Positions 1-64,000 of a stretch of 64,000 nucleotides of DNA are shown here, in pieces. A program made the translations under genes and the position numbers. Within the stretch, counting starts at the first letter, position 1. Every line of letters begins with the position of its first letter. A model generated the notes under the pieces. The model was given only the letters and a program-made list of their open reading frames with translations. It did not search any database and was not told the DNA's origin. This stretch comes from Arthrobacter sp. PAMC25564 (GTDB lineage Bacteria > Actinomycetota > Actinomycetes > Actinomycetales > Micrococcaceae), in contig NZ_CP039290.1 in NCBI RefSeq assembly GCF_004798705.1, positions 2,356,001 to 2,420,000 on the forward strand, in the 5' to 3' direction.

Positions 1-2
1 TC

Positions 3-236
3 ATCTCAGCGGCTAGGGCATCGGGCTCCGTGCAGGAGCATCCGGCCCACGAGCTCGGTGTTATTCTCACGGACCTGACGGGCGCCATCGTCCTGGTCCT
101 GGCCGGTGCCGGGTGGCTGTTGGCCACCTTCGCCACCCCGGCAGGGACGGGAGCGATACCCGTCCCCAAGACCCGCGGGCTCCAGGAAGTCCTGCTGGCA
201 GTAGGCCTGGCCGTAGCCCTCTACGCCGTCTCCTAA
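3..236 (+). CDS. C-terminal end of a membrane protein (5' end outside window)
   Basis: The frame is open from the left edge of the window to a TAA at 234-236, so this is probably the 3' end of a longer gene. A GTG at 30 could also start a 68-residue protein. The visible peptide has two hydrophobic stretches that look like membrane helices, one reading LTGAIVLVLAGAGWLL and one near the end (VLLAVGLAVALYAV), joined by a short Gly/Pro-rich loop. I do not recognise the family. No RBS is seen before the GTG, which favours the partial-gene reading. Confidence 0.4.
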   Translation: MSAARASGSVQEHPAHELGVILTDLTGAIVLVLAGAGWLLATFATPAGTGAIPVPKTRGLQEVLLAVGLAVALYAVS

Positions 237-668
237 GGGCAGCAGCCCGGACCCGGGCTGGCCGAAACAACCAGTCAAGGACGTGTGCCCGCCAGCGTCA
301 TTCCGGTTCCACTCGGCACCTGAAATCACCGGACGCCTGCACCCGTGGGAACGTTCCTTCGTTGGCCCGGAGCCGTGATGCGCCGACTTTCTTCCGGTCC
401 CAGGACCCGGAAACGGCTGGATCGGCTGGCCCTCGTGCCGCGTTGGGCAATTTGTCGCGGGTCAACGTTGCCGCAATTCTTGCAACGTCAATGACGACGG
501 CCCCAAGCGGCTGTCTGCGCGGAACTGCGCTTCGATCGCACTCGAGGGCGTGACACCTTGGGGAAGCCCGGCTCAAAAGTGAACACAATATGCCAAGCCT
601 CCAGACACCGTCCTGCACCAGACTAGCCAGCGGCGGCGGTACTGCGCCTGGGACCGTCCCGGTGGTGT
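237..668. other. Intergenic stretch, no supported gene
   Basis: About 430 bases separate the partial membrane protein from the convergent deacetylase gene. Overlapping open frames exist on both strands, but they are Arg/Ser/Pro-rich, lack an RBS and show no recognisable motif. I see no RNA gene, repeat or clear terminator here. Confidence 0.5.
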
Positions 669-1619
669 TCAGGTGCTGATAGTCCGGGGGAGCGGGACGA
701 AGGTCTCGCCGCGGTCTTTCATGACCGCCAGGGCACGCACGAGGCCGGGGCTGGTGCCGCCGGCGGGGTGGTTGCCGTGGGCGATGACGATGTCCCCGGC
801 CCGTGCCCGGGAGATCTCGCGGGTGACGGTGGCGGCGGGGAACGTGGCGCCGCCGTCGCCGTTGATGGTGAAACCGACCGGGATGAGATCCAGGGAACGG
901 ACGACTTGGGCGGAGACCTCGTCCAGATACGCGGTGCCCGGTCTGAAGAAGCGGGGCCGCTGTCCGGTGAGTGCGGTGAGGACGGCGTCGTTGGTCATGA
1001 TCTCGTCGTAGACCTCGCCGGGGTTCCTGGTGCCCGGGATCCCGTAGGCGCTCCGGCCTGTGACGGACAGCGGGCGGTGGGAGGTTCCGTGGTTGGCGAG
1101 TTCGAAGAGCGGGTCACCGGCCAGGTCTTTAGCCAGGGCCTGGTTGGCGGTGGTCCATCGGGAGTTCAGGAACAAGGTGGCGGGGATGTGTAACTGCCGC
1201 AGGACGGCCAAGATGGCCAGATCGGCTCCGTTGCCGTTGGCCCCACCACAAAAGTCAAACGTCAGCGTCACCCCGGCGGCCGCCGGGGGCAGGCGGGTAA
1301 GCACCCCCGGGGCCTCCAGTCCCCAGTACTTCGCAGCCTGTGCGGCATAGGTCTTCGTGACCTCGTCCCGGGTCAACACCGTCCGCGGTTGGGCGGCAGG
1401 CCCGCCCGCCGTGGCCGGGGAGGCAGTTGCTTGCGCGGCGGGGGGAGACCCGATTCCGGCTGCTGCGTTGACGGCTGGTTCCGGGGTGTCACCGAGGGAT
1501 TGTCCTGCCTGGTCCGGGGCGCAGCCGGCCAGTGCCATGGTGGCGGCGGCCAGCAGGAATGACCTCCGGTCCGGGGTCCATGCCACAGCAACTATTCCGA
1601 TCTCTTCACGGTGAATCAT
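669..1619 (-). CDS. Secreted polysaccharide deacetylase (NodB-type) lipoprotein
   Basis: This is a predicted extracytoplasmic carbohydrate esterase family 4 protein of 316 residues. The N-terminus holds DRRSFLLAAATMALAGC, a lipoprotein-type signal that also resembles a Tat signal, followed by an Ala/Pro linker to about residue 80. The NodB core carries TFDFCGG near residue 120, NHGTSH near 176-181 (the two metal His), RFFRPG near 225 and an HGNH motif near the C-terminus. In the first motif the usual second Asp (TFDD) is replaced, as in the TFDxCGG subgroup, so metal binding may differ. A GTG at 1586, just before the twin Arg, is an alternative start with a weak GGAA upstream. The gene stands alone. 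Confidence 0.85.
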   Translation of the reverse strand: MIHREEIGIVAVAWTPDRRSFLLAAATMALAGCAPDQAGQSLGDTPEPAVNAAAGIGSPPAAQATASPATAGGPAAQPRTVLTRDEVTKTYAAQAAKYWGLEAPGVLTRLPPAAAGVTLTFDFCGGANGNGADLAILAVLRQLHIPATLFLNSRWTTANQALAKDLAGDPLFELANHGTSHRPLSVTGRSAYGIPGTRNPGEVYDEIMTNDAVLTALTGQRPRFFRPGTAYLDEVSAQVVRSLDLIPVGFTINGDGGATFPAATVTREISRARAGDIVIAHGNHPAGGTSPGLVRALAVMKDRGETFVPLPRTIST

Positions 1620-2373
1620 GGGGGAGCGACGCGCTTCCCTGAAGCCCGGCCTGCGACGGCTGCCCCGATGACGAGGCCCGCGGCCGGAGCCGGAGTGAGG
1701 TTGCCGGTGCGAATCCCCGGGGACCGGATACCTCTATCCACTCTGTACCGTGCCTATATTAGGCCATGGCGGGAGAACGGCCGCCCGGAGGAGCGTTGCG
1801 GACACGCCGGTTTAGGGCCGGTATCCCAAACATTCACCGCCATGTAACCCCCTGTCCGGGCGGCGTTGGTTTATCTCACAGGGATGCGCCGGAGACTGCG
1901 GAAATCCGGTAGGTCCGGTAAAGATGGCCGGCTGCCAAGTCGAAAAGCCCTGTCGGACAGCGGCCGGACCATGACGGTCCTGACCCGGCGCTACTCGCTC
2001 TGACCGGAAGGCCCTGCCAGCAGCCGATGCTCACCGGAACGAGCGAGCCTTGGCTGCACGAGGGGGGGGCACATAGGCACGTATCCGGCCACCGGCCGGT
2101 CAATCAGCGATAGTTCTTATGACTCCGTACGGGGGGCGGGTAGAAATCCGCTCTCACCCTTGATCTCGCCGGCCGCCCGAAGACGATCGAATCAAGGCCG
2201 GCGACGCCCCACCAAAGAATCTTGCGTCGCCGCGTAACTTCTGCGGCCGTGGGAACGATTACCCATGTGGCTGGGCGGATTCAACGCTTGGCAAGGCGAC
2301 TGAAAAAATCGCCGTCAAGACACTTCTGTTGTTGCCGGGAACCGCGAGCATGATGATGAAGGAATCCACAGAC
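1620..2373. other. Long non-coding stretch, presumed promoter region for both flanks
   Basis: About 750 bases lie between the divergent deacetylase and phosphoesterase genes. No reading frame has an RBS and plausible composition. The stretch is locally AT-richer than the genes around it, including near 1740-1770. No repeat, tRNA or recognisable riboswitch was seen. Confidence 0.45.
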
Positions 2374-3633
2374 GTGAACTTTTCGAGACGTATTTTTTTG
2401 GGTGCGGCCGCTGCCGGGGCGGTGGTTGCGGGGTCTTCGGCGTGGCCCGCTGATGCGGCTACGCCCCCGTTGCCCGCCGCTGCCAGTTCAGGGATCGACC
2501 ACATCATTGTGGTGATGATGGAAAACCGGTCCTTCGACCACTTCGTGGGCTGGATGCCCGGCGCCGACGGCAAACAGGCCGGCCTGAGCTACACGGACCG
2601 TTACGGGATTCCGCACACCACCCATCACCTGACGGATTTCCAGGGGTGCGGGCACCCGGACCCGGACCACTCCTATGAGGGCGGGCGGATCCAATACAAC
2701 AACGGCAAGAACAACGGCTGGCTGCGTGCCGGCGATAATGACGAGTTCGCCGTCGGCTATTACGACGCCGCCGACCTGGATTTCTGGCGTCAGGCCGGAC
2801 CGGACTGGACGGTCTGTGACCGGTACTTCGCGGCCACGATGGCCGAAACCTACCCGAACCGGTTCTACCAGCACGCCGCCGCCACCGACCGGCTCCATAA
2901 CTCAACGGCGACTTCCACACTCCCGACCATCTGGGACCGGCTCGCCGCCGCCGGGGTCACCGGAAAGTACTACTACGGCGACATCCCCTTCACCGCCCTC
3001 TGGGGCACCAAGTACCTCGGAATCTCCCACCACTACTCCGAATTCCTCTCCGACTGCAGCGCCGGCAGCCTGCCCGCGGTGTCCTTCGTGGATCCCCGCT
3101 TCACCGAGGAAGGTTCCGGAACATCCGGTGATGACCACCCGCACGCGGACATCCGCGCTGGCGAACTTTTCCTGGCGGAGGTCTACAACGCCGTCACGGC
3201 GGGCCCGGGTTGGGGCAACACGATGCTGGTGGTCAATTACGACGAGTGGGGCGGGTTCTACGACCACGTCGCACCCGGCACAGCCCCGGACGCTGACGCG
3301 GAAACGGCGCTGCGCGGCTTCCGCGTGCCCTCCCTGGTGATCTCCCCGCGTGCCCGACGCCGGTATGTCGCCCACGACGTCTATGACCACACCTCGGTCC
3401 TGAAGGCCATCGAGTGGCGGTGGAACCTGCCGCCGCTGACTCCCCGGGACAGGGCCGCCCGCAACATCGCCGAGGTGCTTGATTTCAGTGCCGCCCCCAA
3501 CCTTGCCGCCCCCAAGTACCTGGTCCCGCCGTTCGTGGCAGGACCGGCCTGCACCCCGGTAGGCCCGCCCCCGGAAGAGGAGTGGTCAGGACTCAAACAG
3601 AAAGCACTCGCCGACGGATGGAAACTGCCATGA
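2374..3633 (+). CDS. Tat-exported phosphoesterase (phospholipase C / acid phosphatase family)
   Basis: This 419-residue protein belongs to the PF04185 phosphoesterase family, which hydrolyses phospholipid or other phosphoester bonds outside the cell. The start is taken as GTG 2374, which has GAAGGAA nine bases upstream and puts a Tat signal (NFSRRIFLGAAAAGAVVAG) at the very N-terminus. ATGs at 2350-2356 lie in frame but lack an RBS. The mature part begins with DHIIVVMMENRSFDHFVGW, the family's metal and nucleophile block, and has the later NYDEWGGFYDHV and HTSVLKAIE-type metal-site motifs. The stop codon overlaps the start of a second phosphoesterase (ATGA), implying co-translation. The substrate cannot be read from sequence. 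Confidence 0.88.
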   Translation: MNFSRRIFLGAAAAGAVVAGSSAWPADAATPPLPAAASSGIDHIIVVMMENRSFDHFVGWMPGADGKQAGLSYTDRYGIPHTTHHLTDFQGCGHPDPDHSYEGGRIQYNNGKNNGWLRAGDNDEFAVGYYDAADLDFWRQAGPDWTVCDRYFAATMAETYPNRFYQHAAATDRLHNSTATSTLPTIWDRLAAAGVTGKYYYGDIPFTALWGTKYLGISHHYSEFLSDCSAGSLPAVSFVDPRFTEEGSGTSGDDHPHADIRAGELFLAEVYNAVTAGPGWGNTMLVVNYDEWGGFYDHVAPGTAPDADAETALRGFRVPSLVISPRARRRYVAHDVYDHTSVLKAIEWRWNLPPLTPRDRAARNIAEVLDFSAAPNLAAPKYLVPPFVAGPACTPVGPPPEEEWSGLKQKALADGWKLP

Positions 3634-4811
3634 GCACCAAAACAGTCCGCACGACGGCGACCCCCGGATCCCGCAGGCGCGGCCGCCGCCTCACTCTGCG
3701 CGCCTCCGCCGCGGCCACTGTCCTTCTCACCGCAGCGGCGATCGGCTACGGACCGGTCCAGCCGGCCGCCATAGCGGGTGCCCCGACGGCTACGCAGGGC
3801 CAGGGCTACCTGCCAGGGGCAAAGCACGTCTTCGTCATCAACCTGGAAAACAAGGGCTACGACGAGACGTGGGGTCCGGCGTCGGCCGCCCCGTACCTGT
3901 CCCAGACGCTCCGAGCCCAGGGGGTGCTGCTGAACCAGTACTTCGGCACGGCCCACAACTCCCAGCCCAACTACGTGGCCCAGATTTCGGGCCAGGGGCC
4001 CAACCCCCAGATGCAGGCCGACTGCCAGAACTACTCACCCTTCGTCGGCACCGGAACCGCCAGCCCAGGCCAGGCCGTCGGCGACGGCTGCGTCTTCCCC
4101 GCCAGCGTCCCCACGGTCGCGGGCCAGCTCACCACAGCGGGCAAGACCTGGAAGGGCTACATGGAGGACATGGGAACCCCGTGCCGGCACCCCGCCCCCG
4201 GTGCCGTGGATGACACGCAGAAGGCAAAAGTCGGCGACCAGTACGCGGCCCGCCACAACCCCTTCGTGTACTTCGCCGGGATCACCGGCTCCCCGGACTG
4301 CGCCAGGAACGACGTCGACCTCAGCGCCCTGAAAACGGACCTCGCGTCGGCCGCCACCACGCCCAACCTGTCCATGATCACTCCCGACCTCTGCCACGAC
4401 GGGCACGACACCCGCTGCGTCGACGGGCAGCCCGGCGGCCTGGCCAGCGCCGATGCGTGGCTGAAGCAATGGGTGCCGGCCATCACCTCCTCCCCGGCGT
4501 TCAAACAGGACGGCGTCCTGGTGATCACCTTCGACGAATCCGACGGCCCCCAGTCCGACGCGACCGCCTGCTGCGGCGAAGGCCCGGGACCCAACTCGCC
4601 CCAGCCGGGCCTCACCGGCCCCGGCGGCGGCCGGGTCGGTGCCCTCGTCCTCTCCCCCTTCACCAAGGGCGGGACCTGGTCCACCACCCCGTACAACCAC
4701 TACAGCCTGCTGGCCAGCATCGAAGACACCTTCGCCCTGCCCTACCTGGGGTACGCGGGAACACCCGGACTGAACCGGTTCGGACTCGACGTCTACAACG
4801 CCGGAGTCTAG
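3630..4811 (+). CDS. Secreted phosphoesterase / acid phosphatase-like protein
   Basis: This 393-residue protein is a second PF04185-type phosphoesterase. ATG 3630 overlaps the TGA of the upstream gene, so the two are translationally coupled. The N-terminus is basic (RRRGRRLTLRAS) followed by an Ala-rich hydrophobic stretch, a Sec-type or uncleaved signal. The core shows KHVFVINLENKGYDETWG, HNSQPNYVAQISG, a Cys-rich segment with paired CHDGHDTRC, and VITFDESDGP and NHYSLLASIEDTF near the C-terminus. These match the AcpA-like branch that often carries disulphides. The stop codon shares the sequence CTAG with the stop of the convergent downstream gene. The two enzymes probably work together in extracellular phosphate release. 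Confidence 0.87.
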   Translation: MSTKTVRTTATPGSRRRGRRLTLRASAAATVLLTAAAIGYGPVQPAAIAGAPTATQGQGYLPGAKHVFVINLENKGYDETWGPASAAPYLSQTLRAQGVLLNQYFGTAHNSQPNYVAQISGQGPNPQMQADCQNYSPFVGTGTASPGQAVGDGCVFPASVPTVAGQLTTAGKTWKGYMEDMGTPCRHPAPGAVDDTQKAKVGDQYAARHNPFVYFAGITGSPDCARNDVDLSALKTDLASAATTPNLSMITPDLCHDGHDTRCVDGQPGGLASADAWLKQWVPAITSSPAFKQDGVLVITFDESDGPQSDATACCGEGPGPNSPQPGLTGPGGGRVGALVLSPFTKGGTWSTTPYNHYSLLASIEDTFALPYLGYAGTPGLNRFGLDVYNAGV

Positions 4812-6631
4812 CGGCGCAACGGCATCGCGAACCGAGGCCTGGACGCTTTTGGCGGGGCTTGTCGACGAGACTGTTGCTTGATTTCATTGAAGACTTGTCC
4901 GAGGGCGGCGTCCACCATCCTAGCCCGGCCGGAGCCCCCTTTCTCGGCCCCCGGCTTCAGGTCGAGCGGCCGGAAGCTGCGCACGTGGCAAATCCAGGCG
5001 ACCATGGCTGCCATAACGAGCAGGGGCATGCTGAGGAGGGTGAGGATGTGTGGGAGGTCGGACCAGTAGAACTCGAGGGCGGAAGGTATCGGAAGTGACA
5101 ACGCGAGCCAGATACCGGTCAGGTACACCCGGAAATTATTTCGCCCCGGGTGTTTGCCGGCCGCTACGGATTCTTCGGCGCGGCCTTCGTACTGCATAAG
5201 AAGGAGATGGCCGATCCACAGGAGGAAGGCCGCCACGACGGCTGTGGTCCCCAGACAGATCAGCAGCGTGCCGGCCACGCGTTGCCGTTCGTCAGGATTA
5301 TTGACTGCGGCAGTGACGAAATCCCGGACGCTGTTGGGTATGAAGTTTTGCCCTTTGATCAGTTGGGCGACCCTCTGGGCCCAGCCATTGCGGTAGAGCA
5401 GGTAAGCACCGGCCAGGGCCGCTGGCAGGGAAAGCGCCATGAAGGCGGTTCCGTTGAAGGACCGACACCCTCGCGCGTTGAACGCTTTCTTGAGCTTGGA
5501 GTCTTCCACCCGGGCCTTATCGTCGCTGGTCGCGGACGTGTTGTCCGGAGCGTTTTCCATTGGAATGGCTCTGGTGTCTGGCGCTGCGAGGTTGCCGTCT
5601 GTGGTGCCGGGATCGTTGTCGTCATTGAAGATGATCAGGCGGTAGAGGGCGTCCTGGAACTGCTCGGCGTTGTCCGGATATCCGCCGTGGGCGCCGAGAA
5701 CGCTTCGGCCGTTGTCGACTTTCACGTTGTACGGGAAGTCTGGCAGGTTGTCGACCGGGCCACCGATGAAGTCGAGCGGATCATAGAAGTTCGCCCAGCT
5801 CGTCCCGCGGTCCACCTGATCGAGCCGGTCCAGGAAGTGGTTCCTGCGCAGCTTGAGGAGCTTGATCGGGGAACCGAAGGTGGCGAGGAACTTGACTTTG
5901 GGTTCTTTGGTTTCGGACAGCACATCGATTGACAGCAATGAGCCAAGGGAATGGGCAGCGACAACGGTCTTGTCGGTTCGGTCGGTGAGCCAATGTAGAT
6001 CCTGTCGTATTTTTTCCCGTGCAGCGAACGCGTTGCGGGGATTCCGCTGGTAGACCATGACGTCGCCCACCGCAAGAACGAGGAAGTTCAGGGCAGAGGC
6101 CGAGGCGTCACCGACTTTTCCGGGAAGCTTCCCGACCAGCAGCAGAGCAGCAGGGAGGAGTGCAACCACGATGCAGAGGGCAACTGCAAGGACCGTGGCC
6201 ACCACGAGTGATCCGCCCCAGTCGCCGGAGAACGCTTCGACGCTGAACATCACGACGCCGGCGGTTATTGCGGCGGAGAGGAAACCGCGCCAGCCGACAC
6301 CCCAGATGAGCGGAGTGATCCAGCCGGAGATCCTTGACGCCGACGGCGGCTCGAATAAGTTGGCCCACCACGCCTCGGCGATTAAGACGTCGACGCAGTC
6401 GCTGTCGTTCTTGTCCCCGCCCCGTTTGAGCTCCCATCGTGCGTGCACGTGCCGCGGGGTACCGGCAACGCTGCATCCCCGGCCGCAGCCGGTGACGCAC
6501 CCGTGGCCGCCGTGCCCGGCCAGCCAGGCCGAGGCCCAGGTGAGCAAAGGGTCACCCAGATAGGCCAAGGTGTCACCCTCGGGCTGAGTCCCCATGCCAT
6601 GGACAAGCAGAACCCCTACGCTGCGCACCAT
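4808..6631 (-). CDS. Membrane-anchored alpha/beta hydrolase-like protein
   Basis: This 607-residue protein begins directly with a hydrolase strand-loop (SVGVLLVHGMGTQPEGDT), which supports ATG 6631. A nucleophile-elbow motif, VVAAHSLGSLLSIDV, follows near residue 225, so a Ser hydrolase or lipase function is likely. Several hydrophobic segments follow, two near residues 115-165 and three to four between about 400 and 570, giving a polytopic membrane protein. I do not recognise a named family. The stop (reverse of CTA at 4808-4810) overlaps the TAG of the convergent phosphoesterase gene. It may process lipid products of those enzymes, but this is inference from position only. Confidence 0.65.
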   Translation of the reverse strand: MVRSVGVLLVHGMGTQPEGDTLAYLGDPLLTWASAWLAGHGGHGCVTGCGRGCSVAGTPRHVHARWELKRGGDKNDSDCVDVLIAEAWWANLFEPPSASRISGWITPLIWGVGWRGFLSAAITAGVVMFSVEAFSGDWGGSLVVATVLAVALCIVVALLPAALLLVGKLPGKVGDASASALNFLVLAVGDVMVYQRNPRNAFAAREKIRQDLHWLTDRTDKTVVAAHSLGSLLSIDVLSETKEPKVKFLATFGSPIKLLKLRRNHFLDRLDQVDRGTSWANFYDPLDFIGGPVDNLPDFPYNVKVDNGRSVLGAHGGYPDNAEQFQDALYRLIIFNDDNDPGTTDGNLAAPDTRAIPMENAPDNTSATSDDKARVEDSKLKKAFNARGCRSFNGTAFMALSLPAALAGAYLLYRNGWAQRVAQLIKGQNFIPNSVRDFVTAAVNNPDERQRVAGTLLICLGTTAVVAAFLLWIGHLLLMQYEGRAEESVAAGKHPGRNNFRVYLTGIWLALSLPIPSALEFYWSDLPHILTLLSMPLLVMAAMVAWICHVRSFRPLDLKPGAEKGGSGRARMVDAALGQVFNEIKQQSRRQAPPKASRPRFAMPLRR

Positions 6632-6867
6632 GACGTGAGGTTAGACCTGGCGCCGTCTTTTGAATAGGGGTGGCGGTGTGAAGCAACTGGGCAAGCCCCC
6701 GCTCACCATTCGATGCGGAGCCGGCGAGGGAGTTTCGCCTCGCCGCCGTTAGCAGCGCGCCCACGGCCCAGGGGGCAGCGCAGGGATCGCCCGGCAAGGC
6801 GTCCGCCGGGCTGGCCCAGCTGTGTGTGGAGCAGCACAGGAGGTCTTCCCCGGCGGCCAAAGCCGGT

Positions 6868-7488
6868 CTAGAGTCCCTCGGGGAATTTGAAGGCCGAAGG
6901 CAGTGTGGCGGGAGCGTTGCCATGGAACAGGACGACTTCGTCGTGGGCTTTCAGGACAACGTCAGTGACCTTGGTGTCCTGCTTCGCGCCGTTCACTGCG
7001 ACAGTCCAGCTGTCGATGCTGGAGCGTGCCGCGCCCGGGGCTTTGTCGGTGCCGTCCAGGACGCCCCATTCGGTGACGAGCTGGCCCAGTGTATAGGTCA
7101 TGCCGGCGACGGGGGCCTCGATGTGGATGATGCCGGACTCGTCATGGGTGTGCAGCGCGGAGATGCCGTTCGGTTTGCCGTCACTGGTGAAGCTGAAGCC
7201 GATGTCGGCCGGAACGGTGACGGGTTTGCCGTCAACGAAGACGTCCAGGTGTGCGTGGAAGTGCTCGGCGGCACCTTCGGCGTTCAGGACCTCCAGCCCT
7301 GCAGCTTTGATCCGGTCGGCGCTTCCGCGGGTGTTCAGTTCCCAGCCGGTTGCGGACGCCGCGGAGGGGATGCCGGTCTGCGTCGCCGTGGGGACCGCCG
7401 TGCCGGGCCCCGGGGTTGCAGTCGAACAGGCAGAGGCCGTCAGGGCAATGCCGGCCAATGTCACCGCAAGCGGGAGAAGCTTCTTCAC
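6868..7488 (-). CDS. His-rich secreted lipoprotein of unknown function
   Basis: GTG 7488 gives an ideal lipoprotein signal (KKLLPLAVTLAGIALTASAC), so it is preferred to an upstream in-frame GTG at 7521. The 206-residue protein has a Thr/Pro/Ala-rich linker and then a compact domain with EHFHAHLDVFVDGKPV, a second His pair in ALHTHDESGIIHIE, and a C-terminal VVLFHG. The clustered His residues suggest metal binding on the outer face of the membrane. This is inference; the family is seen in actinobacteria as a conserved hypothetical. The gene is monocistronic. Confidence 0.75.
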   Translation of the reverse strand: MKKLLPLAVTLAGIALTASACSTATPGPGTAVPTATQTGIPSAASATGWELNTRGSADRIKAAGLEVLNAEGAAEHFHAHLDVFVDGKPVTVPADIGFSFTSDGKPNGISALHTHDESGIIHIEAPVAGMTYTLGQLVTEWGVLDGTDKAPGAARSSIDSWTVAVNGAKQDTKVTDVVLKAHDEVVLFHGNAPATLPSAFKFPEGL

Positions 7489-7862
7489 AAGGGGACTGCT
7501 TTCATTCAGGAACAGATACACCGTTCATTTGTGCGGACCCGGGCGGCCTATGTCACGGGTTTCAAATCCCGGGGAAGGCCGGCGGCCGACCGGGGGATGC
7601 GGCCCCGGGTGCCGCCGCCAGGGCTATCGGTTCGACGGGAGGTTCGTCCATCGCGACCCGTCCAGTTCACCGTCCGCCCCTGAACACATAGGAAAACCAT
7701 AGCTGACATCACCTCGGCTTGGAGCCCGGCGGCATAAATCGCCAACCAGGACGGTAACCAGGCTGAGGCCGGGCTGGCGGAAACGGTGGAATCACAGGAA
7801 TTAGTATCTGGCGAGCTCTAGGTCTCACACTTCTTCTGTGAGGCGTCGACCGAGCGACCCCG
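7489..7862. other. Intergenic stretch between two minus-strand genes
   Basis: About 370 bases with no supported gene. It contains the presumed promoter of the lipoprotein gene. A short GGTTTCAAATCC sequence near 7558 resembles a tRNA T-arm, but no complete cloverleaf can be drawn around it. Confidence 0.4.
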
Positions 7863-8936
7863 TCACCAACCGCCGCGCGTCGGCGTATGTCCCTTTCGGG
7901 CATCGTCGGGCATTGCCATTTCGGCCCGCAGGCCTAGGAGTCGGATGGGACGGCCCGCTTCGATTCCGGCTGCAAGGTCCAACGCCCGCGCGAGGATTTC
8001 GTTCCCGTCGAATGTCTCGGGAATCTTCCTCGTGTGGGTCTTGGTGATGAACGGCGCGTACCGAACCTTGAGGGACAGCCCAACCACGGGCCGTCCTTCG
8101 GCCACAACGTCCTCAAGGACACGCGCTGCCAGCTCCCTTACGGCGTCGTCCACCTGGGCGGGCGCGGTCAGGTCTCGCTGAAAGGTGGTCTCACGGCTAT
8201 GCCCGCGGGCAACCCACGGGGTGTCGTCCACAACGCTGGAGCCGTCCCCGCGTCCGAGCTCCGCGTACCAAGGACCCATCTTGGGGCCGAACTCCGGGAC
8301 CAGGTCTTGGGGGTCGGACGCGGCGAGCTCGGCGACTGTGTTGATGCCGAGTTTGGCCAGCCGGCCCGACACTTTGGCTCCGACGCCCCACAGGTCCTTG
8401 GCGGGCCGACTGCCCATGACGTCGAGCCAGTTCCCGGCAGTGAGGCGGAAGACGCCGGCCGGCTTGCCGAAACCGGTGGCGACCTTGGCTCGAACCAAGG
8501 TGTCGCCGATGCCCACGCTGCAATGCAGTTGCGTTCGCTCCAGGACAGCGGCCTGCACCTGCCGTGCGTAGGCTTCCGGATTCTCTGTCTCAGTGCCAAC
8601 AAAGGCTTCATCCCAACCCAGCACCTGCACGGTGGCGCCGGGCTGCGCGCGCAGGGTAGCCATCACCGTTTCAGACGCCGCGAGGTAGGCCTCCTGATCG
8701 ACGGGCAGGATCACAGCGTCGGGCACTTTCCGGGCCGCGATGCGTAAGGGCATTCCGGAACCCACACCGAACGCCCTGGCCTCGTAGGATGCGGTCGACA
8801 CCACAGCTCGTTCCGTGGGGTCGCCCCGACCGCCGACAATGATCGGCTTGCCCGCAAGCTCCGGCCGCCGGAGCACTTCGACCGCCGCGATGAACTGGTC
8901 GAGATCAACGTGCAGCACCCACCGGATTCCGCTCAC
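7863..8936 (-). CDS. dinB: Y-family DNA polymerase IV (DinB)
   Basis: This 357-residue protein is a translesion polymerase. The N-terminal palm motif is WVLHVDLDQFIAAVEVLRRP. The second catalytic block is VLGWDEAFVG, in place of the more usual SIDEAYLD, but the essential Asp and the Asp-Glu pair are kept. The thumb helix-hairpin-helix region reads GFGKPAGVFRLT and DLWGVGAKVSGRLAKLG, and a little-finger domain follows. The length is normal and no interruption is seen. The protein ends with a short basic tail instead of a recognisable beta-clamp motif. It belongs to the divergent actinobacterial DinB group with Gln after the first catalytic Asp. No LexA-type operator was identified. Confidence 0.9.
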   Translation of the reverse strand: MSGIRWVLHVDLDQFIAAVEVLRRPELAGKPIIVGGRGDPTERAVVSTASYEARAFGVGSGMPLRIAARKVPDAVILPVDQEAYLAASETVMATLRAQPGATVQVLGWDEAFVGTETENPEAYARQVQAAVLERTQLHCSVGIGDTLVRAKVATGFGKPAGVFRLTAGNWLDVMGSRPAKDLWGVGAKVSGRLAKLGINTVAELAASDPQDLVPEFGPKMGPWYAELGRGDGSSVVDDTPWVARGHSRETTFQRDLTAPAQVDDAVRELAARVLEDVVAEGRPVVGLSLKVRYAPFITKTHTRKIPETFDGNEILARALDLAAGIEAGRPIRLLGLRAEMAMPDDARKGHTPTRGGW

Positions 8937-9077
8937 ACCACCAGTCTGCCCTAAACATCCGTGGCAAGCATCGGCTCTCCAATGAGCTTGGGCGGTGGGC
9001 CTGCGGCCTCTTGCCCCTGTGGCAGCGCCGTGAACGACTTCGCGGTTCCGGATGCGATAGCCGTGCCTCTCGTGCCT

Positions 9078-9221
9078 GCTGGCGCTGTGTGTCCCGCCAC
9101 TTCCAATCTATCGCGCACCAGGGGGCTTGCGGCAAGGCCCCGGTCATGCCTCAAACTGGCTCAGACGTGCCCGGACGACGTGCCCGGAAGACTTGCAGGA
9201 AGAGGCTTGGCGAGGCGGGGG
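9078..9221 (+). repeat. RAE-containing leader, copy 1 (direct repeat)
   Basis: These 144 bases match 11172-11314 in the same orientation with only scattered differences and small indels (about nine in ten positions alike by eye). The best-conserved part runs from GTCCCGCCACTTCCAATCTA through the palindrome to CAAACTGGCTCAGACGTG. The copies lie 2.09 kb apart and enclose a VOC pseudogene and an SDR gene. No transposase or terminal inverted repeats are present, so this is a duplicated regulatory block and not an insertion sequence. Confidence 0.85.
9122..9141 (+). promoter_or_regulatory. Rifamycin-associated element (RAE), copy 1
   Basis: The 20 bases GGGGCTTGCGGCAAGGCCCC form an imperfect inverted repeat. 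They match what I recall of the RAE, the cis element found upstream of rifamycin-inactivating genes in actinomycetes and required for their induction. This copy has no rifamycin-resistance gene behind it. The nearest same-strand reading frame is the broken VOC gene starting at 9533. Confidence 0.7.
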
Positions 9222-9532
9222 CACCCGCTGCTAGGTTGTGACAATTTCCGAGCGCGGGATGCTCGTGGGGCGGCGTGGATTTCTTCGAATTACGAACCGC
9301 GGATCGATGGCTTATGGAACCAGAAACGCAAGCGGAGGGCAGGATCACGGTGACTTCGATCGGGCGCAGAGTTATCTTCTCCACCGGTTTCCGCCAAGTA
9401 ACCCTAGGTCTCACATCTTCTTCTTGCTATGCCTCGAGGATCCCGCGCCAGACCGCCTGAGCTGCTATCACGGGTGTGCGTACCCGGCCGGATCCTGGCT
9501 GGCTAGGCTTTATCCATGGACGGGAGCCAGCC

Positions 9533-10185
9533 ATGACCGAACGGACCTACCCGCAGGGCGTCCCATGTTGGATCGATACCGAGCAGCCTGACGTCGAGGC
9601 GGCCGCCGAGTTCTACGCCGGACTCTTCGGCTGGACATTCGAGGACGTCATGCCGCCGGGAGCGCCGGGCCGTTACTTGATAGCAAAGCTCGGCGGCCAG
9701 GATATCGGTGGGATGGCCAGCACCCAGGAGGGCGCCGCGGTGTGGAGTACCTACGTGGCTGTCGAGGACGCGGATGCCGCAGTTGAGCGGCTGGTCGCCG
9801 CCGGCGCCACGGTGCGATCGGCGCCTGCCGATGCCGGAGAAGGCGGGCGCAGCGCGGCGCTGACCGATCCGGAGGGCGCCGAATTCCGCCTCTGGCAGGC
9901 TAAGCGACGCTTAGGGGCACAAGTGGTCAACCAGCCGGGTGCCTGGCCGCCCCACCCGGCTTCGAGGACGCGATTGCCTGGATCGCGACCACGGCCCCCG
10001 ACGAACCGCCGCACTGGCACGTCTCGTTCACCGTTGCCGACCGGGATCAGACGGTGGTTGAGGCCACGCGACTCGGCGCACAAGTCCTTAGCCAAAACGA
10101 GACCGGGTGGGCGCGCACGGCACTGATCCGGGACCCCCGGGGGGCGGAGTTCACTGCCAGCCAGTTCGCGCCCCTGTCGGGATGA
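9533..10185 (+). pseudogene. VOC/glyoxalase family protein, second domain deleted and frameshifted
   Basis: The first VOC domain is intact from ATG 9533 (QGVPCWIDTEQPDVEAAAEF to FRLWQAKRRLGAQVVNQPG). In two-domain relatives this is followed by a second FYxxxFGW-type domain. Here the sequence jumps after VNQPGAW into a different frame, in which DEPPHWHVSFTVADRDQTVV and RDPRGAEFTASQFAPLSG (the end of a second VOC domain) can be read to a TGA at 10183. About the first half of domain two is therefore missing and the remainder is out of frame. In the original frame translation runs on to 10126 with an Arg/Pro-rich tail. The first domain alone might still fold. Confidence 0.75.
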
Positions 10186-10212
10186 GCGGTCCTGTCGGGA
10201 TGAGCGGTCCTG
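10173..10212. repeat. 18 bp tandem duplication at the end of the VOC remnant
   Basis: CCTGTCGGGATGAGCGGT occurs twice in direct succession (10173-10190 and 10191-10208), followed by a further CCTG. It covers the stop codon of the VOC remnant, duplicating its last residues outside the frame. Confidence 0.9.
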
Positions 10213-10262
10213 CAACATGCGGCAGCCCCGGTCTGCTTCCCCGAGAGGAAGCCCCGGCCCAG

Positions 10263-11111
10263 TCAGCCCTGGCGGTTCGTGCCGAGAATGGTGACGTCCA
10301 GGGGCATGCGGTTGGCGCGACGCAAGCGTCCGGCCAGCAGATTGCGCACCCCGTGGGTCACCATGGTCCTCTTGGTCAGATACCGGAACTCGGCGGCGTC
10401 CGACGTTACGAGGTCCAGGAGAGGGCGAGCTGCGTCGTCTGGGGTCTGTCCCCACAGTCCGACAACGATCTGCAGACCGCCCAGTCGATGCTCGTACCCG
10501 GGCTGGGACGTGACGTGCCCCAGCAGGTCGGTCATCACTAGGCCCGGGTTCATGCCATGTACGCGTACGCCGGTGCCTCTGGTCTCCTGCCGCAATGTCT
10601 CGGTGAATTGGCGGACCCATCGCTTGCTCGACGCATATGCGTTCTGCAGTGCCACGGGTCCCCGGTCGCCTTGGCCGTATACGTTGACGAGGTCGCCGCT
10701 GCCTTGGCCTAGGAACACCGGCAATGCGACCCGCGAGCCGTGGAAGGTGCCGAGGATGTTTGTGCGCACCACCTGCGTGAAGTCGTCGACCGGAGTGGAT
10801 GCCGTCGGCCCGAAGACGCCGGAGGTTCCGGCGTTGTTGACCCAGATGTCGAGCGTCCCGTGGCTGAGGGCCTCGTCGCGCAGCGCCTCGACGTCGGCCA
10901 GCTCGCCGGTGTCGCAGCGGCGTCCGGACACTGCGATCCCTTCCGCGAGCAGCCGCTCGACGGCGGCCGCGACGTCGTCGTCGGATCTGGACGCGAGAAC
11001 CACCGTCGCGCCTTGATGTCCCAGCAGCCGGCCCATGGCCAATCCCAGACCGCGTGTCGAGCCAGTCACGACTGCCACGCGCCCGCGGAGGACGTCTCGT
11101 TGCGAACCCAT
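10263..11111 (-). CDS. Short-chain dehydrogenase/reductase (SDR)
   Basis: This 282-residue NAD(P)-dependent oxidoreductase has a Rossmann motif, VTGSTRGLGLAMG, near residue 16, the structural NNAG near residue 93, and the catalytic YASSK with an upstream catalytic-Ser position replaced by Asn-Val-Tyr (VNVYGQG). It ends with a PGLVMTDLL segment typical of classical SDRs. The substrate is unknown. The gene lies on the minus strand between the two RAE leaders, and its start is about 60 bases from the second leader, so its promoter probably points away from the monooxygenase gene. It is complete. Confidence 0.85.
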   Translation of the reverse strand: MGSQRDVLRGRVAVVTGSTRGLGLAMGRLLGHQGATVVLASRSDDDVAAAVERLLAEGIAVSGRRCDTGELADVEALRDEALSHGTLDIWVNNAGTSGVFGPTASTPVDDFTQVVRTNILGTFHGSRVALPVFLGQGSGDLVNVYGQGDRGPVALQNAYASSKRWVRQFTETLRQETRGTGVRVHGMNPGLVMTDLLGHVTSQPGYEHRLGGLQIVVGLWGQTPDDAARPLLDLVTSDAAEFRYLTKRTMVTHGVRNLLAGRLRRANRMPLDVTILGTNRQG

Positions 11112-11171
11112 GCCTCTCTCATACGCGGAGCGGCCGCGGAGAGCAAGAGCCCCGGCGTGACGACAGTGAAG

Positions 11172-11314
11172 GCTGGCGCTGTTTGTCCCGCCACTTCCAA
11201 TCTATCGCGCACAAGGGGGCTTGCGGCAAGGCCCCTGTGATGCCTCAAACTGGCTCAGACGTGCCGGAAGACGTGCCCGGAAGAATGCACGGAAAAGGCT
11301 TGGAGAGGCGGGGG
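11172..11314 (+). repeat. RAE-containing leader, copy 2 (direct repeat)
   Basis: This copy matches 9078-9221 and lies immediately before the rifampin-monooxygenase-like gene, so it is the functional-looking member of the pair. It contains the RAE at 11216-11235 and a purine-rich RBS region (TTGGAGAGGCGGGGG) about 11 bases before ATG 11320. The equivalent RBS-like sequence is kept in copy 1, although no gene follows it there. Confidence 0.85.
11216..11235 (+). promoter_or_regulatory. Rifamycin-associated element (RAE), copy 2, upstream of rox
   Basis: The same 20-base near-palindrome as at 9122 occurs here, 84 bases before the monooxygenase start. In rifamycin-inactivating loci of actinomycetes (rox, arr, rph, rgt) an RAE is the conserved upstream element linked to rifamycin-induced expression. 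Its TTGCGG could serve as part of a -35 region, but I cannot place the promoter with confidence. Confidence 0.8.
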
Positions 11315-11320
11315 CTGTGA
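11240..11320 (+). CDS. Possible 26-residue leader peptide overlapping rox
   Basis: ATG 11240, five bases after the RAE, opens a frame beginning MPQTGSDVPEDVPG. It ends at a TGA (11318-11320) overlapping the rox ATG as TGATG. Such overlap would allow translational coupling or leader control. In leader copy 1 the same ATG starts MPQTGSDVPG but small indels change the frame and it runs to 9241. There is no convincing RBS, and the transcription start may lie downstream of the ATG. Treat this as a hypothesis. Confidence 0.25.
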   Translation: MPQTGSDVPEDVPGRMHGKGLERRGL

Positions 11321-12777
11321 TGGTTGATGTGATCGTTGCCGGCGGCGGCCCGACCGGGATGATGCTGGCCGGCGAGCTGGCGCTGGCGGGGGTGGATGCG
11401 GCGATTGTGGAGCGCCGCACGACGCCGGAACTGGTGGGCTCGCGTGCGGGCGGGTTCCACTCGCGGACGATCGAGATCCTCGATCAGCGAGGCATCGCCG
11501 ACCGGTTCCTCGCCGAGGGCAAGACCGTCCAGGCGGCGTTCTTCGGGACCACGACGCTGGACGTGAGCGACTTTCCTACCCGGCACCCTTACACGCTCGG
11601 CCTGTGGCAGAACCATATTGAGCGGATCCTGGCCGGCTGGATCGAGGAGCTGGGTGTGCCGGTCCACCGCGGGCTCGAGGTGTCCGGCTTCGCCCAGGAC
11701 GGCAGCGGGGTGGACGTGCAGCTCGCCGACGGCGGGACGATGCGCGCGCTGTACCTGGTCGGCGCCGACGGCGGGCGAAGTGCTGTCCGCAAGGCGGCCG
11801 GCATCGGGTTCCCAGGCTGGGATGCGACAAGGAGCAGCCTGATCGCCGAAGTGGAGGTGACCGAAGAGACGCCCGCCGGCGCCCGCATCGACGAGGTGGG
11901 GATCCACGGGCTTCACCTGATGGAGGACGGGCGAACCATGCGGGTAATCGTGACCGAGAAGCAACTCGGACCGGCCACCGAGCCCACCCTGGCTGACCTC
12001 GGCAAGGCGCTGACCGAGGTGTACGGCACCGACTTCGGGGTCCATACGCCGACATGGATCTCGCGGTTCACCGACGCCACGCGGCAGGCCGCGGCCTACC
12101 GCAGCGGCCGCGTGCTGCTGGCCGGGGACGCCGCGCACATCCATGCTCCTTCGGGCGGGCAGGGGATCGGGCTCGGCATCCAGGACGCCGTGAACCTAGG
12201 CTGGAAGGTCTCAGAGGTCGTAAAGGGCATTGCGCCGGACAGCCTGCTGGACACCTATCACGCCGAGCGGCACCCCGCCGGAGCCCGGGCACTGAAGCAC
12301 ACGATGGCGCAGTCGCTCATGCAGCGGGCCGACCCGCGCATCGGCGCGTTGGCCGACACCGTGGCTGGCCTGCTGACGATCGATGAGGCCCGGAAGCGGC
12401 TGGCCGGGCTCATCTCCGGCCTGGACGTCCGCTACGACTTCGGTGATGGGCACCCACTGCTGGGGCGCCGCATGCCCGATCTCGACGTCGTCACCGCCAA
12501 CGGCCCGCTGCGCGTGTTCACCCTCCTGCACGATGCCCGTGCGGTGCTGCTCAACCTCCGCGCGCCGGGCAGCATCGACCCGGGGCCGTGGGCGGACCGG
12601 GTGCAGTTGGTGGATGCCACGTACGACGGCGGCTGGGAGCTTCCGGTGATCGGTTCAGTCAGCGCTCCTGCGGCCGTGTTGATCCGGCCGGACGGGCATG
12701 TGGCGTGGACGGGTGACGGGACCCAGCGGGGGCTGGAGGACGCGCTGGCCCGCTGGTTCGGTCCTGCACGGCGTTAA
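11320..12777 (+). CDS. rox: Rifampin monooxygenase-like FAD-dependent hydroxylase
   Basis: This 485-residue class A flavoprotein monooxygenase starts at ATG 11320 (MVDVIVAGGGPTG). It carries the FAD Rossmann GGGPTGMMLAGELALAG at the N-terminus, the DG motif VGADGGRSAVRKAAG near residue 150, and the GD motif GRVLLAGDAAHIHAPSGGQG near 265. A C-terminal thioredoxin-like domain ends in VLIRPDGHVAW. Order and motifs fit the Rox group, which oxidises and inactivates rifamycins. The RAE immediately upstream supports that role over a polyketide hydroxylase role. The gene seems monocistronic and complete. Substrate specificity is inferred, not shown. Confidence 0.78.
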   Translation: MVDVIVAGGGPTGMMLAGELALAGVDAAIVERRTTPELVGSRAGGFHSRTIEILDQRGIADRFLAEGKTVQAAFFGTTTLDVSDFPTRHPYTLGLWQNHIERILAGWIEELGVPVHRGLEVSGFAQDGSGVDVQLADGGTMRALYLVGADGGRSAVRKAAGIGFPGWDATRSSLIAEVEVTEETPAGARIDEVGIHGLHLMEDGRTMRVIVTEKQLGPATEPTLADLGKALTEVYGTDFGVHTPTWISRFTDATRQAAAYRSGRVLLAGDAAHIHAPSGGQGIGLGIQDAVNLGWKVSEVVKGIAPDSLLDTYHAERHPAGARALKHTMAQSLMQRADPRIGALADTVAGLLTIDEARKRLAGLISGLDVRYDFGDGHPLLGRRMPDLDVVTANGPLRVFTLLHDARAVLLNLRAPGSIDPGPWADRVQLVDATYDGGWELPVIGSVSAPAAVLIRPDGHVAWTGDGTQRGLEDALARWFGPARR

Positions 12778-12910
12778 CGCCCCGCTATATGGATGCGAAG
12801 GCCGCCACAAAGCTTCGCGTTCGGTGGCGCGTTTTCCGGCCGCGGCCTTGGGGAGCGGTGGCACGTCCTCGCGTTAGCATTGGTCCCAACAGGTCTTATC
12901 AGGAGGATGC

Positions 12911-13375
12911 ATGCCCTACATCGTTGACTTCGAGAAGGTTTCCACTGTCGGATTGGAATCGTCTCCGGTCGCCGAGGCCCTCGCCGGGTTGCGCGCCAAC
13001 GAGGCCCGCTATTACCGGAACAAGTACGACCACGTCTTCAAAGTGAGCCCCGCAAGCGAGGTGCCGGAGGTGGTCGACCGGGTGGGCCGGATACTCCGGG
13101 ACGAGCGTGACATCGTCATCGGCTCCCTCCCGCTGGAAGCGACCGCCTTCGAAGTTGACGGTCTGCGGATGGCCTACGTCTTTTACGAGTCGGGGCTGTC
13201 GATCAACGTCATGTACAGCATCGACGACGGCGGGAAGCGCGCGGTCGGGTTCAAACTCGCCGACGGCATGGACATTCCGGAGGAACTGGAATCCCGATTC
13301 AAGTTCGCCCGCCAAAAATCGAAGCTGGCGGGCGTCATCCGAGGCTCCTACTTCGTGATCAAGGGCGAGTACTGA
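12911..13375 (+). CDS. Conserved hypothetical protein (154 aa)
   Basis: ATG 12911 follows a strong RBS (AGGAGG, six bases away). The 154-residue soluble protein starts MPYIVDFEKVSTVGLE, has no signal peptide, membrane segment or cysteine-rich motif, and alternates charged and hydrophobic residues as a compact alpha/beta domain would. I recognise no catalytic motif and assign no function. It stands alone between rox and a convergent SnoaL-like gene. Confidence 0.75.
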   Translation: MPYIVDFEKVSTVGLESSPVAEALAGLRANEARYYRNKYDHVFKVSPASEVPEVVDRVGRILRDERDIVIGSLPLEATAFEVDGLRMAYVFYESGLSINVMYSIDDGGKRAVGFKLADGMDIPEELESRFKFARQKSKLAGVIRGSYFVIKGEY

Positions 13376-13466
13376 CCGCCCTCACCGCCGCATCTGACCG
13401 CTTAGAGCTGACGTTCGGCGCCCGGTCTGGGCCGGTCCGGATCCACGAGCCGCTGAGCCGCGATTC

Positions 13467-13859
13467 TTATTCGGACGGCGGCGCCGGCGCGTTCAGCGCC
13501 TCGTTGACGGGGGCGAAGGCGGCCCGATCCAGGACAAGTTCGATCTCGCGGATTTTGCCTGCGTTGATTGTCAGCAATTCGATGCACCTGACAGCACCAG
13601 CAGCCGTATCGGTGATGAAGTCATACACGACGCAGGCACGGTCTTCCGCGGTGAAGACCTCCCGGATCTCGTTGCTGACCAGCACCGGGAGAAGGCGCTT
13701 GAGCGCCGTGGTCCAGCCGGCCTTGTCGAGAGTGGTGCCAGCGAAGGTGGCTACAAGATCGTCACCGAGCAGGTTTTCAACGGTGTCCATATCGTGGGAG
13801 CCAACGGCCTCGATGTAGGAGCGTGCCATTCTGTCGAGGCTGGAGGCCTGCATGAGCAT
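13467..13859 (-). CDS. SnoaL/NTF2-like domain protein
   Basis: This 130-residue protein fits the cone-shaped NTF2 fold. It has an N-terminal helix (ARSYIEAVGSHDMDTVENLL), then a strand segment DDLVATFAGTTLDKAGW, and alternating beta strands ending ELLTINAGKIREIELVLD. Relatives include SnoaL-type cyclases, limonene-epoxide hydrolases and many uncharacterised ligand-binding proteins. The sequence does not decide between them. It lies just downstream of, and in the same direction as, the etf/cytochrome b cluster, but about 80 bases away, so membership in that operon is uncertain. Confidence 0.7.
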   Translation of the reverse strand: MLMQASSLDRMARSYIEAVGSHDMDTVENLLGDDLVATFAGTTLDKAGWTTALKRLLPVLVSNEIREVFTAEDRACVVYDFITDTAAGAVRCIELLTINAGKIREIELVLDRAAFAPVNEALNAPAPPSE

Positions 13860-13940
13860 TCCTTCCGTGTGCGGGTGGAGCCCAGCTAGCGGCCCCGGGT
13901 CCAGCCAGAATACCTGGTGTCCACCTCGTTTCTCCGAAGC

Positions 13941-15359
13941 CTAGCGGCTGCTCACCTGGCCGGACAGCTTCGCGATGGGTGCGAGCAGGAGCGGGCGGGC
14001 GGCGTACCACCCGGCAACGGTGATGGCGATGGCAGCCGCGAAGAGCCAGAACCCGGTCCAGTTCACCACGTCGGTGCCGCCGAACATGTGGTTCAGGTTG
14101 CGCAGCGCACCGGTCGAGAACACCAGGAACACGTGGATGAGAATGAACAGCACGAAAAACAGCATCGTCGGGAAGTGGATCGCGCGCGCAGCCTCCACCG
14201 GGTAGGCCTTGTTCAGCGTCTTCGCGTCCTTCGGCCAGAACTCGCTCATGCGCACACCCGTGATCGCCGCGAGCGGGGCCGCAATGAACACCACCAGGAA
14301 GTACATGAGCTGCTGCAGGCTGTTGTAATTCACCCAGCCCGTCTCCACGGGCCAGTCGAGTGTCATGTACTGCAGCAGCGCGGAGAGCGCGTTCGGGAAC
14401 ACCTCCCAACTGGTCGGTACGATCCGCATCCAGTGGCCTGAGGCAAACAGCAGCACCACAAAGATGAGGCCGTTGGCCAGCCACAAAATGTCGAGCGACT
14501 GGTGCAGCCACAGGTTGATGCTGATTTTCTTGCCACCGCCCTTCGGCGTCCAGAACGCCGGCGGCTTCTGCTGGGCGCGCACCTGATAGCCGGAGCGGAT
14601 GATGAGCACGATCAGGAAGATGTTCAGGAAGTGCGCCCACTGCGCCCACCATGGGAAGCCGGACTCCGCCGTCTCGGGCAGCTGATACGCGCCGGGGTAC
14701 CTCTGGAGGAACCCTGGCACGCCCGGCAGGGTCGTCACACCGCGCGCGGCGAGCACAAGAATCGCTGCGGCGGCCACGGCGCCAACGGCGAGGAGCACCA
14801 CGCGCTTGATCCACTGACCCAGGGTGCGTGAACCGTAGAGCCTTGCCTCGGCCTTTGGCCTCACGGGCTTTTCAGCGGCAACCGCCTTCGGGACAGGCAG
14901 TGCTGGAGGCACGACGGCGGCAGGCGCCGAGGGTGCCTCACTCACCACGGCCGGTGCTTCAGGCGCGGCAACGGCGGGCGCCGCGGTTTCGGCAGTCGCC
15001 GCAGCCGGTGCCTGAGCGGCAGTTGCGGTGACTGCCGGGGCGACAGCCGTTGTAGCAACTGAGGGCGCGAATCCTTCGGGCGGCCACGGTTCACCACCGG
15101 GGACACGGGGAAGCCCGCGACGAAGTGAGGTGGTTCCCGCCGTCGTCGTGGCCGGTGCGGTGGCCGGAGCAGCCGCAGGCGGTGCCGGCGCTGCTTGTGC
15201 TGCAGCACTGGCTTCTGCGGGCGGCGCGGGTGTGGCGACTGCGGCGGGAGCCCCGGACAGGGCCGCCACTGATACCGGAACCTCGCCCGCAGGTGGCCAA
15301 GGCTCGCCGCCCTGCACGCGCGGCAGGCCCCGCCGAATAGCCCCAGACTGAGTTGCCAT
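13941..15359 (-). CDS. Membrane di-heme cytochrome b linked to ETF
   Basis: This protein has 472 residues from ATG 15359; GTG 15362 overlapping the etfA stop is the alternative. The first 170 or so residues are an Ala/Pro-rich linker with two copies of the motif RRGLPRV-GGEPWPP, about 65 residues apart. The rest is a polytopic domain with about six helices. His residues in WAHFLNIF, LWLHQSLDIL, ARAIHFPTML and ILIHVFLVF are placed to bind two b hemes, as in FdnI/cytochrome b561-type subunits. Adjacency to etfA and etfB (2 bp gap) suggests it passes electrons from the flavoprotein to membrane quinone, in place of ETF:quinone oxidoreductase. That role is inferred. Confidence 0.8.
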   Translation of the reverse strand: MATQSGAIRRGLPRVQGGEPWPPAGEVPVSVAALSGAPAAVATPAPPAEASAAAQAAPAPPAAAPATAPATTTAGTTSLRRGLPRVPGGEPWPPEGFAPSVATTAVAPAVTATAAQAPAAATAETAAPAVAAPEAPAVVSEAPSAPAAVVPPALPVPKAVAAEKPVRPKAEARLYGSRTLGQWIKRVVLLAVGAVAAAAILVLAARGVTTLPGVPGFLQRYPGAYQLPETAESGFPWWAQWAHFLNIFLIVLIIRSGYQVRAQQKPPAFWTPKGGGKKISINLWLHQSLDILWLANGLIFVVLLFASGHWMRIVPTSWEVFPNALSALLQYMTLDWPVETGWVNYNSLQQLMYFLVVFIAAPLAAITGVRMSEFWPKDAKTLNKAYPVEAARAIHFPTMLFFVLFILIHVFLVFSTGALRNLNHMFGGTDVVNWTGFWLFAAAIAITVAGWYAARPLLLAPIAKLSGQVSSR

Positions 15360-15361
15360 CA

Positions 15362-16345
15362 CTACTTCTTCCGAGCCTCAAGTGCGCTGATCAGTTGGGG
15401 TACAACCTTGAAGAGGTCGCCCACCACACCAAAGTCGGCGACCTCGAAGATCGGTGCGTCCCCATCCTTGTTGATGGCGACGATCGTCTTCGCGGTCTGC
15501 ATGCCGGCCCGGTGCTGAATCGCGCCGGATATGCCCAGCGCGACATACAGCTGTGGTGACACTGAAACCCCGGTCTGGCCGACCTGATGCGACGTCGGGA
15601 TGTATCCTGCATCCACCGCGGCCCGCGAAGCACCAACGGCAGCGCCGAGTGTATCGGCGAGCTGTCCAACGAGGGCGAACTGTTCCTCCGACCCGAGGCC
15701 GCGGCCACCCGCGACAACCTTTGCGGCACCACGCAGTTCCGGCCGCGAGGTGGCGGCAACTGCCTCCTCGAACGAGTCGATCCGCGCGGCCGGCTTCCCG
15801 GAGGGCGTCACTGCCAAGGTCTCCGACGCTGGCGGCTGAGCCGTAGCACGCGCATCGATGGAGCCCTGGCGGACAGTAATTACCGGCGCCCCAAACGTGG
15901 ACGTTGACGTGACATTGTAGGCGCCGCCATAGACGGAGTGGTGTGCCACGATGCCCTCGTCATCACGTGAGACACCGATCGCATCGGCGGAAATCGCCGC
16001 ATGCGAACGAACAGCATAACGGCCAGCAAGGTCGCGCCCGTTCAGGGAATGCGAAATCAGGATCGCGTCTGGCTGAACCTGTTCCACTGCGGCGGCAAGC
16101 GCGTCAACGCCCGGCACGCCGAGCGCGGAAGGATCCGGACTCTCCACGATCAGGACGCGCGTGGCACCAAGGACCGCGGCCTCCGCGGCGGCGGCGGTCC
16201 CTGCGCTGGGTGGGGCAAGTACCAATGCAATAGGCGTGCCAACTGCAGCGGCAGCGCCGAGGAGTCCGGCCGCGGCCTTCTCGGGTTCACCGGATGCCAG
16301 GGTTTCCACGACGACGAGGATGGCGTCACGAGGGAAATCGGTCAT
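15362..16345 (-). CDS. etfA: Electron transfer flavoprotein alpha subunit
   Basis: This 327-residue FixB/EtfA protein has an N-terminal alpha/beta domain and a C-terminal FAD-binding domain. The ETF alpha signature [29 protein letters not shown] is complete (given here in part: [20 protein letters not shown]), with the preceding [10 protein letters not shown] and [12 protein letters not shown] contacts. It lies 11 bases downstream of etfB and its stop abuts the cytochrome b start, so the three genes form one operon. It pairs with EtfB as a heterodimer in the cytoplasm, accepting electrons from dehydrogenases. Confidence 0.93.
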
Positions 16346-16356
16346 GTCGTTCTTCC

Positions 16357-17133
16357 CTACGCCAGTCGGTTTTCGATAAGGAACCCAGCGAGTTTCTCGC
16401 CGGCATCACCCTCGTCAATGATCTTGACCCCCGCCGCACGCGGGGGCTTCTCTGCAACGGCCAGCATGATTGAACGCGCCACTTCCGGATTGTCGGCCGT
16501 GATCCCCAGGTCTGCGAGGGTCAGCGTCTCAAGCGGCTTCTTCTTCGCGGCCATAATTCCCTTGAAGTTCGGGAAGCGCGGCCCGGGAAGCGACTCGGTA
16601 ATGGAAATCACCGCCGGCAGATTCGCTGATACCTTCTGCACCCCGGATTCAACGGGCCTGGTGCCGGACACGGCGCCGTCGCTGATCTCCACAGAGCTGA
16701 GGCCGGTAGCAAGCGGCACGTCAAGCAATTCCGCAAGCATCGCGGGAATCATGCCGCCGCTTCCGTCGGTGGAGACGTTGCCGGTGATCACCAGGTCAAA
16801 CCCAACGCGACGGATCGCTGCTGCGAGGGTTTCGGCGGTCAGTCCAAGATCCGCACCCCGGAGCGCCTCGTCAAAGATGTGGGTGGCGCTGCCCGCGCCC
16901 ATCGCAAGCGCCTTGCGTATCGTTGCCGTCGCACCCTCGGGGGCGAGGGAGAAGACTGCGACCTCAGTGCCCTCGTTCGCGTCTGCGTATTTCAGTGCCA
17001 GCTCCAAGGCCCGCTCACCAATCTCATCAATGACTGCCTCGCTGGCCCCTCGATCCGCGAGGCCTGTTTCAAGGTTCAATTTTCGGTCCCCGTACGTGTC
17101 GGGGACCTCCTTTACTAGGACGATAATCTTCAT
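16357..17133 (-). CDS. etfB: Electron transfer flavoprotein beta subunit
   Basis: This 258-residue protein starts at ATG 17133 ([20 protein letters not shown]), with AGGAAGAG about eight bases upstream. EtfB features include the AMP/FAD-binding segment [22 protein letters not shown], the [28 protein letters not shown] stretch (only the first part need be compared), and a loop with alternating charged residues. It is the first gene of the etfB-etfA-cytochrome b operon. A longer upstream extension is open but has no RBS and is not ETF-like. Confidence 0.93.
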
Positions 17134-17299
17134 CGATGGCTCTTCCTGTGGCGGGCTTGTCTCCATCGAGGAGACATGCCGAATCTCCATAGAGTCTACG
17201 AAAGTGGGGCCCGTCCTGGCTGACCGAGCCCGTGTCGCGAATTGAAGTGCCGCTGTCAATGCACAGGAAACGCTGTGTCGCTCGCGACGCTAGGTGGGG

Positions 17300-18382
17300 T
17301 CAGCCGCCAAAACGTAGGGTGATCAGCAGGCCGATCATCGCGGCCACGCCGGCCAGAAGCATCGCTGCCCTGGGATTGCCGAAGTTAAGCGTCCATCCCA
17401 GACCGAACCGGCGCGGAACCATCAGCGCGTGGTCTTCGCGGTTGATATAGAAGAGGCCACCGCGCCAGTGCTTGTCATCGTCCCGGTGGATCAGCCCGGT
17501 GTCTTCCTCGGCGTCGTCCCGCTCACGGTTGTTCCTGGCCAGGATTACGACGACCACCACGACGGCGGCCAGGATCGGGAGCACGACCACCAGCGGCGCC
17601 CACGGCGTGACCGTCCCGGTCCACATCAGCAGCGACGATCCCAGCATTCCCAGGTCGATCATCGCCACCAGCCCGAGCAGGGCCTTGGCGCCCAGGGACA
17701 TGTACTGGCGGTACCAGCGCGCGGAGCCGACCGGGTGCGCCGGGTCGAGGTCGGGCCGGCTGCGGAAGATCGCCGCCGCGATACCGACGAGCAGCGCGGT
17801 CACGCCGATCTGCACGAAAACCAGTGAGAAGGCGGTCCCGACCGACTTGGCGGCCAGCCGGTGGGGCGCTCCGTTCGCGCCGTAGTGCACCGCGAGCATC
17901 TCGGGCATCGACGGGTAGCTGATCACGCCGATCACCACAGTGGCGGCTGTAATGATAAGTGCCGGTGCCAGCCAGAGCCAGGGAAACCGGGGTGGATCGG
18001 TCCGCAGCCCGGTGTCCACGGCGATGCCTTGGTGCAGGTCCTTGTACCAGCCCCCGGCGGCCTTGGCGGCCCGGATCTCATGGTTGGCCAGGAAGAAGCA
18101 GCCCCACCAGACGCCGTCGAGCACCAGCACCGACAACGGCAGCAGCAACGTCTCGCCGGTCACGGCGTAGATGACGACGCCGACCCCGGCAGTCGCAATT
18201 CCACTGAGGAGTACCCGCCATCGGTAGATGCGGGTCTGCCCGACCACCGTCGGGTCGTCGGCATGTTGGGGCGGTACCCGAACCCCGAAGGGCACGGTGG
18301 GGCTGGTGATCGAGGGCAGCACCAGGGCGATTGCGAGCACGAGTGCCAGCAACGTGGAGCTCAGGACGATGGCAACGGTCAT
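17300..18382 (-). CDS. DUF1648/DUF5808 multi-pass membrane protein
   Basis: This 360-residue integral membrane protein has about eight hydrophobic segments. A middle DUF1648-type stretch reads YPSMPEMLAVHYGANGAPHRLAAKS. The C-terminal DUF5808-type block reads WRGGLFYINREDHALMVPRR. Proteins of this type are often paired with YtrA-like GntR regulators and are thought to act in the envelope. The start overlaps the GntR stop by four bases (ATGA), so the two are cotranslated under the operator at 18789-18813. The function is unknown. Confidence 0.82.
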   Translation of the reverse strand: MTVAIVLSSTLLALVLAIALVLPSITSPTVPFGVRVPPQHADDPTVVGQTRIYRWRVLLSGIATAGVGVVIYAVTGETLLLPLSVLVLDGVWWGCFFLANHEIRAAKAAGGWYKDLHQGIAVDTGLRTDPPRFPWLWLAPALIITAATVVIGVISYPSMPEMLAVHYGANGAPHRLAAKSVGTAFSLVFVQIGVTALLVGIAAAIFRSRPDLDPAHPVGSARWYRQYMSLGAKALLGLVAMIDLGMLGSSLLMWTGTVTPWAPLVVVLPILAAVVVVVVILARNNRERDDAEEDTGLIHRDDDKHWRGGLFYINREDHALMVPRRFGLGWTLNFGNPRAAMLLAGVAAMIGLLITLRFGG

Positions 18383-18771
18383 GGCGTTTCCTCTGGCTTC
18401 CTGGCATCAAATGAATCGAGGATCGAGCGGCAGGTCTTGAGAACCTCGTCGGCCGGTAAGCCTCTGGCGACGGCCTCGGCCAGCAGGATCCGTGCCCTCG
18501 CGGTCCACTCCGTGGAGAACGGCGGGTCCGCGGCCGTCGGGGTCACCACCGCACCGGTCTTGCGGTTGAGCCGGATCAGGCCCTGCTGGCGCAGGAGGTC
18601 GTAGGCCTTGTTCACGGTGTGGAAGTTGATCCCGAAGTCGGCTGCGAGCGTCCTGGTGGCCGGCAATGAGCTGCCCTCGGCCAGCACGCCCTCGGCGATC
18701 GCCTCCACGATCTGGTCCCGGATTTGCTGGTAGAGCGGCACCTCGCTGGCCAGGTCGACGTTGAGGATCAT
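18379..18771 (-). CDS. GntR-family transcriptional regulator (YtrA-like)
   Basis: This 130-residue protein starts at ATG 18771 with GGGAGG eight bases upstream. The winged-helix domain reads VPLYQQIRDQIVEAIAEGVL, then LPATRTLAADFGINFHTVNK and AYDLLRQQGLIRLNRKTG. A short C-terminal helical region replaces the large effector domain, as in the YtrA subgroup. It is expected to bind the 25 bp inverted repeat in its own promoter and to repress itself and the membrane protein. The inducing signal is unknown. Confidence 0.88.
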   Translation of the reverse strand: MILNVDLASEVPLYQQIRDQIVEAIAEGVLAEGSSLPATRTLAADFGINFHTVNKAYDLLRQQGLIRLNRKTGAVVTPTAADPPFSTEWTARARILLAEAVARGLPADEVLKTCRSILDSFDARKPEETP

Positions 18772-18788
18772 CACTCCCACCTCCCGCC

Positions 18789-18813
18789 TTTGTTATATAA
18801 GTTATAGAACAAA
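18789..18813 (-). promoter_or_regulatory. Predicted GntR operator and promoter
   Basis: Two 12-base arms, TTTGTTATATAA and TTATAGAACAAA, flank a single central G and are inverted copies except for one mismatched pair. The AT-rich arms overlap the likely -10 region (TATAAC read on the minus strand) of the GntR gene about 20 bases from its start codon. This placement fits steric autorepression. Confidence 0.75.
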
Positions 18814-18994
18814 TATCGGCCGGCGGCAACGTCCCTGTGGCCCCCTGCAGTGCCCGACTGCGCCTGTACGGCCCGGGCGGACAGGGGTTTCTTTCCTGGC
18901 CCGTTGCGGACGCACAGCAGATGTACAGGAACCGCCCACGTAATCCACAACCGCTGATCCCAGAATGGGGGCAACAGCGATGAAGGGACATGCC

Positions 18995-20239
18995 ATGTTT
19001 GAAAGCGACGGCGACCCGGCGGCCTCGGGCCCGGGCCGGGGCCGGAAGACCTTTGGCGTGCCGGTACTGGTCGGCGCGGTGCTGACCGCCGGGCTGCTCG
19101 GAGGTGTCACTGCGGCCGGCGCAGGCGGGCTGCTGGAGGCGCCGTCCGTTTCCACCGCTGCGCCCGCGGCGTCGGTGCCGGAGCAGGTCGTGGTGAACAG
19201 CGCCGATAACGCCATGGACGTTTCCGCCGCGGCGAAGAAAGCCTCTCCCAGCGTGGTCACCATCTCGGCGGCTTCGGGCAACGTCGGCGGAACCGGGTCC
19301 GGGATCATTCTGGACAGTCAGGGCCACATCCTGACCAACACCCACGTCGTGACCCTTGACGGGCAGGCCGCCACCGCGACGATCGAGGTCCGCACCAACG
19401 ACGGAAAGGTCTACCAAGGCACGGTAGTGGGGACCGACCCCCTGTCGGACCTGGCCGTCGTCAAAATCGACGCTGCGGATCTCGTGCCCGCGGCCCTCGG
19501 GGACTCCTCGAAGGTCAACGTCGGCGACACGGCCATCGCCATCGGCGCGCCGCTCGGGCTGCAGGGCACCGTCACGGACGGGATCGTCTCCGCACTGAGC
19601 AGAACCATCAGCATCGCCTCCTCCGCCGCGCCTGACACGAGCGGCTCGACCGGGAGCAATGGGCGCCGTTTCCGCTACGCCCCGCCCAACGGATCGCAGA
19701 ACAGCTCCGGAGCGGGCCAGGCAGACATCAGCATCAATGTCCTGCAGACCGACGCCGCAATCAATCCCGGCAACTCAGGCGGTCCCCTGCTGAACGTCTC
19801 CGGCGAGGTCATCGGCGTCAACGTAGCCATCGCCTCGGCCGGCGCAACAACGGCCGATACGCAGTCCGGCAGCATCGGCGTCGGGTTCTCCATCCCGATC
19901 AACAACGCCCAACGCATCTCCCGGGAAATCATCGCCACCGGATCCGCGACCCACGGTCAGCTCGGCGCAAGCGTCGCGCCCCAGGCCGCCGGGACCGGTT
20001 CGCAGTTCACCGTCGGGGCCCAGGTAAGCGGTGTCACCGCCGGATCCGCCGCCGAGAAAGCCGGCATCCGAAAGGGTGACGTCATCACAGGAATCGGTGG
20101 CCGCACCGTCCAGGACGCCGAGGAACTGACCTCCGCCGTGAGCGAACAGCCCGCCGGCGCCACCGTCAAGGTCACCCTGCTCCGCGGCGGTAAGGAACAA
20201 AAACTCGACGTCACCCTCGGAACCGCACCCAAAGCATGA
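18995..20239 (+). CDS. HtrA/DegP-like serine protease with PDZ domain
   Basis: This 414-residue protein starts at ATG 18995 (AAGGGA six bases upstream). A single membrane anchor follows the short cytoplasmic N-terminus (VPVLVGAVLTAGLLGGVTAAGAG). The trypsin-like domain keeps the catalytic triad: His in LTNTHVV, Asp in LSDLAVVKI, and Ser in NPGNSGGPL. A PDZ domain near the end has KAGIRKGDVITGIGG and LLRGGKEQKLDVTLG. It probably degrades or refolds misfolded proteins outside the membrane. The LSA/LA loop contains a Ser/Gly-rich insert around residues 205-240. It may form an operon with the DUF2510 gene 49 bases downstream. Confidence 0.92.
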   Translation: MFESDGDPAASGPGRGRKTFGVPVLVGAVLTAGLLGGVTAAGAGGLLEAPSVSTAAPAASVPEQVVVNSADNAMDVSAAAKKASPSVVTISAASGNVGGTGSGIILDSQGHILTNTHVVTLDGQAATATIEVRTNDGKVYQGTVVGTDPLSDLAVVKIDAADLVPAALGDSSKVNVGDTAIAIGAPLGLQGTVTDGIVSALSRTISIASSAAPDTSGSTGSNGRRFRYAPPNGSQNSSGAGQADISINVLQTDAAINPGNSGGPLLNVSGEVIGVNVAIASAGATTADTQSGSIGVGFSIPINNAQRISREIIATGSATHGQLGASVAPQAAGTGSQFTVGAQVSGVTAGSAAEKAGIRKGDVITGIGGRTVQDAEELTSAVSEQPAGATVKVTLLRGGKEQKLDVTLGTAPKA

Positions 20240-20288
20240 ACACCAGACCCCGCACCCCAGAAGAGCCCGTCGTTGAGAAGGACCTGCC

Positions 20289-20924
20289 ATGACCGTCCCG
20301 CCCGGAAACCAAGCACCAGGCAACCAAGTACCCGGCCCCCGGCCAGCGCCGGGCTGGTATCCGGACCCTGCCGGTTCCGGCCGGCTCCGTTGGTGGGACG
20401 GCACCGCCTGGACCGGGCACCTGAACGCGCCGACGCCGGCCATACCGGCGGGCCGGCCGCAGATCAGCGGGAACACCCCCGTCTATAACCTGTTCATCTG
20501 GCTGATCGTGGCACTGCCGATCATTCCGCTCATCATCCTGATGTTCTGGAACCCCGTCCTCCGGCTCCGCACAACGGGCCTCCGGCGCGTGCAGACGGCG
20601 GACCCGGCAGCGATCTTCACGCTGCCGTACTTTCTGCTGATCGCCAGCGCTTTCCTCATCTACGCTGTGTCGGCCGTGATGGCCTACCTGGACTGGCAAA
20701 AACTCCGGAGGGACGGCGTTGTCCGCCCGTTCCACTGGGCCTGGGTCTTCCTCAGCCGGGAGCTCTACGTGATCGGCCGCTCCGTGATCGTCCACGAGGT
20801 CGCACCCCGGCGCGGGCTCGCGCCTGTGTGGGCCACGATCGGCATGGTCCTGCTCGCCCTGGTCCTGGTCAGCATCAAAGCCTCCACCCTGATCACGGCC
20901 ATGTCAGGCCAGCTCACCATGTGA
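20289..20924 (+). CDS. DUF2510 membrane protein
   Basis: This 211-residue protein starts at ATG 20289 with AAGGA seven bases upstream. The N-terminus is Pro/Gly-rich and contains the DUF2510 tryptophan motif APGWYPDPAGSGRLRWWDGTAW. Three to four membrane helices follow (residues about 65-90, 110-135 and 185-205). DUF2510 is a small actinobacterial module usually placed before membrane segments, and its ligand is unknown. The spacing suggests co-expression with the upstream HtrA-like protease. Confidence 0.82.
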   Translation: MTVPPGNQAPGNQVPGPRPAPGWYPDPAGSGRLRWWDGTAWTGHLNAPTPAIPAGRPQISGNTPVYNLFIWLIVALPIIPLIILMFWNPVLRLRTTGLRRVQTADPAAIFTLPYFLLIASAFLIYAVSAVMAYLDWQKLRRDGVVRPFHWAWVFLSRELYVIGRSVIVHEVAPRRGLAPVWATIGMVLLALVLVSIKASTLITAMSGQLTM

Positions 20925-21005
20925 CCGCGCCGGGACCGTCGGACATGTCCGTCCAGCCTTGCGGCGCCGGTGCCGTCGCTCGGGGGTCAGATCCCGCCGG
21001 ACGAG

Positions 21006-21209
21006 CTACTTTTTTGCGTCCCCCGGGCGGCGTGACTGCTCCCGGATTTCCGATTCCTCTTCGTATTCGCGCAGGTCGTTGGCCTGGTCGGCGGAATCAC
21101 CGTGCCACTCTTCGCCGCTGACCTGGCGCTTGAACTCCTGGGTCGGCTGCGCCTCCTCGAGGGCATCGACTTCTTCCTCAAACTTCTTCTGCTCGGACTC
21201 ATCGCTCAT
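21006..21209 (-). CDS. Small acidic hypothetical protein
   Basis: This 67-residue protein starts at ATG 21209 (MSDESEQKKFEEEVDALEE), with GGAG five bases upstream. It is Glu/Asp/Lys-rich with helical, possibly coiled-coil character and no membrane segment or cysteine. The family is not recognised. It lies between the convergent DUF2510 gene and the minus-strand HAD gene, 120 bases downstream of the latter. Confidence 0.65.
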   Translation of the reverse strand: MSDESEQKKFEEEVDALEEAQPTQEFKRQVSGEEWHGDSADQANDLREYEEESEIREQSRRPGDAKK

Positions 21210-21329
21210 AACGTCTCCACTTTTCTTGGGTAAACCTGCGGGCATCAGAAATTGTCCCTGAGCCCCCAGCATAGGTCCGGCACCCGGGACTGCAAACAGC
21301 CAGCCGGACAGGGACCGGCCATCGGCGCG

Positions 21330-21809
21330 TCAGGTGCGCCCGAAGCGCTCGACGGATTCAACATTCTCGGCGGTCAGCCCGATCGCGGCCAACGGCTTGA
21401 TCAGCAGCACCGGCTCTGCCTGCTCGGCTGCCCACGCCTGGGCATCGGGACCGAGCACGTCGTCGATCCAGACCAGTCCATTCCGGTCGGCGTCTCCTGC
21501 GTCGTCGATTCGGGCCAGCCACCGGGTCACTGGTCGGAGCTTGGGTGTCGCTGCGTCGGATGCGTCCAGGGCCGGCCTGGGCAGCGGGACCCGCAGCGGC
21601 TCCGTGTGTAGTCTGAGCCGGGCCTCCAGCCCGGCCGTCTGAGCCACCGGCCAGGTGGACACCCAGGCGATCCGGCCGCAGCGCGCCAGCCGCCGAACCA
21701 GCTCGCTGCGGTTCTCAGAGAGCACAAGCGCCGGACCGTCATCGTCGATGCCCGGCCGGACGACAGGGTTGAGGACTCCGTCGACGTCGAGCAGAATCAG
21801 TAGCTTCAT
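21330..21809 (-). CDS. HAD-superfamily-like protein
   Basis: This 159-residue protein begins with a HAD motif I, LLILLDVDGVLNPVVRPG. A motif II-like Ser/Thr lies in IAWVSTW, and a motif IV acidic pair in GLVWIDDVLGPDA. The small size, without a full cap domain, matches the HAD domain group found alone or in RNA-repair proteins. Phosphatase activity is plausible but unproven. It follows corA at about 40 bases in the opposite order on the same strand, upstream of the small acidic protein. Confidence 0.75.
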   Translation of the reverse strand: MKLLILLDVDGVLNPVVRPGIDDDGPALVLSENRSELVRRLARCGRIAWVSTWPVAQTAGLEARLRLHTEPLRVPLPRPALDASDAATPKLRPVTRWLARIDDAGDADRNGLVWIDDVLGPDAQAWAAEQAEPVLLIKPLAAIGLTAENVESVERFGRT

Positions 21810-21851
21810 GATGACGACCCTAGAACAAGCGTGCTTGTCCCGGCGGGGCGG

Positions 21852-22832
21852 CTAGATCCAGTCCCGTTTCTTGAAGGCCAGGTACAGGAAGATTGATCCG
21901 CCGGCCATCAGTGCGGTGGACAGCCAGAGACCGTAATCGCTCTGGAAGCCGAAGAACGGCACGTTCTGCCCGAAGAAGCCGGTGACGGCGGTGGGGACGG
22001 CGATGATCGCGGCCCAGCTGGTGACCTTCTTCATGACCAGGTTCATCTGGTTTCCCTGGATACTGATGTGGGTTTCCAGGATGGTGGTGACCAGGTCACG
22101 GAGCGACTCGGTCCATTCGGTGGCCCGCAGTACGTGGTCGTAGACGTCCTGGAGGAACGGCTGCATCGCGGGGCTGCAGCCGATCAGGTCGTCCCGGCGC
22201 AGGAGGGTGTTGAGGACTTCGCGCATGGGCAGCACGACCCGGCGGAGCCGGACCAGGTTTTTGCGCAGCTCGAAGGTCTTGCGTTGCAGCTCGTGGTCGG
22301 GGGAGTGGTCATCAAACAATGATTCCTCGAGGGCGTCGATGTGGCCGTCGAGTTCCTGGACGGCGTCGAAGTGTCCGTCGACGATCATGTCCAGCAGGCC
22401 CCAGAAGAGGAAGGGCACCCCGTGCGCGGCCAGGTCCGTCTCGGCGTCCCAGTGCGCCATCAGTTTGTCGGCGTCGAACTCGGGCCCGTGCACCGTCACC
22501 AGGGCTTTCCTGGTCACGAATGCCGAGATCTCGGCGATGGCCAGTTCGCCGGTGCCCGGCTGCAGCCCTGCCTGGTAGGCCGAGAGGAACAGGTGGTTAG
22601 GGTACCGGTCCAGCTTGGGCCGCTGGAAGTCATGGACGGCGTCCTCGACGGCGAGGCGGTGAAGCCCGTACACCGTTTCGACGCCCAGGAGGTCATCTGC
22701 CGTCGGATCTGTGTAGTCGATCCATAGCACCACGTCATCCTGGTGGGCCAAGGCCTCGATCTCGTGGGCGCTGACATCGTCGCGTTCGAGTTTTCCTTCG
22801 CGGTACAGCCGTATGAACACCATCCGCACCAT
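21852..22832 (-). CDS. corA: CorA-family magnesium/cobalt transporter, GQN variant
   Basis: This 326-residue protein has the CorA layout: a large N-terminal cytoplasmic alpha/beta domain, a long helical stalk (about 150-260) and two C-terminal membrane helices. The loop after the first helix reads TGFFGQNVPFFG. The family's near-invariant GMN is GQN here, a variant I associate with actinobacterial CorA homologues. The C-terminal KKRDWI end matches the family. It forms pentameric divalent-cation channels, so Mg or Co uptake is likely, but the altered selectivity loop makes the ion uncertain. Confidence 0.88.
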   Translation of the reverse strand: MVRMVFIRLYREGKLERDDVSAHEIEALAHQDDVVLWIDYTDPTADDLLGVETVYGLHRLAVEDAVHDFQRPKLDRYPNHLFLSAYQAGLQPGTGELAIAEISAFVTRKALVTVHGPEFDADKLMAHWDAETDLAAHGVPFLFWGLLDMIVDGHFDAVQELDGHIDALEESLFDDHSPDHELQRKTFELRKNLVRLRRVVLPMREVLNTLLRRDDLIGCSPAMQPFLQDVYDHVLRATEWTESLRDLVTTILETHISIQGNQMNLVMKKVTSWAAIIAVPTAVTGFFGQNVPFFGFQSDYGLWLSTALMAGGSIFLYLAFKKRDWI

Positions 22833-22882
22833 GCTACGGGAGCTTCCTCCGACCGGCGCCGAGGGGCCGCTAGGCTCGCCCT

Positions 22883-23296
22883 ATGATGAGTTCGCAGAAC
22901 GGCAACGAACGCTATGTCGTCCGTCCGTGGTGGAGGGAAAGATCGCTGCCCTGGGCCGCCCTGGTGGTTGTCTCCATCGTCCTGACAGGCATTGCCTTGG
23001 AACGCACGGCATTCTTCGCCTACATGCCCGTCGACGAGTTCATCGAGCGGCTGCGCGTGGGCAGGCTGTTCATGCTCGCCGGGTCTGCCACGTCGCTTGC
23101 AGCAGCCATCTGGTCGCAAGTCCGGGGTAACCGGCTTTGGGTGACGATCTGCGTGGCCGCGCCGGCAGCGCTGGTGGGCATGGCGATGATGATCATGACG
23201 CCCCCGTCCATGTCTCCGCAGATCGCGGGTCTCTTCGCCCTGCCGGCAGCCCTGGCAGGACTCATCGGAGGGCTGCGTCCGGGAATCAAGGATTGA
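22883..23296 (+). CDS. Small multi-pass membrane protein
   Basis: This 137-residue protein has four hydrophobic segments: PWAALVVVSIVLTGIAL, VGRLFMLAGSATSLAAAI, LWVTICVAAPAALVGMAM and IAGLFALPAALAGLIGGL. The N-terminus is short and charged (NGNERYVVRPWWRERS). Two adjacent ATGs (22883 and 22886) could start it, and neither has a strong RBS. The family is not recognised. It is divergent from corA with about 50 bases between the starts. Confidence 0.65.
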   Translation: MMSSQNGNERYVVRPWWRERSLPWAALVVVSIVLTGIALERTAFFAYMPVDEFIERLRVGRLFMLAGSATSLAAAIWSQVRGNRLWVTICVAAPAALVGMAMMIMTPPSMSPQIAGLFALPAALAGLIGGLRPGIKD

Positions 23297-23344
23297 TCCA
23301 GCCCGGTCACGCGAGACGTCCGGGCCATTGAGCATGCATGTTTT

Positions 23345-23487
23345 TTCTAATCGCCGCGGGGGCGACGACGTTGGCGTTTCGGCACAATTCGCCAACTCGG
23401 TCGGTAACCCGACGGCGGAAGATGCTTGGGAAAACCAAGGAAACAAGGTGATCAGTAACGACCCCGCACGCAGGCGCGTGCGGGGTC
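23345..23487 (+). ncRNA. Candidate structured RNA ending in a strong terminator
   Basis: Four short hairpins occur in a row: TCGCC/GGCGA (23351-23365), GTTGGCG/CGCCAAC (23370-23396), GTCGG/CCGAC (23400-23413) and CTTGG/CCAAG (23425-23439). A perfect 12 bp hairpin follows at 23460-23487. The stretch has no open frame with an RBS and no same-strand gene follows it. The segments AATCGCCGCGGGGGCGAC and GGTAACCCGACGGCGG recall parts of the ydaO (c-di-AMP) riboswitch, but key central motifs are missing. It could be an orphan or decayed riboswitch, or a small RNA. Confidence 0.35.
23460..23487 (+). terminator. Perfect 12 bp hairpin, likely terminator
   Basis: GACCCCGCACGC and GCGTGCGGGGTC pair perfectly around the loop AGGC. 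It lies between a plus-strand structured region and the convergent DUF4230 gene that ends at 23533, so it could stop transcription from either side. No long T-run follows, as is common in actinobacteria. Confidence 0.7.
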
Positions 23488-23532
23488 GTCTCGTTCGGCC
23501 AACACTACGGATGAAGGCTTGACGGACGGCGC

Positions 23533-24164
23533 CTATCCAACTTTGTCGTCGAGGAAGATGACTTGGATTCCGAGCGCGCCGCACAAACCGGTCAGAAATG
23601 CCTTGGTGTTCTCGGTAGCCTGCTTCCGTAGCTCCGACTCCTCCGCGGCGTCCACGAACTTCTTCTCGGCGAGTTTGTAGATTGGCGCTTGCTGGGGCGC
23701 CTCGATCGTATCGGCGATCCGGTCCAACACACCTCGGTCCTGACTGTACATAACACCTCGGTCCTGACTGTACATATAGGACCGGTCAAGGTCGAGGTTG
23801 GGCCTGTCGAGCTGCGGCTCAGGCAGTCGCATCTTCGCCGATTTGCCGTCCGAGGACAGCGTAAGGTCCTTTTCGGCGACGCCGGTCAGATCGACATAGG
23901 CGTTGACGGTGCCCGCAGCGACTAACAACGTCCGTCGTCCGGCGATGATGGGGGCACCCATGTGTCGTCGCTTTTGTCGTCGATCACCACTTCAAAGTGG
24001 CCGATCGCGGCGTGGTACTGGCTGACGTCCTGGATCGACTTCAACAGCGCGGGGTGGTCCCGGCCGGCGTGGCCCAACTGGAACGGGTTGAACCCAAACA
24101 CGTTTGCTCCGACCAGCGCCAGGAAGGCGGCGCCAACGACCGCGATTGCGATTCCCTTGATCAT
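23533..24164 (-). pseudogene. DUF4230 protein gene with frameshift and tandem duplication
   Basis: The first part, from ATG 24164, gives a membrane anchor (GIAIAVVGAAFLALVGANVF) and the start of a DUF4230 domain (HFEVVIDDKSDDTWVP). It then ends after 80 residues. The domain continues in another frame as IIAGRRTLLVAAGTVNAYVD to the TAG at 23533. The break falls in a CCCCC run near 23945; one more C would restore one frame. A 24 bp tandem duplication at 23729-23776 repeats MYSQDRGV in the second part. The start overlaps the stop of the upstream gene (ATGA). A homopolymer sequencing error cannot be excluded. Confidence 0.75.
23729..23776. repeat. 24 bp perfect tandem duplication inside the DUF4230 gene
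   Basis: The unit at 23729-23752 is repeated exactly at 23753-23776. It keeps the frame and adds a second MYSQDRGV to the protein, so by itself it would not inactivate the gene. Confidence 0.92.
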
Positions 24165-24964
24165 CGGACCCCTTCCGCCTCTTGAATCGGCTTGGGTTTC
24201 TTTCCAAACACGCCTGATCCATCGAGGCCGCGGATGACCAGCTCACCGGCAATCCCGATGCCGATAAGCATCAGTAAAGTACCATTACGGGCCGAGCTGG
24301 CTGCGATGTAGGAGTTCTGGGACGCTTCAATCGAGGCGATGTCATTTGCGTACCAGCCATTGACTACAGATTGCTGTGGGGCACCCTTGGTATCGCCGTT
24401 GTTGAGCTTCCCTTCGCCCTGGACTGCCACGGCCGACTCGTTGGAAGCCACGGCGTCGTAGAACGCCAGCTCATCGGAGTTCAGCGGGGGAGTGAACCGG
24501 GACCCGCGGTTTCCTTCGGCGGCCACCTCCCGTGCCAGTTCCACCAGTTCCGCGATAACCTCTGCGGACGTCAGCTGCTGGTTGGTGTACTTCTTCATCA
24601 GCTCGGTGATCCGCTCGGAGAAGGCCCGCTGCCGGATCACGTTGTTCCGCGCCGTCCTCGCCGACTCGTCGGCGATCAGCTTCCGCAGAGCCTCGATAGC
24701 CAGTTGCGGATTCCGTGCCTGCTGCGTCTTGGCGATGAACTCCGGTGTCAGGTCGTCCAGTGACGGCTTGGGCATGCCCGCGGCCTCGTAGATGTCCAGC
24801 ACCTCACCGGAGGATCCAGATTCCGGGGTAACACGGCGCACAGGAATTCGTTGTCCTCCTGTTTTTGAAACTCGAGGTTGCGGCTCACATACGGGAATCC
24901 AGCCGCCGCGGTACGGGGGAACCAACGGCCTACTGCAGGCACCTGCATGCAGTAGGCCGTCCAT
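24161..24964 (-). CDS. Fusion of an HsdR C-terminal remnant with a membrane-anchor protein
   Basis: The frame from ATG 24964 begins with about 40 residues of no clear origin. Residues from about 52 (EVLDIYEAAGMPKPSLDDLT) through ELMKKYTNQQLTSAEVIAEL to LNSDELAFYDAVASNESAV match the C-terminal DUF3387 region of type I restriction HsdR subunits. The last 85 residues (from QSVVNGWYANDIASIEAS) end in a membrane helix, NGTLLMLIGIGIAGELVI, and a basic tail. They overlap the DUF4230 gene by four bases. The HsdR part lacks nuclease and helicase domains. The true start of the membrane protein may be a GTG near 24424. Confidence 0.6.
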   Translation of the reverse strand: MDGLLHAGACSRPLVPPYRGGWIPVCEPQPRVSKTGGQRIPVRRVTPESGSSGEVLDIYEAAGMPKPSLDDLTPEFIAKTQQARNPQLAIEALRKLIADESARTARNNVIRQRAFSERITELMKKYTNQQLTSAEVIAELVELAREVAAEGNRGSRFTPPLNSDELAFYDAVASNESAVAVQGEGKLNNGDTKGAPQQSVVNGWYANDIASIEASQNSYIAASSARNGTLLMLIGIGIAGELVIRGLDGSGVFGKKPKPIQEAEGVR

Positions 24965-25113
24965 GACGCATCATGTCCGATTCATTTGAGGACCTGGACG
25001 CATGCGGGCATTAGCCTAGCCAGGTAAGAGCGCTGCGCGGTGAGGAATCGATTCATTCACCGAATCTTTTCCGCGCATTTGCAGAAGCGGCGGGGACGCC
25101 AAGGGGGAGACGA

Positions 25114-27916
25114 ATGCCGACGATTTGGGGTCCTTCAGTCTGGGGGAAGCGCTTTACGCGCTCGGGCGACTGGCAGCTGAGTCTGGATGACAGCGGGCTG
25201 ACCGTCAGCGTGGCGGGTTCGTTATTGCGGGCTCGTATCGACGGGTTGGGGTCGCGGACGGTCAGGATGGCCCGTTCTGGTCCATCGTCGACTTGCAGCT
25301 GGACGGCCGCCGGGTGGTGTTGCAGGGCATCCCGAACAGGTCCGCCAGAGGACTTGCGCTGGCTTTCGAAACGACCCTGGCCCGGCACGTTGAGACAGTG
25401 AGGGTCGACCGTGCCCGGTCCTCATTCGACCAGGCAGCAGCAGATGTGGAGGCGTGGGCTGCCGCATTTTTCGACGCGGCACGAACCCATCTTGCGGCCA
25501 AGGGCTGGCTGACCCGAGAGTTCAGACTGCGTTGGGAGACCAGGAAACCAGCGGGAGACTTCGACAAGCTGCTGAACGAAGCAAGTATTGCAGAGCATAT
25601 CGAGGCACAGAACGGCGCAGTGCTGGAAGCGATCGATCTCTGGAAGGCCGGTCTCGGCGGGTACATTGCAGCCTGGAACGAAGGCCATCTCGAAAAGGAA
25701 TTAGAAGCGTGCAGGGATTTCTTCAACCGGGTCGAACGCTCGCCTTTGACGGATGAGCAGGCCCGCGCCGTGGTCTGCTTCGACAACAGGGTTCAGGTGG
25801 TCGCCTCCGCCGGCTCAGGGAAGACGTCAACCATGGTGGCCAAGGCTGCGTACGCCTTGCACCGGAACCTCGTGCCGGCCGAAAAGATTCTGCTTCTTGC
25901 CTTCAACACGGACGCGGCAAGAGAACTGCAGCAGCGAATCCATGACCGTCTGCATCCTCTGGGGCTCGACGGCGGCAATGTCGCCGCACAAACCTTTCAC
26001 GCATTCGGGCTGGATGTCATCGGCAGAGCTACCGGCCGGAAGCCGGCACTCGCGCCGTGGCTGGACAGCGGGCAGGACAGTGAGCAACTGATGCGCATCG
26101 TCGACGAGCTGAAGGCCGCGGACCCCATCTTCCGCACTCGTTGGGACCTATTTCGCATCGTACTGGGCCGCGATCTTCCTGCGTTCGGCCAGGAAGAAGA
26201 CGACCCGGAAGACTGGGACCAGGGCAGCAAGTCGATAGGATTCCAGACACTGCAGGGTGAAGTGGTCAAGAGCCAGGGTGAGCGGATGATCGCCGACTGG
26301 CTCTTCTACAACGGCGTCCGGTACAGCTATGAAACACGGTACGAGCACGACACCACCGATGCCACCCACCGCCAGTATTCCCCGGATTTCCACTACCCCG
26401 GCATCAATGTCTACCATGAGCATTTTGCGTTGGACAAAGATGGTCTGCCGCCGTCGGAGTTCCACGGTTATCTGGACGGTGTGATCTGGAAACGAGCCAC
26501 CCATCAGCGCTACGGCACCACGCTGCTGGAGACGACCATGGCCGGTTTGTGGGATGGCACGGCGTTCGTCTACCTGGCCAGGAACTGACAGCCCGGGGCA
26601 TCGTCCTTGACCCCAACCCCGACCGGCCGGTGCACGGGCGTCAGCCGATTGAAAATGGTCAGCTAGTGCGAACCTTCCGCACGTTTCTGGTCCACGCGAA
26701 AAGCAATCAACTCGACGACGATCAACTGCGGAGACGGCTCAACGCCCAGCCAGGCACCAAATTCCGTTTTCGGCACGGAATGTTCCTCAGCCTGTTCGCG
26801 GTCATCCGCAAGAAGTGGGATGAGAAACTCGCTGCCGAGAACTTCATCGACTTTGAAGACATGCTCAACATCGCTGCGGACCATCTGGAATCAGGCAGAT
26901 GGGACAGCGGCTACGAACTCGTGATGGTCGATGAGATGCAGGATGCCAGCCATGCGCGGGCACGGCTGGCACGTGCACTGGTGAATCGTCCCGGAAGGCG
27001 CCTCTTCGCCGTGGGCGACGATTGGCAAAGCATCAACAGATTCGCAGGAGCAGACCTGTCAGTGATGACAGACTTCGACCGGTGGTTCGGCGACGGCGAA
27101 ATCCTGCGCCTGGAAAGAACCTTCCGGTCTCCGCAGAGCATCTGCGACATCTCAAGCGCGTTCATCCAAAAGAACCCCGCACAGCTGGCAAAACAAGTCA
27201 TTTCCTCAACGCCGGAATTCACACCGACGATGAAGGCCATATCCGTTGGCCACGCGGTTCAGTTCGCCAGCGTTCTCCAGGACCATCTGGATGAGCTGAA
27301 CCGGGGGGTGCAAAGCGGAGCAATCCCCGCAGGCGCCGGGGGACAGGTACAGGTTCGAATCCTCGGTCGCTACCGGAACCTCCTGAACCGGGTCTCTGAC
27401 GGACTTAGACAAGCGAGGGGAAACAGGAACAACTGGGAGCGCCTCAATGTAGGATTCCAGACCATTCACGGCTCCAAGGGGCTGGAAGCCGACTTCATCG
27501 TGATTCTTGGGATGAACACCGGTGCCTACGGATTCCCGAGCACGATTAATGATGATCCTGTGCTCCGACTCGCCATGCCGGAGGGGGATGCGTTCCCTTT
27601 GGCGGAAGAAAGACGGCTCTTTTATGTGGCCATGACTCGAGCCAAACGGTCTGTCCTCCTGCTCACCATACGAAACAAGGAATCACCTTTCCTGATGGAG
27701 CTCGTCAAGGACCACAATCTCACCGTGCACGGTGCGGAGGGGAAAGCCCTGCGCACCACCATCTGCCCGGAATGCAACGAAGGGTGCATGGTTCAGCGGA
27801 CCTCACGCTACGGATACTTCTTCGGGTGCAGTCGTTTTCCAAAATGCCGGCACACGATGAAGTTATCCCGAGTCGAAAACTCCCCCGATGGTGATAACGA
27901 CCTCCCAGGCCGATAG
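25114..27916 (+). pseudogene. Helicase IV-like UvrD-family helicase with nuclease insert, two frameshifts
   Basis: Reading through three frames restores one protein of about 930 residues. It has an N-terminal helicase IV-type domain (IWGPSVWGKRFTRSGDW), then a frame change near 25255. Next come Walker A (VVASAGSGKTSTMVAKAA), an inserted PD-(D/E)XK-like nuclease (YSPDFHYPGINVYHEHF), and a second frame change near 26575 where one frame ends in LARN and the next continues LTARGIVLDPNPDRP. Walker B (LVMVDEMQDASH), later UvrD motifs (QTIHGSKGLEADFIV, FYVAMTRAKR) and a C4 zinc finger (CPECNEGC...FGCSRFPKC) follow. The longest open pieces are 25293-26588 and 26549-27916. It could be a decayed repair or defence gene. 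Confidence 0.75.
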
Positions 27917-28081
27917 CCCTGTCCGATTGACCACGGCTCACGGGAGAAGAAGCTCCCAGGCTGAACCGCAACGGGTTGATGCCGCTTCGTCTTTCAGAGC
28001 ACGTTTGCGGAGGGGAAGCCGCGAACTCGCCGGGTGGACGTGGACGAGCAGTCTATGGTCCGCCCGGCTTCTGCGACGACC

Positions 28082-29182
28082 CTAGGAGGCTACAAGTCGC
28101 CGCCGGAGCGACATGATGCCCAATACGAGGCCGCCTGCGGCTGTCAGTACCAGCACGGCCACGTCCCGGCCCAGGTTGTCGGTCGACTGGTAGAAGATCG
28201 CTGCCTCCAGCGCATCCACCCCGTAGAAGGTCGGGGTGAAGTGCGCTATGGTCTGGATCCACCCGGGCAGGAACGCCGCGACGCTGATTCCGCCGCTGAG
28301 GAAGAACAGGTAGATCGACAGGTTGATACCGGCCGCCGACACCGGTGCGAATCGGCGCAAGGTGCCCCCAAGGGCGGCCCCGACCCCGGCCGCCGCGAGT
28401 GCGATCAGCCCGATCACCGCCAGCGCCGGCAGCCAGTACCACCCCGCTGGCCGCAGGATGCCGGAGACCGCCGACAGGATCAGTACCAGCGCTGCCACCA
28501 GCATGGTTGTCACCCAGCACCCCAGGATTTTCCCGGCGATCAGTGCCCCGCGGCCGATCGGCGCAAGCAGCAGGGCCTTGATCGTCAGGTCCTCGAACTC
28601 CCGGGCGGTGGCCAGCCCGCCGTTGACGACGCCCATGAGCGTGAGGAGCAGCACGAGGATGGGAACCAGCTCGAACTGCACGAGGTCGACGTCGTGCGGC
28701 CGCAGATCCGACTCGGCGACGCCGACCATGATGGGGTTGTCCGGCTCGCCCGCGTAAAAGCGCGTGATCGCCGTCGGCAGCGATCGGCGCAGGTCGTTGG
28801 TGAAGTCCAGGTTCAGATTGTTGATCCGGATCCGTACCGGGTCCGGCCGGTGCATCCGGTAATCGTCGTCGAAGGACGCGGGGATGGTGATGACTGCCGC
28901 CACCTGCAGGGTGTCCAGCAGTTGCGCCGCTTCACCCGGGGTTGCGGGCTGGACGCGGAACGCGTCCGACTCATTAAGAATGGACACGAGGCGCTGAGCC
29001 TGCGGGCCGTTGTCCTCGGCCACGACTGCCACCGGATTGCGGCCGGTTGCCCCGGCCACGATGAAGATGATCAGCAAGAAGGCGACCGGCGGCAGCAGGC
29101 TGACCGCGATCGCCGACGGTGTGCGCACCCACGTCAGAATGTCTTTGCCCGCGATTGCAAGCACCGCCCGCAGGGCTCCCAT
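28082..29182 (-). CDS. ABC-2 type transporter permease (second permease of operon)
   Basis: This 366-residue protein starts at ATG 29182, 13 bases after the stop of the previous permease. It has an N-terminal helix (AIAVSLLPPVAFLLIIFIVAG), a large extracellular domain (about 45-190) with NNLNLDFTNDLRR, and five C-terminal helices, with FELVPILVLLLTLMGVVNGG and the YLFFLSGGISVAAFLPG pore segment. This is the ABC-2/YhgE-type layout. It forms a heterodimer with the neighbouring permease, powered by the ATPase at 30302. The exported substrate is unknown. Confidence 0.85.
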   Translation of the reverse strand: MGALRAVLAIAGKDILTWVRTPSAIAVSLLPPVAFLLIIFIVAGATGRNPVAVVAEDNGPQAQRLVSILNESDAFRVQPATPGEAAQLLDTLQVAAVITIPASFDDDYRMHRPDPVRIRINNLNLDFTNDLRRSLPTAITRFYAGEPDNPIMVGVAESDLRPHDVDLVQFELVPILVLLLTLMGVVNGGLATAREFEDLTIKALLLAPIGRGALIAGKILGCWVTTMLVAALVLILSAVSGILRPAGWYWLPALAVIGLIALAAAGVGAALGGTLRRFAPVSAAGINLSIYLFFLSGGISVAAFLPGWIQTIAHFTPTFYGVDALEAAIFYQSTDNLGRDVAVLVLTAAGGLVLGIMSLRRRLVAS

Positions 29183-29195
29183 CAGTGCGATCCCA

Positions 29196-30305
29196 TCAGT
29201 GCGCGACCCCCCGGCGGCCGAAAACAAATGCCGTGAGCGCGACCGTCACCACCGTGAACCCGGCCAGTACGATGGTGTCGACGGTCAGGTCCTGGGTGGC
29301 TGTCTGGTAACCGTGGAAGGCGTGCTGGAAGGCGGCGATCGCATAGGTGAGTGGGGACGCGGCCGCGATCGCGCCGGGAACTGCACCGAGCCAGTTCGCC
29401 GGTCCGAACGGACCGCTCAGGAAGAACAGCGGCAGGACGCTGGCGATGGCGAGCGGGATCGCCTGCTGCCGCCGGCGGACCAGCGTCCCGGCCAGAACGC
29501 CGAGGGCGAGAAAGGCTGCGATCATCAGCAGGCCGAAACCGAGTACCTCCAGGGGATGCAGCGGGTGCACCCCGATCAGCAGGATCACGACGCCCAGCAC
29601 CAGCAGTGCCGAGGTTGCCGTGAGCGCGGCTGAGCCGAGCATTTTTCCCAGCCCGATCGCCAGCCGGCTCACCGGCGCCAGTGCCAGTTCCTTGACGGTT
29701 CCCAGCTCGTAGTCCCGCGCGGTGTTGACGCTGCCCTGCAGGAGCGAGGCGAGCATCATGCCGGCCACCACGATGCTGACGGCCAGGTAGGGAATGTAGC
29801 CGGTGTCGTGCTCCTGGACGTCGGACTCGAGCGCCCGCACGACGACCTGTTCAGGGAACGCATCGGCGTAGAAGGATGTTATCGAGAGCGGCACCGCCCT
29901 CCGGATGTCGTTGGTGAAATCGACGTTGAGGTTGTTGACCTCGACCGGAATATCAACCCGCGTCCCGGCGCTGAGCGCGGCATCGAAGTCCTGCGGTACC
30001 GTCACGACGGCGACGACGGTCCCCGCACGGATCTCGCGCTCCGCGTCGGCCGGGGAAGCCGTATGGATGATAAACGATTGCGAGTTGTTCATGGCCTGGA
30101 CGAACTGTTCGGCCAACGGTCCTTGGGTCTTCATCACCACGGCGATCGGCGCCTGGCCGCCGCTGATCGCGAAGAGAAGGAAGAGCAGCAGGAAATTGAT
30201 CGGGATGACGACGCCGGCTATCACGAACAGCGGTTCGCGGAGGGTGAGGCGGATGTCTGCCGCCGCCACGGCCCGGACCACCCGCAGGTTGTGTCGGAGG
30301 CTCAT
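29196..30305 (-). CDS. ABC-2 type transporter permease (first permease of operon)
   Basis: This 369-residue protein has the same layout as its downstream partner and shares the NNLNVDFTNDIRRAVP segment in the extracellular domain, so the two are paralogues. Helices include LFVIAGVVIPINFLLLFLLF near the N-terminus and five near the C-terminus. The start overlaps the ATPase stop by four bases. With the ATPase and second permease it forms a complete heteromeric exporter of the drug or lantibiotic type. Confidence 0.86.
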   Translation of the reverse strand: MSLRHNLRVVRAVAAADIRLTLREPLFVIAGVVIPINFLLLFLLFAISGGQAPIAVVMKTQGPLAEQFVQAMNNSQSFIIHTASPADAEREIRAGTVVAVVTVPQDFDAALSAGTRVDIPVEVNNLNVDFTNDIRRAVPLSITSFYADAFPEQVVVRALESDVQEHDTGYIPYLAVSIVVAGMMLASLLQGSVNTARDYELGTVKELALAPVSRLAIGLGKMLGSAALTATSALLVLGVVILLIGVHPLHPLEVLGFGLLMIAAFLALGVLAGTLVRRRQQAIPLAIASVLPLFFLSGPFGPANWLGAVPGAIAAASPLTYAIAAFQHAFHGYQTATQDLTVDTIVLAGFTVVTVALTAFVFGRRGVAH

Positions 30306-31240
30306 TCCCGGAGCTCCTTGCCCGTCAGGCTCAGGAAGACCTCGTCCAGGCTCGGCTCGCGGCTCTGGATCTCCTCGAGGCTTGTGGACTCGACCACCGC
30401 CGTCACGACCTTGCCGGTGACGTCGGCGCCGCCCTCCACCGTGACCTTCAGCGATCCGTTGGACGCAATAGCGGAGACCACGCCGGGCAGCGCACGGACC
30501 TTCCGAACGATATCCCCGGTTGGCGCCGGCCGGGTGCGCATCTCAAGTACGGTGTCACCGAAACTGCGGCGTAAGTTCGACGGCGAGTCCAGCGCCACCA
30601 GCCGCCCGCGATCGATGATGGCCAGCCGGTCGCAGAGGACGTTTGCCTCCTCCAGGTAGTTCGTGGTGATGAGTACGGTGGTACCGCGCTCCTTAAGCTC
30701 GAGGATCCGGTCCCAGAGCGCGCGCCGGCTCTGCACGTCGACCCCCAGGGCGGGCTCATCGAAGTAGAGCAGCTCAGGGTCGTGGAGCAGCGCCCGGACC
30801 AGGGCCAGGCGTCGTTTCATGCCACCGGAGAAGGTGGAGACGCGGCTCTTCCGTCGCTCCTCCAGCTGCGCCAGCTCGAGCAGCGAGGTGATCCGCTTCT
30901 CGAGGCCCCGCCGCGGCACGTCGAAGAGGTCGGCGTGAAACCGGAGGTTGGCTTCCGCCGTGAGCTCCTCGTATAGGGCGTTCTCCTGCGGCACTGTCCC
31001 CAGCGAGCGTCGGATCCGCCGCGGATCCGCAAGCATGTCTATGCCCAGGACCCTGACCCCGCCGGAGGTCGGGCGGCTCAGGCCGCTGATCATGTTGATG
31101 ATGGTCGTCTTGCCCGACCCGTTGGGCCCGAGCAGGCCGAAGATCTCCCCGCGCCCAACCCGCAGGCTGAGGTCGTCGATGGCGGTGACGGAGCCGAATC
31201 GCTTTGTGACGCCTACGAGCTCGATGGCCGTTTCGGTCAT
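30302..31240 (-). CDS. ABC exporter ATP-binding protein (DrrA-like)
   Basis: This 312-residue protein has Walker A GPNGSGKTT, the Q-loop VPQENALYEELT, signature FSGGMKRRLALVRALL, Walker B ELLYFDEPALGVD and the switch region TTNYLEEANVLCDRLAII (His is replaced by Asn in the usual TTHY). A C-terminal accessory domain of about 90 residues follows, as in DrrA-like exporters. It is the first gene of a three-gene operon with four-base overlap to the first permease. The Asn at the switch position may affect hydrolysis. Confidence 0.9.
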   Translation of the reverse strand: MTETAIELVGVTKRFGSVTAIDDLSLRVGRGEIFGLLGPNGSGKTTIINMISGLSRPTSGGVRVLGIDMLADPRRIRRSLGTVPQENALYEELTAEANLRFHADLFDVPRRGLEKRITSLLELAQLEERRKSRVSTFSGGMKRRLALVRALLHDPELLYFDEPALGVDVQSRRALWDRILELKERGTTVLITTNYLEEANVLCDRLAIIDRGRLVALDSPSNLRRSFGDTVLEMRTRPAPTGDIVRKVRALPGVVSAIASNGSLKVTVEGGADVTGKVVTAVVESTSLEEIQSREPSLDEVFLSLTGKELRE

Positions 31241-31423
31241 GCCCTTTCCTCCGGCTCGAGGAACTCAGTCAGGCTCCGGTCCGCAGCCTTCTTTGGCGCA
31301 GTCACGGTTCCATGGTGGGACGGTGCCGAACAAAATACAAGCGGTCGCGTTGACCTGTCAACGTTGCCCGCGTAGCCGGAGGAAGCCCGTGCGTTCTCGG
31401 GAGCGGCCGGCGCGTTTCTTTGA

Positions 31424-32299
31424 TCATCTGTTGACCGCAAGGACAGGGATCCGGACGGCCTTGCCGCTGACCACTATTCCACCGGCCGCGGGAATGTCCA
31501 CTGTGAGCAAGCCCGGCCGGCCGACGTGCCGTCCCTGGCGGATCAGGACTCTCGACGGGGGCTCGACCAGGCCCAGGATGCGCAGGTAGGCGCCGACCGC
31601 AGCCGCGGCGGCCCCTGTTGCAGGGTCCTCCGTGATGGCGCCTACCGGGAACAGATTCCGGGCTTCGAATTCGCCATCTGCAAGAGGGTGCAGGACGGTC
31701 ACCGTCGCGGCCCATCCCTGTACGTCCATGAGGCGGCGCACCGCCTCCGGATCGAAGCCAAAGGAATCGAAAAGGGTGCGGTCGGCGAGGACCAGCACCG
31801 GATGCCAGTTGCCCGAATACGCGATCCGCGGCGGATAGGCCGGATCGAGATCGCCCCGCCCTACGCCGAGCAATCCGAGGAGTTCAGCCAGGACGGCGTC
31901 GTCGAAGGCTGCCAGCTGTGGGTCAACGGCGGTGAACGCGGCGGTGATGTCGGCGCCGACGCCTGATGTTTCGATGACGACGGGGCCGACAGGGGTGTCG
32001 AAGGTGAAGGATCCTGCCCCGTCGCGTTCGCTCAGCGCAACGGCCAGCGCAATCGTCGCATGGCCGCAGAACGGCACCTCGGCGATCGGGGAGAAGTACC
32101 GAACCCGGCTCCGGCGCGGGTCCCCATCGACGGCCTGCTCCGTCACAAATGCCGTTTCGGCGTACCCGACGGCGGCCGCCACCGCCAGCATCCCGGCATC
32201 ATCCAGATGGCCGGCATCCAGGACCAGCCCGGCAGGATTCCCGCCATTTGGCGTCGTGGAAAAGGCCGCATAACGGAGGACCTCAGGGGTGTTTTCCAT
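31424..32299 (-). CDS. PhzF-family isomerase/epimerase-like protein
   Basis: This 291-residue protein has the two-fold hotdog-like PhzF architecture. Diagnostic parts are NPAGLVLDAG, GYAETAFVTE with the catalytic Glu, FSPIAEVPFCGHATIALAVAL, and in the second half RNLFPVGAITEDPATGAAAAAVGAY with IRQGRHVGRPG near the end. Members isomerise or epimerise small acids; only some make phenazine, and no phenazine genes are nearby. The gene is alone, transcribed in the same direction as the ABC operon 183 bases upstream of it. Confidence 0.88.
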   Translation of the reverse strand: MENTPEVLRYAAFSTTPNGGNPAGLVLDAGHLDDAGMLAVAAAVGYAETAFVTEQAVDGDPRRSRVRYFSPIAEVPFCGHATIALAVALSERDGAGSFTFDTPVGPVVIETSGVGADITAAFTAVDPQLAAFDDAVLAELLGLLGVGRGDLDPAYPPRIAYSGNWHPVLVLADRTLFDSFGFDPEAVRRLMDVQGWAATVTVLHPLADGEFEARNLFPVGAITEDPATGAAAAAVGAYLRILGLVEPPSRVLIRQGRHVGRPGLLTVDIPAAGGIVVSGKAVRIPVLAVNR

Positions 32300-32375
32300 G
32301 CCCCGATCCTCCCACGTCCAGCCGCCGCATCAATCTGCTTGGATGACCGCGTTGAAAGGGCATGAAACTAATAGG

Positions 32376-33891
32376 TCAGACGCATGGGAGCAGGAAGCAT
32401 TCCGGGTAGGGGTCGTCGAGGGGCGCCGGCCAGCCCGGGTTGTCGGTGTCTGCGGCGGGGAATGGGTGTGCGGCCGTGAATGAGTGCCAGTCCGGGAAGG
32501 GGTCCTGGGGCAGTTCCCGTTCGGGATCGCCGCAGGTGTCCGGGCCTGCGTCGGTGGCTTGGATGTGGTGTGGCCAGTGGGGTGGTTCCCAGTCCTGGTG
32601 TTCGCTGGGGTAGTGCCGTCTGGATGGGGAGGTCCACCCGGGCGGGCTGTCCTTGCTGGCTCCGGTGGGTGTCCAGGCGGAGCCGTGTTTCAGGCGGTGG
32701 TGTCTGGGGCAGGGTTGGCCCAGGTTGGAGATGGCGGTGGTGCCTCCGTCGGCCCAGGCCAGGAGGTGGTCTGCCTCGTTGTCCAGTGAGTGGTTGTTGC
32801 AGCCGGGGAAGGGGCACCTGCCGTCGCGGAGGCGGAGCCATTGACGCTGCGCCTTCGTCAGGCGGTAGCTGGTCCGTCCGTTTTCCAGCGGGGCGCCATC
32901 GCGGGGGTCGGTCAGGACCCGGTAAAAGGAGCCGGCGCCGTCGGTGACCAGGCGGCGGGCCATGGACGGCGGGATCGGCCCGTACCCGTCCAGGGTGGCC
33001 GGTTCGGCGGTGGCGCCCAGCAGGGACAGGACCGGGACGGTGATCAGGACCTGCGCCCTCGGGGACGGGACACGTCCGGCGACGCACCCGGCCATGCCGC
33101 CGCCGGCCATTCCGCCCGCGGCGCAGGTGGTGTGGCTGGTGAGGAGCCAGCTGGCGGTGATGTCGGCGCGGAGCTGGGCCAGGGACCGGGCCTCGTCCGG
33201 GCCCTGGAGGGCGCGGGCGGCGGCGGTGCTCCGTTCCCAGATCCCTGCGGCGGTATCTGCCGGGAGGTAGGCCGAAAGCCAGGCCATGCCGTCCCGGTCC
33301 GGGAGGTACTCGACCCGCCGGTCCCCGGCGCTTTTGGTGTGGCGTTTTTCGATGCTGACCGGGTGGTGGCGTTCCCGCCAGGTGCGTGCCTTGGCCCGGA
33401 ACCGGGACGCCACGAGGTCCCCGGCCCGGCAGCCCCGGGCGGGGGTCAGCGGCAGCGCCGTCGTCAGGGCCCGGCATTCGGACAGGAGGGCCCCGGCGGC
33501 CCGTTCGCTGACGGTCAGGACACAGGCGACCTCAGCGACCAGGGCCATCTCTTCGGCGGTGCGTTCCCGCGCGGACGCCGCCGGTGACGCCAGGGCCCTG
33601 GCCGCCTGCACGTATTCCGCGGCCAGCCGCACCTTCAGCGCCGCGGTCCGGGCTTCCAGCCGGGCCACCTCGGCCAGCCCGTCCAGGCAACCATCCGCCA
33701 GGCGCCGCAGCGGATCGGCGCCGCAGCGGATCGGCGCCGGGCAGCGGAACGGCGCCGGGCAGATCAGCGTGGTCCGCGCCCGCTTCGGTGAAGGCAGCAA
33801 GCGCAGCAGCGGACGCGGCGACGGCCGCCAGGGCCTCCCTGCTGTCCGCACTCCATCTCCATGCCACGTTGCCATCCACACCCCCATCCAA
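32376..33891 (-). pseudogene. DUF222-HNH endonuclease-like gene, frameshifted by a 16 bp duplication
   Basis: The 3' part is a long frame with the DUF222 helical region (RRLADGCLDGLAEVARLEAR, ERTAEEMALVAEVACVLTVS) and an HNH motif (CPFPGCNNHSLDNEADHL, PRHHRLKHG). The matching N-terminus (GNVAWRWSADSREALAAVAA to LPGADPL) is read in another frame. The frames are separated by an extra copy of a 16-base unit at 33701-33732. A second defect seems to be a short deletion near the ALTTALPLTPARGCRAGD segment, where relatives have about 50 more residues. The long frame alone extends to 33998 with an unlikely N-terminus. Such genes are frequent multicopy elements in Arthrobacter-like genomes. Confidence 0.7.
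33701..33732. repeat. 16 bp tandem duplication in the HNH gene
   Basis: GGCGCCGCAGCGGATC occurs at 33701-33716 and again at 33717-33732, followed by two degenerate versions to 33765. Sixteen is not a multiple of three, so the extra copy shifts the frame; removing one copy joins the two coding parts. Confidence 0.92.
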
Positions 33892-34185
33892 TCAGCTGCC
33901 ACCGACAGTATTGATGAAATTGCGTGGATTGCAGCGTTACCCTCGCGCAGGCCGGCTCCCGGAGAGGGTTTGCCTTCTAAACACGGCATCGACGGCACGG
34001 ATATTGCTCAGCGGCACTGACTATTTCACATTGGAACACTTGTGCCCCGGATCACACCCCTATTTTGGGATAAGACGCAGTGGAGGCCATCACAGGGGGG
34101 TCCCGGCAATAAGAAAACAGAGCCCGGGCATGGCACCGGTCATTCTGGTCCGGAGCCGGTCTGCGACCAACTAAAGGACGACTCC

Positions 34186-34440
34186 ATGACCACCAACATC
34201 TCGGGAATGCCTGACGCCGCTCCCGCCGGTTCCGGGGTCCCGGACCCGCTGCACGCCCTCTACACCGACTGGCCGCAGACCATGGCGACGACGCCTGACC
34301 TGAGCATGCGCCTGTTCCGTTCCATGTTCGACGAGTGGCACCAGCCTACTGTCGAGCCCGAGGGCGTCACCTACCGCGAGGACACCGTCGGCGGAGTCCC
34401 CGGCATCGGGTGCCCGCCGGAGGGTGCGGACAAGACCAAG
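34186..34440 (+). pseudogene. 5' remnant of an alpha/beta hydrolase (esterase) gene
   Basis: ATG 34186 opens 85 residues that match the N-terminus of HSL-type esterases (TTPDLSMRLFRSMFDEWHQP, EGVTYREDTVGGVPGIGCPP). The sequence stops short of the HGGGF oxyanion motif and the catalytic Ser. At about 34441 it passes directly into the inside of a monooxygenase gene. ATG 34186 has AAAGGACG seven or so bases upstream, so the original promoter and RBS seem retained. The remnant would produce a chimeric peptide that ends at 34734. Confidence 0.65.
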
Positions 34441-35883
34441 GAGTGTACCGCTTCTCGTTCGACCCTGGGCTGCTGCAGGACGGGACCTGGGCGCACACCT
34501 ACATCACCCAGCCCGAGATCCTCGAGTACCTCGAGGACGTCGTCGACCGTTTCGACCTGCGGCGCCACTTCCGCTTGGCACCGCGGTCACGTCCGCCATC
34601 TATCTCGACGACGAGGGCCTCTGGGAGGTCACCACCGACGCCGGAGACGCGTACCGCGCGAAGTACGTCGTCAACGCCGTCGGGCTGCTCTCCGCCATCA
34701 ACCTCCCCAAGCTGCCGGGTATGGACTCGTTTGAGGACGAGATCACCACACCGCGGCGTGGCCCGAGGGCAAGGACCTCGTCGGCCGCCGTGTCGGCGTG
34801 ATCGGCACCGGCTCCACCGGCCAGCAGGTTATCACGGCCCTCGCGCCGGTGGTCGACAAGCTGACCGTGTTCGTCCGGACCCCGCAGTACTCCGTCCCGG
34901 TCGGCAAGCGCCCCGTGACCACGGAGCAGATCGACGCGATCAAGGCCGATTACGAAGGGATCTGGACGCAGATCAAGGGCTCCGGTGTGGCCTTCGGCTT
35001 CGAGGAGAGCATCATGCCGGCGATGAGTGTCTCGGAGGAGGAGCGCCGCCGGGTCTACGAGGATGCCTGGCAGCATGGCGGCGGATTCCACTTCATGTTC
35101 GGCACCTTCGGTGACATCGCCACGGACGAGGAAGCCAACGAGACTGCAGCGTCCTTCATCCGTGCCAAGATCGCCAAGATCATCGAGGACCCGGAAACGG
35201 CCCGCAAGCTGATGCCGACGGGCTTGTTTGCCCGGCGCCCGCTGTGCGACGACGGCTACTTCCTGGTCTTCAACCGGCCGAACGTGGAAGCCGTCGCCAT
35301 CAAGGAGAACCCCATCCGCGAGATCACGCCCAAGGGTGTGGTGACCGAGGACGGCGTCCTGCACGAACTGGACGTCCTGGTCTTTGCCACCGGGTTCGAC
35401 GCCGTGGACGGCAACTACCGGCGCACGGAGATCCGCGGCCGCAACGGCCTGAACATCAACGACCACTGGGCCGGGCAGCCGACCAGCTACCTGGGCACCT
35501 CCACGGCGAACTTCCCCAACTGGTTCATGGTTCTGGGCCCCAACGGCCCGTTCACGAACCTGCCGCCGAGCATCGAGACCCAGGTCGAGTGGATCAGCAA
35601 CACGATCCAGTACGCCCAGCGCAACGGGGTGCGGGCGATCGAACCCACGCCCGAGGCCCAAGCCGAATGGACCGAGACATGCCCCCAGATCGCCAACATG
35701 ACGGTGTTCACCAAGGTCGAATCGTGGATCTTCGGCGCGAACATCGCGGGCAAGAAGCCCAGCGTGCTGTTCTACCTGGGCGGCTTGAGCAACTACCGCG
35801 CCGTCCTGGACGACGTCACGTCGCACGGATACCGCGGCTTCGAGCTGAAGTCGGCCGACCCGGCCGACCCGGCCGTCGCCTGA
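34441..35883 (+). pseudogene. Baeyer-Villiger/flavin monooxygenase remnant, 5' truncated and frameshifted
   Basis: From YRFSFDPGLLQDGTWAHTYI onward this matches cyclohexanone/phenylacetone-type monooxygenases, but the FAD-binding GxGxxG start is absent. Frames change near 34578 (RRHFRL into GTAVTSAIYLDDEGLWEVT) and near 34740 (before HHTAAWPEGKDLVGRR). The rest, from VIGTGSTGQQVITALAPVVD (NADPH site) to the C-terminus, is open; the longest clean piece is 34798-35883. A BVMO and an esterase often adjoin because the ester product is then hydrolysed. The fused remnants suggest that such a pair was lost by deletion. Confidence 0.75.
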
Positions 35884-35904
35884 CGCCGCATCCCTAAGTG
35901 GGGC

Positions 35905-35937
35905 GGCCGGGTGCCATCGAACCGATGGCACCCGGCC
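35905..35937 (+). terminator. 15 bp hairpin terminator after the monooxygenase remnant
   Basis: GGCCGGGTGCCATCG and CGATGGCACCCGGCC pair perfectly around a three-base loop, starting 22 bases after the stop codon. A TCCTTCTCTTA tract follows. This is a strong rho-independent terminator that has outlived the gene it served. Confidence 0.85.
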
Positions 35938-36407
35938 TCCTTCTCTTAACCACCATGCAGGCGCCACCATAGTTTGACAGCGCCGGTCATTCCATGGTTA
36001 GTGGGCAGGTTTTGTTGTTTACTGGTGGTATCTGCATTGTTGCAAGCGGAAAGAGGCAGATCACGAGGCCCGCGATCGTCAGGAGGAGGCCCGGACTGTT
36101 CGTGAGGGTTCGCAGGAGCGGGTCCGGGAAGCTGATCAACTGGATCCGGATGTTGATGCCGGCGGACGCCGGGACGCCCGGACCGAGGAGGGCCGGCCGG
36201 GTCCTGACGGAGGCGGCGGCCAGCCCGGCCGGCCTGCTCAGGGAACCGGGCCAGGATCAGACATCTCCGGCGATGGCCAGAGCAGCCGCAACCAGGGCGG
36301 GCCAGAGGATCAGCTGAGGCGGCCGCTCTGACCCGGTGGGATCAATTCCCTCCAAGGTGTGAATAATGACGCTGAAGCGTCAGTCAGATCCGGTATCGGA
36401 GGACAAA
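35938..36407. other. Intergenic stretch with a possible coding relic
   Basis: No gene with a start and RBS is seen. From about 36040 to 36330 one plus-strand frame reads like a real C-terminus (EARDRQEEARTVREGSQERV, later GDGQSSRNQGGPEDQLRR) and ends at a TGA, but it has no start codon and I cannot assign it. It may be the end of a lost gene or chance. Confidence 0.3.
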
Positions 36408-36620
36408 ATGAGGGCCACGGTCAGAGTCATCGTCGGAATATTGGTGATCGTCTGGCTCGCGATCGGGGTCGCCGCGGCCGCGCAGCGCGGCTATTTCTCC
36501 GGGCAGCCGGCATCCTGCGCCTCGGTTGGAACTGTCGCGCTGACCATCGTTACGGGGCCGCTGAACTACACGGGCCTGAACCCCAAGATCGCCTGTGACA
36601 TTCCCCAGCCATCGCAGTAA
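36408..36620 (+). CDS. Small secreted or membrane protein (70 aa)
   Basis: ATG 36408 is preceded by GGAGGA at good spacing and is preferred to ATG 36366. The 70-residue product has one hydrophobic segment (VIVGILVIVWLAIGVAAAAQ), then a short outer part with two cysteines (QPASCASVGT and PKIACDIPQP) that could form a disulphide. The segment TIVTGPLNYTGLNPK is distinctive. The family is an actinobacterial hypothetical with no known function. Confidence 0.72.
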   Translation: MRATVRVIVGILVIVWLAIGVAAAAQRGYFSGQPASCASVGTVALTIVTGPLNYTGLNPKIACDIPQPSQ

Positions 36621-36764
36621 AACCAGGCCCGGAGGGCAGTCATCGGGCCGGAACCGGCCTCTTGTGGAGAGCCGCCGCCGGTAGGCCTGGATTGCGGAGC
36701 ACCCACCGGGGCGCCGGTGCCGGTGTCATTGTTGAACGTTTCAAAGAAAAGGCAGGTAACGGTC

Positions 36765-36917
36765 ATGAACATTCTTCTGATCATCGCAGTGATCCTCGCG
36801 GTGCTGTTCTTCTTCGGTGGCGGGCTGATTCCTTCTATGAACTTCCTGATCTGGGTTGGCGTGGTCCTGTTGATCCTCGCGGCCGTCGGCTTCTTCCGCG
36901 GGCGCAGGAGGACCTGA
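36765..36917 (+). CDS. Small two-helix membrane protein (50 aa)
   Basis: ATG 36765 (MNILLIIAVILAVLFFFGGG) starts a 50-residue protein with two membrane helices, the second FLIWVGVVLLILAAVGFF, and a basic end (RGRRRT). A weak AGG lies upstream. It resembles small hydrophobic stress-type membrane proteins found near CsbD genes; no function can be given. It is followed by a convergent DUF1206 gene. Confidence 0.65.
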   Translation: MNILLIIAVILAVLFFFGGGLIPSMNFLIWVGVVLLILAAVGFFRGRRRT

Positions 36918-36957
36918 AAAGCCTGGCCGGAAGAGTCGGGGCCGCGCCGGGGGCGGG

Positions 36958-37776
36958 TTACATCCGTGCGAATTTGGCCTTCACCATCAGGTAAAGGCCG
37001 TAGCAGATCAGGCCGGCGCCGACGGCGGTCAGCATGTATACCCCGTAGGGCTGCTCGCGCAGCGCCTTCAACCCGCCATCCAGGCCAGTGGACTCCTGAG
37101 GGCGGGCGGAAACGGTGGCAATGATGAACAGCAATCCCACCAGAAACAGTGCGATGCCCTCGGCTATGTAGCCGACAACGCCCGGCCCCGTAATAACGGA
37201 CCGGCCGGCGCCCGAGGGCGGCAGCCGCAGATCCTTCTTGAACGATGCCTTAAATCCAAGGACCACGAAGACAATGCCGACGACGGCGACCGCGGCCCCG
37301 ATGGCGATCAGCAGGAACGGACCCCCGGGTGCTTTCATGATGGAGACCGTGAAATCGCTGGTGGACTGACCGCTGTTCTTGCTGTTTCCGCTCGCGGAGG
37401 CAGCAAACGTCAGCGCCATGACGGCGAACACGACCGCCTTGCCGCCTGCGGAAAGTCTGTTCCCCACCTTCCTCTTGGCTTCCAGCTGACCGTAGCCGAA
37501 CACGGCGTTGCCGGTTTGCCAGAGCGCCAAAGCCACGCAGGCGGCGAATCCGGTCCACAGCAGCAGCAGTCCCTCGGGCTGTCCGGCGAGTTGGGCGACG
37601 GCGCCGCCTTGGTCCGCCTGTCCGGCCTTGCCGAAGGCCAGCTGGATGGCGACGGAGCCGGTCAGAACGTGCAACAGGCCGCTGACGGCAAAACCTGCCC
37701 TGGCGGCGATCACAAGGGCCCTGGAATTCGATGCCTCCTCGACCGCGTTCGCGGCGTTGTCCAGCTCCTTCTTCAT
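36958..37776 (-). CDS. DUF1206 multi-pass membrane protein
   Basis: This 272-residue protein starts at ATG 37776 with AAGGA upstream. It has three tandem pairs of membrane helices, the DUF1206 arrangement, with repeats starting ARAGFAVSGLLHVLTGSVAI, then GGKAVVFAVMALTFAASASG and GYIAEGIALFLVGLLFIIAT. GFGAF-type Gly-rich helix starts are visible. The role of DUF1206 proteins is unknown. The gene is monocistronic. Confidence 0.85.
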   Translation of the reverse strand: MKKELDNAANAVEEASNSRALVIAARAGFAVSGLLHVLTGSVAIQLAFGKAGQADQGGAVAQLAGQPEGLLLLWTGFAACVALALWQTGNAVFGYGQLEAKRKVGNRLSAGGKAVVFAVMALTFAASASGNSKNSGQSTSDFTVSIMKAPGGPFLLIAIGAAVAVVGIVFVVLGFKASFKKDLRLPPSGAGRSVITGPGVVGYIAEGIALFLVGLLFIIATVSARPQESTGLDGGLKALREQPYGVYMLTAVGAGLICYGLYLMVKAKFARM

Positions 37777-37928
37777 TCCCGATCCTTCGTGCAAGCGAGC
37801 GCAGATGCCGTGGTGTGTAACACCCCAATTTTGTCACGTGGGTCCATGCTCATACAGGCCCGTTCTGAGCCAGCGAAGACATCCGGGGCACATGCTCCCG
37901 TGGCCGTGTGGAGCTGAGCGTAAACGTG

Positions 37929-38744
37929 CTAACCGTCGCCGTCGGTTTCGGTGTTCTTCGTGCCGCTGTCGTTGGGTTTGCCCGTGGTCGGCGGCTCGGC
38001 CGCCGCGAGACGGTCCGACTCTCGGGCCCCGATAACGGACTGGGCTCCACCTGATCCGGCTTCGGCAGGCGAAGGTCCAGGTGGTACGGGCCGGGCGGGA
38101 GTTGCAGAGCCGGTCACGGTCCGCTGCCCCTCGGTCATGGCGGGGTCATTGAACACCTGCTCGACGGGCGCCTCGCCCGACTTTGCCCGTTCCGGATGCG
38201 AGTGAACCCCTTGCGCTTTGGTGCCCGCCTCAGCGATATCGACCGCTTCTCCCACATCTGCACCGCTGTGGGAGCGATCGGCCAGGGCATCGGCCCCCGG
38301 TGAGGGGTGCGCGGCCTGCGGCGCAGCGTCCTGGCTGCCGAGTGGGTTCCGGGTCGTCGGCTTGCCTTTGCGCGTATCTGTTCCGGCCTTGCGCACCGGA
38401 TCCACGGTACCGTCCGCACCGTAGTCACCCTCGGAGTACTGACCGATTTCCGACCCGGCCGTACGTCCCGGAGCCGTCCCGGCGTCGCCATAGTCGGCCG
38501 CCACGTAGCGCCCGGATTCCTTGGCCTGGTCTCCCAAGGGTTCGGGCAGACCGCCCTCACTGCCGGCCGCACCGTAATCACCTTCGATGTACTGGCCTTC
38601 CTCGTCCTCCGCGTGGCGGCCGCTCTGCACGCCGGCCTTGCCATAGCTGCCTTCGACGTACCGGCCTCGGAGTTCCCGTTCTTCTGGTTTCTTTTCCGTG
38701 GCCGCCTGATCCGCGGGCACTTCGGATTCGCTGCGGTCTTTCAT
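37929..38744 (-). CDS. Acidic, repeat-containing hypothetical protein
   Basis: This 271-residue hydrophilic protein starts at ATG 38744 (GGGAGG nine bases upstream). The first half holds four spaced repeats: GRYVEGSYGKAG, GQYIEGDYGAAG, GRYVAADYGDAG and GQYSEGDYGADG, about 30 residues apart. The rest is Pro/Ala/Gly/Glu-rich and probably disordered, with no signal peptide or membrane helix. I do not recognise the family. Neighbouring CsbD and small membrane proteins suggest a stress-response setting, which is inference only. Confidence 0.7.
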   Translation of the reverse strand: MKDRSESEVPADQAATEKKPEERELRGRYVEGSYGKAGVQSGRHAEDEEGQYIEGDYGAAGSEGGLPEPLGDQAKESGRYVAADYGDAGTAPGRTAGSEIGQYSEGDYGADGTVDPVRKAGTDTRKGKPTTRNPLGSQDAAPQAAHPSPGADALADRSHSGADVGEAVDIAEAGTKAQGVHSHPERAKSGEAPVEQVFNDPAMTEGQRTVTGSATPARPVPPGPSPAEAGSGGAQSVIGARESDRLAAAEPPTTGKPNDSGTKNTETDGDG

Positions 38745-39134
38745 GATCCTGCCCTCCCGAGACGAACTCATGCGTCTACTCCGGCGCAATTTAAGTCTAG
38801 CCAGAGCCACTGCGCCGCAACAGGGCGGCGGCGCCGGCCGGGACGGCGGCTTTGGCCGCCCGGCTGCAGCGAGGTGTGCAGGCGCCTCGCCGGTCTCCGG
38901 ACACCTTGGAGAGTGGCATGCAGGCATATGTCGGCGCCGCATCTTGGCGCGGATCCTGGCCAGCCAGGAACAACCCGGTGATGATCGGCGAGACCGCCGT
39001 CGTCGAGGGCCTGGCCCGGGCGAATGTCCGCGGCGACGCCCGTCAAACGGAACTTATCAGTCACACAGCTTGGGCCTTGAAAAAAACCTCAGGGCCGGAC
39101 GGTGCCTCAGTGATCTGTCCTGCTGCCCGACATA
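38745..39134 (+). pseudogene. Tiny ClpB/ClpC-like remnant without Walker A
   Basis: Most of this stretch is non-coding. At about 38960-39060 the plus strand reads [20 protein letters not shown] and NVRGDARQTEL. This matches the first AAA+ domain of Clp ATPases, which reads [21 protein letters not shown]. The five residues PGVGK (the nucleotide-binding loop) are exactly absent, an apparent 15-base deletion. Upstream, ILARILA in another frame fits the preceding helix. No start or full gene exists. Confidence 0.45.
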
Positions 39135-39170
39135 GGCAGAGGTGCGGTCCGTCCGGACCGCACCTCTGCC
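39135..39170 (-). terminator. Perfect 16 bp hairpin terminator of the CsbD gene
   Basis: GGCAGAGGTGCGGTCC and GGACCGCACCTCTGCC pair perfectly around the loop GTCC. It begins 15 bases beyond the CsbD stop codon on the minus strand. Confidence 0.85.
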
Positions 39171-39185
39171 TTCTGGCTGCGTGTC

Positions 39186-39362
39186 TCAGTGTTTCTTGAA
39201 GACGTCTTTGATTTTTTCGCCGGCCTGCTTAAGCTCCGCTTTGACTTGTTCGTGTTTGCCCTCGGCCTTCAGCTGGTCGTCGCCGGTGGCATCGCCGGCG
39301 GCCGCTTTGCCCTTGCCGTGGAGTTTCTCGGCGGCGTTGTGGATCTTGTCACCCAAACCCAT
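39186..39362 (-). CDS. CsbD-like stress protein
   Basis: This 58-residue protein starts at ATG 39362 with AAGGAG seven bases upstream. The sequence GLGDKIHNAAEKLHGKGKAA followed by GDATGDDQLKAEGKHEQVKA is a typical CsbD-like helical, Lys/Ala/Gly-rich domain. CsbD genes are usually under a general-stress sigma factor; the biochemical role is unknown. The gene is followed by its own strong terminator, so it is monocistronic. Confidence 0.9.
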   Translation of the reverse strand: MGLGDKIHNAAEKLHGKGKAAAGDATGDDQLKAEGKHEQVKAELKQAGEKIKDVFKKH

Positions 39363-39499
39363 GGTCGTTCTCCTTATTTGGCCGCCCACGCGACGTGAAT
39401 GCCGTGCAGGCCGACAGTTAATTGTAGTGACGGAACCGTCAAGAGTGGGTGCGATGGGCGATTGGAATATCCGATGGGTTAGGGGCGGAATGGGCAGTC

Positions 39500-40640
39500 A
39501 TTACGGTCCCTTCATGACGGCCAGGGCCAGGACCTGCCGCTCATCATCGAGCCGGTGGCCGCCGACGGTGACGCCTTCGAGCAAGGGCCATCCGCGCCGG
39601 TGGCACGGAGGTCGTCGGGTACGGCGCGGAGCTGCAGCGCCGCTTCGGGCCCCGCATGAGCGCGGCGTGGGCGCTGGTGGACAACCACGAGTTCGTCTCG
39701 AGGGTCGCGAGCGACACCCTGACGGTGGACAGGCCGCTGTACCGTGGCGTCCGCGCCGCGATCCGCAGCTACGACCGGCCGGCGCGGCAGGCCTTGCGCA
39801 GCCGGACCGCGGTGGACCGGTGGCTCACCGCGCACGGGCTGCTGGACCGGATCCACGACGTCGAACAGGCGCTCGAAGCGCTCGCGGCGGACGAGCTTCC
39901 CATGCTCGACACGGCGGCGGCCGAGCTGCGGGACGTGCCAGCCGAACGCGTGCGCACCGCACTGCTGCTCCTCAGCGCCGCCGGCGCTGGTGAGGTGGCC
40001 CGCGCTGGCGCAGGGGCCGGCGCCATGGCCGTCGGCGCGGCGGCCGGGCGGGACGCGCACCAGCTCGCGGTGGCCGCCGAGCTCGCCTGCCTGGCGCTCG
40101 CCGCCCACGAGGACGTGCTGGATCCCGCACCTGCGGGAGGGGCACCGACCCGGTCCGCGAACCGCTTCGCCGTGTCCGCCGGCGACTATCTGCTCTTCCG
40201 GTCCTTCGGCCTGGCCGCGCAGCTCGGCTCCGGCTACGTGCAGCTTATGAGCCGTGCGAGCGCCGACGTGTGCGCCGGAACCCTCCTGCGGCTGCAAGGC
40301 ATTCCGGAGCACCCGGGCCGCGGCGCGCCGGAGGACGAGGTCGCGCGCCTGACGACCGGCACCCTCTTCGAGCTCCCGGTGCTGCTGGGTGCCGCGCTCG
40401 CCGGCCCGGCACCGGGCACCGCCGCACGGACGGCCGCCGTCGGGCGCGCTCTTGGACTCGTCACAGCGGCCGGGCGCGCCCGTTCGCACGGTGCCGAGGC
40501 CGGTGGCGAGGAAAGGTGGGAGCGGGCGGTCCGGCAGCTCACCGCGGCGTGCGCGCAGTTGCCCGCTGGCCCGTCCGCGGACGCACTCCGGACGCGTACC
40601 GGAGCGACGTCAGCCGGTAACTCCCGGCCGCTGGCACTTG
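39500..40640 (+). pseudogene. Degenerate polyprenyl-synthetase-like gene in a mosaic region
   Basis: An open frame runs from ATG 39656 to 40735. Its centre resembles a trans-isoprenyl diphosphate synthase (AVAAELACLALAAHEDVLDP, FAVSAGDYLLFRSFGLAAQL). The first Asp-rich motif reads EDVLD in place of DDxxD. The second motif (DDxLD after GRALGLV) is missing and the frame passes straight to a family-like C-terminus (CAQLPAGPSADALRTRT). The last 30 residues run antisense into the next gene. Upstream, 39510-39590 reads DLPLIIEPVAADGDAFE in another frame, like the start of a TauD-type dioxygenase. The frame may be expressed, but activity is unlikely. Confidence 0.5.
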
Positions 40641-40664
40641 GCTGTTCTTGGGATGTCTGCGCAG

Positions 40665-41951
40665 CTATTCATAGCGGAGCGAGTCGATCGGGTTTTGGCG
40701 GGCGGCCCGCCAGGCCGGCAGGGTTCCTGCGATGAAGGCGATGGCCATGACCAGGAGGATGACCCCGGCGACGGAACCGGGGGCGAAGGCGAGAATATGC
40801 AGGCCGGCCAGGTCGCTGAGGGGCCCGCGGGCGAGGGCGCCGCTGACGGCGGTGCCGATCCCGATGGCGGCGGCGGAGCCGATGGCGCTTCCGAGGAAGC
40901 CGATGAATGCCGCTTCGGTGCTGAAGAGCCCGAAGACGGATCCGCTGCCCATCCCCATGGCTTTCATGAGGCCGATTTCCCGGGTGCGTTCCTGTACGGA
41001 CATCAGCAGGGTGTTCACGATGCCAAAGCCAGCGGCGATCAGGGCGATGACGGCGAAGGCGTCAAGGACTCCGATGATCCCGCTGATGATGGTCTTGACG
41101 GTGCCGATCCGGTCATCGAGCGTCTGCGCGGTGTATCCGGCGTCGGCGAGCCTGTTTTTCATGTCCTTGATCTGCGCGGCGGAGGACGGGGCGAAGGTGG
41201 CTGTCGCAGCCGCCCATGCGGTTTTAGTGGTGGCCGCTGCTCCGGTGCCCTGGGCATCGGCAAGGGCGGTGGAGAGCGCTGTGTTGATGAAGGCACCGCC
41301 GCCGCCGAGCAGGGCGCTTTGTTCGATGCCGGTGATGCGGGCTGTGATGGGGTGGATCGTTCCGGTCGCGTCGGTGATGCCGATCGTGGCGTCCTGGCCG
41401 ACGGCCTGGTTGTTGTCCGCGAATCCCAGCGGTGCCACGTAGCTGGCGGGAAGGATGAGCTGGGGTTGGGTGCCGGAATCGTCCAGGGCCGTGCCTGCCG
41501 CGAGTTGGGGCTGGGCTCCGGCGAGGGGGCTGACGGACAGCTGGTACTTCTCGCCGTCGTTCCATTGGACGTAGTCCGGGCTGAGCCGGGTGACCGGAGT
41601 GACCCCGGTGATGCCCGGGATGGTGCCGATCGTAGTAAGGTCGGCCTGGCCCAGGGCCTGCTGCGTTGAGCCGGGCCGCCCGCCGGCCGCGAGGACCCTG
41701 GTGCTGGGGTCGTATTTTTTCGGCCCCGAGGCGGGATTGCCGCTGGTGTCGGTCTTGGCGACGGTGAAGGTGCTGCTGGAGCCGACGGCGGCGACCTGGG
41801 TGTCGATGTAGTTGGAGATGCCGGTGCCGAGGCCGTTGGTGATGGTGAGCGTGAACGCGCCGACGAAGATGGCCAGGATGGTCAGTGACGTGCGCAGTTT
41901 GCTGCGGAAGCTGTTTGTAATGGCGGTCTTCAGGATTTCGAGCGGTTTCAT
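40665..41951 (-). CDS. MacB/FtsX-type ABC transporter permease
   Basis: This 428-residue protein has an N-terminal helix after a basic lead (RSKLRTSLTILAIFVGAFTL), a large extracytoplasmic domain (about 45-290), then three C-terminal helices, including FAVIALIAAGFGIVNTLLMS followed by VQERTREIGLMKAMGMG, the FtsX coupling motif. It ends AWRAARQNPIDSLRYE, also typical. Its start overlaps the ATPase stop by four bases. It probably forms a homodimer with the ATPase for export or mechanotransmission. Confidence 0.9.
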   Translation of the reverse strand: MKPLEILKTAITNSFRSKLRTSLTILAIFVGAFTLTITNGLGTGISNYIDTQVAAVGSSSTFTVAKTDTSGNPASGPKKYDPSTRVLAAGGRPGSTQQALGQADLTTIGTIPGITGVTPVTRLSPDYVQWNDGEKYQLSVSPLAGAQPQLAAGTALDDSGTQPQLILPASYVAPLGFADNNQAVGQDATIGITDATGTIHPITARITGIEQSALLGGGGAFINTALSTALADAQGTGAAATTKTAWAAATATFAPSSAAQIKDMKNRLADAGYTAQTLDDRIGTVKTIISGIIGVLDAFAVIALIAAGFGIVNTLLMSVQERTREIGLMKAMGMGSGSVFGLFSTEAAFIGFLGSAIGSAAAIGIGTAVSGALARGPLSDLAGLHILAFAPGSVAGVILLVMAIAFIAGTLPAWRAARQNPIDSLRYE

Positions 41952-42646
41952 GCCGCGTGCTCCTCGTCGGTGTTGATCAGCAGGCCGTCACGGATGTAGA
42001 GACGGCGGTTGAAGCGGGCGGCCAGGTCATGGTCGTGGGTGACGGTGATCAAGGTGATGCCGTGGTTGGTATTGAGGTCGAACAGGATGTCCTCGACGAT
42101 GCGTCCGGTGGCGGTGTCCAGGTTCCCGGTGGGCTCGTCCGCGAACAGGACCTGTGGGGTGTTGACCAGGGCGCGGGCGATCACGACCCGCTGTTTCTGG
42201 CCTCCGGAGAGGTTGCCGGCCTTGTTGCGCGCCTTGTCGGCCAATTCGAGTTGTTCCAGGATGGCCATGCCGCGTGCGCGCCGTTCGCGGGTGCCGATGC
42301 CGGCGATCTTGAGCGGCAGGACGACGTTTTCCAGCACGCTGGAGGCCGGGTTCAGGAAGAACTGCTGGAACACGAAGCCGAACATGGAATTCCGCAGCGC
42401 GTTGAGCCTGCGTCCGTTCAGGGTCTTCGCGTCGGTCCCGTCAACGAGGATCTCGCCGCCACCGGGGGTGTCCAGCAGAGCGAGAAGGTGCATCAGGGTT
42501 GATTTGCCGGAGCCGCTTTTACCCACGATGGCCACGGAATCGCCGCGGGCGATCTCCAGGGAGACGCCCTTGAGGGCATCGAAGCGGTCGGGGCCGCGCC
42601 CATAGGTCTTGATCAGGTCGCGCGCGGCGAGGATTGGTTCAGACAT
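41948..42646 (-). CDS. MacB/LolD-type ABC transporter ATP-binding protein
   Basis: This 232-residue protein starts at ATG 42646; a TTG at 42658 is less likely. It has Walker A VGKSGSGKSTLMHLL, Q-loop FGFVFQQFFLNP, signature LSGGQKQRVVIARALV, Walker B VLFADEPTGNLDT and switch His TVTHDHDLA. It is cotranslated with the FtsX-type permease. The TetR gene lies 101 bases upstream in the same direction, so all three may be transcribed together from the operator region at 43386-43427. Confidence 0.92.
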   Translation of the reverse strand: MSEPILAARDLIKTYGRGPDRFDALKGVSLEIARGDSVAIVGKSGSGKSTLMHLLALLDTPGGGEILVDGTDAKTLNGRRLNALRNSMFGFVFQQFFLNPASSVLENVVLPLKIAGIGTRERRARGMAILEQLELADKARNKAGNLSGGQKQRVVIARALVNTPQVLFADEPTGNLDTATGRIVEDILFDLNTNHGITLITVTHDHDLAARFNRRLYIRDGLLINTDEEHAA

Positions 42647-42747
42647 GGGGGTTTCCAATCAGGAGTCGAAATCGGGCGTGGGCTTGGGTGTGCGGAAAAG
42701 GGAATCGCCGGGACGGCTCAGGAGCGGCGGCGTGGTCAAAATCGGGA

Positions 42748-43335
42748 TCAGACGCCGGGCGGCAGCAGTCCGATGGAGATCCGTGCCGCGGCGTCGAGGA
42801 TGTCCTCTTCGCCGGCGTCGAGATCGCGGGCTGCCATGCCGGTCATATTAATGATGAGCAGGGCGAAACGCACCCGGAGCTGGTCTTCGACGCTGGCGTC
42901 CGGAGGGGTCAGGATAGCGAACAGTTCACCGACGACGGCGGCCATACCGCCGGGCTGTCCGGGTTCGCCACGGATGTCGCGGACCAGGCGGTAGTTTGCG
43001 CCGAGGAAGCGGAACATCCGCAGGCCCTGGTTGTGCATGATGGCCGACCAGCGTCCGAGCACTTCACGGCGCAGGTCCGGGCCGGGCTCCTGTGCACGGG
43101 CCCATTCCACCAGGGCGGTGACGTCGGCCAGCATGGCCTCGATCAACGCCCGGACAATGGCTTCCTTGCTGGTGAAGTGGTAATAGAGAGCAGCCTTGGT
43201 GATGCCCAGCTGCTCTGCGATCTGCCGCATCGACGTCGACTCGTACCCCTGGTCAGCGAACAGCCGCAGGGCAACGGACTGGATCTTCTCCCGCGTCCCG
43301 CCTGCTTCGGATGCACCCGCTGCTGTTTCCCTCAT
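42748..43335 (-). CDS. TetR-family transcriptional regulator
   Basis: This 195-residue protein has an N-terminal HTH domain: REKIQSVALRLFADQGYEST then SMRQIAEQLGITKAALYYHF and TSKEAIVRALIEAM. The C-terminal ligand-binding region is all-helical, with no known signature. It is divergent from the MFS exporter gene, with two inverted repeats in the 125-base gap. It therefore probably represses the exporter, itself, and perhaps the downstream ABC genes. Confidence 0.9.
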   Translation of the reverse strand: MRETAAGASEAGGTREKIQSVALRLFADQGYESTSMRQIAEQLGITKAALYYHFTSKEAIVRALIEAMLADVTALVEWARAQEPGPDLRREVLGRWSAIMHNQGLRMFRFLGANYRLVRDIRGEPGQPGGMAAVVGELFAILTPPDASVEDQLRVRFALLIINMTGMAARDLDAGEEDILDAAARISIGLLPPGV

Positions 43336-43385
43336 CCGTGCGACCGCTGCCTTCCTAGGTGACTCCGCCAGCCGGAAGGCTTGAT

Positions 43386-43405
43386 TACTAACCGGCCGGT
43401 AAGTA
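43386..43405. promoter_or_regulatory. Predicted TetR operator 1
   Basis: TACTAACCGGCCGGTAAGTA is palindromic apart from one mismatched pair (TTACCGGCCGGTAA core). It lies in the divergent tetR/MFS promoter region, 56 bases before the MFS start. Confidence 0.75.
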
Positions 43406-43409
43406 CCAT

Positions 43410-43427
43410 GCTAACCGTGCGGTAAGC
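43410..43427. promoter_or_regulatory. Predicted TetR operator 2
   Basis: GCTAACCGTGCGGTAAGC repeats the same TAACCG/CGGTAA half-sites with a TG centre. Its centre is about 23 bases, just over two helix turns, from that of operator 1, so two dimers could bind side by side. Confidence 0.72.
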
Positions 43428-43460
43428 GGACCGCAAAACAACTTCCGGAGGACACCAGGC

Positions 43461-45017
43461 ATGGATGCTGAGAGCCAGCTCGGGCAGGCCCGACTTTCGC
43501 CCCGACAGATTGTCACTGCGATGAGCGGGCTCATCATCGCGATGCTCCTGGCGCAGCTGGACAATATGATCGTTGCCCCGGCGTTGCCGACCATTGTGGG
43601 GGAGCTCGGTGGCATGGAGCACCTGGCCTGGGTCACCACCGGGTACGTGGTGGCCTCCACCGTGGCCACCCCGATCTGGGGCAAGCTTGGGGATATCTTC
43701 GGCCACCGGGTGACCTTCATGGTCTCGATCGTGGTGTTCCTGGCCGGATCTGCGCTGTGCGGGATGAGCCAGGACATGACTGCGCTGATTTCCTCCCGGG
43801 CGTTCCAGGGCCTCGGCGCCGGGGGATTGATGGTCGGCATCATGGCAGCGATCGGGCTGATGGTTCCGCCGCGGGAACGCGCCAAGTACCAGGGCATCAT
43901 GATGGCCGTCATGCCCCTGGCCATGATCGGCGGACCCCTGCTCGGTGGATTCATTACCGACCATGCCTCCTGGCGGTGGGCTTTCTACGTCAACCTGCCG
44001 CTGGGCATCATCTCCCTGATCGTGTGCTGGTTCACCCTCAAACTGCCCCAGGAGGCGCGGAACGCAAAGGTGCGCATCGACTGGTGGGGATCGGCGTTGC
44101 TGAGCATCTGGATCACCGCCCTGGTGCTCATGCTCAGCTGGGGCGGGAGCCAGTATGAATGGAATTCTCCGGAGATCATCGGACTCGGCGCGACCGCCGT
44201 CGTGGGACTGGTCGCATTCCTGTACATCGAAAACAAAGCCGCCGAACCCGTCATCCCGCTTCGTCTTTTCTCCAGCCGCAATTTCTCCCTGGCCAACCTG
44301 CTCGGTTTCGTCGTCGGGTTCGCCATGTTCGGCGGGATCACGTTCCTGCCCCAGTTCCAGCAATACGTCCAAGGCCAGTCGGCGACGGGCAGCGGGCTGC
44401 TGCTGATGCCCATGATGCTTGCTGCGATGGTGGTTTCCCTGGCCGGCGGACAGCTCATCACGCGCACGGGGCATTACAAGGCCCTCCCCATCGCCGGGGC
44501 TGCCCTGATGGCGGCGGGCCTGTACTTGTTCTCGACCATGGGTCTGGACACGCCGGCCTGGCTCTCCGGGATCTACATGGCGGTCCTCGGCGCAGGCATG
44601 GGCTGCATGATGCAGACCACGAACCTCATCGCGCAGAACAGTGTCCACATCAGGGACATCGGGGCCGCCACCGGCACCAGCACTTTCGCCCGGAACATGG
44701 GCGGATCGCTGGGCATCTCGGTGCTCGGGTCGATCTATGCCAGCCGCCTTGCCGACACGATGGGCAAGCCTGCTGCCGGCGGAGTCCACCCCAGCGGCCA
44801 GATCACCCCCGCAACACTGCACTCGCTACCGCCCGCCGTCCAGGACCTCTTCAAACATGCCGTCACCAGCGGCATCCAGGACGTCTACCTCTGGGCATCG
44901 ATCATCGCGGCGGCCGGCTTTGTGCTTGCTTGGTTTATCAAGCAAGTCCCGCTGCGCGGGTATGCCCCGACGCCGGCGGAGGCCGCCGAAGCGACCGCCG
45001 AAGAACTCGCCGTCTAG
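43461..45017 (+). CDS. DHA2-family MFS drug exporter
   Basis: This 518-residue protein has 14 predicted membrane helices. Motif C-like and A-like segments are present: LDNMIVAPALPTIVGELGG (the D1 motif of DHA2 proteins), GKLGDIFGHRVTFMVSI in the 2-3 loop, and RAFQGLGAGGLMVG. The GGPLLGGFITDHASWRWAFYVNLPLG stretch (its middle is diagnostic) marks helix 5. It exports hydrophobic drugs or metabolites by proton antiport. GGAG lies before ATG 43461. Control by the divergent TetR through two operators is likely. Confidence 0.93.
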   Translation: MDAESQLGQARLSPRQIVTAMSGLIIAMLLAQLDNMIVAPALPTIVGELGGMEHLAWVTTGYVVASTVATPIWGKLGDIFGHRVTFMVSIVVFLAGSALCGMSQDMTALISSRAFQGLGAGGLMVGIMAAIGLMVPPRERAKYQGIMMAVMPLAMIGGPLLGGFITDHASWRWAFYVNLPLGIISLIVCWFTLKLPQEARNAKVRIDWWGSALLSIWITALVLMLSWGGSQYEWNSPEIIGLGATAVVGLVAFLYIENKAAEPVIPLRLFSSRNFSLANLLGFVVGFAMFGGITFLPQFQQYVQGQSATGSGLLLMPMMLAAMVVSLAGGQLITRTGHYKALPIAGAALMAAGLYLFSTMGLDTPAWLSGIYMAVLGAGMGCMMQTTNLIAQNSVHIRDIGAATGTSTFARNMGGSLGISVLGSIYASRLADTMGKPAAGGVHPSGQITPATLHSLPPAVQDLFKHAVTSGIQDVYLWASIIAAAGFVLAWFIKQVPLRGYAPTPAEAAEATAEELAV

Positions 45018-45114
45018 GGCAGGCGTACCAGAACGCGCCGGAGGTGATCAGGGCCAGGGTCAGGGCCCGGCGGCCGTGCGGTGCCGACGCCGGCCTCTTC
45101 CGGTCGCCAGCGGC

Positions 45115-46635
45115 CTACAGGAATGTGGAGAGCAGCAGGGTCAGGAGCAGACCCATGACGGAGATCAGGGTTTCCATCACCGACCACGTCTTTATGGTTT
45201 CCCAGACGGTCATGCCGAAATATTCCTTGACGAGCCAGAAACCCGCATCGTTGACGTGGGAGAAGAACAGGGAGCCCGCGCCGACGGCGAGGACCACCAG
45301 CGCCAGTTGGGCCGGTGGCAGTCCGGATGCGAGAGGCGCCACGATGCCTGCGGCGGTCACCGTTGCCACCGTCGCGGATCCTGTGGAGACGCGGATCAGG
45401 ACGGCTACAATCCAGCCCAGCATCAACGCCGAGAGGCTCGCCGCCGCGGCGACTTTGCCGATGGCGGTGCCGGTGCCGCCGTCCACCAGTACCTGTTTGA
45501 AGCCGCCTCCGGCGCCGACGATGAGCAAGACGCCCACGATGGGCAGCAGGCTGGCCCCGATTTTCTTGCCCAGGGTTGCTGCGGAGAAGCCCACCGCCGT
45601 TCCGAAGGTGGCCATGGCCAGCAGCACGGCGATGAGCAGGGCCACGACGGGGTCCCCGAGGATGCTGAGCACGTTGTACAGGGCGCTGTGAGGGTCCACC
45701 CAGAGGTCCGCGGCGGCCCGCAGCAGCATGAGCACTACCGGGGACAACACCGTGGCCAGTGTCCAGCCGAAGGACGGGGACCGCGTCGCCTCCGGATCCT
45801 GGGAACCCTGCCGCGGCTCGGAGGACTGTGGTTCCTGCTGCTGGTGCGTGGCCTGTTGCCCGTTGCCTGCAGTTTGTGTGGCGCTTCCGGGCGTGGTGGT
45901 GCCTGCGGTTTCCCCGACGAAAGCGAGGCCGGCCCCGGCTGCGCCGATGGGGACCCAGCGGGCGGCAAGACGGCTGAACAGTGGGCCGCAGACGGCTACG
46001 ACCGGAATGGCGATCAACAGGCCCAGGGCCAGGGTGATGCCGATGTCGGCGTGCAGGAGGCCGATGGCGGCCACCGGGCCGGGGTGCGGCGGAATGAATC
46101 CGTGCAACACGGACAGACCCGCCAGAGCGGGGATGGCCAGCAGCATGGCCGGTCCCCGCGAGCGGTGGACGGCGAGCATAACGACCGGGACCAGAAGGAC
46201 CAGTCCGACTTCGAAGAACATGGGAATGCCGATGATGCCCGCGATGAGCGCCATCTTCCACGGCAGTGTGGCCGCCCGCCCGCGCAGCAGGGTGTCAACG
46301 ATCTTGTCGGCGCCTCCCGAATCGCCGAGCAATTTGCCAAGCATCGCTCCGAGGGCGATCAGCACGCCCACGTATCCGAGCACGCCGCCCACACCGTTTT
46401 CGTAGGATTTTGTGACGTCGGGTAATGAAATGCCGGAAAACACGCCGACGAGAAGGGAGCTGATGGTCAGGGCCAGGAACGCGTGGAACTTGGCCCAGAT
46501 GATCAGGACAACGACGAGGACGATGCCCAGGGCGGCGACAATGAGGACCTGGGTATCGTGGGCCACCCAGGGATCATGGATCTTGTCGGTGGTCGAGTCG
46601 GCCAGGATGCTGAAGCCGGCGGTCAGGGCGCGCAT
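45115..46635 (-). CDS. gntP: Gluconate:H+ symporter (GntP family)
   Basis: This 506-residue permease has about 12 membrane helices. GntP hallmarks are LGAMLGKLLGDSGGADKIVD, GIPMFFEVGLVLLVPVV and GFIPPHPGPVAAIGLL, with VNDAGFWLVKEYFGMTVWET near the C-terminus. A hydrophilic loop rich in Gln/Ser/Thr (about residues 240-280) separates the halves and is longer than usual. Its start overlaps the gluconokinase stop by 13 bases. The pair imports and phosphorylates gluconate for the pentose phosphate or Entner-Doudoroff routes. Confidence 0.93.
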   Translation of the reverse strand: MRALTAGFSILADSTTDKIHDPWVAHDTQVLIVAALGIVLVVVLIIWAKFHAFLALTISSLLVGVFSGISLPDVTKSYENGVGGVLGYVGVLIALGAMLGKLLGDSGGADKIVDTLLRGRAATLPWKMALIAGIIGIPMFFEVGLVLLVPVVMLAVHRSRGPAMLLAIPALAGLSVLHGFIPPHPGPVAAIGLLHADIGITLALGLLIAIPVVAVCGPLFSRLAARWVPIGAAGAGLAFVGETAGTTTPGSATQTAGNGQQATHQQQEPQSSEPRQGSQDPEATRSPSFGWTLATVLSPVVLMLLRAAADLWVDPHSALYNVLSILGDPVVALLIAVLLAMATFGTAVGFSAATLGKKIGASLLPIVGVLLIVGAGGGFKQVLVDGGTGTAIGKVAAAASLSALMLGWIVAVLIRVSTGSATVATVTAAGIVAPLASGLPPAQLALVVLAVGAGSLFFSHVNDAGFWLVKEYFGMTVWETIKTWSVMETLISVMGLLLTLLLSTFL

Positions 46636-47165
46636 GGGGGATTCTCCGTTCCGGCTCGGCGGTCCAAGCCCAGTTCATCGACAATTCCTTGGAGGACTTT
46701 TTCCGGTGGGGCTCCGATATCGATCCGGATGAACGGTTCATCCGGTGCCGGCTCTTCCAGGGCTTCGAACTGGCTCGCCAGCAGCCCCGGTGGCATAAAG
46801 TGGCCCCGGCGGACCGCGAGCCTGGCTGCGATCGTCTCGGGTGTGCCGGCCAGGTAGACGAATACGACGCCGGCGCCACGGCGGTTGAGGACGTCTCGAT
46901 AGGAGCGTTTGAGGGCGGAGCAGGTGATGACGCCGTCGGAGCCGGAGTCGAGCTGCGTACCGATCCAGGCCGCTACCTTCTGAAGCCACGGCCAGCGGTC
47001 CGCGTCGTCCAGAGGGTGGCCGGAACGCATTTTGTCCACGTTTGCCTGCGGATGCAGCTCGTCTCCCTCTTGGAATTTCCAGCCGTACCGCCTGGCCAAC
47101 AGTGCACCAACAGTCGTCTTTCCACAGCCCGAAACACCCATGAGGACCAACACCCTGGGTGCCAT
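46623..47165 (-). CDS. gntK: Gluconokinase
   Basis: This protein has 180 residues from ATG 47165 (MAPRVLVLMGVSGCGKTTVG); an upstream ATG at 47189 is possible. Family features are the P-loop GVSGCGKTT, FQEGDELHPQANVDKMRSGH for gluconate binding, DRWPWL, SALKRSYRDVLR-type basic motif (SALKRSYRDVLN) and GHFMPPGLLASQFEALEEP. It phosphorylates gluconate to 6-phosphogluconate with ATP. It is the first gene of the gntK-gntP operon. No GntR-type regulator lies beside it. Confidence 0.93.
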   Translation of the reverse strand: MAPRVLVLMGVSGCGKTTVGALLARRYGWKFQEGDELHPQANVDKMRSGHPLDDADRWPWLQKVAAWIGTQLDSGSDGVITCSALKRSYRDVLNRRGAGVVFVYLAGTPETIAARLAVRRGHFMPPGLLASQFEALEEPAPDEPFIRIDIGAPPEKVLQGIVDELGLDRRAGTENPPCAP

Positions 47166-47409
47166 CGATTCCCCGGCCGCACGGTTCATGAGGCCATGAT
47201 GGCACCCGGACAAAGGATTGTCTGCAGTACGTCGCTAGCCATCTCCAACAGACGGGTGAAACTTCCGTCCGGCCAGTTGTGCGTGCCCTGCGGGTGCCTC
47301 CTGGTCCACGTACAGCGCTCTATTGTCTGAGCCCATGTCGGGACTTACGGCACATTCCAGCCGGCGCGGGTTCCATGAGACTGGGGAAGGGAAGGCAGGA
47401 GGCCTCGTC

Positions 47410-47955
47410 ATGACTGTTCTAGTTGCTTTTGCAAGTGCGCTGGGGTCCACCCGGGAGATAGCCCAACATGTAGCCTCCCGAATGGCGGTTAACCTGGGCG
47501 AGGTCGAGTGCCGGTCCGTGGAGCAGGTCGAGTCCGTCTCCGGCTACGAGGCTGTTGTGGTCGGCAGCGCCATCCACAACCAGGCGTGGCTGCCCCCGGT
47601 TTCACAGTTTTTCACCTGCCATGCGCCCGAACTGGCCAAACTGCCCGTCTGGGCCTTCAGCGTGGGGATGGCTGACGCCCTGCCTAAGCCGTTTCGCAGG
47701 CGCGCTGCGGCAGTGCAACAGGAGCGTCTGGCAGGGGTTCTGTTCAAGAAAGTCCCGCTTCGCGGCCACAAGGTCTTCTCCGGTGTCTACAAGGCCGTCC
47801 AGATGCCGGCACCCCTCCGGGTCTTGTTCCGGCTCATCGGGGGCCGCTTCGGAGACTTGCGGGACTGGGCGGCTGTCGACGCCTGGACCGATCAGATTAC
47901 AGCCCAACTTGCCAAACCTGCTTCACCCGCGTCTTCCGGCAGCGTCACGCCGTAG
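47410..47955 (+). CDS. Flavodoxin-domain protein (HemG-like)
   Basis: This 181-residue protein starts at ATG 47410 with AGGAGG seven bases upstream. The FMN phosphate loop reads ASALGSTREIAQHVA. GYEAVVVGSAIHNQAWLPPV corresponds to the second FMN loop of menaquinone-dependent protoporphyrinogen oxidase-like flavodoxins. The partner is unknown. It stands alone between gntK (divergent) and a membrane protein gene, 172 bases upstream of the latter. Confidence 0.85.
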   Translation: MTVLVAFASALGSTREIAQHVASRMAVNLGEVECRSVEQVESVSGYEAVVVGSAIHNQAWLPPVSQFFTCHAPELAKLPVWAFSVGMADALPKPFRRRAAAVQQERLAGVLFKKVPLRGHKVFSGVYKAVQMPAPLRVLFRLIGGRFGDLRDWAAVDAWTDQITAQLAKPASPASSGSVTP

Positions 47956-48127
47956 TTTGGCCTCAATGCCGCCGTCCTCCCTGGAGTAATTCGGGCGGCC
48001 GGCGACGGGGTCGATTCCGGTCTCGGCGGCTCTCCACCCTGTCCCTACATCCAGATTGCTGTTCGGTGCGTGATTATCGGGCATGCCCCGGCTAGAGTGG
48101 AGTCCGGATGTATCTCGGGAGGGAAGG

Positions 48128-48730
48128 GTGGCGATCGGCATGGGTGCCCCGTTGCGTTTCCCCCGTGCCGTTGCGGTGACCGCGGCGGTGTTCGCCCTGG
48201 CCGCCGGAGCCCATGTGCTGGCCGGCGGCGAACTGCCCGGGCCGGGCATTGCGGTGGGCCTGCTGGTGCTGGTTCTGGCGCCGGTGATGGTCCTGACCAG
48301 GATCAGGATCACGGCGCCGGTGATGGCCGTGCTGCTCGGGGCCGGCCAGCTGGCCCTGCATGAGGCCTTCGATGCCTTGTCGGTTTCGTCAGGATTCGCT
48401 GCCGGGTCCGGCGGGCATCTGCATGGAACCGTGCCCGTGCTCCCGCCGGCGGGGGCCCTGATGCCGGAGCACACCGCTGCGCCCGGGGCACTGATGCTGG
48501 TCCTGCACGCCGCAGCGACCCTGGCCACCGCACTGCTCCTGGCCCGGGGCGAGGCAGCCCTGTGGGCGCTGGCAGCCTGGCTGCGCCCCCTGATCCGGCT
48601 GCTGACGGCCGTGCTCATTCCTGACTGGCCCCACCTTCCGGCGCCGCACCTCATCGTCATTCCTTCCCGGTGGAGAAGCCTCCGGCTGCCGGCCCGGCGC
48701 GGCCCGCCGTGCGCCTGCCCCGCTCCCTGA
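48128..48730 (+). CDS. Membrane protein upstream of ycnI/copC
   Basis: This 200-residue protein starts at GTG 48128 (GGGAGGGA just upstream; ATG 48140 is the alternative). It has four or so membrane helices (AVAVTAAVFALAAGAHVLAG, GIAVGLLVLVLAPVMVLT, APVMAVLLGAGQLALHEAF, and PGALMLVLHAAATLATALLL). His residues lie in or near the membrane (LALHEAFD, GGHLHGTVP, MPEHTAAPG). Position before YcnI and CopC genes suggests a part in copper handling, as is common for this three-gene arrangement in actinobacteria. The family is otherwise uncharacterised to me. Confidence 0.72.
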   Translation: MAIGMGAPLRFPRAVAVTAAVFALAAGAHVLAGGELPGPGIAVGLLVLVLAPVMVLTRIRITAPVMAVLLGAGQLALHEAFDALSVSSGFAAGSGGHLHGTVPVLPPAGALMPEHTAAPGALMLVLHAAATLATALLLARGEAALWALAAWLRPLIRLLTAVLIPDWPHLPAPHLIVIPSRWRSLRLPARRGPPCACPAP

Positions 48731-48883
48731 GCGGCACAGCCACACCCACGCGCCCGTCCGCCCGGACCCTGGCCCTATCCCGGGGCAATCCGTTGCCGGT
48801 GCCCGGCCGCGTGGTCCCCTCTCCCGCGCCGCCGCGTCAGCGGCCCCTTGGCGCACCCCCTTTTTTTGTTGGAAGGCATGTTC

Positions 48884-49615
48884 ATGAAAACCTCAATCCG
48901 CCGTACCCTCAAGACCGTCACCGCCGCGACCGCGACGGCGGGGCTGATCGCCCTGGGCGCCACCGCCGCCTCCGCCCACGTCAAGGTCGACCCCGACGAC
49001 ACCGGCGCGAACGGCTACTCGCACCTGACCTTCAACGTCCCGAACGAATCCCCGACCGCGAAGACCAGCAAACTCGAGGTCACGCTGCCCACCGGGACCC
49101 CGTTCACCTCCGTCTCGGTCAAGCCCGTCGAGGGCTGGACCGCGCAGGTCATCACGAGTGACCTGCCCAAGCCGGTGACCGTGTCCGGCACCACCGTCAC
49201 CAAGGCACCGGGCTCCGTGGTCTGGACCGCGGACGAGGCACACCAGATCGGGCAGAACCAGTACCAGGCGTTCTCGCTGTCCGTGGGCAAGCTCCCCGCA
49301 GCCGGGACCGTCGTGACCCTGCCCGCGGCGCAGACCTACACCGACGGGACCGTGGTCAACTGGGACGAACAAGCCGCCGAGGGCCAGCCCGAGCCCAAGC
49401 ACCCGGCCCCGTCCTTCACCACCACCGCCGAAGACGGAACCGGGCCCACGGCCTCCGCGTCCCCGGTGGCCGCCGCCCCCGCGAGCCAGACCTCCGAGGT
49501 CTCCGGCAACGGGGAATCCGTGTGGGGCACCGTCCTGGGCGGCGCCGGATTCGTCCTCGGCGCAGCAGCGCTGGGCCTGGTCCTGGCCGGCCGCCGCACC
49601 CGCACCGCCAAGTAA
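48884..49615 (+). CDS. ycnI: YcnI-like copper-binding membrane protein (DUF1775)
   Basis: This 243-residue protein starts at ATG 48884 with GGAAGG seven bases upstream. The signal peptide ends ATAASAHVKVDPDDTGANGY, leaving an N-terminal His as in the copper-binding YcnI fold. The domain includes SHLTFNVPNESPTAKTSKLE and VVWTADEAHQIGQNQYQAFS. A linker and a C-terminal anchor (LGGAGFVLGAAALGLVLAG) follow. It probably binds Cu(II) outside the membrane. The copC gene follows after 110 bases. Confidence 0.92.
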   Translation: MKTSIRRTLKTVTAATATAGLIALGATAASAHVKVDPDDTGANGYSHLTFNVPNESPTAKTSKLEVTLPTGTPFTSVSVKPVEGWTAQVITSDLPKPVTVSGTTVTKAPGSVVWTADEAHQIGQNQYQAFSLSVGKLPAAGTVVTLPAAQTYTDGTVVNWDEQAAEGQPEPKHPAPSFTTTAEDGTGPTASASPVAAAPASQTSEVSGNGESVWGTVLGGAGFVLGAAALGLVLAGRRTRTAK

Positions 49616-49725
49616 TCACCAACGCCTCCGGGGCCGTGGCGGGACGCACCTCATCCCGCCACGGCCCCCGGAGGCCCTACGGCCCTCCGACGCCCCGAGG
49701 CGCCGGCCGCCGAAAGGACCCACCC

Positions 49726-50310
49726 GTGAAAACCCCACCCCGTCACCGTTCCGGATACCGGGCCGGCCGTTTCCTGCTGACCCTGGCCACGGCCGCGTTC
49801 CTGATGGTTCCCGCCGCGGCGGCGCAGGCCCACGACGCCCTCGAGACGACCGACCCGGCCAACGGGTCCGTTGTCGGCACCGTTCCGGCAACGATCGGCC
49901 TGACCTTCAACCACACCCCGATCGCGATCGGATCCGTGGTCCGCGTCCAGGACCCCACCGGCACCGACCAGGCCGACGGGCCCGTGGCGATCGTGGACAA
50001 CCATGTCAGCCAGGCGGTCAAGACCGGTGCCCCGGAAGGGAAGTACACGGTGGTCTGGCGGGTGGTGTCCTCCGACGGCCACCCCATCGACGGAACCTTC
50101 ACCTTCACCGCCGGCAGCGCCGGCGCCGCCAACACGGCCGCCGCCGCAACGCCGTCGGCGTCCCCGTCTCCAGCCCCGGCAGATACCAGCGGGGCCGTCC
50201 CGGCGGGACTGATCACAGCGGGAGCCGTCGCTCTCTTCCTGGTGATTGCGTTCGTCGCGCTGTCCATCATCATCAAGCGCCGGCTCCGCGGCCCGGAATC
50301 CCGCAGCTAA
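49726..50310 (+). CDS. copC: CopC-domain copper resistance protein
   Basis: This 194-residue protein starts at GTG 49726 with AAAGGA eight bases upstream. The signal peptide ends AAAAQAHDALETTDPANGS, giving the N-terminal His of the Cu(II) site. SDGHPIDGTFTFTAG holds the second conserved His. A Pro/Ser/Ala linker and a C-terminal helix (PAGLITAGAVALFLVIAFVA) anchor it. A separate CopD membrane domain is absent here. It works with YcnI in periplasm-side copper binding or delivery. Confidence 0.92.
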   Translation: MKTPPRHRSGYRAGRFLLTLATAAFLMVPAAAAQAHDALETTDPANGSVVGTVPATIGLTFNHTPIAIGSVVRVQDPTGTDQADGPVAIVDNHVSQAVKTGAPEGKYTVVWRVVSSDGHPIDGTFTFTAGSAGAANTAAAATPSASPSPAPADTSGAVPAGLITAGAVALFLVIAFVALSIIIKRRLRGPESRS

Positions 50311-50318
50311 ATCCGCGC

Positions 50319-51343
50319 TCAGCGGGGGCCGGGTCCTTCCGGCGGGTTGAAGGCAGCCGACCATTTTTCCTCGATCCGCCCGTACCGCCAGACTGCCAGG
50401 GCAAGGATCCAGGTCAGGACGAAGAGCCCGACGATGGCGTAGCCGGCGTTGTTCAGGTCCACCTGTCCGATGGCGGCCAGCGGACCGGTGGTGATGCCGG
50501 CTTTCTCGTCCAGGATCGAGATGAGTTCGATGCTGCCGATGATCAGGGCCACCGCCACCGAGAGTGCGGTGATGACCAGGTTGTAGTAGATCTTGCGCAC
50601 GGGCCGGGCGAACGCCCATCCGTAGGCGAAGTTCATGAAGCACCCGTCAAGGGAGTCCAGCAGGCTCATCCCTGCCGCGAAGAGCACCGGCAGCGTCAGG
50701 ATCGCGTACCAGGGCAACGCGAACGCGGCGGCGCCTCCGGCGAGGACTAGCAGGCTGACCTCGGTGGCGGTATCGAAGCCCAGGCCGAACAGCAGCCCGA
50801 CGACGTACACCTGCCAGGGCCGGGTGATGACCCGGGTTGCGCGGCCGAAGAACCGGTTCATCAGCCCCCGGCTGTTCAGTTTCTCCTCCGGTGCGGCCTC
50901 GTCATAGCCAGGGCTCGCATTCCTGCGGACAGCAGCAGGCACAGCCCGAAGACGATGTTGGAATGTCCGAGCGAAAACCAGAATCCCACCGACAGCGGCC
51001 GGTTGCCGTCCTGCATGAGCTTGCGGGTGGTGTTGTCGATGGCCGCGATGTGGTCCGCGTCGAAGGCATGCCGCAGGCCTAGGATATAGGCGGTGACGCC
51101 GAGTCCGATCCCGAAGGCCTGGTCCGAACCCAGCGGGAGGTGCTGGGGTGCCACCACCCAGGCGAGCACACCCCAGCCGGCCCCGTGCAGGGCGATGACG
51201 ACGCCGGCCATGGCCCCACCGATGCCCATTCCCGGCCGGTGAGTGCCTTTCCGATCCTCCCGAAGGATGAAGTCCCGGAACGGGTGCCGGTATTCACAGT
51301 TGACCTCCGGGTTCTGCCGCAAAGGGCGGACGGTGACTGACAT
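50319..51343 (-). pseudogene. NixA/HoxN-type nickel/cobalt transporter with internal deletion
   Basis: The 5' part (from ATG 51343) has the family motif LGLRHAFDADHIAAIDNTTR and continues to FGLCLLLSAGMRALA. It then leaves the family and stops at 50876. The 3' part is in another frame: LNSRGLMNRFFGRATRVITR, LLFGLGFDTATEVSLLVLAG, SLLDSLDGCFMNFAYGWAFA, ending at 50319. Compared with intact relatives about 60 residues between these parts are missing, and the join is out of frame near 50900. The 3' frame alone could be translated from 50942, but it lacks the metal-binding HAFDADHI. Confidence 0.78.
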
Positions 51344-51487
51344 TCCAGGCCTCAACGGAAGTGCATGCCGAGAGAATCAGCCTAACGGGGCCGGGCCGTC
51401 GATAAGGGAAATGTCAAAAACTGGCATGCTGCCCTCAGAGTCAGTAGCGTCATGGCAACAACCCATTCGTCAGCAGGCAGGTGCATC

Positions 51488-53410
51488 ATGGGCAAGAACA
51501 GCAAGAACCGGCGCACGGGAAAGGGCCCCGCGGCGAAAAGCGGGCCCGGTTCCCAGGCCTCGGGGTCCGTTTCCCTGAGCGCCTTCCGTGCCGGCCGTGC
51601 CTTGGACGCACTCACGCCGGCTTTCGTCCAATGGTTCGACGACGGCTCACCAGGCGCCGCCACTGCCGCTTTGGAATACCTGAAGCAGGTGGAAACCGTC
51701 CTGGGCCGTTACCTGGACGGCACTCCTGCGGCAGAGGTGACGGGCTTCGAGCCTGTTGCCCTGGCGATCGCGATCTCCGAGGAATTCGCTGCCACGGCCG
51801 ACGCTCCCGCCGCCGGGGTGGCCGACGTCGAGAACGCGGTCTTTGCCGTCGACGCCGTCCACGCCTACGTCGAATTCCTGTCCGAAACGGGCCGCTGGAG
51901 CGGGTCTCCGGAACAGCTGGCTGGCGTCGTGGACTTCTTCGAGACCATCGCGGAGGACGACGACGGACCGGGTTACCTCGAGGTGCCGGACATTCCCGAA
52001 GCAGAAGCCCTGAAGGTCTTCTCCGGGCTGCCGCTGATCCGGCGGGCCACGGCGCTGCTTCGGTGGATTGGAGACGGGAAGCCTGTCACCGGAACCGGTG
52101 CGCTGCGCCTGCGGGATATTGAAGCGGCGGCTGCCTGCGTCGGGGTGACCGTCAGAGGCGGCACCAAGCGGGCAGATTCCGCGCTGCCGGGCACTGCGGG
52201 TCCGGCGGACTCCGTACCGACGGTCCGGAGCATGTACGAGGTGCCGCTGCTGGCGCAGATGTGGTCCGCGCTCGAAGCCGCCGAGCTGATTGAGATCAGG
52301 TCAACAAAGGTGGTGCCGTTCGAGGACTGCGAAGGCTTCCTGACCGGCGGTCCTTCGGAACAGCTGGACGAGTTCTCGATGTTCACCTCGTGCTTCCTGA
52401 CGGAGGCTGTGCTCCGCCACGATCCGGCGCAGCCCTGGGAAAGGATCATCGCCGGCCTGCAGGCATCGATCCTGATGGCGGCGGCCACGCCGGAACCGCC
52501 CCTGCTGGAACGCGTCCTGGCCGCCGCGGATCACGCGCCGGACGCCGAGAAGAGGATGGCAGACGCCCTGACCCGCGTGGCCGTGGGCCGGCTGGAAGCC
52601 CTCGCCGAACTGGGGCTGCTGGCCATCGACACTCATTTCCGGGTGCCGCCGGCGCTCATCCGCTGCGTGGCGGACACCTTCGACCACGACTGGGTGATGG
52701 CGGAGCTGGGCCTCGGCGAAGCCCCGGACGAGGCGGATGTCGAGCCGGGAGCTGCTGAGGCAACAGCCTTCGCGGCGGAACCGGCGGAACCGGCGGAACC
52801 GGCGCCGGCAGCGCCGCAGCAAGGTGCCCAGCCGGTTCTGCAGCTGAAAATCATGCTGAAAGGCTCAAGGCCGCCCATCTGGCGGCGGGTCCTGGTCCCG
52901 GCCGGCATGCCGCTGCCTCAGCTGCACGCGGTGATCCAGGCACTGTTCGGCTGGCTTGACTACCACCTGCACCAGTTCCAGACCGGAGGATTCCGCGGCC
53001 CCACCTACGCGCCGGTGGGCCCGGACGCCGAGGATGCTTTCTACGGCGAGCCTTCCCGCGACGAATCGAAGGCGACCGTCGGTCAACTGCTGCCGGCGGT
53101 GGGCACCACCATGACCTACACCTATGATTTCGGCGACGACTGGGAGCACGCCATCACGGTGGAGAAAATCCTGGTGGACGACGACGGCGTCGGGCAGCTC
53201 CCGCGGTGCACCGCTGGCCGCGGTGCCGCGCCCGCGGAGGACAGCGGGGGCACCTGGGGCTGGGCGAACATCGTCCAGGCCGTCAACGATCCACGCCACG
53301 AGGAGCACCAGGAATACCGGGAATGGCTGGGACTCCGGCCCGGCGAGACCTTGGACCCCAAGGCTTTCGACGTGGAAGAGGTCAACGAGGACCTGGCAGA
53401 TCTCTTCTGA
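51488..53410 (+). CDS. Plasmid pRiA4b ORF-3-like family protein
   Basis: This 640-residue cytoplasmic protein starts at ATG 51488 (MGKNSKNRRTGKGPAAKSG). The C-terminal quarter holds the pRiA4b ORF-3 domain: LKIMLKGSRPPIWRRVLVPA, LQLHAVIQ-type QLHAVIQALFGWLDYHLHQF, and YTYDFGDDWEHAITVEKI. The large N-terminal part is acidic and helical with no motif I recognise. An Ala/Glu/Pro linker (AEPAEPAEPAPAAPQQ) joins them. The function is unknown. It is expressed alone. Confidence 0.85.
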   Translation: MGKNSKNRRTGKGPAAKSGPGSQASGSVSLSAFRAGRALDALTPAFVQWFDDGSPGAATAALEYLKQVETVLGRYLDGTPAAEVTGFEPVALAIAISEEFAATADAPAAGVADVENAVFAVDAVHAYVEFLSETGRWSGSPEQLAGVVDFFETIAEDDDGPGYLEVPDIPEAEALKVFSGLPLIRRATALLRWIGDGKPVTGTGALRLRDIEAAAACVGVTVRGGTKRADSALPGTAGPADSVPTVRSMYEVPLLAQMWSALEAAELIEIRSTKVVPFEDCEGFLTGGPSEQLDEFSMFTSCFLTEAVLRHDPAQPWERIIAGLQASILMAAATPEPPLLERVLAAADHAPDAEKRMADALTRVAVGRLEALAELGLLAIDTHFRVPPALIRCVADTFDHDWVMAELGLGEAPDEADVEPGAAEATAFAAEPAEPAEPAPAAPQQGAQPVLQLKIMLKGSRPPIWRRVLVPAGMPLPQLHAVIQALFGWLDYHLHQFQTGGFRGPTYAPVGPDAEDAFYGEPSRDESKATVGQLLPAVGTTMTYTYDFGDDWEHAITVEKILVDDDGVGQLPRCTAGRGAAPAEDSGGTWGWANIVQAVNDPRHEEHQEYREWLGLRPGETLDPKAFDVEEVNEDLADLF

Positions 53411-53446
53411 GGCCTGCCGCTCCAGATCCCAGCTCCATTCGAATAC

Positions 53447-53900
53447 GTGCAGACCTCCGCGGTGGGCAGCCCATCGCGACAGACGCAGCGCGTGTTGTTC
53501 GCCAGCGCGGAGGCCTACCCGTTCGTCACGGTGGGCGGCCTGGCGGACGTCAGCAGCGCGCTGCCGAAGTGGCTGGCCGAGCTCGGCTTCGACGTCCGCC
53601 TGCTGATCCCGGCGTATCGAGGGCTCGGCGGGAGCCCGGTGCTGACCTTCGCGTTCCGTTCGGCCCGGTCGCGGAGCGCGTCGTAGTCCGCCGGCTGCCG
53701 CCGCTGGGCGGAGTGGACGTCTTCAGGCTCGGCTTTCCAAGGTGGTTCGACCGCGAGGTCCGGTACAGCTACCAGGACGGCGACGTCATGCCGTTCGTGC
53801 TGTTCTCCAAGGCAATCACCGCACTCGCGGCGCTGGACGCTTGGCGTCCGCACGTCATCCGCTGCAACGCACCTGGACTGCTCTCCGAAGGATCTGGAGA
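53447..53900 (+). pseudogene. Glycogen/starch synthase N-terminal fragment
   Basis: From GTG 53447 the sequence [20 protein letters not shown] with [20 protein letters not shown] is the ADP-glucose-binding start of a GlgA-type synthase (KVGGL-like loop here VGGLAD). A frame change near 53660 leads to [20 protein letters not shown] and VMPFVLFSKAITALAALDAW, which continue the same domain. At about 53880 the similarity stops inside RPHVIRCN. The rest of the enzyme is absent, so this is a relic. Confidence 0.65.
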
Positions 53901-54059
53901 TCTGCTGAATCCCCGAACGGGTGTGTGGGACACCGGGCGCCTGGCCGGGGTACTGACCGGCCCGACGCTGCCCCAACAGAGGTTATCGGTACGTCCTGCT
54001 CGACGACCGGCTCCTATGTCCCACCGACGGCGCCCACGGGGGCAACGACAGGGAGGACT

Positions 54060-54290
54060 TCGACGGCGCCGATCCGGCCAGCCCTCCTCGGCGGAAGAGG
54101 TCGAGAAGGCCGCCCGCGACGCCCAGGCCCACGGCTTCGTGCAGGGCTGCCCGGTCCTCGTGCTCGACGAGCCGACGACCGGTTTGGACGCCCGTTCCGA
54201 GGACGCGGTGATGCGGGCGCTTCGGGAGGTCACCACCGGGCGGACCACGGTGATCATCACGCACCGGATCGCGGCCGCGATGGCCCGCTT
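54060..54290 (+). pseudogene. ABC exporter ATPase fragment lacking the signature motif
   Basis: SAEEVEKAARDAQAHGFVQG followed at once by CPVLVLDEPTTGLDARSEDA and GRTTVIITHRIAAAM is the end of an ABC-exporter nucleotide-binding domain. The segment that should lie between, with the LSGGQ signature (about 30 residues), is missing in frame. Walker A is also absent. It lies directly downstream of the glycogen synthase relic and runs into the LacI relic. Confidence 0.6.
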
Positions 54291-54795
54291 ATGCGGCCGG
54301 CAGTGTTCCGCGCCCGCTTCCACCTGCACGAGCAGTGGAACGCAGAGGAATGTGTGACGGAACTGGACACGATCGCCAAGCGCGGGAGCCATGGCGTCAT
54401 CCCCAAGGCCCCGGACGTGCCTTCCATCACGGCCGCCGTCGACCGGCTGGCACGGGCGGGGATCCCGGTGGTCACCCTGGTTACCTGCCGGCATCAGCGA
54501 AGCATTCGACGCTGCGGGCCGCCGCCCTACAGTGTTCATCGGCCACGACCTCGCCCCGGACAACGTGGCCTTACTGCGCGAGGGAAGAATGAGTGCGGTG
54601 CTGCACCACGACCTGAAGCAGGACATCCAGAGATGTTGCCGCATCATCATGCAGACCCAGGGCGCCCTGGCAGACGGCGATGCCGGCGAGCCCTCCAAGA
54701 TCGACGTCATCACACCCTTCAACATCCCGCCCGGGGCCCTATCCGGTGCCGGGGCTTCCATGCAAGCATGGGGGCTCAGAGCCAATACACGGTAA
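54291..54795 (+). pseudogene. LacI-family regulator remnant with central deletion
   Basis: The sequence FHLHEQWNAEECVTELDTIA and VDRLARAGIPVVTLVT is a periplasmic-binding-protein-like LacI effector domain. After VTLVT the frame changes, and GISEAFDAAGRRPTVFIGHD with LREGRMSAVLHHDLKQDIQR gives its C-terminal lobe, ending at TAA 54793. The DNA-binding domain and about 90 residues between the lobes are missing. The stop codon abuts the RBS of the next gene. Confidence 0.68.
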
Positions 54796-54805
54796 GGGGA
54801 CTGAA

Positions 54806-55348
54806 TTGAAATCCAACGAACTGCTGCTGGACGCCTTCGGCCGGATCCATGACACCGTGGCCGCCACGCTTGGAGGGCTCGACGTCCAGTCCCTGGTCCG
54901 TCGGCCTGCGGGCAACGGAAACTCGATTGCGTGGCTGATCTGGCACCTCGGCCGGGTGGAGGACGCGCAGCTCGCCTCCGCCGCCGGCCTGGAACAGGTC
55001 TGGACCGCCCAGGGGTTCGCCCGCCGCTTCGACCTGCCGCTGCCCGAACGCGACACCGGTTACGGCCATTCGACCGACAAGGTCGACGCGGTGCAGGCCC
55101 CGCCGGCGCTGTTGGCCGAGTACTACGACGCCGTCCACCGGCAGACCGTGGAGTTCGTGAAGACTCTCGGCGACGGGGACTTCGACCGGATCGTCGACAC
55201 CCGGTGGGACCCGCCGGTCACCCTCGGGGTGCGGCTTGTGAGCATCATTGCCGACTGCCTCCAGCACGTGGGGCAGGCCGCATACGCCAAGGGCTTGAAC
55301 CCCGCGCACGGTGAGGGGGGCCGGACGCCAGCCGGAGGGCGGGACTGA
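54806..55348 (+). CDS. DinB-fold (DUF664-type) protein
   Basis: TTG 54806 has AAGGGGA five bases upstream and starts a 180-residue four-helix protein. The helices carry possible metal His residues in LIWHLGRVEDAQLAS and IIADCLQHVGQAAYAKG. This is the DinB/YfiT-like superfamily, which includes thiol-dependent enzymes that use bacillithiol or mycothiol; the exact role is unknown. The gene ends in a hairpin terminator and stands apart from the relics upstream. Confidence 0.82.
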   Translation: MKSNELLLDAFGRIHDTVAATLGGLDVQSLVRRPAGNGNSIAWLIWHLGRVEDAQLASAAGLEQVWTAQGFARRFDLPLPERDTGYGHSTDKVDAVQAPPALLAEYYDAVHRQTVEFVKTLGDGDFDRIVDTRWDPPVTLGVRLVSIIADCLQHVGQAAYAKGLNPAHGEGGRTPAGGRD

Positions 55349-55366
55349 CTCCCGTCCTCCGGCTGG
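55328..55366 (+). terminator. Hairpin terminator of the DinB-fold gene
   Basis: CCAGCCGGAGG (55328-55338) pairs with CCTCCGGCTGG (55356-55366), with further CGGGA/TCCCG pairing inside. The stop codon lies within the loop side of the stem. Confidence 0.75.
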
Positions 55367-55423
55367 AGGGATGCCCGGCCGGATGCGCAGCAGCCTCAGT
55401 TGGCCGTCCGCACCGGAGCCGGG

Positions 55424-55801
55424 CTACCAGGTGCGCGCGTGCTGGTTGCCGTCGTTCATATGCCGGTGACCCAGATTGTCAAACCAGCCGTCCTTGTCGT
55501 GCCGGAAACCGTCGCGACCGATCCACCACCCGTTGAAGTCGTCGTCGGAACGCCAGTTACCGTTGTCGTCACGCCAGCCCGATCCGTCGGACCAATCGTG
55601 CCAACGGTTCTGCGCGTCCCACCAGCCATGCTGGCTGTCGTGCCGGTTGTTGTCCTTCATCTGGTGGCGGATGTTGTTGGAAGAGTTGTGGTCCCAGCTT
55701 CCGGCGGTCGGGGCGGCCGCGCTCGCCGGCAGGGCGCTTGCGCCCAGGCCCAAGGCCAGCGTCGCCGTGGTGGTGCCGAGAACACGCATGATCTTGTTCA
55801 T
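55424..55801 (-). CDS. Secreted Trp/His/Asp-rich protein
   Basis: This 125-residue protein starts at ATG 55801 with AAGGA eight bases upstream. A signal peptide (IMRVLGTTTATLALGLGASALPASA) precedes a highly polar mature part with many Trp, His, Asp and Asn (HGWWDAQNRWHDWSDGSG, WRDDNGNWRSDDDFNGWWIG). The spacing of WxxDxxG/W suggests short repeats of a beta or ligand-binding type. The family is not recognised. It is divergent from the sensor kinase gene, with about 165 bases between. Confidence 0.72.
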   Translation of the reverse strand: MNKIMRVLGTTTATLALGLGASALPASAAAPTAGSWDHNSSNNIRHQMKDNNRHDSQHGWWDAQNRWHDWSDGSGWRDDNGNWRSDDDFNGWWIGRDGFRHDKDGWFDNLGHRHMNDGNQHARTW

Positions 55802-55966
55802 TGGGATAGTCCTTAAGTGGGGGTGGTAGTCGTGTGAATCACGCCACCGCTGATACCCCAACGATAGGAAGAAGGCCAGCAGCGGCCCTAGGCTTCCGTA
55901 CCTTGCGAAGGTTATGAGTCATCATTCATGTTTTGAGCCTTTAGCTCACCGGCACTCTCCTTTCAG

Positions 55967-57649
55967 ATGCTTCCTTCAATCCAGCTGTGGGCTCTATCAC
56001 ATAAACTGGGGAAGGTGAGGATCCCGGGTCGGCGGTTAAAATCGAAGCCGCTCGCATCACAGATTCTGGTGTGGGTGCTGTGCATCCTGTTGCTGACCGT
56101 CGCCGGCGGGGCGTTCCTCTATGACCGGATCAGCAACCACACCATTGAAAACCAGTACCGACTGCGTGCCCTGGCGATAGCCACGACTGTGGCCCAGATG
56201 CCCGACGTCGCGGCAGCCCTGCAAACCGGGGACCCGTCCCGGTCGATCCAGGCGGTGGCAGCCTCCGTTCAGTCCCAGGCGCATCCGGACTACGTCATTG
56301 TCACCGACCGGAACGGCGTCCGGTTCGCCCACCCGGACCCGGACCTCATCGGAACGGTCGTGCACGAGCCCCTGGAAGTACGGGATGGCCAGACTCACGT
56401 CGGCACGGAGCCCGGCCGCCTGGGACCGTCGGCCAACGCCAAGGCGCCCATCCGTGCGGGCGACGGCAGCGTGATCGGTCAGGTATCAGTGGGTATCCTG
56501 GAAACAACCGAAGACAAGGACCGGGGGCAGCAGACCTGGCTCATCGCCGGCTATTCGGCAGTGGTATTGCTGATCGGTGCCTTGGGCTCGCTGCTGCTGG
56601 CGCGCCGGATCAAAAGGGTGACCTTCGACCTCGAGCCGGCCGAGATCGCCTCCTTGCTGCAGGACCGCGAAGCGCTGCTGCACGGCATCCGCGAGGCGAT
56701 GATCGGCGTCGACGACGGCGGCCGCGTCACCGTGATCAACTCCGAGGCGCGCCGCCTGCTGCATCTGGACGGGAGCATCCTCGGCGAACGGCTTGAGGAC
56801 CTCCTTCCGGCGGGGAGGCTCCTTTCGCTCCTCACCGGAGAGCTTGCCGGCACCGACCAGGTGGTGATCACCGAGGACGCCCTGCTGGTGGCCAACCGGA
56901 TGGCAGTCAGCCAGGGCGGAAGGAGCATCGGCGCCGTCGTGACGCTGCGGGACCGCACCGAGGTCGAGGGCCTGGTCCGGGACCTGCGCTCGGTCCGGGG
57001 CCTGATGGAAGCGTTGAGGGCGCAGGAGCATGAGTACGCGAACCGCCTTCATGTCGTGGGCGGACTGCTGGAGATGGGCGACGTGGACCAGGCCCGCCGG
57101 TTTGTCTCGGGGATTTCGGACACCTCGCGTTCCCTCGGCGAGGGCCTGCGTTCCCGGGTGGAACCTCCGGAACTGGCGGCCCTGCTGCTGGCCAAGATCA
57201 CGGTTGCCGCGGAGCAGGACGTACACGTCACGGTCACGGATGATTCACAGCTGCGGCAGCCGTTCCTGGACACCCAGTCGCTCCTCACCATCATCGGAAA
57301 CCTCCTGGACAACGCCGTCGACGCCGTCGCCGGGCAGGCCGCACCCCGGCTCGTCATGCTCCAGCTCGATGATTCCGCCGGCATCTTCATCTCCGTAACA
57401 GACAACGGGCCCGGCATCCCGGCGGAGATGCTCGGTGATGTGGCCATCGACGGGTTCACCACAAAGGAGCAGCGTCCCGGCATCCGCCGGGGCATCGGAC
57501 TGGCGCTCGTTGCCAGGATCGTGCACCGGGCCGGGGGGACATTGGATGTCTTCCCCGGGCCGGGAGGACGCTTCGAGGTCTGGCTGCCCGAGCCTGAGCC
57601 TGGACATCCGCTCCACGAGCCCGCGTCGATGGGGGAGGGACCGGCATGA
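55967..57649 (+). CDS. CitA/DcuS-type sensor histidine kinase
   Basis: This 560-residue kinase has a first helix (ASQILVWVLCILLLTVAGGAF), a PASp/Cache domain of about 130 residues (VTDRNGVRFAHPDPDLIGTV), a second helix near 190, a cytoplasmic PAS domain, and a kinase core. The phospho-acceptor His is in RAQEHEYANRLHVVGGLLEM. The N-box is NLLDNAVDAV and the G-boxes are DNGPGIP and GIGLALVARIV. It senses a small organic acid such as citrate or a C4-dicarboxylate. GTG 56015 is an alternative start. The response regulator overlaps by four bases. Confidence 0.92.
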   Translation: MLPSIQLWALSHKLGKVRIPGRRLKSKPLASQILVWVLCILLLTVAGGAFLYDRISNHTIENQYRLRALAIATTVAQMPDVAAALQTGDPSRSIQAVAASVQSQAHPDYVIVTDRNGVRFAHPDPDLIGTVVHEPLEVRDGQTHVGTEPGRLGPSANAKAPIRAGDGSVIGQVSVGILETTEDKDRGQQTWLIAGYSAVVLLIGALGSLLLARRIKRVTFDLEPAEIASLLQDREALLHGIREAMIGVDDGGRVTVINSEARRLLHLDGSILGERLEDLLPAGRLLSLLTGELAGTDQVVITEDALLVANRMAVSQGGRSIGAVVTLRDRTEVEGLVRDLRSVRGLMEALRAQEHEYANRLHVVGGLLEMGDVDQARRFVSGISDTSRSLGEGLRSRVEPPELAALLLAKITVAAEQDVHVTVTDDSQLRQPFLDTQSLLTIIGNLLDNAVDAVAGQAAPRLVMLQLDDSAGIFISVTDNGPGIPAEMLGDVAIDGFTTKEQRPGIRRGIGLALVARIVHRAGGTLDVFPGPGGRFEVWLPEPEPGHPLHEPASMGEGPA

Positions 57650-58317
57650 TCCGCACCCTGGTGGTCGATGACGACTTCCGTGTCGCCCGGATCCACGCCG
57701 CCCGGGTGGACAGGATCGAGGGATACGAATGCGTAGGAGAGGCCCACACCGCGGCGGCCGCGCGCGCAGCCATCGCAGAGCTCAAACCGGATCTCTTGCT
57801 CCTTGACGTCTATCTGCCGGACGAGGACGGGATCAGCCTCCTCCGTTCACTCCAGGCGCGCGGGGAGAATATCGACGCGATCATGATCACGGCGGCCAGG
57901 GACCTGGCAACTGTGCGTGCCGCCATGCGCGGGGGAGCCGTCTACTACCTCGTCAAGCCCTTCGGCTTCGAACAACTTCAAACCCAGCTTGACTCGTACC
58001 GCCGCTGGCGCCGGGAGGCGGACGCACGGACCGTCGCCGACCAGGCCGCCGTCGACCAACTCTTCAACCTCAGGCGCGGACCGTCCCCGGCCGGCGGGAG
58101 TCGCCGCCTCCCGCCGACCATGCAAAAAGTCCTCGACACCGTAGTCCTCGCCGGACAACCCATCAGTGCCTCCGATATCGCGGACCGCATCGGTATCAGC
58201 CGCCCGACAGCCCAGCGGTACCTCAGTGAACTGGAACGCAAAGGACTCCTGCAGCTTCATCTGGCCTACGGCGCGACCGGAAGGCCGGTGAACACCTACC
58301 TGCCCCTTGATTCCTAG
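57646..58317 (+). CDS. CitB/DcuR-type response regulator
   Basis: This 223-residue protein has a receiver domain with acidic pocket VVDDDF, phospho-acceptor Asp in LLLLDVYLPDEDG, conserved Thr/Ser in IMITAARD and Lys in YYLVKPFGFEQL. The output domain has an HTH (ISASDIADRIGISRPTAQRY). It is the partner of the CitA-type kinase. In related loci the target is an adjacent carboxylate transporter. None is present here, so its target lies elsewhere or has been lost. Confidence 0.93.
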   Translation: MIRTLVVDDDFRVARIHAARVDRIEGYECVGEAHTAAAARAAIAELKPDLLLLDVYLPDEDGISLLRSLQARGENIDAIMITAARDLATVRAAMRGGAVYYLVKPFGFEQLQTQLDSYRRWRREADARTVADQAAVDQLFNLRRGPSPAGGSRRLPPTMQKVLDTVVLAGQPISASDIADRIGISRPTAQRYLSELERKGLLQLHLAYGATGRPVNTYLPLDS

Positions 58318-58366
58318 GGCCTGGCGGGCACGTCCGGGAATGCCCGGCTTTATGAGAAGGTTGGCT

Positions 58367-59386
58367 ATGAAACGGATTGGCTTTCTGTCCTTCGGGCACT
58401 GGCGCAACGTTCCCGGTGCGCGCGTCCGTTCCGGCCAGGAATCCCTCCTGTAGGCGATTGAGCTGGCGGTGGCCGCGGAGGAAGTCGGGATCGACGGAGC
58501 GTACTTCCGCGTCCACCACTTTGCCGAGCAGCAGGCCTCGCCGTTCCCGCTGCTCGCCGCGATTGCCGCGCGCACCTCCCGGATCGAGATTGGCACCGGG
58601 GTCACTGACATGCGCTACGAAAACCCGCTCTACATGGCCGAGGAGGCCGCCGCCGTCGACCTCATCAGCGGCGGCCGGCTGCAGCTGGGGGTCAGCCGTG
58701 GCTCGCCCGAGTCGGTGGTGGCCGGCTACGAGGCTTTCGGGCACCTGCCCGAGGCCGGCGAGTCCGACGCCGACATGGCCCGCTGGCACACGGCGCTCTT
58801 CCGGACCGCGATCTCCGGCGCAGGCATGGCCCGGGCCAATCCGCAGCTCAGCGGGCACACCGGACTGGTCCCGGTTCAGCCGTTGTCACCAACGCTCCCC
58901 GAGCGGATCTGGTGGGGTGCCGGAAACCGTGCCAGCGCCCGGTGGGCGGGACAGCAGGGCATGAACCTCATGTCCTCGACCCTGTTGACGGAGGACACCG
59001 GGGTCCCCTTCGATGAGCTGCAGGCCGAGCAGATTGCCGGCTACCGCGAGGCCTGGGCAGCGGCCGGCCACCTGCACGCTCCGCGGGTGTCCGTATCGCG
59101 AAGCGTTATTCCGCTGATCGATGACGAATCGCGGCGGTACTTCGGGCTGCGTGCCCAGGCCGAGGCACGGGACCAGGTGGGCTACCTCGACGGCGGGTTG
59201 GCCCGATTCGGACGCAGCTACGTCGGCGAGCCCGACCGGCTCGTTGCGGAGCTCGCACGGGACGCGGCCGTGGCCGAGGCGGACACGTTGCTCGTCACGG
59301 TCCCGAATCAGCTTGGCGTGGACTTCAACGTCCGGCTGCTCGAGACGATTTCCCGGCACCTCCGGCCCTCATTGGGATGGGACTGA
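58367..59386 (+). pseudogene. LLM-class flavin-dependent oxidoreductase with in-frame TAG
   Basis: ATG 58367 (AGAAGG six bases upstream) starts KRIGFLSFGHWRNVPGARVR, the usual N-terminus of luciferase-like monooxygenases. An in-frame TAG at 58451-58453 interrupts SGQESLL/AIELAVAAEEVG at a place where relatives have Gln, so one C-to-T change (CAG to TAG) explains it. Everything after is intact: YFRVHHFAEQQASPFPLLAA, GVTDMRYENPLYMAEEAAAV, and LVTVPNQLGVDFNVRLLETI. A GTG at 58469 could restart translation of 305 residues, but without the first strand of the barrel. Confidence 0.82.
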
Positions 59387-59439
59387 CGCGGGCGCCGGTG
59401 CTGGGACGGTCAATCAGCCCCGGGGAGTTGTTCGCGCTG

Positions 59440-60546
59440 TCAGGCGTGCGCCCGGTCGAAGCGATCGCGCGCGATGCGTCCGAGCCTTTCGACAGTGTGC
59501 CAGCTGATGACTGCCAGGAGCAGGGTCAGCAGGATGGCCGCCACGGCCACCAGCGGCGGCAGATCCGCCGTCGATCCGCCGTTAAGCCAGAGAATGACGG
59601 CATAGTTCCACAGGTACGCGGCGTAGGAAACGGTGCCCAGCAGTTGCAGCGCACGTGTCCACTTGGGCATCCCTCCGGTAGCGGAGGCGGCCAGCACCAC
59701 CAGGACAGCCGCCGCCGCCATGGCCAGCGGACCCCCCACGAAGAAGAAGGCCGGCGTTTCGTTGGCCTTGGGGAAGAAGATCAGCGTGGCCAGGACGAGG
59801 ATCGCGCCGAGCAGGGCCGCCAGCCTTGGCCGGCGGCCCGCGAACCAACTGAACACCCGCACCCGGTAGAGGCGCAACGCCGAACCGATGATCAGCCCGA
59901 GCCCCCACGTCGTCGGCAGCGCGTAGACCAGGGAGTGGAGCTGCGGGGCCAGGATCAGCATCGCCAGCACACTCGCCGTCATAAGCGAAACCACGACGGC
60001 GGCAGAGGCGCCGATCAGCCGTCCCTGACGGTTAGTCCGCAGGGCGAACACCAGCAGCGCCGGCCAGATCAGATAGAACTGTTCTTCCACCGCCAGCGTC
60101 CAGAGCGGTCCGATGGCCAGGCTGACGTCGAACGGCAGCGGCAGGTCTTTGAGGTAGCCCAAACCGGCCAGGACCGTATAACCGATGATGCCCTTGGACC
60201 GGTCTCCGAGGACGTCGGCCGACAATTCCACGATGGCATACACGCCCAGGAAGGAAATGAGTGCCGGCAACAGGCGGAAGGCCCGATGCGCATAAAAACG
60301 GCCATACCGGATTTTGCGATGCTGTCCGATATCCCTGAGCAGCACGCCGGTGATCAGGTACCCGCTCAACACAAAGAAAACAATGACACCGACGATGCCG
60401 GCACCTTGGAATATTCCGGGCCAGGAATGTCCCAACAGAACCGCGCCAACGGCGGAACCGCGAAGGACGTCCAGGCCGTCCAGCCGCCGTCGAACTGTAG
60501 TTTGCGGGATGGCCGTCCCGACTGTTCCATCAATTAGTAACGCCAC
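59440..60546 (-). CDS. Acyltransferase 3 family membrane protein (OafA-like)
   Basis: This 368-residue protein has 10 or so membrane helices. Family marks are RLDGLDVLRGSAVGAVLLGH near the N-terminus (with His in LLGHSWPG), FFVLSGYLITGVLLRD, FYAHRAFRLLPALISFLGVY and the WTLAVEEQFYLIWPALL box. It probably O-acetylates or acylates an exported glycan or lipid. No SGNH domain follows. It is monocistronic. Confidence 0.9.
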   Translation of the reverse strand: MALLIDGTVGTAIPQTTVRRRLDGLDVLRGSAVGAVLLGHSWPGIFQGAGIVGVIVFFVLSGYLITGVLLRDIGQHRKIRYGRFYAHRAFRLLPALISFLGVYAIVELSADVLGDRSKGIIGYTVLAGLGYLKDLPLPFDVSLAIGPLWTLAVEEQFYLIWPALLVFALRTNRQGRLIGASAAVVVSLMTASVLAMLILAPQLHSLVYALPTTWGLGLIIGSALRLYRVRVFSWFAGRRPRLAALLGAILVLATLIFFPKANETPAFFFVGGPLAMAAAAVLVVLAASATGGMPKWTRALQLLGTVSYAAYLWNYAVILWLNGGSTADLPPLVAVAAILLTLLLAVISWHTVERLGRIARDRFDRAHA

Positions 60547-60874
60547 ATAACCTCCGGGGCCTCTATCTGGCCGGTTCCAACTTCAGCTGAATTAAGGCAA
60601 AACCGACCCACGCCTGTTGATACGAATGTGAATGCAGGGGCAGTCCTGCGCCCTTTCCCATTATCCCCGAGTTGGCTGGACGGAACCTGACTCCCCGGCA
60701 ACCCGATGATCCGGGGCCTGCAATGTCCCATTTCCCGTATGATTCAAAAATGCGTTCTACCCACCTTTTTTATATGCGAACGTCTCTTCTACGAGACGGG
60801 GCGCACCAGTGTTCAGGACCCTGGTGTTGTCCGCCCCGTTGACGGGACCGGCGTTGTCCGCACGCGTGCGCACG
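60547..60874. other. Intergenic region between divergent genes
   Basis: About 330 bases with no supported gene. They hold the two outward promoters. A CCCCGG...CCGGGG hairpin at 60693-60716 could be regulatory. An AT-rich patch (TATGATTCAAAAATG) lies near 60738. Nothing else is recognised. Confidence 0.45.
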
Positions 60875-61153
60875 ATGATGACGGTCCCTCTCCCGCGGAG
60901 CGCGGCCATGATCCTCCTGGCCGGTGGCGCACTGTTCCTCACCGGGTGCCAGCCGGTCTCCGTGCTGAACCGCACCGTGGATGTCACGCCGGCTACCGCC
61001 CCGGGCACGGAAGCGGCCTCCGGGCACTCCGCCGGCATGGACCTGCACTTCCTGGACACCTCGTTCGGAATCACCTGTGCCACGGATTCCGTCGGCGACA
61101 GCAGCCGCGGTACCGCCGCACTGATCTGCTCCTGGCGGACCGCCCCGCGATGA
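60875..61153 (+). CDS. Small lipoprotein of unknown function
   Basis: This 92-residue protein starts at ATG 60875 or 60878. The signal reads PLPRSAAMILLAGGALFLTGC with lipobox LTGC. The mature part has two cysteines (SFGITCATDSVG and TAALICSWRT) that may pair. No domain is recognised and the RBS is weak. An upstream start at 60809 would give an unlikely signal peptide. Confidence 0.6.
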   Translation: MMTVPLPRSAAMILLAGGALFLTGCQPVSVLNRTVDVTPATAPGTEAASGHSAGMDLHFLDTSFGITCATDSVGDSSRGTAALICSWRTAPR

Positions 61154-61262
61154 GGTGCGCGGGGGTCTCCAAACCAGGGCGAGATCTTGCTATCGTCGCT
61201 AGGGACTGGCGCCATGCGGCACAGCTGGCGAGCCCCTTCCGGCCCTACAACGAAGGACCATC

Positions 61263-62084
61263 ATGAAGCACACACGACTTTCAGTATTCGGCCTCATTGC
61301 AGCTGCAGCACTCGCCGTGGCCGGCTGCGGGTCGGCGTCCACCACTCCGGCCAGCTCAGCACCGGCGGCCGGCACGGACACCTCGTTGAGTGACGTAAAG
61401 AGCGCAGGCGTGCTCAAGATCGGCACGGAAGGCACCTATAAGCCGTTCTCCTTCCATGCCAACGGAAGCGGCGAACTGACCGGCTATGACGTGGAGATCA
61501 TCACGGCCGTCGCGGGCAAGCTTGGCGTCAAGCCGTCATTCCAGGAAACACAGTTCGACGCCATCTTTGCCGGCCTTGAGGCCAAGCGGTTCGACGTCGT
61601 CGCCAACCAGGTTTCCATCACGGACGAGCGCAAAGCGAAGTACGATTTCTCCACCCCGTACACCGTGAGCACCGGCGTCATTGTCACCAAGGCCGACAGC
61701 AACAGCATCACCTCTTTCGACGGCCTCAAGGGCAAGACCACGGCGCAATCGCTGACGAGCAACTGGTACAAGCTGGCGCAGCAGAGCGGCGCCAACGTGG
61801 AAGCGGTGGAGGGGTGGGCGCAGGCCATCACGCTGCTCAAGCAGGGGCGCGTTGACGCCACCATCAACGACAAACTGACCTACCTGGACTACCAGAAGAC
61901 CGGGCACGACGACAGCATCAAGATTGCCGCCGAGACCACGGACAAGTCGCTGAGCGCCTTCGCCTTCCGCAAGGGCTCCACCAGCCTCGTCGAGGCCGTC
62001 AACAAGGCCGTCGGCGAGCTGCAGGCCGACGGCACCCTGGCCAAGATTTCCCAGAAGTACTTCGACGCTGACGTCTCGAAGTAG
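61263..62084 (+). CDS. Amino-acid ABC transporter substrate-binding lipoprotein
   Basis: This 273-residue protein starts at ATG 61263 (AAGGA upstream). The lipobox is AVAGC. The SBP_bac_3 domain reads VLKIGTEGTYKPFSFHANGS, ELTGYDVEIITAVAGKLGVK and FDVVANQVSITDERKAKYDF, with TFLKQGRVDA-like LLKQGRVDATINDKLTYLDY. The closest pattern is the cystine/polar amino acid binders (TcyA, TcyJ, FliY). It delivers substrate to the permease and ATPase that follow. Confidence 0.92.
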   Translation: MKHTRLSVFGLIAAAALAVAGCGSASTTPASSAPAAGTDTSLSDVKSAGVLKIGTEGTYKPFSFHANGSGELTGYDVEIITAVAGKLGVKPSFQETQFDAIFAGLEAKRFDVVANQVSITDERKAKYDFSTPYTVSTGVIVTKADSNSITSFDGLKGKTTAQSLTSNWYKLAQQSGANVEAVEGWAQAITLLKQGRVDATINDKLTYLDYQKTGHDDSIKIAAETTDKSLSAFAFRKGSTSLVEAVNKAVGELQADGTLAKISQKYFDADVSK

Positions 62085-62119
62085 CGGATGGAAGCCGTCG
62101 AAGAACGCTGCGGTAGGGC

Positions 62120-62785
62120 ATGACCATCAACTGGGATCTCGTGTGGAGTTCGCTGGGACCCATCCTGATGGGCGGGATTACCGGCACCATTCCCTTGGCG
62201 CTGGCGTCGTTCGGCCTTGGGCTGCTGCTGGCCCTGCTGATAGCCCTGATGCGGCTGAGCCGTAATCCTGTCCTCGCTGCGATCGCGCGGATCTACATCT
62301 CGGTAATCCGCGGCACCCCCCTGCTGGTCCAGTTGTTTGTCATTTTCTACGGGCTGCCTTCCATCGGAATCACCATCAGCCCATGGCCCAGTGCGATCAT
62401 CGCCTTCTCTCTGAATGTGGGCGGGTACGCCGCAGAGGTCATTCGGGCGGCCATCCTCTCCGTCCCCAAGGGGCAGTGGGAGGCGGGACACACCATCGGC
62501 ATGTCGCGGCGCCAGGCACTGGTGCGGATCATCCTGCCGCAGGCCGCGCGGGTCTCGGTGCCGCCCCTGTCCAACACCTTCATCAGCCTGGTCAAGGACA
62601 CGTCGCTGGCTTCCCTGATCCTCGTTACCGAGCTGTTCCGCCAGGCGCAGCAGGTAGCAGCCTTCAGCCAGGAATTCATGCTGCTGTACCTGGAGGCAGC
62701 CGTCATTTACTGGATAATCTGCCTGGTCCTCGCCAGCGGACAGTCCGTCCTGGAGAAGAGGCTGGACCGCTATGTCGCCCACTGA
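62120..62785 (+). CDS. Amino-acid ABC transporter permease
   Basis: This 221-residue protein has five membrane helices of the HisM/GlnP type. The start region has [20 protein letters not shown]. The coupling EAA loop reads [20 protein letters not shown] and [20 protein letters not shown]. The gene lies 35 bases after the binding-protein gene and overlaps the ATPase gene by 14 bases. It probably acts as a homodimer. Confidence 0.93.
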
Positions 62786-63557
62786 ATCCACGCTCCCGGA
62801 CGCCGCCGCGCTCCTGGCCGTCCGGGGACTGCGCAAGGCGTTCGGCCCGCACGAAGTGCTGAAATCCATCGACATCGACGTCCGCCGGGGCGAAGTCGTC
62901 ACCCTGATCGGGCCGTCCGGGTCAGGCAAGACGACGGTCCTGCGGTGCCTCAACGGGCTCGAAGTGCCCGACGCCGGCGTCGTGGAGGTCGCCGGCGAAC
63001 TCAGCGTCGACTTCTCCACACCGGTGTCCAAGAAGCAGCTGGCCGCGCTGCGGGACCGCAGCGCCATGGTGTTTCAGCATTACAATCTCTTCCCTCACAA
63101 GACCGTCCTGGAGAACATCATCGAGGGCCCGGTCCAGGTGCAGAAGCGGCCCAAGGCCGAAGCGGTCCAGGAAGCCAGGGAACTGCTGGCCCGCGTCGGG
63201 CTGGCCGACAAGGAGAACAGCTATCCCTTCGAGCTCTCCGGCGGGCAGCAGCAGCGTGTCGGGATCGTCCGTGCGCTGGCCCTGCGCCCGCAGCTTCTGC
63301 TTTTTGACGAGCCGACGTCGGCGTTGGACCCGGAGCTGGTGGGAGACGTCCTGACCGTCATCAAGGAGTTGGCGGACGAAGGCTGGACCATGGTCGTGGT
63401 CACCCATGAGCTCGCATTCGCCCGCCAGGTCGCCGACGAAGTCATCTTCATGGACGGCGGCGTCGTCGTCGAACGCGGCCACCCGGACACCGTCCTGCGC
63501 GACCCGCGGGAGGAGCGCACCCGGCAGTTCGTGGACCGGCTGCTGAACCCGTTCTAG
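62772..63557 (+). CDS. Amino-acid ABC transporter ATP-binding protein
   Basis: This 261-residue protein has Walker [20 protein letters not shown]-loop [20 protein letters not shown], signature [17 protein letters not shown], Walker [15 protein letters not shown] and switch [12 protein letters not shown]. This is the GlnQ/TcyN pattern for polar amino acid or cystine uptake. It completes the three-gene importer. Confidence 0.94.
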
Positions 63558-63718
63558 CCAGGGCCACGACCTCAGGCCCGCGTTATTGTCCGGCGGACTG
63601 CGGAAGCCTACACTATGCTGTCAGCCCCGCTCGGGGAATGGAATCGGGACCCTCTCATGGGATCCAGCCGTGGTCGCATGAGGTGCGCGTCCTGACCTTG
63701 TACAGGACGGTAAATGCC

Positions 63719-64000
63719 ATGACCAAGTATCTGTGTCGAGCAAATTATGTTGGCGAAGGAATCAAGGGCCTGATGCGTGAGGGCGGTTCGAAGCGTCGGG
63801 ACGCCGTCATTGAGTCACTTAAATCCGTCGAGGGATCCGTGGATAGCTTCTACTATGCCTTTGGCGAGACGGACGTCTTTTGCATCTTGGATATTCCGGA
63901 GCAGTCCAGCGCAGCGGCGCTGTCGCTGATGATCAACTCCACGGGGGCCGTGACCCTGAACCTGACGCCGCTCATGACGCCCGAGGACATAGATGAAGCC
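63719..64000 (+). CDS. GYD-domain protein (3' end outside window)
   Basis: ATG 63719 follows AGGACGG by about nine bases, and the frame is open to the right edge (94 codons). The sequence TKYLCRANYVGEGIKGLMRE, VIESLKSVEGSVDSFYYAFG and ETDVFCILDIPEQSSAAALS fits the GYD fold, which is normally about 95-100 residues. Only the last few residues should be missing. The characteristic G(R/G)YD is GETD here. The function is unknown. Confidence 0.75.
   Translation, partial: MTKYLCRANYVGEGIKGLMREGGSKRRDAVIESLKSVEGSVDSFYYAFGETDVFCILDIPEQSSAAALSLMINSTGAVTLNLTPLMTPEDIDEA

Follow-up and report, generated by a model that had tools for sequence, protein, structure and literature searches.

A duplicated leader carrying the rifamycin-associated element in Arthrobacter and the conserved, promoter-like frame around it

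Introduction

The described systems closest to the locus analyzed here come from mycobacteria and Bacillus subtilis. In the sections of PMC10719064 covered by our survey, the rifamycin-associated element (RAE) is described for Actinobacteria, and in M. smegmatis it overlaps the -35 element of promoter 2 (P2) of helD, a promoter mapped by its transcription start site, with a further sense promoter (P1) reported upstream of the RAE. According to the same sections, deletion of the upstream half of the RAE abolished helD induction, but a -35 element was removed along with it (PMC10719064). The helD/pps alarm of B. subtilis uses convergent promoters, and a shortening by 17 bp, with predicted steric interference, abolished induction (PMC12802891, in the portion covered). 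In that portion, the same 2026 paper also describes the mechanism by which the RAE activates rifamycin resistance as unsolved (PMC12802891).

Here we describe two RAE-bearing leaders from Arthrobacter sp. PAMC25564, found in a 64,000-nucleotide stretch of its genome that we refer to as the window. These leaders resemble those of actinobacterial helR, rox, rph, arr and rgt genes in their palindrome and in the kinds of gene that they precede, and the placement of the RAE over a predicted P2 -35 element is like that reported for mycobacterial helD in the sections covered (PMC10719064). Three features set them apart from the RAE as described: the flanks form part of the element, one of the copies is orphaned, and the element also occurs in genomes of Xanthomonadaceae and Chloroflexota. 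The likeness to the B. subtilis alarm lies in the possibility that a pair of opposing promoters precedes a rifamycin-resistance gene; however, the promoters in B. subtilis are convergent and spaced, whereas the two cores in the window are mirrored about a single 19-bp site, so that polymerases at them would be mutually exclusive. The window cores lie 11 nt on either side of the RAE, and if they are read as convergent, the first-base T is mostly missing and no -35 element is conserved. Promoters of MerR-type activators have a 19-bp spacer between their -35 and -10 elements, with the dyad located between the hexamers. The spacer would be the same here provided that TTGCGG is the -35 element of the module, but the RAE dyad is centred on the -35 element and no recurrent regulator gene adjoins the sites.

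Results and Discussion

Two leaders, one rox-like gene

The window contains a direct repeat of 145 and 144 bp (leader copy 1, 9078-9222; leader copy 2, 11172-11315), both on the forward strand with a start-to-start offset of 2094. The repeat can be divided into a stretch of 94 nt at 96% identity (9078-9171 versus 11172-11265) and one of 52 nt at 85% identity (9171-9222 versus 11264-11315), which bears out the original prediction of two near-identical, same-strand leaders about 2.09 kb apart. Both RAEs (forward strand, 9122-9140 and 11216-11234) were located by pattern match, read GGGGCTTGCGGCAAGGCCC and agree with the 19-bp RAE palindrome, GGGNCTTGCNGCAAGNCCC, with 0 mismatches. When the 4.17-Mb genome was searched with the 20-base pattern at 0-1 mismatch, the only RAE sites were these two, as two extra pattern rows were the same sites on the opposite strand, shifted by one base; at 2 mismatches, three more sites appeared.

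Leader copy 2 lies 5' of a gene for an FAD monooxygenase (11320-12777, forward strand; Pfam FAD_binding_3 and Rng_hyd_C), which starts 85 nt past the RAE. The best solved chain for its product is 5kow, a rifampin monooxygenase (374 bits). Against the NCBIfam model for rifampin monooxygenase (NF033145) the protein scores 478 bits, while an RAE-linked Rox from another genome (L118) scores 891 bits, above the cut-off of 800; because the window protein misses this cut-off, we refer to the gene as rox-like. The copy-2 RAE would therefore precede a rifamycin-resistance gene only if the rox-like gene does encode a rifamycin monooxygenase. For copy 1, none of the ORFs that begin in the 450 nt next to the RAE, including after the purine-rich stretch, matches a resistance gene, and the nearest candidate is the rox-like gene of copy 2, 2.2 kb off. 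Thus, as had been proposed, only the second leader appears to drive a rox-type gene.

Two genes occupy the space between the leaders. A VOC/glyoxalase-type gene (9533-10185, forward strand; Pfam Glyoxalase on 9533-9940) starts 0.39 kb from copy 1 and carries an internal deletion relative to its relatives, visible as an alignment jump against one of them (L226), and its second half seems no longer to be in frame. It is followed by a gene for an SDR oxidoreductase (10263-11111, reverse strand; Pfam adh_short), whose start faces leader 2. One sub-threshold Rfam match (E 0.66) falls within this SDR gene.

The conserved frame extends beyond the RAE

At least 125 of the 395 family genomes had an RAE match with at most 1 mismatch, and the sites compared came from at least 119 stretches of named genome contigs together with 55 further stretches retrieved around listed RAE sites. 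Alignment of these sites revealed a module conserved from approximately -31 to +17 about the RAE at fixed spacing, in agreement with the proposal that the regulatory unit exceeds the palindrome. A matrix built from the flanks only gave scores above 10 for 190 of 203 RAE sites (at most 1 mismatch; among the matches listed, plus the window), a count that is partly circular, since 72 nonredundant rox leaders within the 203 served as the training set for the matrix. This training set contained no helR, arr, rph or rgt sites. L001, L002 and L093 (repeats) and L003-L010 (rows that were shifted or that matched weakly in the own genome) are not counted among the 203.

Among 165 nonredundant sites (less than 80% identity; 6 from gammaproteobacterial, alphaproteobacterial or Chloroflexota records), the left flank is marked by A-17 (100%), T-13 (99%), A-12 (99%) and C-8 (97%), and the right flank by A+13 (99%), A+15 (96%) and T+17 (99%). 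The two A...T cores are thus placed as mirror images around the RAE, at -17/-13 on the left and +13/+17 on the right. Across 177 sites, offset 13 gives the right core in 99% and the left core in 97%, compared with at most 23% and 54%, respectively, for other offsets from 5 to 24. Invariance within the RAE itself was imposed by the search pattern and carries no evidential weight.

The right core looks like the -10 element of a sense promoter, corresponding to P2, whose -35 element would be overlapped by the RAE. Relatives have CAGAAT, CATAAT or CATACT 11 nt past the RAE, and the window has CAAACT at the matching spacing in both copies (forward strand, 9152-9157 and 11246-11251); it is this resemblance to a -10 hexamer, at 11 nt from the RAE, that leads us to place the P2 -35 element under the RAE. 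A T at +12, the first -10 base, is found at 1% of the 165 nonredundant sites, and GC content is 0.74, 0.95 and 0.82 at +18 to +23, versus 0.63, 0.67 and 0.57 farther along. The original prediction had also singled out CAAACTGGCTCAGACGTG as a conserved block. This sequence does not form a separate block, as it consists of the -10 hexamer CAAACT plus the predicted transcript start; the latter, GGCTCAGACGTG, is common only to the nearest rox leaders. A comparison set beforehand, whether the shared block outside the RAE also lies upstream of other rifamycin-resistance genes, had a positive outcome in the alignment across relatives. In both copies ATG-CCT-CAA-ACT directly follows the RAE, and in copy 2 the frame ends at the rox start. 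A leader peptide was nevertheless rejected, since the ATG precedes the P2 -10 element in both copies and is lost in two relatives (L192 and L178).

Genes downstream of RAE sites

The genes downstream of the 190 framed sites are rox (75), helR (74), rgt (11), arr (10) and rph (9), with 11 unlabelled. Name checks on one representative each were above the cut-off (in parentheses) for HelR with 1284 bits (750), Arr with 197 (130), Rph with 1048 (999) and Rox with 891 (800), while the Rgt representative, at 548 bits, was under its cut-off of 800. Seven of the 11 unlabelled sites lie near a stretch edge (L051, L066, L072, L080, L104, L139 and L149), and one of these, L104, recurs as L254, there with arr. 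Of the others, the L059 site drives an MFS efflux-type transporter, a degraded fragment of rox lies behind the L178 site, no recognisable resistance gene was seen downstream of the L183 site, and window copy 1 completes the set.

A wider set of 266 sites, without repeats and synteny loci (L214-L252 and L305-L313), comprised 195 assigned by default to an "actinobacterial" group (a few other MAGs included), 55 gammaproteobacterial, 13 Chloroflexota and 3 alphaproteobacterial sites. One of the five rifamycin genes follows at 240 of these 266 (counting L068, a weak chance match, and two exact repeats). The 26 sites at which no rifamycin gene was found are 7 locus edges, L315, L059, L178, L183, window copy 1 and 14 others; we take these last (6 gammaproteobacterial and 8 other) for chance matches.

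The module occurs outside Actinobacteria

Matches to the RAE were also obtained in other phyla. With at most 1 mismatch, 60 of 247 genomes in the family of Stenotrophomonas maltophilia, which we take to be Xanthomonadaceae, had a match, compared with 15 for a reversed control pattern. With 0 mismatches, matches were found in 12 of 251 genomes from the phylum of a Chloroflexota MAG (control 1) and in 2 of 289 genomes from the class of an alphaproteobacterium (control 0). The gammaproteobacterial sites were sampled in part (30 loci, 20 regions and some loci from other scans).

When unique sites with a rifamycin gene are considered, the left core is present at 172 of 176 actinobacterial-group, 45 of 46 gammaproteobacterial, 12 of 12 Chloroflexota and 2 of 3 alphaproteobacterial sites, and the right core at 175/176, 34/46, 11/12 and 0/3, respectively. 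Behind the frame, rox, helR, arr, rph or rgt is found in most cases (176 actinobacterial-group, 46 gammaproteobacterial and 12 Chloroflexota sites). A T at +12 is seen at 9 of 46 gammaproteobacterial, 3 of 12 Chloroflexota and 2 of 3 alphaproteobacterial sites. Within a gammaproteobacterial rox clade, A+13 and A-12 are each present in 3 of 14 rows, and T+17 in all 14. The predicted promoter does not fit this clade or the 3 alphaproteobacterial sites, where the right core is absent. Neither the flanking frame nor an RAE beyond Actinobacteria is described in the portions covered of five papers (PMC12802891, PMC10719064, PMC8655204, PMC10194278 and PMC8492726).

Taken together, the extent of the module, the mirrored arrangement of its cores and its occurrence in both Xanthomonadaceae and Chloroflexota narrow the search for the sensor, which should do without actinobacteria-confined factors such as RbpA (PMC10719064, in the sections covered) and class II HelD/HelR.

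Orientation of the left core

The left core (CAATCTA, 9104-9110 in copy 1 and 11198-11204 in copy 2), defined by the conservation of A-17, T-13 and A-12, follows the pattern ANNNT, which reads as a -10 element on either strand; in copy 1 this would be TAGATT in antisense or CAATCT in sense. Most likely, it represents a second, divergent antisense promoter that shares the palindromic -35 element. We favour the antisense orientation because of the mirrored spacing, the T that it places at the first base (A-12, in 99% of the 165 sites) and the presence of antisense terminators. Intrinsic terminators of antisense polarity lie left of the RAE, just beyond the left core, at 37 of the 165 sites (mean of shuffles 15.9, maximum 21) and at 17 of 30 nonredundant gammaproteobacterial sites (mean of shuffles 7.7, maximum 11); among gammaproteobacterial arr sites the count is 15 of 17. 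Controls of sense polarity gave 13 versus 7.1 (maximum 12) for the 165 sites and 1 versus 0.7 for the gammaproteobacterial sites, while far-left antisense controls gave 19 versus 10.2 (maximum 14) and 2 versus 2.5, so part of the excess at the 165 sites is general. In addition, the segment from -55 to -19 has an unusually stable fold (z<-2) at 39% of sites versus 8% in the far-left control, and at 57% versus 3% for gammaproteobacteria.

On the other hand, the reported P1 and the left hexamers of gammaproteobacterial rox leaders, which are mostly CAATAT or CAACAT, can be read in the sense direction. Upstream genes show no divergent bias (110 in opposite and 96 in the same orientation). A sense 5' stem-loop is not enriched at the 165 sites (z<-2 in 7% versus 6-8% in controls), and is moderately so in gammaproteobacteria (23% versus 3-10% in controls).

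How the module might sense rifamycin

Our main reading, to which we assign a probability of roughly one half, is that the leader constitutes a complete rifamycin-response promoter module in which an unlinked protein acting on the central RAE switches P2 on. P2 would be kept weak by a first -10 base that is rarely T in the actinobacterial group, by a 19-bp spacer from TTGCGG and by a GC-rich start. Under rifamycin, a protein encoded away from the target gene would act on the palindrome and turn P2 on. The left core would serve as a divergent antisense promoter on the common palindromic -35 element, with its own terminator at part of the sites. A sigma factor reads less than 19 bp, and since the 19-bp palindrome reported to be needed for induction (PMC10719064, in the sections covered) is longer than this, a protein on the RAE is suggested. 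Such a protein would have to be widely shared, given that the site is present in several phyla, and the portions of the literature covered describe no RAE-binding protein. Around 241 sites, with up to 4 kb on each side (stretches of 2.4-8 kb), the gene neighbourhoods revealed no recurrent linked regulator; the 12 families that recur at 5 or more loci are, on our reading, resistance genes, their shadow ORFs or neighbours in one lineage.

Alternatively, RNA polymerase itself could be the sensor, with back-to-back promoters on one -35 element and a rifampicin-bound state that favours sense transcription without any regulator; the module would then be a divergent counterpart of the B. subtilis helD alarm. 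The mirror symmetry of the cores, the lack of a recurrent linked regulator, the span of the frame over several phyla and the antisense terminators are all consistent with this idea, and B. subtilis provides an example of a polymerase-based dual-promoter sensor (PMC12802891, in the portion covered). However, a simple model of mutual occlusion produced a rise in sense output in 0 of 200000 random parameter sets, and mutual promoter occlusion was rejected as the mechanism, since more rifampicin-bound polymerase always lowers sense output. Moreover, the B. subtilis promoters are convergent, and a gap shorter by 17 bp abolished induction there (PMC12802891, same portion). That occlusion lowers sense output in every case, and that gap shortening kills induction in B. 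subtilis, makes a further factor likely, and we consider a polymerase sensor unlikely. Its broader form, a self-contained sensor of polymerase state that would function as one and the same DNA across Actinomycetota, Chloroflexota and Gammaproteobacteria, is unlikely to a slightly greater degree. It seems rather improbable that the cores are tandem sense promoters, the left one being P1 (CANNNT), whose elongating polymerase disturbs P2 until rifampicin silences P1 first. Two sense starts are reported at M. smegmatis helD, together with a comparable rpoBC case (PMC10719064, in the sections covered), and in most gammaproteobacterial rox leaders the left hexamer (CAATAT or CAACAT) reads well in the sense direction. 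Set against these points, there is no conserved -35 element upstream of the left core, A-12 is left unexplained, a polymerase stalled at the left core would still occupy the P2 -35 element, and the distances disagree, as the reported P1 precedes the RAE by about 20 bp (PMC10719064, same sections) and a start from the left core would do so by about 6 bp.

The remaining explanation, that the RAE acts as an RNA hairpin within the leader transcript, has a low probability, and as the main function it was rejected. The RAE has been placed in the 5' UTR that follows P1 (PMC10719064, in the sections covered), positions 4/16 form Watson-Crick pairs at 31% of sites versus 21% after shuffling (0 of 2000 shuffles reach it), and -3/+3, -6/+6 and -7/+7 pair above the shuffled level. 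Nonetheless, positions 4/16 are mostly unpaired (G-G or G-A in 99 of 165 sites), the excess in pairing is small and derives from shuffles that are blind to relatedness, and Rfam gave no match at either leader.

Origin of copy 1

A tree built from 20 leaders groups the window copies as sisters (support 0.942), and both carry a 12-nt insertion not shared by the remaining 18 leaders, among which L171 has bases in 2 of the 12 columns. The branch leading to copy 1 is longer than that of copy 2 (0.152 versus 0.029). Differences between the copies are concentrated outside the module, at 9 of 65 bases versus 3 of 81 within it (P=0.03; the stretches overlap by one base). The low divergence of the copy-1 module may reflect either persisting constraint or a recent duplication.

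Gene order provides a further clue. In one relative (locus L226, genome G453), the order is leader, rox, ORF, SnoaL and, after 1.5 kb, VOC and SDR, while the window has dinB, leader 1, 257 nt, the internally deleted VOC, SDR, leader 2, rox, ORF and SnoaL. Leader 1 therefore stands 5' of VOC-SDR, on the same side as leader and rox in L226. The 257-nt segment (9223-9479, forward strand), which extends from leader 1 to the segment upstream of VOC, has no match elsewhere in its own genome or in the 121 genus genomes searched, and a search of it for a rox remnant yielded nothing convincing, with one 23-nt match at chance level. As a plausible origin, the leader-bearing segment would have been duplicated in tandem and the first rox later lost; the rox-like gene would have stayed with copy 2, and copy 1 would have been left as an orphan with its module intact. 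The suggestion of a lost second resistance gene is plausible, in that it agrees with the sister relationship of the copies and with the leader-rox linkage upstream of VOC-SDR, which comes from the single relative L226, while the 257-nt segment yielded no convincing rox remnant.

Rather than being a relic, copy 1 might be a working promoter retained for the VOC region behind it, as the concentration of changes outside its module would suggest. We regard this as unlikely, because the VOC gene is internally deleted and its start is not immediately adjacent, and because RAE sites so predominantly precede rifamycin genes, with no VOC gene observed at the three exceptions L059, L178 and L183. Whether retained or relic, orphan copy 1 offers a natural test of whether the module suffices alone.

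Hairpins flanking RAE modules

In the Gammaproteobacteria, most of the RAE modules in arr leaders (L254-L299) have a GC hairpin followed by a T-tract directly to their left, in antisense polarity. The sequence of this hairpin differs from that of the actinobacterial hairpin. In actinobacterial leaders including L071, L102 and L152, a left hairpin (GGCAAGGAG/CTCCTTGCC) lies at about -50 to -24 relative to the RAE, and within it the letters of the RAE half-sites, CTTGC/GCAAG, recur with the order of the two swapped.

Genes neighboring leader 2 and the rox-like gene

At 10263-11192 of the window, leader 2 is faced by the start of the SDR gene. An antisense promoter within this leader would read into the SDR gene some 80 nt away, and SDR expression may therefore track the state of the RAE. 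The ORF adjoining the rox-like gene (12911-13375) had no match in Pfam or NCBIfam, and a 90% identical counterpart occupies the same location in the relative L226.

RAE modules without a usual target gene

At L178:1766-2158, a decayed piece of rox lies 3' of an RAE module, making this locus a second case of a module that has outlived its gene. An RAE-like site with one mismatch occurs at L183:2001-2019; no resistance gene was recognised downstream of it, and further downstream lies an ORF that we read as cation-efflux-like. In Actinoplanes aureus, a complete RAE module precedes a gene for a DHA2/EmrB-like MFS transporter (L059:61-1797), a candidate rifamycin efflux pump outside the usual set of RAE targets.
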